Part shown: piece by piece, positions 1 to 27,142 of the stretch
How positions within the stretch are numbered: the stretch's first letter is position 1
Layout of the letters: each line of letters begins with the position of its first letter
Source of the DNA: a virus
IMG/VR virus record: IMGVR_UViG_3300027782_000304
Location: 1-27,142 of that record
Reading direction: 5' to 3' (one strand)
DNA: 27,142 bases
Made by a program: the position numbers and the translations under genes
The notes under the pieces: model-generated
What the model saw: only the letters and a program-made list of their open reading frames with translations
The model's database searches: none
What the model was told of the DNA's origin: nothing

Positions 1-555
1 GGTAGGGCGCACAAACGCAAACTCATCTGCGTATAGTAACGAAATACTCATACCTCGACCAGTGTTTTCTGTTGTAGTAGCACTCACTATGCGACTACCA
101 TTGTCAAAGTCTATACTACCCTTGTTGTAACTCACAGCACCTGCACGTATGTAGTCCGGCACGCTTTCATAAGCATAGCGTATACGTTGCATGATTTCTT
201 GTGAGCCTGTGTATTTGTGTGCGGCAATCAGGATAGTGCTGTCGGGAACGAACATAGCATACCAGAGTAGATATCCAGCAGCACTTGTTGATTTACCTGT
301 TTGCCGAGGCATCAATGAGATGCTGAATCGGTAGTTATGGTATGAATGGATTAGACGTTTTTGATATTCAAATGGTTTATACAGCATACGTCCTTGGACA
401 GGATGCTGTATATAGAAGTAGTTACTCATAAAGTACTCAGGACCCGTAACAGGATCTGCGCACTTTGCGAATTCTCTTAATTGTTCTTCTGTAAAAGATT
501 CCTTGGTATGAGGTTTCTTTACTAGAACGCTGTCTGTACCTTTAGCTGTTGCCAT
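1..555 (-). CDS. gp17: Large terminase subunit (T4 gp17-like), C-terminal part outside window
   Basis: ATPase/nuclease motor that packages DNA into the prohead through the portal. Only the first 185 residues are present; the frame is open to base 1. A Walker A loop MPRQTGKST lies at about residues 82-91, preceded by an aromatic segment with FEYQKRLI, as in T4 gp17. A Walker B-type strand SLLYADEFAF lies near residues 169-179, with D-E as the expected acidic pair. The nuclease domain lies beyond the left edge. The ATG at 555 precedes an N-terminal stretch of normal length for the family; no strong ribosome-binding site is visible before it. It is the last minus-strand gene of the window. Unlike T4, where 16 and 17 are adjacent, here the probable small terminase lies about 5.7 kb upstream. 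Confidence 0.93.
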   Translation of the reverse strand, partial: MATAKGTDSVLVKKPHTKESFTEEQLREFAKCADPVTGPEYFMSNYFYIQHPVQGRMLYKPFEYQKRLIHSYHNYRFSISLMPRQTGKSTSAAGYLLWYAMFVPDSTILIAAHKYTGSQEIMQRIRYAYESVPDYIRAGAVSYNKGSIDFDNGSRIVSATTTENTGRGMSISLLYADEFAFVRPT

Positions 556-591
556 ACTATTACTTATCTTGGCAGGATTGGGTTATTACAA

Positions 592-819
592 TTACCAGGG
601 TTTTTCGCCTGTCATGTATGGTAAACTAAACCATAATTTAAACCATTCTGGAGTACCCGGCTGGATATTGTGTGTGTTTTGATACTGTATTTTTTCGTTG
701 GCAGTTACGCTCATATTACTGCCTTCTGTGCTGACTGACCCTTCACCTTTATATTCCTGTAGGCGGCCAATATTTTGTGTGATGCCAGCTAGTTGTTTGA
801 TTTGATCTAGATCGTCCAT
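592..819 (-). CDS. Small conserved phage protein with LAGI-type motif
   Basis: 75 residues, unknown function. The N-terminus reads DLDQIKQLAGIT, which resembles ELDEIARLAGLT inside the 1117-residue protein encoded at 2264-5617. The C-terminus is aromatic and proline-rich (PGTPEWFKLWFSLPYMTGEKPW) and ends just upstream of the terminase gene. The shared motif suggests it belongs to the same group of possible internal head proteins; that is inference. A role in packaging is conceivable from its position but not shown by any motif. The gene starts 2 nt after the stop of the upstream gene, so it is translated within the same message. Confidence 0.75.
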   Translation of the reverse strand: MDDLDQIKQLAGITQNIGRLQEYKGEGSVSTEGSNMSVTANEKIQYQNTHNIQPGTPEWFKLWFSLPYMTGEKPW

Positions 820-821
820 GA

Positions 822-1199
822 TTATGATTTACGTTTGATTGGTCCAGTGCGGCCGACTGGGCTGACTTTGTTCACTGAATCTAGTTCCATGCTTCGATGA
901 TCAGGAATGCTGTGGCTGACTTCGCTGTCAACTGTGTTAAATGCACTCTGCATCATTATGTGCTCTTCTTCAGTATATGGGCGTGCAATATTGTGTTTGC
1001 CAAACCACGATTGTTCTGGAACATCTACTGCTTTCGTAGAAACACCATCTGATTTAGCTGCAGCCATCATTATTCGATTAAGATTATAGATACGATCGAT
1101 ACCATCATCTCGCCAAGACCATTCACCCTTGGACGCATATTCAGATCGTTTAGGAATTTTTCCTATTTTACCTTCAATGATTATTTCATTTATTTTCAT
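822..1199 (-). CDS. Putative capsid-targeted small protein (MKINEIIIEG leader)
   Basis: 125 residues, unknown function. The first ten residues MKINEIIIEG resemble the T4 capsid-targeting sequence MKTYQEFIAEA of internal proteins, including a fit to the prohead-protease rule (L/I)-x-E followed by G, A or S, here I-I-E9/G10. The mature part is charged, with WSWRDDGIDRIYNLNRIM and a basic C-terminus GPIKRKS, and has no membrane segment. It lies between two other small genes with 2-3 nt spacings. What is seen is the leader similarity; packaging into the head and cleavage are inferred. Confidence 0.8.
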   Translation of the reverse strand: MKINEIIIEGKIGKIPKRSEYASKGEWSWRDDGIDRIYNLNRIMMAAAKSDGVSTKAVDVPEQSWFGKHNIARPYTEEEHIMMQSAFNTVDSEVSHSIPDHRSMELDSVNKVSPVGRTGPIKRKS

Positions 1200-1202
1200 A
1201 TA

Positions 1203-1658
1203 TTACCACTTGCGACATGACCAGTAGCGTGCTTTGGTACGAGGTCCAGGATTAGCACAATTGTGACGTGCTCTAAAACTTTTACGTCTTGCTGGAATAT
1301 ATTTCTTAATACGCATGTTGGGATCACCAAAGTTTACTTTTTTGATGTTGCCAGTCTTAGGATCCTTAACATAAACCTTAAACTTCTTAACATCGCCACG
1401 CATAGGCTTACCAAGAGGTACTTTACGGCCATGATACTCTGCTTCATCCAACTGCTGATCTTCGTTATACCACATTTCACCATATGCTTCGTAAAATTCA
1501 TCTCCCTCGTAGGTTTCTTCGATGGGCACGCAGTTATTTACACGTACACCACCTTTGACTTTGGTCTTGGGATTACCAATCTTTTTACCTTTCCAACACT
1601 TAGGATCTAAGCGTTGACTGGTTGCTTTTGCTTCAGTAATGATCTCAATGATTTTCAT
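1203..1658 (-). CDS. Basic Cys-containing protein with capsid-targeting-like leader
   Basis: 151 residues. The N-terminus MKIIEIITEAK closely matches the leader of the next gene and fits a T4-type prohead-protease site (I-T-E9/A10). Two modules follow that I recognise from uncharacterised proteins of aquatic T4-like phages: LDPKCWKGKK...GGVRVNNCVP at about residues 17-44, and a basic C-terminal module beginning GRKVPLGKPMRGDVKKFKVY at about 77 and ending TKARYWSCRKW. Cysteines occur as CWKG, NNC, HNC and WSC and could bind a metal or form a small fold. The C-terminal 40 residues are very rich in Arg and Lys, which would suit contact with packaged DNA, but no function is established. The start is 1 nt after the upstream stop. 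Confidence 0.83.
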   Translation of the reverse strand: MKIIEIITEAKATSQRLDPKCWKGKKIGNPKTKVKGGVRVNNCVPIEETYEGDEFYEAYGEMWYNEDQQLDEAEYHGRKVPLGKPMRGDVKKFKVYVKDPKTGNIKKVNFGDPNMRIKKYIPARRKSFRARHNCANPGPRTKARYWSCRKW

Positions 1659-1659
1659 T

Positions 1660-2262
1660 TTATACCGACCAAAATTGTTTTAGATGTGTTAGAGTTGCGT
1701 CTATATCAGCATCAGGATTAAACTCACCGTCTTCATCGTGAAACGCTGCTTCTGCTTGCTTAAAGGCATTATTTCTAGCATCAAAAGTTCTGCTGTCAAT
1801 CATCTCATCATCATAGTCTGCTCTTAGAGCATCATCTGTAAAATCCATAGCCCAAACTACTTCATCGAGATTTTTAGGTCCTGATACTAGTATGCGTCTT
1901 AGCTTTTTATTTGTAAGATGATCAAATGTCTGTGATTCATATAAATCGTCTTCGTCTTCATCACGATCGTTTAGGATACTGCGTAGGCTAGGAATACTAC
2001 CTGGTTGGCGGCGATCGCTTAACCAGCTTTCTAAGTGTGGCTCTAAGTAACTACGTATCTGACCTGCAAATGGACCTGGAACTTCACGACCATAGCGTGC
2101 TAGGTTGTTAGCAATACCAACAGCATGTCGCAATGTTTCGTCTAGTTCATCTAGCATGTCGCTGATCTGAGCTAGGTCAACAGCTTCTTCCTGGATAGGT
2201 TGCCCTGCGGCAATAGCATCAAGTCTGTCAATGTATTCTTTTAATAGGTCTTTGCTACTCAT
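1660..2262 (-). CDS. Acidic helical protein of unknown function
   Basis: 200 residues, not recognised. The N-terminal 50 residues look helical and are acidic (LKEYIDRLDAIAAGQ, then DMLDELDETLRHAVGIANNL). A strongly acidic linker DRDEDEDDLYE lies near 98-110, and the C-terminal part is also acidic. I-Q-E appears near residue 23 as a possible T4-type prohead-protease site. No membrane segment or catalytic motif is seen. The start is preceded by AAGG, and the gene begins 1 nt after the stop of the 1117-residue protein. Acidic, helical composition would suit a scaffold or prohead-core component, but that is inference from composition and neighbours only. Confidence 0.8.
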   Translation of the reverse strand: MSSKDLLKEYIDRLDAIAAGQPIQEEAVDLAQISDMLDELDETLRHAVGIANNLARYGREVPGPFAGQIRSYLEPHLESWLSDRRQPGSIPSLRSILNDRDEDEDDLYESQTFDHLTNKKLRRILVSGPKNLDEVVWAMDFTDDALRADYDDEMIDSRTFDARNNAFKQAEAAFHDEDGEFNPDADIDATLTHLKQFWSV

Positions 2263-2263
2263 A

Positions 2264-5200
2264 TTATACCTTAATGTCGTCGATCATTGATTGATAATCG
2301 TTCCATAACATATTTTGGATAGCTTCCTTAACTGCCATTGGATTGTCGCCTGGGTATTCTTTTTTATACTGACGTTTAGCACGATTTAAATCAGCTCCAG
2401 CTGGGATCGCAGCATCTGTTCCTGCCACTTCTTCACGAGGTGTGTTTGTGTATTCTATCTCACGTTCTTTAGGGCTATCTTCTTCAAGTGATTCGCAACC
2501 ACAAGGAGCAGACCCACATGTACCACATGATTGTTCTGCTGGTTGTGCCTGTATTGCAACCACTGGCATACCACTTAACTTACGGATTAGATTAACTACA
2601 TCTTCTTCACCATTGGCTGATACATTAACGTTAATATCTTCTTTTACTGTATATCGTTTACCGTCCACTTCAAACTCCTTTTCGCCTGCGGCTTTTGCAG
2701 CTGCTAGAGCGCCTGAAAATTCATTACCTTCGCCTACTTCAGCTTCACCAACTAATACTTCATCTTCAACATCTTTGATAGGAGTAGTATCAACACCTGC
2801 AGCTGCTAAGAACATTTCCTTTTTAAATCTTGGATTTTGTTGCTTGAATATATCTGCGTGGTACATGGCCAATTCTGTTCTTTTTGCCATATCTGGAATA
2901 GATTTAAGTAAGTCTGCTACCATGCGGAAGTCTTTACGTGTTGCGGCTTCATTTAATTCTTCTTCGCTACAGCCCATGCCTTCGTCCATGGCTTTTTCAT
3001 CTTCACAACAGCAAGGATCAGCATTGCATTTTGGGCAACCTGCATAGGTTAATGGGCTTGCTGAGTCACCTGGAACCTTTGAATCGTAGTTTTCACGTGT
3101 TAAACCGGCTAGTCTGGCAATTTCATCTAATTCTTGTACAGCATCTACAGTTGGTTGTTCACTGACAAATGCGTTCATTGGTGCACCACATTCCATGGCT
3201 TCTTTTTCTTTGCTGGCACAGAAGTGACCATATGATGTAGCACAGTCGCTTAGGAAATCTTCATCGTAGTGTACTAACCAACGAGCTGCCTTTGGTGTTA
3301 GTTTCATTTCAATCAGTTCGTCATACACTGCTTTAACAAACGCTTCTGAATTTGCATCTAAGTGTGGTTGTTCATCACAAAGAACTCTACCAATTGTTTC
3401 ATATGTGTATTCACTGCTTTCTGCGTTACGGCTTTCTGCTAGTTTGTGTCCTCTAATAGCAGCAACTTCTTTGCCTTTAAAACCATGAGGTTTGGCTACT
3501 TTGTTCCAATCTGCCTTAGTAAAATCTTTAGCAGACTTGTAGCCTTTCTTATCAGCGATACTAGTCAAATCTTTTGTTACTTTATCGGCGGCTGAAGGTC
3601 GACCTTCTTCAACTTGACCTTTGTTATGTGCTTTCCATGTAGTAGCATAGGCAATTGCTTTATCTTTACCAGATAAATGACCATCTTTGCTTAAAGATTT
3701 TTTAATGCCTTTAACCATACGTTCAGCTTTAGCACCTGGAGGCGCTACTTCATCTAAATCATCTTTATCTTCGTCATCTTTTTGTGCTGATCCACCATAA
3801 GCTCGACCTTTAACAAAACGTGAGGCTGACTTATAGTCATCATCCTTTTCAGCACGTTCATCTTCTTGTTTGTCTTTAAGTGCTTGTAGACGTTTACGTT
3901 TAGCAACTGCATCAGAATCAACTTCTGCTGGCTCGTGTTTTTTAGCATCTTTGGCCGCTTGCTTCATTGGCTCATCAGTGTCGCCATCTTTGTCAAGATC
4001 TAAGAAGTCTGGTTTAGCAGCTTCACCTAATTTCTTACCATTGGCAGCGGCTTTTTGGAATGCTTTCTTACCGTATTTTTTACGACCAATTGCGGCTGCA
4101 ACGGCTTCTGGGTTTTCAGCACTGCCACCTTTCTTAATTGCGGCTACTGTTTTTTTAAAGCCCATGTATTTTTCCATCAGGCTTTCTGCTACTTGTTCTA
4201 AGTTTTTCATACTTGGGTTTCCTAGGTTTTCTTCTAAATCTGTTCCACGTGATCCTTGCGGCAATTCAAAACTAAAGCCTGACGGCTTTTGTTGTGCTGT
4301 ATCCGTAGCAAACATGTCTAACGTTTGACCTTTTTTCATTGGTGGTTTTTTTGTCTGTGGTCTGTTAACGTTAGCGATGTAGGCCAATAATTGATCTGCA
4401 TCAGCCAAAGTGTAGTTAAAAAAGTTATCTTTGTCTTTAGACGTTATCACACGTTTTGTCAATGATTGTAGTAGTTTGACCACGTTAGCTAAAGATAAAT
4501 TCAATGTGCGGCCATTGGCAAAATCAAGTTTCACTGCTGGTGGTGGTGGATTTCTCCATTCTGCAGGTGCTTCACCCGGATATTTCAAAGCAGCTTGGTA
4601 TTGTGTATGATCTGCCATGAAATTTGCTATTTTCATAGCATTTTTTTGTCCATCTCCAGTCACTGGTTCTGTACTATCTCCGTCAACCTCTTGAATGCTT
4701 TCGGCAGCCTGTCTAAATTGTTGTGGGATCACTTTTGTAAGTTTAGAAAAATCAACATCAGTTACGTTGTCTGATTGTTTGGCTGGTTGTACTGCCTGCG
4801 GTGTTGATTGAGATGTTGCTTGTGGAGCTGTAGTAATTTGTTTTACCGTAGATTGCAATCGATTTGGTTCTTGTGCTACTGTGTTTGTTGCTGCATTTGT
4901 TTTAGATTTACTTACAGCCGGTGTAACTGCCTGCGCTGGTGCTGGCGCTTTTGTTGGGAAATTATAAATGTTATTGGCTTCTGGTTCTGTTTTTGATGCC
5001 GCAGGTTGGGAAGCTTTTTGTGTTTTTATTTCTGGATCTGCTATCTGCTGTATTGGAGCAGTTGGATCTGCGGCTATTGCGGCTTTGGCAGCATCAGTAT
5101 CTTTTTCAATTTGTTGTGCTGCTTGTGCAGTATAATGATCTTGTGCTGTAAGCTGGCCCGATGCTACTTTAGCATTTAACTTTTTAAATCTGTCATTCAT

Positions 5201-5617
5201 CTGATCTGTTACTGCTTGTGCTTTTTTAATCAGCATGCGATCTTCTTCTTCTGCGGCTTTTGCACGTTCTAGTTCTTCATCTTGTTTAGCAATATGATAA
5301 ACCATAGCTTCTAAATCATTTTTGGCACCTGGACGACTAAATCTCGCCTTGGTCAACAGTTGATTGATAGTTGCATCTGCACTGGTAATGTCCCCTGCAT
5401 CAGATTGTTTAATTTTTTCTGCTGATTTTCTTTTCTTTTTTTCAGCAACAATATTTTCGTTAAATGCTGCGTATTTTTTCTCAAGACCAGTAACTGCTTC
5501 CATGATATCACCGCGAGGATCTACGCTTTCGTAGACAGGCTCAGCAGTTGATACAGGATTCTCTTTAGGCACAAGCCCATTGAGTTTTCCTAAGATATCA
5601 TAGATATTGTTGCTCAT
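2264..5617 (-). CDS. 1117-residue multimodular mosaic protein, putative internal head polyprotein
   Basis: Very large protein built of short modules joined by acidic or low-complexity linkers. The first ~60 residues resemble N-termini of other phage core-type proteins. About 170-290 is rich in Ala, Gln, Pro and Thr. A Lys/Ala-rich helical module KYMGFKKTVAAIKKG follows at about 469-532. An EF-hand-like loop DLDKDGDTDEP lies near 538-548 but lacks the usual Glu at position 12. A PPGAKAERMVKGIKK module spans about 625-670. A Cys-rich segment CPKCNADPCCCEDE is near 857, TRKDFRMVADLL is at about 893-942, a VSANGEEDVVNLIRKLSG module is near 994-1015, and CGTCGSAPCGC is near 1027. Several modules are familiar from uncharacterised aquatic T4-like phage proteins. 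E532, E623, E671, E728, E890, E958 and E963 each follow (L/V)-x and lie at or near module borders, as T4 prohead protease would require. AAGGA precedes the ATG. Function is unknown. Confidence 0.88.
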   Translation of the reverse strand: MSNNIYDILGKLNGLVPKENPVSTAEPVYESVDPRGDIMEAVTGLEKKYAAFNENIVAEKKKRKSAEKIKQSDAGDITSADATINQLLTKARFSRPGAKNDLEAMVYHIAKQDEELERAKAAEEEDRMLIKKAQAVTDQMNDRFKKLNAKVASGQLTAQDHYTAQAAQQIEKDTDAAKAAIAADPTAPIQQIADPEIKTQKASQPAASKTEPEANNIYNFPTKAPAPAQAVTPAVSKSKTNAATNTVAQEPNRLQSTVKQITTAPQATSQSTPQAVQPAKQSDNVTDVDFSKLTKVIPQQFRQAAESIQEVDGDSTEPVTGDGQKNAMKIANFMADHTQYQAALKYPGEAPAEWRNPPPPAVKLDFANGRTLNLSLANVVKLLQSLTKRVITSKDKDNFFNYTLADADQLLAYIANVNRPQTKKPPMKKGQTLDMFATDTAQQKPSGFSFELPQGSRGTDLEENLGNPSMKNLEQVAESLMEKYMGFKKTVAAIKKGGSAENPEAVAAAIGRKKYGKKAFQKAAANGKKLGEAAKPDFLDLDKDGDTDEPMKQAAKDAKKHEPAEVDSDAVAKRKRLQALKDKQEDERAEKDDDYKSASRFVKGRAYGGSAQKDDEDKDDLDEVAPPGAKAERMVKGIKKSLSKDGHLSGKDKAIAYATTWKAHNKGQVEEGRPSAADKVTKDLTSIADKKGYKSAKDFTKADWNKVAKPHGFKGKEVAAIRGHKLAESRNAESSEYTYETIGRVLCDEQPHLDANSEAFVKAVYDELIEMKLTPKAARWLVHYDEDFLSDCATSYGHFCASKEKEAMECGAPMNAFVSEQPTVDAVQELDEIARLAGLTRENYDSKVPGDSASPLTYAGCPKCNADPCCCEDEKAMDEGMGCSEEELNEAATRKDFRMVADLLKSIPDMAKRTELAMYHADIFKQQNPRFKKEMFLAAAGVDTTPIKDVEDEVLVGEAEVGEGNEFSGALAAAKAAGEKEFEVDGKRYTVKEDINVNVSANGEEDVVNLIRKLSGMPVVAIQAQPAEQSCGTCGSAPCGCESLEEDSPKEREIEYTNTPREEVAGTDAAIPAGADLNRAKRQYKKEYPGDNPMAVKEAIQNMLWNDYQSMIDDIKV

Positions 5618-5626
5618 TAATAGTCC

Positions 5627-6229
5627 TTATTTTGCTTTAGGTATTGTATTTTGATGACTACCTACTGGACTTAACTCGCCAGGTGCTACATCATTTAATG
5701 TTTTACCATCAGCAGACCCATTACCTTCAATTTTAACTTTAGGTGTTTTGTTTAATTCTTTAAGGATAGTTTCTGCACCAGCATAGGCTTTGCTTGCGGC
5801 TTTTTGATCTGCGTCAGCTGCTGGGTAAGGTTTTGTTAGTTCTGCATCACCTTGTTTGTATTCTTTAATTTCGCTTTCACCATCTATGTTCCAACGCCAA
5901 ATTTCTTCTGGATTATATTTAGGAATCACCACCACGTTAGCTGTAGGACAACCTAGGCGTTCAGCAACGATACTACGTAATTGTGCATCGTTTACTGGAT
6001 ATTTCAACACAGCATCCATGATATATACTTCACTGTTTGGAATATTAGGGAAGTCGATGTCGTTGGCTTTTATTAGTAAGCGTTTTGCTTCACTCACACT
6101 TTCTACAGCGTATTTTGCAAGACCAACTTTCAGATCATCTAATTTATCAGCTGGATTGCAGTTAGCAATTTTAATACGGAATTCATAAGTTTTTTGAACT
6201 TCTGAAAGGTATTTTAAAAAGTTTTTCAT
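5627..6229 (-). CDS. Conserved T4-like phage protein with MKNFLKYLSE leader
   Basis: 200 residues. The N-terminus MKNFLKYLSEVQKTYEF resembles the T4 capsid-targeting sequence, with L-S-E10/V11 as the candidate cleavage point. The core EFRIKIANC...ESVSEAKRL...VYIMDAVLKYPVNDAQLRSIVA...ANVVVI is a conserved alpha/beta domain that I recall from uncharacterised aquatic T4-like phage proteins. The C-terminal ~60 residues are polar and probably flexible. It lies 9 nt before the 1117-residue gene and has its own late promoter, GATAAATA at 6251-6258, 21 nt before the ATG, plus an AGGA ribosome-binding site. It therefore heads the late message for the putative internal-head cluster down to terminase. 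Confidence 0.86.
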   Translation of the reverse strand: MKNFLKYLSEVQKTYEFRIKIANCNPADKLDDLKVGLAKYAVESVSEAKRLLIKANDIDFPNIPNSEVYIMDAVLKYPVNDAQLRSIVAERLGCPTANVVVIPKYNPEEIWRWNIDGESEIKEYKQGDAELTKPYPAADADQKAASKAYAGAETILKELNKTPKVKIEGNGSADGKTLNDVAPGELSPVGSHQNTIPKAK

Positions 6230-6249
6230 ATGTTTATATCCTATTAGTG

Positions 6250-6750
6250 TTATTTATCAGTTTTACCCAAGATCTGCTTGAGTAATTCGTTGCGATCCAG
6301 TACTACTGCGTGTCCGTCTTCTGCATCAATTATCTTATCGCCATCCGATTTGTTATTATCTTTGGCAATTTGTGCGTCTAATCGGGCCTTTTTCAGCTGT
6401 AAATCAACCATACGTAGCTTCTTATCCAGCTTGGCTTGCTTGGCTGTAATAGCATGTCCTAGCAGGGTGCCTGCTGTGGCTAGGATGTGTCCGCTGAAGC
6501 GTGCTTCAACGTTCATGCCTAGATCAATTAGGTCCTGGAATTTTTCTTTAGCAAGGTCGCTGAGATCATCTAGCTCTTTATCGCTAGTGTCTAGATCGTT
6601 TACATAGGGTAGTGCCGCATCAATCTTATCAATTGCAGTGTCTACTGCTTTGATGATTTCACGATTTTCTTCGATGGTACTGTTGGCTTCTTCTAAGGTT
6701 GTAGTGTCAGAAGGTGGTAGGTTAAATAGTTCTTCTAGTTTTTGTGTCAT
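6250..6750 (-). CDS. gp16: Probable small terminase subunit (T4 gp16-like)
   Basis: 166 residues, almost entirely helical and charged. The N-terminal acidic part carries repeated helices (EENREIIKAVDTAIDKIDAAL). The central segment VEARFSGHILATAGTLLGHA followed by KLDKKLRMVDLQLKKARLDAQ resembles the oligomerisation core of T4 gp16 and its aquatic relatives, which regulate the gp17 ATPase and recognise DNA for packaging. The identification is by general resemblance and composition, not by a diagnostic motif. It lies next to the head-completion gene gp4 and starts 11 nt after it. Another helical structural protein is the alternative. Confidence 0.6.
   Translation of the reverse strand: MTQKLEELFNLPPSDTTTLEEANSTIEENREIIKAVDTAIDKIDAALPYVNDLDTSDKELDDLSDLAKEKFQDLIDLGMNVEARFSGHILATAGTLLGHAITAKQAKLDKKLRMVDLQLKKARLDAQIAKDNNKSDGDKIIDAEDGHAVVLDRNELLKQILGKTDK
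6251..6258 (-). promoter_or_regulatory. Late promoter -10 element GATAAATA
   Basis: GATAAATA on the minus strand, 21 nt before the ATG of the 5627-6229 gene, matching the T4 late consensus TATAAATA and the spacing seen before gp13, gp14 and the tube-fold baseplate gene. It lies at the very end of the probable gp16 gene, so it separates packaging expression from the internal-head cluster. Confidence 0.72.
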
Positions 6751-6761
6751 AGTAGAAGTAT

Positions 6762-7193
6762 TTACCGCTTCTGATTTTTGAAGATATCGTATTCGGTAAC
6801 TACTCTAAAACGCATACCATTAGCACGAGCCCAACTATCTGCAGCAGCCCATTTGGCCATGTTAATTGCCACTGACAGTTTGTCACGATAACTACGAGCC
6901 GACTCCATAGTAGCTTCTTTGCTGGGTTTGATTTCTACTAATTCTGTGTGTTTGCGTTGGTTAGCATCTACATAGACTACTAGGAAATCTGGAACATATA
7001 TTGTCTGTTTGCCACTGACTGGATTATAGTAAGGAATTTTAACTCCTTCGCTAGCCCATGTTAACACCGCGGGATTATTGTCACAGAAGCTCATAAATGT
7101 AAATTCCCAACTGCTGCGATATGTAGGCAGGCGTTTGCCCATATATTTGTCAGAATTTTTAATTTGATATTTACCGCTGGCGTATTTAGACAT
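6762..7193 (-). CDS. gp4: Head completion protein gp4-like (nuclease fold)
   Basis: 143 residues, close to T4 gp4 (about 150). The order of motifs matches T4 gp4: N-terminal SGKYQIKNSDKYMGKRLPTYRSSWEF, then WASEGVKIPYYNP, a PDFLVVYVDANQRKHTELVEIKP segment, and C-terminal WAAADSWARANGMRFRVVTE. The PD...E-x-K spacing (P-D-F, then V-E-I-K) and the preceding Ser-Trp-Glu are typical of TnsA-like endonuclease folds. In T4, gp4 acts on filled heads before tail joining. All expected acidic/Lys positions look intact. It lies 2 nt after the upstream gene in the same minus-strand operon. Confidence 0.88.
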   Translation of the reverse strand: MSKYASGKYQIKNSDKYMGKRLPTYRSSWEFTFMSFCDNNPAVLTWASEGVKIPYYNPVSGKQTIYVPDFLVVYVDANQRKHTELVEIKPSKEATMESARSYRDKLSVAINMAKWAAADSWARANGMRFRVVTEYDIFKNQKR

Positions 7194-7195
7194 GA

Positions 7196-7558
7196 TTACG
7201 CTAGCACTGCTCGTATAACATATTTACTGGTCTGTGGACTATTGCTTAATCCTAATAGGCTAGTGCCTACACGGTTGATATTAAGAAACATGGTTAGATA
7301 CGAATTAAGATCGCCGGGACTTAATTTACGGAATTCGTCAATGATTTCCATTGGACGTATACCTTGACTCTGCGCAGTATACAGCACGGCCGCGGCCAAT
7401 GCCGTACCGCTGTCTTTATTGCCAGTGACTGTTTGAAAGTATCCAATTATCGCATCATGCGTGTTTTCACTGACCGATTCAGTTTGTTTGAAAAAATTAT
7501 CAAAAAATTCTGTCGTATTAGCAGTTGGTGAAAATGGTGGTAGATTTCCGTAGATCAT
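7196..7558 (-). CDS. Conserved small virion-associated protein, function unknown
   Basis: 120 residues, not assigned. A polar N-terminus is followed by three or four predicted helices: HDAIIGYFQTVTGN, GTALAAAVLYTAQSQG, PMEIIDEFRKLSPGDLNSYL and FLNINRVGTSLLGL, ending KYVIRAVLA. I recall similar short proteins next to tail genes in aquatic T4-like phages, without a known role. It overlaps the upstream tube-fold gene by 1 nt (TAATG) and sits 2 nt before gp4, so it is co-translated with structural proteins. It does not resemble T4 gp53, which neighbours gene 4 in T4. Confidence 0.82.
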   Translation of the reverse strand: MIYGNLPPFSPTANTTEFFDNFFKQTESVSENTHDAIIGYFQTVTGNKDSGTALAAAVLYTAQSQGIRPMEIIDEFRKLSPGDLNSYLTMFLNINRVGTSLLGLSNSPQTSKYVIRAVLA

Positions 7559-8685
7559 TATAAGTCAATTCCTAAATTTTGGGCGATGCTAGAATTAGGT
7601 GACGGGACCTCATTGCTTTGTGTATTGATATTTGGGATACCTCTTCTTGCATTGCCAACTAGCCCAGGGATACTCTGCACGGATTTAGCGATACCATCTG
7701 CTACACTAGCCGCTGTTGGAACAAACACTGTACTCTGTGTATTTTGTCCTCTGAGTATGTTTTTTGCGGTCTGTGCTAGTTCAGCACCTGCTACTGTTTT
7801 AAGATTGGTGTTTTTAAAATTATTAAATGTACGTAATGACCCTAATACTGCCGCGCCATAATTACCTTGTTCTAAGTTGAATACAGCATCTCCCGCACCT
7901 TCTACTAACCCGCCAGGGCCAAGTATGCTGGTAGTGCCGCCACCTAAGCTGGTCAGTGGGCTTGGAGTATTATCATAGTGCATGATGTTAAAGCCCATGA
8001 CCGTACCGCGACTAACTGCACCATATTCATATTGTACAGCTTCATAGGCCACAGTCATGCTGTGTTCCATTGGATTAAATTCACCTTGGGCATGTTGACC
8101 ATGTTGGAATGATTGTATTGTAGGGCGGAACAAAATATAACTGCTAAATGATTTTTGATGTAGACTATAAATTCTAATAGCATTGATATAGTTAGGAGCA
8201 CCGGTGCCTTTATTTTTAGGGCTGAATCCCCAGTTTTGTTCTTGTCGAGGTTTATATTTGTATTCTTGATTGTAAAGGGCAGCAGTATGATCACTGTCTC
8301 TGTAATAGTATGCATAATACCCTTGCCAGAAATTACGTATTACGTTGGCAGCATCATCATGGAATGTCAGAGTGATTGGATCGTAGTTGATTCGCTCCTG
8401 TACTATGTTTTTTCTATTATAACTGTTTAATATTTTATTTTGTATAGTGAACTTAGGTAACTGTGCTGTTTTAGCCATGAGACCTATTTCATATTGACTA
8501 TTGGGATTTTGCGGATCTCGTTTGGCTATCGCTGGGTTAAGTTCGATAAACACATGGAACAGTGCACCACTTTTTGGGCTTAGTCTATACAAACTATCAA
8601 CAAACGTTCGTGCCGCATGTTGATAATCTTTTACATTATCCCCTTGGGTTAATTGCTGTAAAAACTGATTAAAAAATCCCGACAT
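7558..8685 (-). CDS. Tail-tube-fold baseplate protein (gp48/gp54 type, putative)
   Basis: 375 residues. The segment at about 45-140 (GALFHVFIELNP, then AKTAQLPKFTIQNKILNSYNRK, INYDPITLTFHDDAANVIRNFW) shows the strand pattern of tail-tube-fold proteins: a membrane-free beta barrel with a 'velocity' of short strands and a Y-x-P-x-x-x-x-F-H-D motif. A second conserved block SMTVAYEAVQYEYGAV lies near 212-227. The C-terminal ~130 residues are Gly/Ser/Asn-rich and probably flexible. In T4, gp48 and gp54 have this fold and cap the baseplate to start tube assembly; that role is inferred. A late promoter GATAAATA at 8707-8714 lies 21 nt before the ATG, with GGAAGG as the ribosome-binding site. The upstream gp19 message is terminated just before it. 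Confidence 0.84.
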   Translation of the reverse strand: MSGFFNQFLQQLTQGDNVKDYQHAARTFVDSLYRLSPKSGALFHVFIELNPAIAKRDPQNPNSQYEIGLMAKTAQLPKFTIQNKILNSYNRKNIVQERINYDPITLTFHDDAANVIRNFWQGYYAYYYRDSDHTAALYNQEYKYKPRQEQNWGFSPKNKGTGAPNYINAIRIYSLHQKSFSSYILFRPTIQSFQHGQHAQGEFNPMEHSMTVAYEAVQYEYGAVSRGTVMGFNIMHYDNTPSPLTSLGGGTTSILGPGGLVEGAGDAVFNLEQGNYGAAVLGSLRTFNNFKNTNLKTVAGAELAQTAKNILRGQNTQSTVFVPTAASVADGIAKSVQSIPGLVGNARRGIPNINTQSNEVPSPNSSIAQNLGIDL

Positions 8686-8706
8686 ATAAACCTTCCGCCT
8701 TTATAT

Positions 8707-8714
8707 TATTTATC
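8707..8714 (-). promoter_or_regulatory. Late promoter -10 element GATAAATA
   Basis: GATAAATA on the minus strand, 21 nt before the ATG of the tube-fold baseplate gene, immediately after the gp19 terminator hairpin. This terminator-promoter pair resets transcription between gp19 and the next operon. Confidence 0.75.
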
Positions 8715-8717
8715 GTC

Positions 8718-8747
8718 AAAAAAAAGCCCAGATTAAACTGGGCTTTT
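8718..8747 (-). terminator. Rho-independent terminator after gp19
   Basis: Stem GCCCAG/CTGGGC with a 6-nt loop, extended by A-T pairs, followed on the minus strand by eight U. It is 20 nt after the gp19 stop. The A/T flanks make it potentially bidirectional, but only minus-strand genes are nearby. Confidence 0.88.
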
Positions 8748-8766
8748 GTATTAATTGTCGTCTGGA

Positions 8767-9384
8767 TTAACCAGTAATTACTGAACCTAAAGTTCTTGCC
8801 ACTGTAGAGCCAATACCTGAACCAATTGGTGTTTGGATAGCATTATCGTAACGTATTGTTAAACCGATAGTCATTGGATCGTTGCTACTATAAGTAGCAT
8901 CACCGTAGTCAACTGATGTTAAGTAGCAACCATATAATTCCCAGCTTTCAAGAACAGTAACTTCATTAGCACCATTACCACCATCTAATACTTCAAACCG
9001 TGTTAAGAATTTATAGTCAATACCGCTTGAAGCCGATGATTGTTCCATAAAGTCAAATTGTTTCTGCATCTGTTCGCCAATGCGACGGCTGACTTCACCG
9101 AGTGCATCATCACGTAACATGCAGGTAACAGTTTCCCATGTAGGTTTACCAGCAAGATAAACTTTACTATTGTAGATAGGTATTTCAATTTGTTCAAAAT
9201 TCAGTTGAGGACGTTTAAAATCCATAACTTGTTTTGTTAATTCAGTTGTTGGTTGGCTAACACCAAGATTCTCAAATGTCACGCGAAAGCGGAACTTGAG
9301 TTTAGGCATTAACAAGCCTTGGCTTGTTGCACTTTGGTTACTTGCCAACGGTACCGTAAATTTACTTAATGACGCTGTTGCCAT
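8767..9384 (-). CDS. gp19: Tail tube protein gp19
   Basis: 205 residues, near the T4 gp19 length (163) plus small extensions. The internal rigid tube of the contractile tail. Family features are KFRFRVTFENLG, TKQVMDFKRPQLNFEQIEIPIYNSKVYLAGKPTWE (about 48-85) and the C-terminal VTVLESWELYGCYLTSVDYGDATYSSNDPMTIGLTIRYDNA, which is strongly typical of T4-type tubes. The gene follows the sheath gene gp18 by 85 nt, and AAGGAA precedes the ATG. A variant late promoter GGTAAATA lies 26 nt upstream, and a Rho-independent terminator follows the stop codon, so gp19 can be made as a monocistronic message, fitting its need in many copies. Confidence 0.95.
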   Translation of the reverse strand: MATASLSKFTVPLASNQSATSQGLLMPKLKFRFRVTFENLGVSQPTTELTKQVMDFKRPQLNFEQIEIPIYNSKVYLAGKPTWETVTCMLRDDALGEVSRRIGEQMQKQFDFMEQSSASSGIDYKFLTRFEVLDGGNGANEVTVLESWELYGCYLTSVDYGDATYSSNDPMTIGLTIRYDNAIQTPIGSGIGSTVARTLGSVITG

Positions 9385-9410
9385 TTTATTTTCCTTTTAA
9401 TACTTTATAG

Positions 9411-9418
9411 TATTTACC
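9411..9418 (-). promoter_or_regulatory. Possible variant late promoter GGTAAATA
   Basis: GGTAAATA, 26 nt before the gp19 ATG. It departs from TATAAATA at the first two bases. Position between the gp18 hairpin and gp19 supports it, but read-through from gp18 could also supply gp19. Confidence 0.4.
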
Positions 9419-9433
9419 TATTTTTCAGTTGAG

Positions 9434-9459
9434 TAATGGGAGTGTTGCCACTCCCATTA
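9434..9459 (-). other. Strong stem-loop between gp18 and gp19
   Basis: Perfect 11-bp stem TAATGGGAGTG/CACTCCCATTA with a 4-nt loop, 11 nt after the gp18 stop. No U-tract follows on either strand, so it is better explained as an mRNA 3'-end stabiliser or processing site than as an intrinsic terminator. Confidence 0.65.
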
Positions 9460-9469
9460 ACTGCGTATA

Positions 9470-12400
9470 TTAAACGATTGCTAACGGAGCTCCTGTGTTA
9501 ACTAAACGTACTGGAATGTAGATGAATTCAATTGCTTTAACTGGTTTAATAGCAATATCTACATATAGTTCGTTACGGTCAATACGTTCTGGAGTGTTGT
9601 TAGTTGTATCGCAGACTACTAGGTAGTCGTAGATACCACGTTTAGCAACTAAGTCATTTAGCACAGCTTCAAAGCCTGCTTTAACTTGATTACGTGTAAT
9701 TGTATCGTTTGGTTCAAATATAAACGGACGAGCAACGCTATCAAGTACTAGTCTTAGATAACATACTAGTCGAGCTACATTAATACGATCCATTGCTGTA
9801 GTTTGCGCTGCACGTGTCTTTTGACCATATGCTACTAGACCAACACCAGGAAGTACCGTTAACGGGTTAACTCTAGCCGCGTATAGTACATCACGTAAGC
9901 CAACAGTTACACCAATGCTTTTCCAGTTGTTTTCGTCGTTAATGTCAACATAACCAATAGAACTTACATTATCAATTAAACCACGACGTACACCAGCTGG
10001 TGCAAACCATGGGAATGATAAGTTATCACTGCGGATAAATGTGCGTAACATCATATGGCTTGGTGGAGTAACAACACTGTTGCCATCTAAGTTTGTAGAT
10101 AGTCCACTCGGGTAGTAAACTCCTAAAAATTCACTGTTGCTGACCAGACCATCTTCACCATTAGATGCAGCCAATCCACTATTGTTTGCCCATGCCTGAA
10201 CTGACGTAGCATCACTTGGTAATGTCAATGGACTATCACCAATAATAAACGCAGTCTGTTTACGATCATTGTTGAGTGTAATCATCTCGCCAATCAATTC
10301 TGGATATCCTGGGCAGCAGATTAAATTGAACTGTTGTTGTTCTTCACGTAATGCTGTGCTTGATGAAATGGCCGATTTTAGTGCGCGAACAACAACACTG
10401 CGTTGAGCTTTGTGCCCGAAATACGGAACACCTGTTGTTGGATCTTCGCCACTGTAGCTTACCCATGCTGCAACTACTGCGGCCGGAGTTGGATCGTCAG
10501 CTAATGCTTGGCTATCAAATCTCTTGACATTATAGCTACTACGACGTGTATTAAATAATAATGTACCACGTGCATACAGTTGATAGCTAGGACAGTCATA
10601 ATCAATATAATTGCTACCCAATAAACTAGTAATAGCTGGAATATCAGCAGTGATTGGGTTTACATTGCCTGCGTTTGCCCAACGTGCATCAGCAAATAAA
10701 ATACCATCAGCTGACACTTGGTCTGTCTTGTCAATTAAACTCCATACTGCTGTAGTAGCATCATAGCGATACAGTACTGGCCAATTTTCTAAATCACTGG
10801 TATCAATCCATAGATCGCCTGATACCAATGATGTAACTCCGTCACTTTGTGTTGTTGGTCGTGCAGCACTAAAAATCGGTCCATTGTCATCTGTTAATGC
10901 TAGATTATATCCACGTGCATCATTGGCCACGGTCAAGTAACCTTTCCAACCTGTACCATCGTTGATCAAGATATCAGCTTCTAATGCACTGTTGTAATAC
11001 CATAATGTATTATCATTTGGATTACTGAATGGTGCAGTAGTACTTGGGCTGTATGTCAGCGATGTAAATGGGCTGGCCAAATACACACTGCCGGCTGTAA
11101 TCGTTTGAACTTTGCTGTCAATCAACAAACCTGCCTGGCTTAGTGGATTGCCTGTACCTAAGGTGATCTTAATAGTACCGCCAGCTAGGTGGCTAATACT
11201 AATAGCACCTGTTGATTCAATCGCGGCACTGATATTTGGAATACCTGCACCTAAAATATCACCAACTAAACCACCAGCATTTGTACTGGTCAATGTGATT
11301 ACTGCACTTGATGTAACTGCTGATGCCGGAACTGATGCTTCTAATGTAAAACTATTGCCAATACTATACGTTGCTGACCCGCCTGCAACGTTACCTGTAA
11401 TTTTTAATAAACCGCTTACGTTTTTAACATAAGGTTTAAATGATCCTGTGTTAGTTCCAAGAGTATCATATTTAACATATACCGTACCAACTGGTAGTCC
11501 TGATCCACCTGCTGTAAAATCTAATCCTTGAATTGCCACAGTATCACTAGAGTATAATGGAGCTGCTAGAGATTCCCAAGTAGCTAAAGCTGAACTGTAT
11601 TCTTTTAGTCCCCAGTTAGCACCATTACCTGTCGCTGATGTTTTAAACCACACACTACCGCCAGGTCTTGGATTAGTGTCACTTGTTCTCCATGCTGGAG
11701 GATTCGTATAACTTGCATATGAAACTGTTGGGCCAAGGATTGTTTTGTTGTTGGCTGCTCCATCTAATGCTGTGAATAAACCAACTTTACCTGCTAGGTC
11801 AACGTTACCAACACCGTATGCCGTACCTTTGGCAATATATAGTTTACCGTCTGGTAGGCTTAGGTTACCTGAACTGGCTGCAGTTGCATCTGCAAAAATT
11901 TCTAATGTGCCACTGCTGTTAACTCTAGAAGTAACACCTTTACCAATCATACCACTGTTAATAGCACTAGCCACACCTGTCATAGTTGTAGCACCAGTGG
12001 TAACTACAGTTTGATTTAGTACGACTTTATCGTAGATTGTTAAATTGCCTGGATTGGCAATTTGACCTGTGATGATAGGCACATTTGCTGCCCAGCTGCT
12101 GCTGCCTACTAGGCTCCATTGGTTACTGTAACCTTTATAGTAAACAGGATTGCTTGAACTAGTAGCTACTATAGCGTAGTCACCAATGGCACCAACTGAA
12201 CTTAAAGGTACACCACTGCTTAATTGTGTGTTGCTGGTTATCACTGTTGGCACTTGTATATCAAATGCTGAATCGCCTGGATACCATTCAAAAATACCCC
12301 AGTTAGTGGTATTTAGGTCTAACCAATACGTACCATCACTGACTTCACCTGTTGGGCGAATACTTGTACCTTCTAGCTGAGCTAGGTCAACGTTTGCACG

Positions 12401-12727
12401 TTGTATGTACATTTGATTACTTACGCCTAATGCGCTGTACGCTGTCAATAAACCGTATTCATTACGTTCATCAGCATTAATTGGTACTCCAGCTGAATCT
12501 ACTTGGAAAATTGGTGATCCAAATAAACTAACTAGATCTCGTTGGCTAGTTACTGTTATTAATTTTTCAGCGTTAGCTACTGTTGTACCAGTTGCTACTG
12601 TGCCGCTGGGATTTGATTTGTCTTGAGCAGTAGCAAGTAAAACATAAGCGATAGATCCTGCCGCAGTTGGTGTGTATTGACTTTCGTCAATTATCGTTAC
12701 TTGTACTCCAGGTGAAATAAGTGCCAT
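9470..12727 (-). CDS. gp18: Tail sheath protein gp18, enlarged
   Basis: 1085 residues against about 659 in T4. The N-terminus MALISPGVQVTIIDESQYTP and the C-terminal block from about 710 (ARGTLLFNTRRSSYNVKRF, then NSEFLGVYYPSG, RRGLIDNVSSIGYVDINDENNW, NPLTVLPGVGLVAYGQKT, ending PVKAIEFIYIPVRLVNTG) match the polymerising sheath core. Between about 130 and 710 lies a Ser/Thr/Gly/Asn-rich insertion with four related Trp-containing stretches: GTYWLDLNTTNWGIFEW, GSVWFKTSATG, NTLWYYNSALE and GDLWIDTSDLENWPVLYRY. This pattern suggests repeated small beta domains that would face outward from the contractile tail. A perfect TATAAATA late element lies 33 nt before the ATG, with GAGGAA as the ribosome-binding site. 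Identity is firm; the role of the insertion is unknown. Confidence 0.96.
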   Translation of the reverse strand: MALISPGVQVTIIDESQYTPTAAGSIAYVLLATAQDKSNPSGTVATGTTVANAEKLITVTSQRDLVSLFGSPIFQVDSAGVPINADERNEYGLLTAYSALGVSNQMYIQRANVDLAQLEGTSIRPTGEVSDGTYWLDLNTTNWGIFEWYPGDSAFDIQVPTVITSNTQLSSGVPLSSVGAIGDYAIVATSSSNPVYYKGYSNQWSLVGSSSWAANVPIITGQIANPGNLTIYDKVVLNQTVVTTGATTMTGVASAINSGMIGKGVTSRVNSSGTLEIFADATAASSGNLSLPDGKLYIAKGTAYGVGNVDLAGKVGLFTALDGAANNKTILGPTVSYASYTNPPAWRTSDTNPRPGGSVWFKTSATGNGANWGLKEYSSALATWESLAAPLYSSDTVAIQGLDFTAGGSGLPVGTVYVKYDTLGTNTGSFKPYVKNVSGLLKITGNVAGGSATYSIGNSFTLEASVPASAVTSSAVITLTSTNAGGLVGDILGAGIPNISAAIESTGAISISHLAGGTIKITLGTGNPLSQAGLLIDSKVQTITAGSVYLASPFTSLTYSPSTTAPFSNPNDNTLWYYNSALEADILINDGTGWKGYLTVANDARGYNLALTDDNGPIFSAARPTTQSDGVTSLVSGDLWIDTSDLENWPVLYRYDATTAVWSLIDKTDQVSADGILFADARWANAGNVNPITADIPAITSLLGSNYIDYDCPSYQLYARGTLLFNTRRSSYNVKRFDSQALADDPTPAAVVAAWVSYSGEDPTTGVPYFGHKAQRSVVVRALKSAISSSTALREEQQQFNLICCPGYPELIGEMITLNNDRKQTAFIIGDSPLTLPSDATSVQAWANNSGLAASNGEDGLVSNSEFLGVYYPSGLSTNLDGNSVVTPPSHMMLRTFIRSDNLSFPWFAPAGVRRGLIDNVSSIGYVDINDENNWKSIGVTVGLRDVLYAARVNPLTVLPGVGLVAYGQKTRAAQTTAMDRINVARLVCYLRLVLDSVARPFIFEPNDTITRNQVKAGFEAVLNDLVAKRGIYDYLVVCDTTNNTPERIDRNELYVDIAIKPVKAIEFIYIPVRLVNTGAPLAIV

Positions 12728-12760
12728 AGTATATGTTCCTCTAAATAGGTTACTTTAAAC

Positions 12761-12768
12761 TATTTATA
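12761..12768 (-). promoter_or_regulatory. Late promoter -10 element TATAAATA
   Basis: Perfect T4 late consensus TATAAATA on the minus strand, 33 nt before the gp18 sheath ATG. The longer leader includes a GAGGAA ribosome-binding site. It is the best match in the window, in keeping with the high demand for sheath protein. Confidence 0.8.
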
Positions 12769-12782
12769 ATTATTTGATTAAA

Positions 12783-12822
12783 TTAGTGGAATAAGGTACC
12801 TTTGCAAAGGTTCTCCCACTAA
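12783..12822. other. Nested palindrome between gp18 and the zinc/HNH-like gene
   Basis: A perfect 14-bp palindrome ACCTTTGCAAAGGT (12798-12811) inside outer arms TTAGTGG (12783-12789) and CCACTAA (12816-12822). It lies in the 103-bp divergent gap next to the gp18 late promoter. No U-run. It could be an operator or an mRNA leader structure for the plus-strand gene. Confidence 0.5.
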
Positions 12823-12830
12823 ATAAGAGT

Positions 12831-13181
12831 ATGCAATATCGTCCATTATGCAAAAGTTGTGGTAAAACACCCGCTGCTATTAATTATAAACGCAACGGAA
12901 CTACTCATTTTCGATCAAGGTGCACTAGTTGCCTGCGCAAAGATCGAAAACAGCGACTACAGCAACCAACCTGGATGTTAAAGGGATATAAAAAGAAACC
13001 ACACTGCGAAAAATGTGGTTTCAAAGCTAGATATAAAGAACAGTTGTTTGTCTACTATGTTGATGGTAATTTAAACAATGCGGATCAATTCAATTTAAAA
13101 ACCATCTGCGCTAATTGTCAATATGAAATTGCCCGAGAGGGTTTAGGATGGCGTCAAGGCGATCTCGTTCCGGATTATTGA
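12831..13181 (+). CDS. Zinc-ribbon protein with degenerate HNH motif
   Basis: 116 residues with four CxxC pairs: C7/C10, C31/C34, C59/C62 and C93/C96. The second half follows the plan of an HNH nuclease: CEKCGF, then FVYYVDGNLNNADQFNLKTICANCQ. Active HNH enzymes have D-H-(I/V)-D-G at the first catalytic site and often C-x-x-C-H at the end; here Y75-Y76 replaces D-H and Q97 replaces H. The zinc sites are kept while the metal/catalytic histidine is lost, so it is probably a DNA- or protein-binding relic and not a cutter. The N-terminal part is strongly basic. It is transcribed divergently from gp18, and its last 71 nt overlap the 3' end of the dNMP kinase gene on the other strand. Confidence 0.85.
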   Translation: MQYRPLCKSCGKTPAAINYKRNGTTHFRSRCTSCLRKDRKQRLQQPTWMLKGYKKKPHCEKCGFKARYKEQLFVYYVDGNLNNADQFNLKTICANCQYEIAREGLGWRQGDLVPDY

Positions 13182-13812
13182 TAATATCACGTTCAATCTG
13201 GTAATAAAGTTCTTCAATGGTGCCTTCGTTATTTAACACCATATCAAACTTAGATCCTACCCAAGCTGTTTCGCTAGCGTGGATGCCTAGTTGTTCTATG
13301 CGATTTTTGCTTAAGGTCCAGCTGGTATTTCTACTAGGACCTTGGTTCATGCTACTGGCATCTTCAAACCATTCGGGTTCGGATCCACGTTTAATACGTA
13401 CTACTCGGCCGCCTGCGTTGCGGATAGCTTTAATTTCATTGGGAAAGCGGCAGTCTGTAATAACGATGTCATCTGTTGACTTGCGTAGGCGATTTTCTAG
13501 GCTAGCTACCCACATGTCATCATTGAAACCTTTGCGGACTACTTCTGTGCCCCAATATTGTAGGACCCAGCGTGGAGTGATTTCCTGCCTTAGGCGATCG
13601 CTCCACCATTCATCACGAGTTTCACGCCAATCTCTTGATTGCTTACTACGGCCTTCTAGCATTTCACGATCCCACCCAAATACCTGCGCTACAGCATCTT
13701 TAAGGCTGTTAGCAAAGCTCTCTCGTTTATATCCATGAAAATTAACCAGATAATCAGCTACTGTGTCTTTACCAGATCCAATAAAGCCTACGATACCAAT
13801 GATTTTAGCCAT
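13111..13812 (-). CDS. gp1: Deoxynucleoside monophosphate kinase (T4 gene 1-like)
   Basis: 233 residues, close to the T4 enzyme (241). Transfers phosphate from ATP to dNMPs in the cytoplasm to feed phage DNA synthesis. P-loop GFIGSGKDT at 9-17, followed by VADYLVNFHGYKRESFANSLKDAVAQVFGW, which is typical of this family, then WVLQYWGTEVVRKGFNDDMWV at about 83-103 and DIVITDCRFPNE at about 114-126 (Asp-Cys-Arg-Phe-Pro-Asn-Glu is diagnostic). All key residues look intact. It is the only nucleotide-metabolism enzyme in the left half, set among structural genes. It has its own candidate sigma70 promoter inside a hairpin just upstream, and AGGGAG is the ribosome-binding site. Confidence 0.93.
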   Translation of the reverse strand: MAKIIGIVGFIGSGKDTVADYLVNFHGYKRESFANSLKDAVAQVFGWDREMLEGRSKQSRDWRETRDEWWSDRLRQEITPRWVLQYWGTEVVRKGFNDDMWVASLENRLRKSTDDIVITDCRFPNEIKAIRNAGGRVVRIKRGSEPEWFEDASSMNQGPSRNTSWTLSKNRIEQLGIHASETAWVGSKFDMVLNNEGTIEELYYQIERDIINNPERDRLDAILNPLGQFHIDN

Positions 13813-13813
13813 T

Positions 13814-13852
13814 AAAAAACTCCCTGTATATGTTTATTATACGGGAGTTTTT
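13814..13852 (-). terminator. Hairpin/terminator between gp13 and dNMP kinase
   Basis: Stem AAAAACTCCC/GGGAGTTTTT with inner GTATA/TATAC pairs and a single-base bulge, followed on the minus strand by a run of six U directly before the kinase ATG. It would end gp13 transcription. The same sequence holds the kinase ribosome-binding site in its downstream arm and a TATAAT in the upstream part. Confidence 0.75.
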
Positions 13853-13864
13853 GTCTACGGTCTA
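13836..13864 (-). promoter_or_regulatory. Candidate sigma70 promoter for dNMP kinase, inside a hairpin
   Basis: Perfect TATAAT at 13836-13841 with a weaker TAGACC (13859-13864) 17 nt upstream. The -10 lies in the upstream arm and loop of the terminator-like hairpin at 13814-13852. A transcript from here would start near 13829 and keep only the downstream arm with the AGGGAG ribosome-binding site. Confidence 0.55.
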
Positions 13865-13871
13865 GACTTTT

Positions 13872-14789
13872 TTAACCAGTTACCCAAGTTAATGGTGCAC
13901 CACCATCGACGTAGCGTTTAATTTCGTCATCTAAACGATCTAGCAGTGCCTGTCCTTCTGATTTAAGTGCTGTTCCGTTTAAAGTTGTGCCACCACCCGG
14001 GCCTGCGATCGTAGCAAATTTTTCACGTGCATTGCCTACAGCAATTAATATAAATGCCAAAGCATAGTCCTGTATCCACGGGAATGTACCCGGATCGTTT
14101 AACAGCATAATATCTGGTTTATAGTTGTCTAGGTGTAGCAATACGCTTTCTGATTGATTCTCATCAAAATTACGGCCTTGATTTGGAATCTTGCGGACCA
14201 AGGTAAGTTTCTTAGTCACTTTATTCCAGGTAAAGTTAATGTAGCCACCAAACATGGTCATTGCTAGTTCTTGATATTGAGTAAACAATTCGTAGTTGGC
14301 TAGCCCGCCAACGCGACCAGCTACCAGCATATATGTATTTAGGTATCCCGATGCAAATGGTTCAAATTGACTAGCAGTCGTACCTGATACTGATCCGATA
14401 CCGCGGCGGAAGATTGCACGGACATTCATGATCTCATTGGGTAAGATATATTCTTGTGTTTCAGGGTAGATATCTAAGAATGCATAGCTTTCTTCTACAC
14501 TGTTGGCTGAACGTTGGCGATAGCGTATCAGTGCTTGCTTGATACCCATCTCATAGTGCTCGCTGTCGGCCTCAACATCAACTATCTGATCGCCCAATCG
14601 TAGACGTATATAATCTTTGATTAGATTCTTTTGACTGTCTAATGATGTTAGCTGTGCTATTAAGTTAGCATCAAAAGCAATATGTCCAGCTCCAGTTCCA
14701 GTGTTAGCACTGAATAGAGATTCTGTAGTAAGGCTTAGATTAGCAGTTAGGTTACCGGTTGGTGATACGTTTGCTGGTAGTTCAGACAT
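13872..14789 (-). CDS. gp13: Neck protein gp13-like
   Basis: 305 residues, matching T4 gp13 (309). Part of the neck that joins head and tail after packaging. Typical stretches of aquatic T4-like gp13 are IKDYIRLRLGDQIVDVEADSEHYEMGIKQALIRYRQRS at about 57-95, YILPNEIMNVRAIFRRGIGS, INFTWNKVTKKLTLVRKIP, and PWIQDYALAFILIAVGNAREKFATIAGPGGGTTLNGTALKSEG in the last third, ending GGAPLTWVTG. The first ~35 residues are Asn/Ser/Thr-rich and variable. A late promoter AATAAATA lies 21 nt before the ATG and sits in the loop of a hairpin whose right arm carries the AGGA ribosome-binding site. A terminator follows the gene. Confidence 0.88.
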   Translation of the reverse strand: MSELPANVSPTGNLTANLSLTTESLFSANTGTGAGHIAFDANLIAQLTSLDSQKNLIKDYIRLRLGDQIVDVEADSEHYEMGIKQALIRYRQRSANSVEESYAFLDIYPETQEYILPNEIMNVRAIFRRGIGSVSGTTASQFEPFASGYLNTYMLVAGRVGGLANYELFTQYQELAMTMFGGYINFTWNKVTKKLTLVRKIPNQGRNFDENQSESVLLHLDNYKPDIMLLNDPGTFPWIQDYALAFILIAVGNAREKFATIAGPGGGTTLNGTALKSEGQALLDRLDDEIKRYVDGGAPLTWVTG

Positions 14790-14796
14790 GTAAATT

Positions 14797-14832
14797 ATCC
14801 TGTTATCGTGTATTTATTATCGACAACAGGAT
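14797..14832 (-). promoter_or_regulatory. Inverted repeat enclosing the gp13 late promoter and masking its RBS
   Basis: Twelve-base arms ATCCTGTTATCG and CGACAACAGGAT with one mismatch and a 12-nt loop that contains the late promoter. On the minus-strand RNA, the arm next to gp13 includes AGGA, the only ribosome-binding site for the ATG at 14789. There is no U-run, so it is not a simple terminator. Confidence 0.7.
14811..14818 (-). promoter_or_regulatory. Late promoter -10 element AATAAATA inside a hairpin loop
   Basis: AATAAATA on the minus strand, 21 nt before the gp13 ATG. It occupies the loop of the inverted repeat at 14797-14832, so transcripts started here lack the upstream arm and leave the AGGA ribosome-binding site free. 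Confidence 0.7.
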
Positions 14833-14862
14833 AAGTTTGGCTTTACGCTACCTTGAGGGGGA

Positions 14863-15078
14863 TTAGGTTTTTTGGATCTTTCTTAAACTGTCGCAGGTCT
14901 GCTGTATTTTAGCATAAACTTCTGGTGAATTAAATTCACCATCATCTGCTTGCTCTAATTGCTTATAATGTCCGCAATAGTAATCAATTATTTCTATTCT
15001 TAACTGTTGTGCTTCTTGTCTAACAGGTTCGTGTGCTAATGCCAATCCAATTACTACCATTGCCACTTCTATTTTCAT
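14863..15078 (-). CDS. Small protein with hydrophobic N-terminus, unknown
   Basis: 71 residues, not recognised. MKIEVAMVVIGLALAHEPVRQE gives a short hydrophobic stretch (about 5-15) that could be a weak signal or anchor, although the region is shorter than a usual membrane helix. The rest is polar with two cysteines (DYYC, QQTC) and a helical C-terminus. It overlaps the stop of the 397-residue gene by 4 nt (ATGA), a sign of translational coupling, and is the last member of the sigma70-driven gene block. No function can be proposed. Confidence 0.7.
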   Translation of the reverse strand: MKIEVAMVVIGLALAHEPVRQEAQQLRIEIIDYYCGHYKQLEQADDGEFNSPEVYAKIQQTCDSLRKIQKT

Positions 15079-16268
15079 TGTATTTTAAGTAAGATTGTGT
15101 CTGCGTTAATACGACCGTTGAGCTTAATTTCTGTAGTCTTGATGTTTTCTAAGAACTTGCGTAGTTCTACCTTATTACTAGCCAGGAACGCTTTAACCTG
15201 TTCTTCTGGTTTACGCAGAGTTTTCTGTGTGCTCTTATTAAGATCAAATCCAATGATGCTAGTACCTTTAACTCCAAGTGCGCCACCTTGGTCTTCAGCA
15301 ACATACTTGCCTAGTTTACGATTCTTAACGTTATAGACCCATAGCTGTTCTGCACCAACGATGTCTACTGGATTGATTGATACCAGCTTCATACCAGCAT
15401 CTTGTTTAAGATATTTTAAACTTTTAACTATTTTTTCTTTAGCTGGTGGCTTGCGGACTGCGGCTTTTTTAGTTGCTTTCTTAGTCTGATTGTAGGCAGT
15501 TAGGTCAGCGAATAGTTTGTCATAGAAAGCATCATAGCGTTTATAGTCGGCGGCTTTCATATAGCTGTAGGCGTCTTTAAGATCTTCATCTTTAGTTGTA
15601 CGTGCTTCACGCACTTCTGCACAACGTGGTTCAAATACTGCCTGTATTTTACCGATCAATACCTGTGGAACATTGTTCTTAGTTAGATATTCGTAGGCTT
15701 TAGGATCTACGGTTTCACCTGTGTACAATGCATCTTCAAGCATTTCAAAATACAAGATATGCTTCCTGGCTACTTCGTTCATACGGTCTTGGATCGTTGG
15801 AATATAGACTTGTGTTTTCTTTACTTCTGGCTTTTCTTCAAAATCTTCGTCATTGTCTGCTTTAAGCAATAGCACACGCTGAACCGCATCAAGGATATAT
15901 TCTACATGGTTGTCACGCAGGGGCATGCCACGTTCATGTGCTTTGATCAAGGCACACACTGTAAATGGTGTTAGGCTGTCGGCTGAGCGTTGATAACGAT
16001 CGATAGTAGTTTTATCTAATTTATGTAGCCCTTCGCTGCCTTCATGTTGACGTAACCATTGGACAACATACTTCTTAAGATCTTTGGTACTATAGTAATA
16101 ATTATAATAACGAAAACTATCACGTAGATGGTGGTCAAATTCTTCATTTGAAAAAGTCAAGGCGCGATCGTAATCCCAGGTAGGTTCTTTGCCTGTATAT
16201 TTTTCGTCAGCGAAATTGTTGCTACTGACTTTTGCTTTCTTTTTCATACCATCAATCTTGATTGCCAT
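15075..16268 (-). CDS. 397-residue conserved phage protein, unknown function
   Basis: Lys-rich, soluble, mostly helical. The N-terminal half contains FRYYNYYYSTKDLKKYVVQWLRQHE and ends near residue 140 in an acidic linker (ADNDEDFEEKPE). The middle has IPTIQDRMNEVARKHILYFEMLEDAL, and a Lys/Ala-rich linker KKATKKAAVRKPPAKEK lies near 262-278. The C-terminal domain is beta-rich (AEQLWVYNVKNRKLGKYVAED, GTSIIGFDLNKSTQKTLRKPEEQ, INADTILLKIQ). I recall the C-terminal block from unassigned aquatic T4-like phage proteins. No catalytic motif is visible. A near-consensus sigma70 promoter (16292-16319) with GAGAGGAT as the ribosome-binding site lies directly upstream, so early expression is likely. A nucleic-acid-associated role is conceivable from charge only. 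Confidence 0.88.
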   Translation of the reverse strand: MAIKIDGMKKKAKVSSNNFADEKYTGKEPTWDYDRALTFSNEEFDHHLRDSFRYYNYYYSTKDLKKYVVQWLRQHEGSEGLHKLDKTTIDRYQRSADSLTPFTVCALIKAHERGMPLRDNHVEYILDAVQRVLLLKADNDEDFEEKPEVKKTQVYIPTIQDRMNEVARKHILYFEMLEDALYTGETVDPKAYEYLTKNNVPQVLIGKIQAVFEPRCAEVREARTTKDEDLKDAYSYMKAADYKRYDAFYDKLFADLTAYNQTKKATKKAAVRKPPAKEKIVKSLKYLKQDAGMKLVSINPVDIVGAEQLWVYNVKNRKLGKYVAEDQGGALGVKGTSIIGFDLNKSTQKTLRKPEEQVKAFLASNKVELRKFLENIKTTEIKLNGRINADTILLKIQ

Positions 16269-16291
16269 GATATCCTCTCTTGTTATATTTA

Positions 16292-16319
16292 ATTATACAG
16301 GATTTTATTCTGCTGTCAA
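16292..16319 (-). promoter_or_regulatory. Sigma70-type promoter TTGACA-N16-TATAAT
   Basis: Both hexamers are perfect: TTGACA at 16314-16319 and TATAAT at 16292-16297, with a 16-nt spacer. It lies at the end of the zinc-protein gene, 24 nt before the ATG of the 397-residue gene. Confidence 0.88.
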
Positions 16320-16514
16320 CTGTTCTACCATATCAATCACACCACTTAGACAAGTGGGACAAAAACTAGCTGGTAATATACCAATATAGCCCTGTATTCC
16401 GCCCTCATCTTCTGTATAATCACATGAGCATACAGAACACACGTGGTTTTCTTCTAGGTATTCTTGATGTTCTAATTCTTGTTGGTGTGCTTCTGCGTTA
16501 GTCAATTTGACCAC
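16305..16514 (-). CDS. Small zinc-binding protein (two CxxC pairs)
   Basis: 69 residues. Cysteine pairs C26/C29 and C52/C55 flank an acidic and glycine-rich loop (YTEDEGGIQGYIGILPAS), followed by a short helix GVIDMVEQL. This is a classic four-Cys zinc knuckle; similar small proteins occur in aquatic T4-like phages without a known role. The N-terminus is Glu/His/Gln-rich. It overlaps the upstream gene by 17 nt, and its 3' end carries the -35 hexamer of the promoter for the 397-residue gene. Small zinc proteins are often regulators of host or phage enzymes; this is inference. Confidence 0.78.
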   Translation of the reverse strand: MVKLTNAEAHQQELEHQEYLEENHVCSVCSCDYTEDEGGIQGYIGILPASFCPTCLSGVIDMVEQLTAE

Positions 16515-16710
16515 CTTCGCTTTCTACGACCGCTTTTTCTAATTCGCGCTTGACCTGTTTATAGGCCGCACGTTCCATGCTGTCTAGATCATCCCAAAGC
16601 TCTTCCATGCTGTTTAGCGCACCCCAGAGATTATGATGTCCGTATTCTTCACCGTGCCACTGCACGATACTATATGCTTCACCGATGTCCATATATACAG
16701 GCATTCCCAT
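16498..16710 (-). CDS. Small acidic protein, unknown
   Basis: 70 residues, no recognised family. Aromatic N-terminal part (MGMPVYMDIGEAYSIVQWHGEEYGHHNLWGALN), then a helical, acidic C-terminus (MEELWDDLDSMERAAYKQVKRELEKAVVES). No membrane segment, no cysteines. It overlaps its upstream neighbour by 1 nt and its downstream neighbour by 17 nt, so it is part of a tightly coupled operon. Coding potential rests on this packing and a sensible composition. Confidence 0.68.
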   Translation of the reverse strand: MGMPVYMDIGEAYSIVQWHGEEYGHHNLWGALNSMEELWDDLDSMERAAYKQVKRELEKAVVESEGGQID

Positions 16711-16898
16711 TATTGTTCTCCAAGTTGGAATTTTTTAAGATATTTAGCGGCGTTTGACAAATCTTCTACGGGTTCTACTGTGTCTAACAGCATGACGTGT
16801 CTACTTAGTTCAATAATCTTCTGTGCATGATATATGCGTTCGTATTTGCTTTCTGGCTTATGCGGATATTCAAATTTATAAAACCATTTATAGCTCAT
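16710..16898 (-). CDS. Small protein, unknown
   Basis: 62 residues, no recognised family. The N-terminus is aromatic and basic (MSYKWFYKFEYPHKPESKYERIYHAQKIIELSRHV), the C-terminus helical (VEDLSNAAKYLKKFQLGEQ). No membrane segment or cysteine. It overlaps both the gene before and the gene after by a single nucleotide (TAATG-type junctions). Probably expressed early with the rest of the block. Confidence 0.66.
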   Translation of the reverse strand: MSYKWFYKFEYPHKPESKYERIYHAQKIIELSRHVMLLDTVEPVEDLSNAAKYLKKFQLGEQ

Positions 16899-17146
16899 TA
16901 TTCACCTTCCTTGATTGGAGTGATTGATGAGTGGAATTCATTGTCCCATGGTGGCTCTGATATAGCCGCGGGTGAATAGGTCATGATCTCTTCAAGCGTT
17001 TTAGTGCCTACAGTTTTATGAGATATCACCTGTTTAATTGGCATGCTGTTTGTGTATAAAAGATATGCCAGATAAGGCACTGTTACTATACCTATTAGGA
17101 TCAAAGTGCCATTGCTGTTCAATAATTTGGTAAGAGAATCGTTCAT
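16898..17146 (-). CDS. Small single-span membrane protein
   Basis: 82 residues. One transmembrane helix at about 13-31 (GTLILIGIVTVPYLAYLLY) follows a short polar N-terminus; the C-terminal 50 residues are soluble and contain Pro-rich SPAAISEPPWDNE. The topology is compatible with an inner-membrane protein of the host. Size and single span would fit a holin-like or superinfection-related membrane protein, but nothing specific shows either. AAGGAG precedes the ATG, and a strong sigma70 promoter with extended -10 lies at 17170-17198, so it heads the early sub-operon. Confidence 0.75.
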   Translation of the reverse strand: MNDSLTKLLNSNGTLILIGIVTVPYLAYLLYTNSMPIKQVISHKTVGTKTLEEIMTYSPAAISEPPWDNEFHSSITPIKEGE

Positions 17147-17169
17147 TTAATCGCTCCTTTATTGTATGT

Positions 17170-17198
17170 ATTATAGCATCTTTTGGTTTAAAAGTCAA
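17170..17198 (-). promoter_or_regulatory. Sigma70-type promoter TTGACT-N17-TATAAT (extended -10)
   Basis: TTGACT at 17193-17198, 17-nt spacer, perfect TATAAT at 17170-17175 with upstream TGC. It overlaps the stop region of the preceding small gene and drives the membrane-protein gene and those after it; AAGGAG follows before the ATG at 17146. Confidence 0.88.
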
Positions 17199-17461
17199 CC
17201 ATTTAATAGCACACCAAAAGTCAAATATTGCTCATAATGGGCTATTTCTTGGTTGATTTGCAGTAATAATTCCTTGTGTTTTTGGGTTTGGCGACCCATT
17301 CTACGGCAGTTAATTTCTTCTTCTGATAGTTTTTTAACCATATGACCTATAGCATCGCTCATTTTTAGCATGTCACCGGTATAGCGTTTTAACTTATATG
17401 CAGGTGCCTCTAGTGCTATCTGCACTTCAGCCCAATCTAAACTTTGAGTAATTTCAGCCAT
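17195..17461 (-). CDS. Small coiled-coil-like protein, probably leaderless mRNA
   Basis: 88 residues from the ATG at 17461. An in-frame ATG at 17476 would give 93 residues but lies inside the -10 hexamer of the only visible promoter, so it cannot be on the transcript. The product MAEITQSLDWAEVQIALEAP... is helical, with a basic middle (AYKLKRYTGDMLKMSDAIGHMVKKL) and a probable coiled coil in KHKELLLQINQEIAHYEQYL. No recognised family. The -10 TATACT ends 5 nt before the ATG, so transcription should begin at or next to the A of the start codon. It is divergent from gp14. Confidence 0.72.
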   Translation of the reverse strand: MAEITQSLDWAEVQIALEAPAYKLKRYTGDMLKMSDAIGHMVKKLSEEEINCRRMGRQTQKHKELLLQINQEIAHYEQYLTFGVLLNG

Positions 17462-17466
17462 AATAC

Positions 17467-17495
17467 AGTATAACACATTTTGGCTAGCTTGTCAA
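17467..17495 (-). promoter_or_regulatory. Sigma70-type promoter TTGACA-N17-TATACT (extended -10)
   Basis: Consensus -35 TTGACA at 17490-17495, 17-nt spacer, TATACT at 17467-17472, preceded by TGT (extended -10). The -10 ends 5 nt before the ATG of the 17195-17461 gene, which predicts a leaderless mRNA. It resembles a host-recognised early phage promoter. Confidence 0.85.
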
Positions 17496-17499
17496 TGTC

Positions 17500-17507
17500 G
17501 ATAAATA
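17500..17507 (+). promoter_or_regulatory. Late promoter -10 element GATAAATA for gp14-gp15-Nudix
   Basis: GATAAATA on the plus strand, 20 nt before the gp14 ATG. It lies 4 nt from the -35 hexamer of the divergent sigma70 promoter at 17467-17495, so early leftward and late rightward transcription start from the same 50-bp gap. Confidence 0.78.
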
Positions 17508-17527
17508 CTAGATAATAGGATTAGCTA

Positions 17528-18946
17528 ATGCCACGTCTAAGTTTATATCGTCCTGAAAAAGGTAATGACTACAAGTTCTTTGATCAACGTATCAGTGAAA
17601 TGTTCACAGTTGGTGGTGTGGATGTCAACATCCACAAATATCTTGGCCCTATAACACAGGGTAATGTCAGCATGACTGAACCGGGTGGTGCTACCACGCT
17701 AACCGGAATCCAAGACTTACTATTCTTAGAAAATCGTGATCGCAAGTATGATACCAGCATCTATACTATGCGTACGATTTATCGCCTAAATGACAACGAT
17801 TTTGATCTAACGCAATTTGGTTTATTCCTTACTGGCGATACTATGTTTGCGGTGTTCCATCTCAATGACATGATTGACAATATTGGTCGTAAGATCATGG
17901 TTGGTGATGTCATGGAACTACCAAACTTAAAAGATTATTATCCATTGGACGACAGCGTGCCAGTGGCGCTCAAACGCTACTATGTAGTCAATGATGCTAC
18001 ACGTGCTGCAGAAGGGTTTGCTCCAACTTGGTATCCACACCTATGGCGTGTGAAACTACAACCTCTAGTAGACAGCCAAGAATACAAAGATATATTAAAC
18101 AACCTTGATGCTGGTGAGAATACAGATTCTTCATTAGCAGATGTGCTTAGTACCTACAACAAATACATTGAAGTCAATGACGCCATCGTCAGTCGTGCTG
18201 AACAGGATGTGCCTAAGAGTGGGTACGACACTACCGCTATCTATACATTACCGGTTAACCCAGATGGTACACCGGGTGATCCTCTAGGACTTGATGCAAG
18301 TTCTACTGCTAACATAGCCGGTAACTTGTCTGCTAATACCACAACCAATTCAAGTACACTGTCTCCTGGCACTAAAGTGACTGGTTACTTAACAGAAGAT
18401 GCTCTGCCACCAAATGGTGCTACAGTTGCGGCTGGTATCGGTTTCCCAAATAGTCCAGTAACTGGTGCTTATTTCTTACGTTTAGACTATGTACCTAATC
18501 GACTATTCCGTTACGATGGTCGTCGTTGGGTTAAAATTGAGGATGCAGTGAGAACAAACCTAACACCTGGGTCAGCTAATAATGCTACGCAACGTAATAG
18601 TTTTGTCAATGACACTAATAAATTTATGAGCAACAGCGTGGCCTGGGATGCCATACGTATTTCTACTGCATACGTACCAGCGGCCAATTCTGCTACCTTG
18701 TCATTTAACTTCACTACCAAAACCACTGTGGTCAAGGTACCATATGTCAGTACCTATGGAGTTAGGACTACACTAAATGGTACGTCTATTACTAATACCA
18801 AAGCAAACGCAGTTGGAAATATCTCCTTTACTATTACTAATGCTATTGTTGCAGGTGATATATTAGAATACACAGTTTACGAACATGTGATCAACGAACG
18901 TCAGAGCCTGAGTCAAGCTCTGCGTCCTTCAGCGGATAACTTATAA
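17528..18946 (+). CDS. gp14: Neck protein gp14-like
   Basis: 472 residues; T4 gp14 is 256, so this is a long form. The N-terminal ~210 residues are the conserved part: DYKFFDQRISEMFTVGGVDVNIHKYLGP, TGIQDLLFLENRDRKYD, DFDLTQFGLFLTGDTMFAVFHLNDMIDNIGRKIMVGDVMELPNL and GFAPTWYPHLWRVKLQPLVDSQEY, as in aquatic T4-like neck proteins. The middle is Thr/Asn/Ser-rich, with a GAYFLRLDYVPNRLFRYDGRRWVK beta module at about 312-338, and the C-terminus is a beta-rich module ending NERQSLSQALRPS. Together with gp13 it closes the filled head and links it to the tail. Late promoter GATAAATA at 17500-17507, 20 nt upstream; AGGA ribosome-binding site. Confidence 0.82.
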   Translation: MPRLSLYRPEKGNDYKFFDQRISEMFTVGGVDVNIHKYLGPITQGNVSMTEPGGATTLTGIQDLLFLENRDRKYDTSIYTMRTIYRLNDNDFDLTQFGLFLTGDTMFAVFHLNDMIDNIGRKIMVGDVMELPNLKDYYPLDDSVPVALKRYYVVNDATRAAEGFAPTWYPHLWRVKLQPLVDSQEYKDILNNLDAGENTDSSLADVLSTYNKYIEVNDAIVSRAEQDVPKSGYDTTAIYTLPVNPDGTPGDPLGLDASSTANIAGNLSANTTTNSSTLSPGTKVTGYLTEDALPPNGATVAAGIGFPNSPVTGAYFLRLDYVPNRLFRYDGRRWVKIEDAVRTNLTPGSANNATQRNSFVNDTNKFMSNSVAWDAIRISTAYVPAANSATLSFNFTTKTTVVKVPYVSTYGVRTTLNGTSITNTKANAVGNISFTITNAIVAGDILEYTVYEHVINERQSLSQALRPSADNL

Positions 18947-20373
18947 TGGCAGCTAATCAACAGTTCTTTTATGATGCTCAGATAGAGCGATTCCTTGCAC
19001 AGTTTATACGTATGGTGTCTGGATTCCAAGTTGAATTTGGCAATGATAGACAGGGCAATAAAACTCTACAGCGTGTGCCTGTATACTACGGTGACGGTAG
19101 TCGTCAGGTCGCAGCCATAATCAACAACATGAGCGAAAATGCCCTGCCTACTGTGCCGGCAATGACTGTGTATATCAATGGTATATCCTACGACAGAGAT
19201 CGCGTGCAGGAACCTAACTTCGTAGGTAAAATGCAGATACGTCAACGTGCTTTCAATGAAGACACCATGGAATATGAGAATCGCCAAGGGAATGCATTTA
19301 CCATTGAACGGTTAATGCCTGTGCCTTATACCATAGATTTAAAATTAGACGTATGGACCAGCAACACCAAACAAAAACTTCAGTTATTAGAACAACTGCT
19401 GATATTGTTTAACCCTGCGTTAGAGATACAGAGCACGGATAATTATATTGATTGGACCAGTCTCAGTGTGGTTTATTTAGAATCACCAACTTGGACTAGT
19501 CGCAGTGTTCCAATTGGTACAGATAATCCTATCGATGTTGCTACGCTAACATTTAAACTACCTGTGTGGATTAGTCCGCCAGCCAAAGTTAAAAAATTAG
19601 GTGTCATACAGAAAATTATCGCCAGCATACACGACAGTGACGGAAATTTATCAACAGACGTCTACAGCGAAGCTAATCTAATGGGACTAAGACAATACTT
19701 TACCCCATTAGATTATGGTGTATTATTAATTGGCAATCAATTAACTTTATTAAAAGTGCAGGACATAGAAACACCGCGCGAACCCAATGTTACTACTGAT
19801 AACCCAGCAGAAACTGCCAGTACTAAAGTTGGCACTCTCGATCAATGGCGTAATTTAGTTAACATATATGGCTCGTTAGAAAATGGCGTTAGCCAGGTTC
19901 GACTGTTACAAGAAGATGGTGTCACTGAGGTAGTGGGTACGGTCAGCTATCACCCAACCAATGCTACTATATTATTGTTTAACCCAGACATCGATACATA
20001 TCCTACTAACACATTGCCCGCTATTAATGCAATCATTGATCCGCAACGTGTAACCATAGACGCTAGCATTACCGCTCCAAGCACAGGTACAAGATATCTG
20101 ATACTTAACGATGTTGGTAGTTTTGATAACACCCCCGGTAGTGGAGCCAGTGCTTGGAGAGGATCCAATGATCAAGATTTAGTAGCGCATGCTAATGACA
20201 TTATACAATTCAATGGTACCAATTGGTCAGTTATATTTGACAGCCGTACAGAATCTAATGTACAATATGTAAGTAATCTTACTACTGGAACTCAATATAA
20301 ATGGTCGGGAACTCAATGGGTCAAAAGTTGGGAAGGCGAGTACAAGGGCGGACTGTGGACACTGGTCATATAG
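18946..20373 (+). CDS. gp15: Tail completion / sheath stabiliser gp15-like, C-terminally extended
   Basis: 475 residues; T4 gp15 is 272. The N-terminal ~250 residues fit gp15: MAANQQFFYDAQIERFLAQFIRMVSGFQVEF, RVPVYYGDGSRQ, LPTVPAMTVYINGISYDRDR, MPVPYTIDLKLDVWTSN followed by LLEQLLILFNPALEIQ, and DVATLTFKLPVWISPPAKVKKLGVI. In T4, gp15 caps the tail terminus and stabilises the sheath. The extension from about 250 is beta-rich, with a Trp-rich end (YKWSGTQWVKSWEGEYKGGLWTLVI). The ATG overlaps the gp14 stop by 1 nt (TAATG), consistent with coupled synthesis of partner proteins. Confidence 0.87.
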   Translation: MAANQQFFYDAQIERFLAQFIRMVSGFQVEFGNDRQGNKTLQRVPVYYGDGSRQVAAIINNMSENALPTVPAMTVYINGISYDRDRVQEPNFVGKMQIRQRAFNEDTMEYENRQGNAFTIERLMPVPYTIDLKLDVWTSNTKQKLQLLEQLLILFNPALEIQSTDNYIDWTSLSVVYLESPTWTSRSVPIGTDNPIDVATLTFKLPVWISPPAKVKKLGVIQKIIASIHDSDGNLSTDVYSEANLMGLRQYFTPLDYGVLLIGNQLTLLKVQDIETPREPNVTTDNPAETASTKVGTLDQWRNLVNIYGSLENGVSQVRLLQEDGVTEVVGTVSYHPTNATILLFNPDIDTYPTNTLPAINAIIDPQRVTIDASITAPSTGTRYLILNDVGSFDNTPGSGASAWRGSNDQDLVAHANDIIQFNGTNWSVIFDSRTESNVQYVSNLTTGTQYKWSGTQWVKSWEGEYKGGLWTLVI

Positions 20374-20786
20374 AAGGTGTAGGTACATTTATCTATTGTA
20401 TCTCTACCCAACGCTATCTTTTCCTCTTGCGCGATTCAAGTAAATATTCTGGTACGTGGGGGGTAGCTGGTGGAAAAATTGATACCGGTGAACAACTACT
20501 AGATAGTCTGCACAGAGAATTAGAAGAAGAACTTGGTTATAATTTTATCAATACTAAAGTTATTCCAATTGAAAAGTTTACCAGTGATAATAATCGATTT
20601 AGTTACCATACTTTCTTAATACCTGTAGAAGAAGAGTTTGTTCCAGAATTAAATTACGAGCATCGAGGATATTGCTGGGTTAATTTAGAAGATCACCCCA
20701 GCCCTCTACACCCGGGAGTATGGCGAACGATTAATTTTAAATCTGTAGCGGAAAAGATTAAAACTTTAGAAAAAGTTTTATTATAG
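20355..20786 (+). CDS. Nudix hydrolase
   Basis: Hydrolyses a nucleoside diphosphate linked to another group; substrate unknown. From the GTG at 20355 the product is 143 residues, with a perfect Nudix box, G40-x5-E46-x7-R54-E55-L-x-E58-E59-x-G61 (GGKIDTGEQ...RELEEELGY), and GTWGVAGG before it. The GTG is chosen because AAGGGCGG precedes it at good spacing and it overlaps gp15 by only 19 nt. ATGs at 20301 and 20316 are in frame but overlap gp15 by over 50 nt and add residues that do not look like the family. It is last in the plus-strand operon and converges on the DUF115-like gene with a 6-nt overlap. Confidence 0.92.
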   Translation: MDTGHIEGVGTFIYCISTQRYLFLLRDSSKYSGTWGVAGGKIDTGEQLLDSLHRELEEELGYNFINTKVIPIEKFTSDNNRFSYHTFLIPVEEEFVPELNYEHRGYCWVNLEDHPSPLHPGVWRTINFKSVAEKIKTLEKVLL

Positions 20787-21518
20787 ATTTGCTTCGAGTA
20801 TAAAATCGTTGCGAGATATTGATTTTACATTCGGGCAGTATTTCCAAAGTTCTGGTAGGCTTTCTGTATTATGTTCGGTAACCCGAATAAAATCAATATC
20901 ATTATAAGTATCAAAAATTAATTTTTTATCGTTAAACCATTTATCATCTAAAACTAAACTTCTTTTAGCATCATACCCATTTGTATCGCTGTAAACGTTA
21001 TAATTAAAACCCGGAGTATCTTGTCCATCAAACCCCAACATGAATATTTTTTTATGTCCATCAAAACATGCCAAATACAAAGCTGTAGTTCCAGCATCAG
21101 TATAAGGATCATGTGGTATTAAATAAAACTTATTTGGATATTCCAATAGATGGATGGCATTAGTATAGACTATATTATCGATAACATATTGACTGTCGGC
21201 GATCTCTTTAACAATTTCAGGATGGCCTGACGCCACGAGAAAATCTGGAGTGAAATCTCTATAGAGAGCATTACAGCCATAAGTCTGTGTTGTTTCTGAT
21301 CCAAGCAACCCGCTGGGTGTTTTAAGATGTGAAAGTTCAAATGCTAATCTGCTAGGTCCATTACCTATTACAACTGCACGATTTGATATTTGATTGTTCG
21401 TTACAGCATTAGGGACATGCTCGACTGTGTCCTGCCATATACCATCAGTATAATTTCGATCTGTGACTATTTTTTCGCCTATGTAGTGGGTGCGATAGTG
21501 TTTACCAAGTTTTAACAT
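20781..21518 (-). CDS. MptE/DUF115-like Rossmann-fold protein, putative
   Basis: 245 residues. Recognisable elements are the glycine loop AVVIGNGPSR (about 48-57), YGCNALYRDFTPDFLVASGHPEIV at about 79-104, and TDAGTTALYLACFDGHKKIFMLGFDGQD at about 142-170. This order (IGNGPS, C-N-x-x-Y, D-x-L-V, T-x-x-L-A, hydrophobic-LG-hydrophobic-D) is that of DUF115/MptE-like proteins, which include 6-hydroxymethylpterin pyrophosphokinases of archaea and flagellin-glycosylation factors (Maf type). In a phage next to fibre genes, a role in sugar or virion modification is possible but unproven. No signal peptide. It follows the fibre gene by 9 nt on the same strand; GAGAA is the ribosome-binding site. Confidence 0.85.
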   Translation of the reverse strand: MLKLGKHYRTHYIGEKIVTDRNYTDGIWQDTVEHVPNAVTNNQISNRAVVIGNGPSRLAFELSHLKTPSGLLGSETTQTYGCNALYRDFTPDFLVASGHPEIVKEIADSQYVIDNIVYTNAIHLLEYPNKFYLIPHDPYTDAGTTALYLACFDGHKKIFMLGFDGQDTPGFNYNVYSDTNGYDAKRSLVLDDKWFNDKKLIFDTYNDIDFIRVTEHNTESLPELWKYCPNVKSISRNDFILEANL

Positions 21519-21527
21519 AGATTCTCA

Positions 21528-24500
21528 TTATTGAATGTAAGTTGTATATACTCTAACATTTGCATTGGTCATACCAGTGTTAGTAGTGTAATATAATTGA
21601 ACATTGCCTGCTAACACATTAGCTGATAAGATTCCCATAGTAGTACCATTATTTACTATGCCATAAGTGGTGATATAGGCATTGTTGTTTTGATCTGTGG
21701 TGACTAAGGCTTCATAACTTTCAAAATTTGTGCTGTCTTTTTTAGCACTAACGATATATTTGGCAGTAACGTAGCGTGTTTGTGTGAATGAGTCTACGGT
21801 GTATGGCGTAGCATTGGCAACAATATTAACTACTGTACCTCTAACAGCGATCTTAGTATCATTAACTAGGCTTAAAATACCTTCTGCACTTACTGATGTC
21901 CTGACTGTTGGTGCTGAGACACCGCCAGTGATATTAGCATAAATTCCTGATGAATCAGAAACATCAAAGACCATATATCCGTTGGCTGAAGCTAAACTTG
22001 TGATACTTGAGGTTGTAGTTAATTTACGTACATTAATTGCATCCCCAACTGCAGGTGCTTCTGTAAATGTTAGCGCAGTTCCGGTAATACCGTATGCTGT
22101 GACTGGGATCTGTAAGACGCCATTGATACTAACAATACAACTATTGGTTGAGGCAGTATTAGCTAAGGTAAATGTTGTTTGTACTCCGTTACCACTAAAT
22201 GATTCATCAGTGATAACTGTAGACTGCGCTGCACCTGGAACTGCCCAAATTGATCCATCGAACCATTCAAGATTGCTTAAACTGGTATTGTATCGCAACA
22301 TACCAGTAACATCAACGTTGCCAGCATTGCCAGGGCGTTGTGCTGTAGTACCAACCGGAACCAATAGTGAATCTGTACTGCGTACTGCAAATGTAGCACC
22401 AGGAATAGTTGCTGTATTACCTGCATAACTTGGGCCATTTATAACTGCTGTTTGTGTACCTGGATCAACGAAGAATACTAAACTAGATCCAGTACCTCTA
22501 ATTTTAAATTGTTCTGACGTTTGTAAATCGTTGATTACTGCACCATTGCCTACAAATAGGTTAGATCCTAGTGCTGTTGTACCAACTATACGAAGTGCAC
22601 CGTCTAATGAAGATCCTGATGTTCTTGCGCTCTCAACGCGAAGTCTACCTCTGACTGTAGTCAATGACCCAGTTCCAGAACTAAGATTTAATGTAGTTGC
22701 AGCACCAAACGCATTAACTGTTGTAGCTACAGTGTTAGCAAGATTAAATGATGATTGTCCAACAACTATGTCTGTAGCATATGGTAAGCTAAGTGTAGTA
22801 TTTCTGATAGCTGTGGTACCGACACTAGCACCAATTGACAGATTAGCACTTGTTAATAGTTGGGCCTGTGTCGCATTAGTGGTGAATATATTAACATTTG
22901 CCTGTGCTCCATCGATCGATGTAAGATTAGGTAACCATAAGTTAGCATTTTGAACTGCGGTAAATCCAGTAGCGGCACCTACTGTCAATGCTGTTGCTGC
23001 ACCACCAAAGTTTAATGTTGTAGCAGTTGTGTTATATAATGCCTGAGTCGATTGACTACCGACTACTGTTGGGTTATTAATTAATAGTGTGCCGCTAGTA
23101 GCACCAATCTCAATGTCAGTACCTGCTTTAAATGCATCAATTACTGTTGGTGTATTTAATAGTAAGAAATTGGTTTGTGCTGTATCTAAATAACTATCGT
23201 TAACAAAGATGTTACCATCTATACCTAAACCGCCAGATATAGTTAGTGCACCATTATTGTATGCTGTTGATTTTTTAACTGATTGGACAGTTAAATTGCC
23301 CTGTACAGTTGTAGTACCAGCATTGATACCTAATGTAATATTAGCTGCACGACCAAAGTTAATTGTATCAGCTACTGTATTATATAACGCCTGTGTTGTT
23401 TGCGTACCAACTACTGTTGGATTATTGATCGTTAATGTACCGCTAGTAGCACCAAATTCTAAATCAGTTGCACCTTTAAATGCATCAACTGTTGTTGGAG
23501 TGCCAGCGATCGTGTAAGAGCTAGCTGACGTTTGTAATTGACTACCACCGTGGAAAATGCTACCACCAATACCAGCACCACCAGCTACTATCAACGCACC
23601 AGTAGTTGAGCTTGAGCTATCTGTTGTAACTGTTAATGTTAAATTACCAGCTTTGATCGGATCCCACACAGTTCCTGCACCAAATACCACAGTATCAGTG
23701 CCTGGTTCTGCTGTATTACTAAAGAATTTCCAAGTGTTGTCTACGTTGTCACGAACCACCCCAGTGAATTGTGTAGAGTTGGCTAGTGTTGATAATCCAG
23801 GTCCAGTGAATTTTGAATAAAACCCAATGTCATAATTATATGGATATGTAGTGGCTGTTGATAAAAATAGCAAGGGATCTTCAACTGTGATAACGTTGGC
23901 TTGGACCCCAATGATATTAGCCGCATATAAGTTACCACCAACCCATAGGTCTTTGGCGATACTTGCACCACCTTGGATGATCACTGCTCCAGAGGCTGCA
24001 TTTGTTGAATTTGTTGGACTTGTAAATGTCGCGGCACCACCAACTGTGATCGTGTTGTTAAACTGTGCGGCACCTGCTGTGGTTATCGCACCTGCGATAT
24101 TAGCCGCACCACCAACGCTGATACCACCGTTTGGAACTACTATAGCACCAAGGCCTTGTGCTGTTGTTGCGATACTTGCATTAGCCCATAGATTATTACT
24201 TGCAGCTAATACTGTAAATGTACCAGTTGAAGCTGTAGCGTTACCAATTGGTGTTGCGTTAATTGCAGCAAATTGTGCTAGACCTGCAAGAACATTACCT
24301 GATAAGTTAATAGTTGCACCAGTAAATGCTGTGCCAGTGTTGCCAATAAAACCTGCAGCTACATTACCAACTGTTAGATCATTTGCTGTTAATAAGTCTG
24401 CCAATACAGTGCTTGCTACTACATTACCAGTAACGTTTAAACTTGCACCAGTAAATGCTGTGGCCGCATTACCAATAAAGCCAGCTGCTACATTACCAAA

Positions 24501-25325
24501 TGTAGCATCGTCTGCTGTTAATAACTGAGCCAATACAGTGGCTGCGACAACATTACCACTGACATTAACCGCACCACCATTAAATACTGTAGCTACTACG
24601 TTACCTGTCGTATTAATTTGTCCAGCATTTAATTGTGCTGTTGATATATTACCTGCGGTATTAATATATCCTGTTGCTTTAACCGTAGCAAATGAACCTT
24701 CACTTGCTGAAATATTACCTAATGTGTTAATAAGTCCAGTAGCATTTAATGTAGCGACAGATACTTGGCTAGCAGATAAGTTACCTGCGGTATTGATCAA
24801 TCCAGTTGAATTGATCGCTCCAAATACACCAACCGCTGCTGAAATATTAGCTGTGGTATTAATGAACCCTGTGGTAATTAAACTACCAATTGATGTTACA
24901 TAGTCAACTGTAAGATTACCAAGACGTAAATTAGCAAAGTTGCTTTGATTGATATTACCGTAGGTCGTACCAGTTTCTGTCGTGCCTACTAGGCGGAATT
25001 CTTTATTAAACTCGTTCCAGATCAGTGCTGTATTTTGTAAGCTACCACGATTGAATACAAAACCTAAATCGTAAGTGTTAGTGCCTGAGAACGCATTGTT
25101 CAATACGATCAGGGGATCGTTGACGTAGGTGTTAGTTGAAGCAACAGTTAGGTATGTACTGGCACCTTGGACAGTCAAGTTACCAGTGATAGTAACGTCT
25201 GATGTCATTGTTAGGTTAGCATTAAATAAGCTACCTACGATAGATCCTGGAACGATTTTAGCATTGGCATAGATCGTTGAATCAAAGATCTGATTATTCT
25301 TAATTCTGGTTAATGCACTTGGCAT
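21528..25325 (-). CDS. 1265-residue beta-repeat fibre/virion protein
   Basis: Ser/Thr/Asn/Gly/Ala-rich, with many short repeated strands (GxINTxGNISA, NVxGNVVA), as in trimeric beta-helical fibres. N-terminal module about 62-145 (VNDPLIVLNNAFSG, TYDLGFVFNRG) and a related module about 479-545 (VEDPLLFLSTAT, YDIGFYSKF, GVVRDNVDNTWKFFSN) match a module of the rightmost gene. A 43-residue tandem repeat lies near 250-335 and a 116-residue imperfect duplication near 605-760. A phage 'FTLANTAS...VSINGVLQIP...FTEAPAVGDAINVRKL' module lies at about 1035-1102, and the C-terminal ~160 residues form a distinct beta domain ending NVRVYTTYIQ. GGAG precedes the ATG. It is a virion surface or fibre protein by composition; the exact position is not shown. 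Confidence 0.87.
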   Translation of the reverse strand: MPSALTRIKNNQIFDSTIYANAKIVPGSIVGSLFNANLTMTSDVTITGNLTVQGASTYLTVASTNTYVNDPLIVLNNAFSGTNTYDLGFVFNRGSLQNTALIWNEFNKEFRLVGTTETGTTYGNINQSNFANLRLGNLTVDYVTSIGSLITTGFINTTANISAAVGVFGAINSTGLINTAGNLSASQVSVATLNATGLINTLGNISASEGSFATVKATGYINTAGNISTAQLNAGQINTTGNVVATVFNGGAVNVSGNVVAATVLAQLLTADDATFGNVAAGFIGNAATAFTGASLNVTGNVVASTVLADLLTANDLTVGNVAAGFIGNTGTAFTGATINLSGNVLAGLAQFAAINATPIGNATASTGTFTVLAASNNLWANASIATTAQGLGAIVVPNGGISVGGAANIAGAITTAGAAQFNNTITVGGAATFTSPTNSTNAASGAVIIQGGASIAKDLWVGGNLYAANIIGVQANVITVEDPLLFLSTATTYPYNYDIGFYSKFTGPGLSTLANSTQFTGVVRDNVDNTWKFFSNTAEPGTDTVVFGAGTVWDPIKAGNLTLTVTTDSSSSTTGALIVAGGAGIGGSIFHGGSQLQTSASSYTIAGTPTTVDAFKGATDLEFGATSGTLTINNPTVVGTQTTQALYNTVADTINFGRAANITLGINAGTTTVQGNLTVQSVKKSTAYNNGALTISGGLGIDGNIFVNDSYLDTAQTNFLLLNTPTVIDAFKAGTDIEIGATSGTLLINNPTVVGSQSTQALYNTTATTLNFGGAATALTVGAATGFTAVQNANLWLPNLTSIDGAQANVNIFTTNATQAQLLTSANLSIGASVGTTAIRNTTLSLPYATDIVVGQSSFNLANTVATTVNAFGAATTLNLSSGTGSLTTVRGRLRVESARTSGSSLDGALRIVGTTALGSNLFVGNGAVINDLQTSEQFKIRGTGSSLVFFVDPGTQTAVINGPSYAGNTATIPGATFAVRSTDSLLVPVGTTAQRPGNAGNVDVTGMLRYNTSLSNLEWFDGSIWAVPGAAQSTVITDESFSGNGVQTTFTLANTASTNSCIVSINGVLQIPVTAYGITGTALTFTEAPAVGDAINVRKLTTTSSITSLASANGYMVFDVSDSSGIYANITGGVSAPTVRTSVSAEGILSLVNDTKIAVRGTVVNIVANATPYTVDSFTQTRYVTAKYIVSAKKDSTNFESYEALVTTDQNNNAYITTYGIVNNGTTMGILSANVLAGNVQLYYTTNTGMTNANVRVYTTYIQ
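23041..23508 (-). repeat. 348-bp-spaced duplication in fibre gene
   Basis: Segments starting at 23041 and 23389 are imperfect copies of about 120 bp, 348 bp (116 codons) apart, both encoding PTxxDAFKxxTDxExGATSG...INNPTVVGxQxTQALYNT. This indicates an internal duplication of a 116-residue fibre unit. Confidence 0.82.
24319..24576 (-). repeat. 129-bp tandem repeat in fibre gene
   Basis: Two adjacent imperfect copies (from 24319 and from 24448) encoding 43-residue units with NVVAxTVLAxLLTAxD and GNVAAGFIGN; a partial third copy precedes them. The copies keep the reading frame and differ mainly at third positions and a few residues. Confidence 0.85.
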
Positions 25326-25453
25326 GGGGTTAGCTCCGCAAAAAGTATTATTACACTATTTTTACAGCCTGCGGTTCCATATCCCCTGGGGCGTGTGATG
25401 TGTGTTTAGTAGTATTTAGCAGAGTTTTGATATTTTTGATTACAATACACCAA

Positions 25454-26395
25454 TTATAATGTAAATGTTCCTGTTGTATTATACAATGTTGTTGCACTAC
25501 CGGTTACCACAGCGCCAGCTGAGCCTTGAGATCCAAAATTGCCGGTCCCATTGACTACTAAGGTAGCATTTTGTCCTATACCACCACCATCGCTTTGTCC
25601 AGGCTCACGATTCCCCCAACCAGCACCACCACCACCACCACCACCAAATACTCCACCACTTTGATTATAAAGTGTAACTGTCCCTGCTGATTTACTCAAT
25701 GCCAACCCACCATTTCCACCATTGCCACCTCCGGCATTATTAGATCCGCCGCCACCTCCACCACCACCACCTCCGGTTACGGTGCCATAGTTATAGATAT
25801 TAAAAATTAGTGCTGTAGCAATACTAATTGCTGGGCCACCGTCGCTGCCTGGAGATCCGTTAACTCCCGGATAACCGCCTGAATTACCGTAAGAATTTGG
25901 ATTTGGTATATTTCCACCAAAACCGTTTCCGCGAGCATTACCTGCCTGCTCATAGTATCCACCTTGATTATTTCTACCACCAGCACCACCAGCACCGTAG
26001 ACGGTGCCGCTGTTATTTAACGTAACTGTATCTGCGGTATTTAATCCTGTAATAATCAATGCCGCACTACCAGTTGATGTGCTGTATAAAGAAACTCCAG
26101 AATTTACCACAAAAGTTATGTCCATAATACCAGCTACATATCCTGGAACAGCAGAAGTGTTGAGTGTATAATTTGTTGTATCTGATGATATTGTAATTGT
26201 TACTGCGATTCGTCGTGTAGCACCATAGAAATTACTTAATCTAATAGCACCGCTAGTTGGAACATTATTATTTGTAATAGCATTAGGAACCAATGCCCCG
26301 CCACGATAATAATCACTGAGTTTATACGGAACGGTATCTTGGAATTCTGAGGCTATGTCAGATATTTTAATAATACCAGAACTAGGTAATGCCAT
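25454..26395 (-). CDS. Glycine-rich fibre-tip adhesin-like protein
   Basis: 313 residues. The N-terminus MALPSSGIIKISDIASEFQD...PTSGAIRLSNFYGA is a common phage tail module (P-S-S-G-x-I-x-x-S and G-A-I-x-L-S-N-F-Y-G). A beta domain follows (about 60-130). The last 180 residues are polyglycine-rich: GAGGAGG near 134, a run of ten Gly at about 206-216, and seven Gly followed by AGWG near 250-262, separated by Asn/Gln/aromatic loops. Adhesins of phages T2 and S16 (gp38) use polyglycine-II sandwiches with variable loops to bind receptors, and this sequence fits that design. Receptor binding is inferred. It lies between two fibre genes on the same strand; AGGA ribosome-binding site. Confidence 0.84.
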   Translation of the reverse strand: MALPSSGIIKISDIASEFQDTVPYKLSDYYRGGALVPNAITNNNVPTSGAIRLSNFYGATRRIAVTITISSDTTNYTLNTSAVPGYVAGIMDITFVVNSGVSLYSTSTGSAALIITGLNTADTVTLNNSGTVYGAGGAGGRNNQGGYYEQAGNARGNGFGGNIPNPNSYGNSGGYPGVNGSPGSDGGPAISIATALIFNIYNYGTVTGGGGGGGGGGSNNAGGGNGGNGGLALSKSAGTVTLYNQSGGVFGGGGGGGAGWGNREPGQSDGGGIGQNATLVVNGTGNFGSQGSAGAVVTGSATTLYNTTGTFTL

Positions 26396-26405
26396 GGTAT
26401 TATTC

Positions 26406-27142
26406 CTAGGTTATATTACCAAAAGCAATTACGTCACCAGTTACTGTTAAATTTCCGTTGGTTTCTAAACTCATCTTATTAACACCGTTGTAGGCAAAAT
26501 AAAGTTTAGTGCCGGTTTCACGGACACTCCATCCTGAGAATACTACGTTGCTAGATACCGTGATATTACCCGTAACAGCCAGATTACCTAGTGTGCCGAC
26601 TGTGGTAATATTGGGTTGGCTAGCAGTTGTGATCGTGCCTGCTATGTTACCAACCTGTAGATTAGCGTAAGTGGCATTGGTAAAATCAATCGTAGTTGTT
26701 GGTTCTGCTACTACGTTAGCAAACAGTTTCCAAACCCCATCTGTGGCATCACGGACAAATCCTGTGTGTTGATAACGAACAGCACTGGTAAATGCACTAA
26801 CGAACCCAATGTCTAATGTATCCGCTGGATTGTCATCAGCTAGATAGATCATGCTGTCATTAATAATTAAATTATTAGCATTGATAGTTGTTAAATTACC
26901 ATTGACAAATAAATTACCAATGACGGTTAAATTACCACCTATGGTCACAGCACCACCTAGGTAAGCTGATAAATTAACATTACTGTAGTTTGTATATGAT
27001 TGTGTTTGTGAGTATGCGGCTACATTGACATTTGAATAATTAGTATAACTTTGTGTGGTTGTATATGCGGCTACATTGACATTTGAATAATTAGTATAAC
27101 TTTGTGTGGTTGTATATGCGGCTACATTGACATTTGAATAAT
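26406..27142 (-). CDS. Fibre-type virion protein, N-terminal part outside window
   Basis: The reading frame is open to the right edge, so the 5' end is missing; a GTG at 26948 is internal and not the start. The visible 245 residues begin with 17-residue repeats (unit AAYTTTQSYTNYSNVNV), then a strand-repeat stretch (GGNLTVIGNLFVNGNLTT), then a module INDSMIYLADDNP...LDIGFV...TGFVRDATDGVWKLFANV that also appears twice in the 1265-residue protein. The rest is VTGNITV-type beta repeat, ending DVIAFGNIT. Composition and repeats are those of a beta-helical fibre or related surface protein. It is the first of three cotranscribed fibre genes, 10 nt before the adhesin gene. Confidence 0.82.
   Translation of the reverse strand, partial: YSNVNVAAYTTTQSYTNYSNVNVAAYTTTQSYTNYSNVNVAAYSQTQSYTNYSNVNLSAYLGGAVTIGGNLTVIGNLFVNGNLTTINANNLIINDSMIYLADDNPADTLDIGFVSAFTSAVRYQHTGFVRDATDGVWKLFANVVAEPTTTIDFTNATYANLQVGNIAGTITTASQPNITTVGTLGNLAVTGNITVSSNVVFSGWSVRETGTKLYFAYNGVNKMSLETNGNLTVTGDVIAFGNIT
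27010..27142 (-). repeat. 51-bp in-frame tandem repeat
   Basis: Period of exactly 51 bp: units at 27010-27060, 27061-27111 and 27112 to the edge, the last two identical as far as visible, the first with two changes at its left end, and a decayed unit before it (about 26959-27009). Each encodes 17 residues of the fibre-type protein. The array continues outside the window. Confidence 0.93.

Follow-up and report, generated by a model that had tools for sequence, protein, structure and literature searches.

In bacteriophage T4, the internal proteins IPI, IPII, and IPIII have differing mature parts behind a common 10-residue leader, with aromatic residues at positions 4 and 7, a hydrophobic residue at position 8, and Glu at position 10 (MKTYQEFIAEA in IPII and IPIII and MKTFKEFTSTTTPVSTITEA in IPI; NC_000866). 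In the IPIII leader, residues 4 and 7 are the main determinants of targeting and residues 8 and 10 those of processing; Asp at position 10 stops processing but not targeting, and the gp21 protease cleaves after L/I-x-E (PMC9026906). The T4 vertex capsid protein gp24 also begins with a propeptide (MAKINELLRES; NC_000866). In SPN3US and phiKZ, several inner head proteins, the head ejection proteins, are cut by the prohead protease after a short x-E motif, and the diverged SPN3US proteins gp53 and gp54 have near-identical N termini (PMC5694885). In the literature searched, which included few subscription papers and is weak evidence in this respect, no capsid-targeting sequences (CTS) outside T4 and phiKZ/SPN3US-type phages were described for the group studied here.

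The window analyzed here comprises 27,142 nt of IMGVR_UViG_3300027782_000304, a fragment from a freshwater T4-like phage. The initial annotation had proposed that genes upstream of the terminase gene encode a cluster of internal head proteins that are packed into the prohead, cleaved, and possibly ejected with the DNA. We consider it likely that proteins destined for the prohead interior, marked by a T4-type CTS, are encoded together in a loading bay that runs from the head-closure/small-terminase position to gp17, with the large protein p1117 as a companion substrate.

Leaders in the interval upstream of gp17

On the minus strand, the window reads from right to left as sheath- and tube-like genes (tail calls based on sequence and gene order), a gp4-like gene, p166, p200a, p1117, p200b, p151, p125, p75, and the start of gp17/TerL. 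None of gp21, gp22, and gp23 lies within this 27-kb fragment. The features of the interval and its borders are:

6762 to 7193, minus strand: gp4-like head closure/completion nuclease (PF08722, phrog_218)
6250 to 6750, minus strand: p166, in the position of the gp16 small terminase (candidate by position)
5627 to 6229, minus strand: p200a, 200 aa; leader MKNFLKYLSE/V at 6229 to 6200 (residues 1 to 10)
2264 to 5617, minus strand: p1117, 1117 aa, modular and mostly low-complexity, no CTS
4174 to 4172, minus strand: predicted processing site LME482 of p1117
4024 to 4022, minus strand: predicted processing site LGE532 of p1117
3751 to 3749, minus strand: predicted processing site LDE623 of p1117
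2950 to 2948, minus strand: predicted processing site LNE890 of p1117
1660 to 2262, minus strand: p200b, 200 aa, acidic, no CTS
1203 to 1658, minus strand: p151, 151 aa (phrog_7595); leader MKIIEIITE/A at 1658 to 1632
Residues 17 to 45 of p151: CW..NCV module
1442 to 1206, minus strand: C-terminal domain of p151 (residues 73 to 151), putatively released by a second cut after LDE72
822 to 1199, minus strand: p125, 125 aa; leader MKINEIIIE/G at 1199 to 1173
592 to 819, minus strand: p75, 75 aa, N-terminal LAGI-type motif, no CTS
1 to 555, minus strand: N-terminal part of TerL/gp17, start at 555 (Pfam/PHROG profiles)

The three leaders singled out by the initial annotation, MKNFLKYLSEV, MKIIEIITEA, and MKINEIIIEG, are actual ORF starts, and a six-frame scan of the window in the T4 register (E10) and in a form one residue shorter (E9) matched p200a, p151, and p125 and zero other ORFs. 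p200a follows the T4 register: its F4, Y7, L8, and E10 are the residues to which T4 genetics gives targeting (4 and 7) and processing (8 and 10). p125 and p151 have E9, one residue short of that register. For random N termini of the window's composition, the two registers combined are expected at about 1e-4 per N terminus; an (L/I)xE triplet whose Glu is residue 9 or 10 is present in 1.2% of random sequences and in three of the six ORFs of the interval (p about 4e-5). At the codon level, the leaders differ by synonymous changes (8 peptides are encoded by 24 DNA forms, and 15 by 27), indicating that the constraint acts on the protein. As far as sequence can tell, p200a, p151, and p125 agree with T4-type CTS proteins in every feature open to testing. 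The proposed cluster stands in this form for these three proteins but not for p1117, p75, and p200b, which lack the leader and are tied to it via position, the LAG motif, or internal cleavage-type sites. The LAG(I/L) motif that had been noted in the 75-aa (DLDQIKQLAGI) and 1117-aa (ELDEIARLAGL) proteins is indeed common to both and is present in 44 of 53 p1117 homologs.

The genes described here, in contrast to the T4 ip loci, are flanked by the gp16 position and gp17, and the shorter MKINEIIxE register is used as well. Mature p200a, p151, and p125 gave no Pfam or PHROG match to T4 IP families. With the gp24 propeptide, MAKINELLRE/S, the p125 leader shares the KINE core, two hydrophobic residues, Glu, and a small residue, MKINEIIIE/G reading as the same leader minus one residue; gp24, however, is a vertex capsid protein unrelated to p125. 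In SPN3US and phiKZ, by contrast, the motif is A/S-x-E and propeptides mostly exceed 100 residues.

Several features of the gene layout were observed alongside. p166 lacked profile support as gp16 small terminase (hhalign probability 5.6%), leaving position alone. p200b is 107 to 200 aa long in relatives, with about 108 aa in many of them (L006, L010, L012, L016, L019, and others) and about 200 aa elsewhere, including the window, the C-terminal half being lost or split off. Between p75 and TerL, L010, L011, L027, L030, L031, and L036 have an insertion hotspot with ORFs absent from the window, encoding proteins of 615 aa (radical-SAM-like by eye), 242 aa (homing-endonuclease-like by eye), and 240 to 247 aa. 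Farther along the window, a dNMP-kinase-like gene (T4 gp1 type by eye; 13111 to 13812, minus strand) is overlapped at its 3' end by a CxxC/HNH-like ORF (12831 to 13181, plus strand), and plus-strand ORFs near 12831 to 13812 break up the minus-strand structural block.

Alignment of relatives bore out the leaders, with the F4/L8/E10 register of p200a and the p125 leader conserved. Among 23 aligned p200a proteins, M1, K2, F4, and L8 are invariant, E10 is present in at least 90%, and position 9 is free; residues 13 to 22, directly after the leader, are conserved as strongly as the leader. E10 is kept in 45 of 52 unique homologs and replaced by Asp or Gln in 7 (about 13%), and it is absent from the homologs in PA5oct (MKSFRDYYDAS) and Phosso (MKNFYEYLSSV), which keep F4 and the aromatic Y7. 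Because of these substitutions, the predicted cleavage of p200a is not universal. The Asp and Gln variants fit a CTS, since T4 IPIII with Asp at position 10 is targeted yet uncut (PMC9026906), and the loss of Glu with retention of F4 and Y7 in some p200a proteins fits the prediction from T4 genetics if p200a must be targeted but need not be cut. AlphaFold2 modeling on the p200a alignment gave a helix at residues 4 to 10 with low confidence (about 51) and a ferredoxin-like domain at residues 15 to 103 (block means mostly 80 to 92) followed by a disordered tail, the leader sitting outside the folded domain of the model. Foldseek matches of this fold to ribosomal S6 and PII were discarded as generic, and its viral matches had no names.

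Leader distribution and virion proteins of relatives

p125 and p151 join unrelated mature parts to the common leader MKI(I/N)EIIxE. Two subfamilies of p125, about 28% identical overall, have nearly identical leaders, which are their best-conserved part, and p151 homologs retain the leader and the C-terminal domain with the N-terminal half swapped out. No confident structural model was obtained for p125 (pLDDT 46), tblastn against named phages gave no match for p125, its sister family, or p75, and a literature search for DUF6321 found nothing. A scan of IMG/VR for MKINEI(I/L/M/F)xE returned at least 83 matches with mature parts in at least 34 unrelated families; those among the matches listed include NMNAT-like, KWDG-motif nucleotidyltransferase-like, and kinase-like proteins, family names being taken from motifs judged by eye. 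One match resembles QueE, probably by coincidence. With the last position left free, Glu was found at position 9 in 53 of 72 MKINEI N termini (74%) and in the majority of members in 28 of 46 families; these matches overlap those of the first scan, and the two form one sample. Among the listed carriers longer than 75 kb, five of eight have both gp21 and gp23 matches above the family cutoffs. Judged by this distribution, the leader acts as a portable tag across unrelated proteins. As a separate observation, G002 (the contig of L034) has tandem ORFs at 21511 to 22158 and 22174 to 22629 (minus strand), present also in L069, that join the leaders MKINEILTEN and MKINEILVEA to unrelated mature parts; a KWDGAP-motif protein with LVEATG near its start adjoins them.

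The protease required for such processing, which the initial annotation had placed outside the window, was found in relatives. Three longer genomes, G001 to G003, were reached via p200a (118, 114, and 117 kb), and a gp21-type protease (PF03420, Peptidase_S77; E 4e-28 and 7e-31) is encoded in the near-complete G001 and G003, the match in G002 being partial and at the contig end. All three have gp23, with HLME/TATSG, HLTE/NATAG, and HLVE/NATGG at the position of the T4 cleavage site FLTE/AEIGG; Leu and Glu are fixed and the middle residue varies. By sequence, the (L/I)xE specificity is predicted to be kept in the clade.

Mass spectrometry of virions by others supports a virion location in relatives, for the p200a homolog and for CTS proteins but not for p125 and p151. 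The p200a homolog of PA5oct, EST35_0202, is annotated as structural by ESI-MS/MS, as is EST35_0203, the product of the next gene, in the p1117 position. Gene order in PA5oct is the same as in the window: sheath, tube, two genes, gp4-like, one gene, the p200a homolog, one gene, and TerL. For the cyanophages S-CREM2 and S-SCSM1, we drew on the published reports (PMC10665884 and PMC9602691). The S-CREM2 virion table (PMC10665884) gives 52 of 218 proteins, and a strict leader motif matches 4 of the 218 proteins, all four in the virion set (Fisher p 0.003); gp136 and gp154 were seen before the motif was fixed, and just gp6 and gp14 are fully independent. The four virion proteins are:

gp6: SAM hydrolase, MKDFDSFLEE
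gp14: APH/ChoK kinase, MKRFDAFLTE
gp154: NMNAT-like, MKNFSSFLTE(A)
gp136: MQTFSMFFSE, encoded between gp16 and gp17

A looser motif showed no virion enrichment in S-CREM2 (p 0.16). In S-SCSM1, the same fixed motif gave two matches, the virion NMNAT (MKSFLQFLKE) and SSCSM1_30, which is encoded between TerS and TerL and is not in the reported virion set; with one of the two already seen and the other not detected, S-SCSM1 was set aside as a formal enrichment. In the NMNAT-like family, all 22 distinct N termini (47 further loci and one S-CREM2-type relative) have E10 in the form MKxFxxFLxEA. These cyanophage enzymes have leaders of the p200a kind, but unlike the window proteins they are recognizable enzymes. 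The passages of the two reports used here leave open whether the enzymes are packaged or co-purified and make no mention of a targeting sequence. The predicted CTS favors packaging over co-purification.

Other S-CREM2 and S-SCSM1 virion proteins have features of interest in their own right. The Cas9-like gp12 of S-CREM2 (L163:7704-10313) has a CTS-like RFASFMAEAA about 20 residues past its annotated start, which may be misannotated, or the leader may be longer. S-CREM2 gp160 (L161:24643-25536) and S-SCSM1_97 (L162:33122-33307) copy the region after the predicted cleavage site of the major capsid protein (MCP), GFTGAAAPEGPVAGYDPLM compared with GFTGAAAPGGPNAGFDPVM in the MCP, possibly as a mimic lining the capsid.

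Modules of p1117 and the internal site of p151

Homologs of p1117 are mosaics of about 460 to 1224 aa. The protein is acidic and lysine-rich, of low complexity and very variable length, has many hydrophobic-x-E sites, and gave no Pfam or PHROG family match. The raw (L/I)xE count in the p1117 of the window, 11 against 8.6 expected, is not above chance; the signal lies in the positions of the junctions. Four recurring modules start right after hydrophobic-x-E in 34 of 35 distinct upstream contexts, compared with a background of 3% per site. P3 at these junctions is Leu, Ile, Met, Val, or Phe (strictly Leu or Ile in 20 of 35), P2 is free, and the upstream sequence differs, so the pattern looks like protease specificity rather than shared upstream ancestry. 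p1117 has the appearance of a polyprotein that the protease of the tagged proteins would cut as well. We found no description of processed polyproteins in tailed-phage heads in the literature searched. The DGD module of p1117 occurs also in the S-SCSM1 virion protein SSCSM1_92 (VAKPDFLDLDKDGNKKEPMKKAA), and gp137 of S-CREM2, in the same gene slot as p1117, is listed with a mass spectrometry coverage of only 4.1%.

The C-terminal domain of p151 is a whole protein, starting with M-A(K/T)Y(Q/K)G, in the Pelagibacter phages HTVC026P, HTVC111P, and Aegir and in the Roseobacter phage CRP-901. In the fused form, (L/M)xE/(A/S/G)E(Y/F)xG, the same domain residues follow LDE, LTE, LEE, MME, and LDE in the window, C48C1, HTVC008M, Melnitz, and the Flavobacterium phage immuto. 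The predicted LDE/A cut in p151 would therefore yield an N terminus that is native to the stand-alone domain.

Head cargo, assembly core, or neck protein

The proposal of prohead packing and gp21-type cleavage is well supported, if indirectly, by the gp21 genes and LxE-containing gp23 sites of relatives, the portable leader, the F4/Y7/L8/E10 register, and the mass spectrometry of relatives; for p200a, its cleavage part is weakened by an E10 that is not universal. In the mechanism that we propose, the leader would fold as a short amphipathic helix, with a hydrophobic/aromatic face made up of positions 4 and 7 (3 and 6-7 where the leader is one residue shorter). This face would dock on a gp22-type core while the prohead assembles, and a gp21-type protease would cut after (L/I)xE, releasing the mature protein in the head before DNA packaging. 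Mature p125, p151, and p200a would stay in the head, and the leaderless p1117, with recombining modules between hydrophobic-x-E sites, would likely be cut into many pieces. By analogy with T4 and SPN3US, ejection into the host along with the DNA, the last part of the original proposal, is possible.

p1117, p200b, and the tagged proteins might instead form an enlarged assembly core that is cut up and leaves the head without a role in the host, as do gp22, gp67, and gp68 of T4. p1117 would suit such a scaffold in its acidic, lysine-rich, low-complexity composition, its variable length, and its many hydrophobic-x-E sites, which resemble the T4 core proteins with their acidic character, multiple (L/I)xE sites, and expected fragmentation; in T4, cleavage of the core proteins yields multiple fragments, most of which exit the head (PMC9026906), and the low coverage of S-CREM2 gp137 in the p1117 slot points the same way. 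Yet p1117 is made of recombining modules and its gene is not in the gp20-gp23 block: next to gp21, relatives encode gp22-like and gp67-like proteins separately, and G003 a gp68-like one as well. The tagged proteins of relatives include NMNAT-like and kinase-like families, odd for a pure scaffold, and the p151 domain stands alone in other phage types. We regard this reading as possible but doubtful. For p200a on its own, an uncleaved head-completion or neck protein, with a conserved N-terminal helix that docks on the portal or capsid rather than a CTS, would agree with the flanking gp4-like and terminase genes, the structural annotation of the PA5oct homolog, the exceptions at E10, and the conservation of residues 13 to 22. 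It seems unlikely, given that L8 is invariant, that 45 of the 52 variants keep E10, that the register equals the leaders of virion enzymes detected by mass spectrometry (such as MKNFSSFLTEA), and that the leader is predicted to lie outside the folded domain.

An AAA or AAG second codon and AT-rich codons are frequent in phage genes. The leaders could accordingly reflect nothing more than a preference for AT-rich, K/I/N-rich starts, which aid translation initiation, with Glu falling in place by chance, as in the QueE-like MKINEI match, whose start may be there for an unrelated reason. This is very improbable: residues are fixed despite synonymous variation, E9 recurs in 74% of MKINEI N termini across unrelated families, E10 is found in all 22 NMNAT-like leaders, and the chance rate for the two registers is about 1e-4.

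Compared with the T4 system, the head-loading interval predicted here is new in its location, its short register, its much wider cargo, and its polyprotein-like partner. A broader reading, to which we give nearly even chances, is that aquatic T4-like phages possess a general system of head cargo loading, in which a portable zip code of 9 to 10 residues, attached to dozens of unrelated proteins, and a bead-string polyprotein of the p1117 type would be served by the same prohead protease, with modules swappable at cut sites without harm to assembly. With a sequence rule for head-borne proteins, hypothetical proteins of abundant aquatic phages would in many cases become testable candidates for head cargo. 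The CTS offers a mechanism for the presence of NMNAT-like, kinase, and SAM-hydrolase proteins in cyanophage virion preparations, for which co-purification was left open, and the junction rule of p1117 suggests processed polyproteins within the heads of tailed phages.

Follow-up and report, generated by a model that had tools for sequence, protein, structure and literature searches.

A late promoter within a Shine-Dalgarno-masking hairpin: a probable timing switch at the neck protein gene gp13 of T4-type phages

The hairpin at the start of the phage neck protein gene gp13 very probably acts as a cis-acting timing switch of the T4 gene e type, as judged from the DNA and its relatives. Host sigma70 RNA polymerase would transcribe the early block upstream (small ORFs and the phrog_11903 gene) and could continue into gp13. 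In the resulting long RNA, UUAUCCUGUUGUCG would pair with CGAUAACAGGAUAA and bury the gp13 Shine-Dalgarno (SD) sequence, preventing early translation of gp13. Later, polymerase carrying a phage gp55-type factor would initiate at AATAAATA in the loop, and the late RNA, starting at about 14805 without the 5' arm and with a leader of about 16 nt, would be translated freely. The hairpin structure and its conservation, the promoter motifs and the gene layout are observed directly; from these we infer the read-through RNA, its repression and late initiation at gp13. The mechanism is already known from T4; the gp13 case is new and widely conserved. A previous sequence-only reading of this DNA had proposed the same combination of a masked ribosome-binding site and an escaping late promoter, and each of its predictions that can be tested at the sequence level held.

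The window (the whole stretch of DNA analyzed, 27 kb in length) is a fragment of a T4-type phage with structural genes and has no near DNA matches among cultured phages. The features around gp13 are listed in Table 1. In addition, an ORF on the plus strand (12831-13181), which weakly matches an HNH endonuclease, overlaps the 3' end of the opposite-strand dNMP kinase gene.

Table 1. Positions of genes, promoters and hairpin elements in the window
Feature	Position	Strand	Remarks
Tail sheath gene	9470-12727		
dNMP kinase gene	13111-13812	-	Downstream of gp13
Sigma70-like promoter, TAGACC-N17-TATAAT	13836-13864	-	dNMP kinase gene
gp13, head-tail adaptor Ad2/neck protein	13872-14789	-	phrog_211
SD-masking hairpin of gp13	14795-14834	-	14-bp stem with one G·U
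Hairpin, 3' arm	14808-14795	-	
SD sequence of gp13, AGGA	14798-14801	-	Within 3' arm
Hairpin, loop	14820-14809	-	12 nt
T4-type late promoter motif, AATAAATA	14811-14818	-	Inside hairpin loop
Hairpin, 5' arm	14834-14821	-	
Small ORF, 71 aa	14863-15078	-	Between phrog_11903 and gp13; absent from most relatives
phrog_11903 gene	15075-16268	-	Function not known; co-directional, upstream of gp13
Sigma70 consensus (perfect), TTGACA-N16-TATAAT	16292-16319	-	51 nt before phrog_11903
Sigma70-like promoter, TTGACT-N17-TATAAT	17170-17198	-	11/12
Sigma70-like promoter, TTGACA-N17-TATACT	17467-17495	-	11/12; head of early block
Virion protein gene	17528-18946		Neighbor divergent from early block

In the minus-strand leader RNA of gp13, the elements follow in the order UUAUCCUGUUGUCG-AUAAUAAAUACA-CGAUAACAGGAUAA-UUUACAUG. 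A repeat search finds 17-nt arms (14792-14808 and 14821-14837) with 88% complementarity, and the uninterrupted stem is formed by 14795-14808 paired with 14821-14834. The sequence-only reading had described a 12-bp inverted repeat at 14789-14832; the repeat is present, but the stem is 2 bp longer and the limits are those in Table 1. The gp13 ATG begins at 14789, with a spacer of 8 nt from the AGGA. The hairpin has a predicted folding energy of -19.1 kcal/mol versus a shuffle mean of -7.6 kcal/mol (z, -4.7), and none of 200 shuffles is as stable, so that the folding energies suggested earlier as a check come out clearly on the side of a hairpin. In the predicted fold of the read-through RNA, opening the SD costs 12 kcal/mol, and the probability that the SD pairs upstream of the predicted late start is 1.00. 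The pairing of the AGGA claimed for a read-through transcript is thus reproduced, and it is predicted only when the upstream arm is included.

T4 late promoters are 8-bp TATA boxes that precede the start by about one helical turn (PMC2988020). By this layout, transcription from the loop promoter is predicted to start near 14805 and to give a gp13 leader of about 16 nt. Folded from 14806, the expected RNA has an energy of only -1.2 kcal/mol and is essentially unstructured. Among masked leaders with a late motif (see below), the partner of the SD lies upstream of the predicted late start in 91 of 91 cases. Both results agree with the earlier proposal that transcripts from the loop lack the upstream arm and are consequently free. 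Of 14 related genomes, 11 have a gp55-like frame; no such frame was found in the window, itself a fragment. For the CBB phage, a gp55-like factor and a late motif, ATAAATA, have been reported independently (PMC5259590).

A hairpin is found at the same place in eighty IMG/VR relatives (gp13 identity, 71 to 94%), with a TAAATA core between the arms, and is weak in a few of them (L060, L061, L070, and L075). In an alignment of 25 distinct leaders, 96% of cells are paired, versus 36 to 46% in slid controls, the cells not being independent events because related sequences share mutations. In seven stem pairs, both members have changed, and the covariation score exceeds that of every shuffle. Compensatory change in relatives, the comparison to which the sequence-only reading had pointed, is therefore present, and the objection that pairing might not be preserved there fails. 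Furthermore, the non-Watson-Crick cells of the 14-bp stem (n = 35) include 32 G·U and only one A·C when read on the gene strand, which indicates selection on the gene-strand RNA rather than on a DNA palindrome. The same asymmetry bears on the suggestion, attractive in that the repeat is palindromic and has the promoter at its center, that it works as DNA, either as a protein-binding dyad or as a cruciform around the late promoter. This is very improbable, as stem sequences turn over completely between lineages and no such dyad is present at other late promoters in the same genomes; the dyad or operator reading was rejected on the G·U/A·C asymmetry and the stem turnover.

The masking hairpin lies behind what appears to be an early block. 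The sequence-only reading had noted clear early promoters upstream on the same strand, and one perfect sigma70 consensus and two 11/12 matches are indeed located there (Table 1); a scan of that strand detects no terminator-like site between the perfect promoter and gp13. Among 88 distinct relatives, 39% have a sigma70 score of 11 to 12 out of 12 no more than 100 nt from phrog_11903, compared with 0 of 702 control stretches, and no such score is found upstream of gp13. The late motif, by comparison, precedes gp13 in 78 of the 88 relatives and phrog_11903 in only 1 of 88. The phrog_11903 gene is presumed to be early, and the gene upstream of gp13 is co-directional in every clade member with sufficient flank. 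The sigma70-like site of the downstream dNMP kinase gene is similar in many relatives, and the late motif is absent there. With a sigma70-like promoter on this side also, gp13 looks like a lone late gene amid early units.

Two other features of this region were recorded. At 17467-17507, where the early block adjoins the divergent virion gene, the minus-strand sigma70-like promoter and a plus-strand late motif, GATAAATA, overlap back to back. A second strong hairpin (13815-13852, minus strand; z, -4.8) directly precedes the dNMP kinase start. It is terminator-like, with a U-run, also buries the kinase SD and contains the TATAAT of the kinase's sigma70-like promoter; it is patchy across relatives, and in Munch a terminator has been annotated at this junction.

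Masking as a general property of late promoters is ruled out by a survey of 76 NATAAATA/start pairs in the window and 10 relative contigs, scored by SD opening cost. The nine distinct gp13 leaders, at 11 to 14 kcal/mol, are outliers among late sites; a cost of at least 6 kcal/mol is reached at only 3 of the 67 other late sites (baseplate wedge, tail-fiber-like and 972-aa genes), and the median excess of the other sites over shuffles is approximately zero (gp13 versus others, Fisher P = 1.5e-9). The scan performs as expected on T4, used as a positive control: costs are 14.9 kcal/mol in the long RNA and 2.8 kcal/mol in the short RNA of gene e, and 12.5 and 0 kcal/mol, respectively, for the I-TevII frame. 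Some of the other masked sites, such as that of the baseplate wedge gene, come after apparent late genes, and masking is thus not linked to early neighbors alone. At this wedge gene (phrog_10646) in two relatives (L091:5715 and L102:1988, both plus strand), the late promoter lies within an SD-masking hairpin behind a 125-aa gene.

Two profile scans that used the Atu_ph07 and GAP32 proteins as queries added more distant gp13 genes, mostly 35 to 51% identical to those queries. In many of them, the stem has no sequence in common with that of the window, and the leaders have a common layout, with a 5' arm, a late motif, a 3' arm containing the SD and then the ATG. A co-directional phrog_11903 gene precedes 101 distinct leaders (99 identified by HMM, plus the window and L001, with a small ORF between the genes). 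The opening cost is at least 6 kcal/mol in 79 of these 101, and 77 of the 101 beat shuffled upstream sequence (P ≤ 0.01); the median is 12 kcal/mol in the long RNA versus 0 kcal/mol in the short RNA. In the window the late motif lies in the loop, and in distant relatives it occupies the 5' arm; their late RNA would also lack that arm. In the jumbo phages Munch, GAP32 and XaC1 and their kin, the hairpins are unrelated, the motif again lies in the 5' arm and the genes upstream are of early type; because the stems share no sequence, a covariance model based on the close relatives misses the hairpins in cultured jumbo phages. Masking is weak or lacking in the remaining 22 of the 101 leaders, and PA5oct combines this neighbor with an unmasked gp13, indicating that the device is common rather than obligatory. 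GAP32 (JN882285) has further late-motif starts with a masked SD at 235913, 16348, 117516 and 278826 (all plus strand), that at 117516 belonging to the tail sheath gene.

The diversity of these stems also bears on whether the hairpin masks the SD by itself or instead serves as a binding site for a translational repressor of the phage. RNA-binding repressors that act at initiation regions are known from T4 (RegA, gp32 and gp43; PMC3014915). Nevertheless, the lineages share only the late-promoter core and the SD, their arms and loops differing otherwise, and an Rfam search with the gp13 hairpin matches no family, making a repressor site highly unlikely. It is possible, though less likely than not, that the RBS-masking hairpin at gp13 is an old module that T4-superfamily phages have kept or regained by structure alone, the stem sequence turning over completely, wherever an early block lies upstream; early synthesis of the neck protein would then be specifically harmful.

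Alternatively, the hairpin could be an intrinsic terminator, or a terminator and mask combined, that ends early transcription before gp13 and from which the late promoter escapes. The hairpins at the same place in XaC1, GAP32 and Munch are G+C richer and followed by a U-run, and a few relatives, e.g., L030 and L048, have U-rich tails. In the window, however, the stem is AU-rich, the tail UUUACAUG lacks a U-run and the terminator scan makes no call, and most relatives have only 1 to 4 T's within the 8 nt after the GGA. A G+C-rich stem with an immediate U-run is confined to the XaC1/GAP32/Munch group and is not found in the window. Moreover, a terminator has no need to pair the SD, yet the SD is paired in every one of the 91 masked leaders. 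Termination is therefore an improbable general explanation, while the hairpin may act as a combined terminator and mask in the XaC1/GAP32/Munch group.

The proposed masking switch has well-described precedents. In T4 gene e, the SD is sequestered in the long early RNA, and late promoters within the region encoding the 5' strand of the hairpin give late RNA that is free (PMC3014915). T4 I-TevI, I-TevII, I-TevIII and segB and Aeh1 mobE likewise combine upstream early or middle transcription, an RBS-sequestering hairpin and a late promoter (PMC2988022). The literature reports the mechanism for T4 e, soc, 49, 25, 26 and 39 and for homing genes, and the use of such hairpins for e, soc and other T4 genes, as stated in the sequence-only reading, is accurate for both named genes. 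The gp13 switch would resemble gene e in sequestering the SD in the long RNA and freeing it in the late RNA, and in both cases nudix-type or other early genes can stand upstream. Unlike gene e, it concerns a neck protein gene rather than a lysozyme gene, its hairpin consists of one simple 14-bp stem whose loop contains the promoter, and its range among phages is far wider, with conservation of structure and not of sequence. The arrangement is identical in kind to that of I-TevI/II/III, segB and mobE, but these are mobile homing genes, whereas gp13 is a core virion gene. T4 gene 13, which has the homologous function (head-tail adaptor Ad2), differs in that it follows wac and has an unmasked leader without a late motif (opening cost, 0.1 kcal/mol). 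No earlier report of such a hairpin on gp13 was found in a search that lay mostly outside subscription papers.

The T4 lysozyme-type hairpin would thus reach beyond lysis and homing genes to a core virion gene, which carries it across a wide range of environmental T4-like and jumbo phages, where selection maintains the pairing and not the sequence. The natural variants at hand provide material for asking why early gp13 would be harmful. In addition, they suggest a simple rule for predicting timing from sequence, namely, that a late gene behind early ones tends toward a mask.

Phages in which the neighborhood of gp13 differs are in keeping with the read-through idea. In Atu_ph07, the early block is absent, and the gene directly facing gp13 is the phrog_11591 virion gene; the gp13 leader there contains a late-like motif and no hairpin. 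The hairpin is also absent from marine lineages with a divergent gp13 neighbor, which fits read-through as the source of the long RNA, although an independent-pairs test of neighbor orientation against the hairpin, with about five orientation changes in the tree to draw on, has no power. In lineages with divergent neighbors (L137, L141, L163, L172, L176, L180, L192, L193, L201, L206, L155, L161, L257, and L261), the gp13 late motif ends 5 to 8 nt before the ATG and an SD is absent, predicting a leaderless or near-leaderless late gp13 mRNA.
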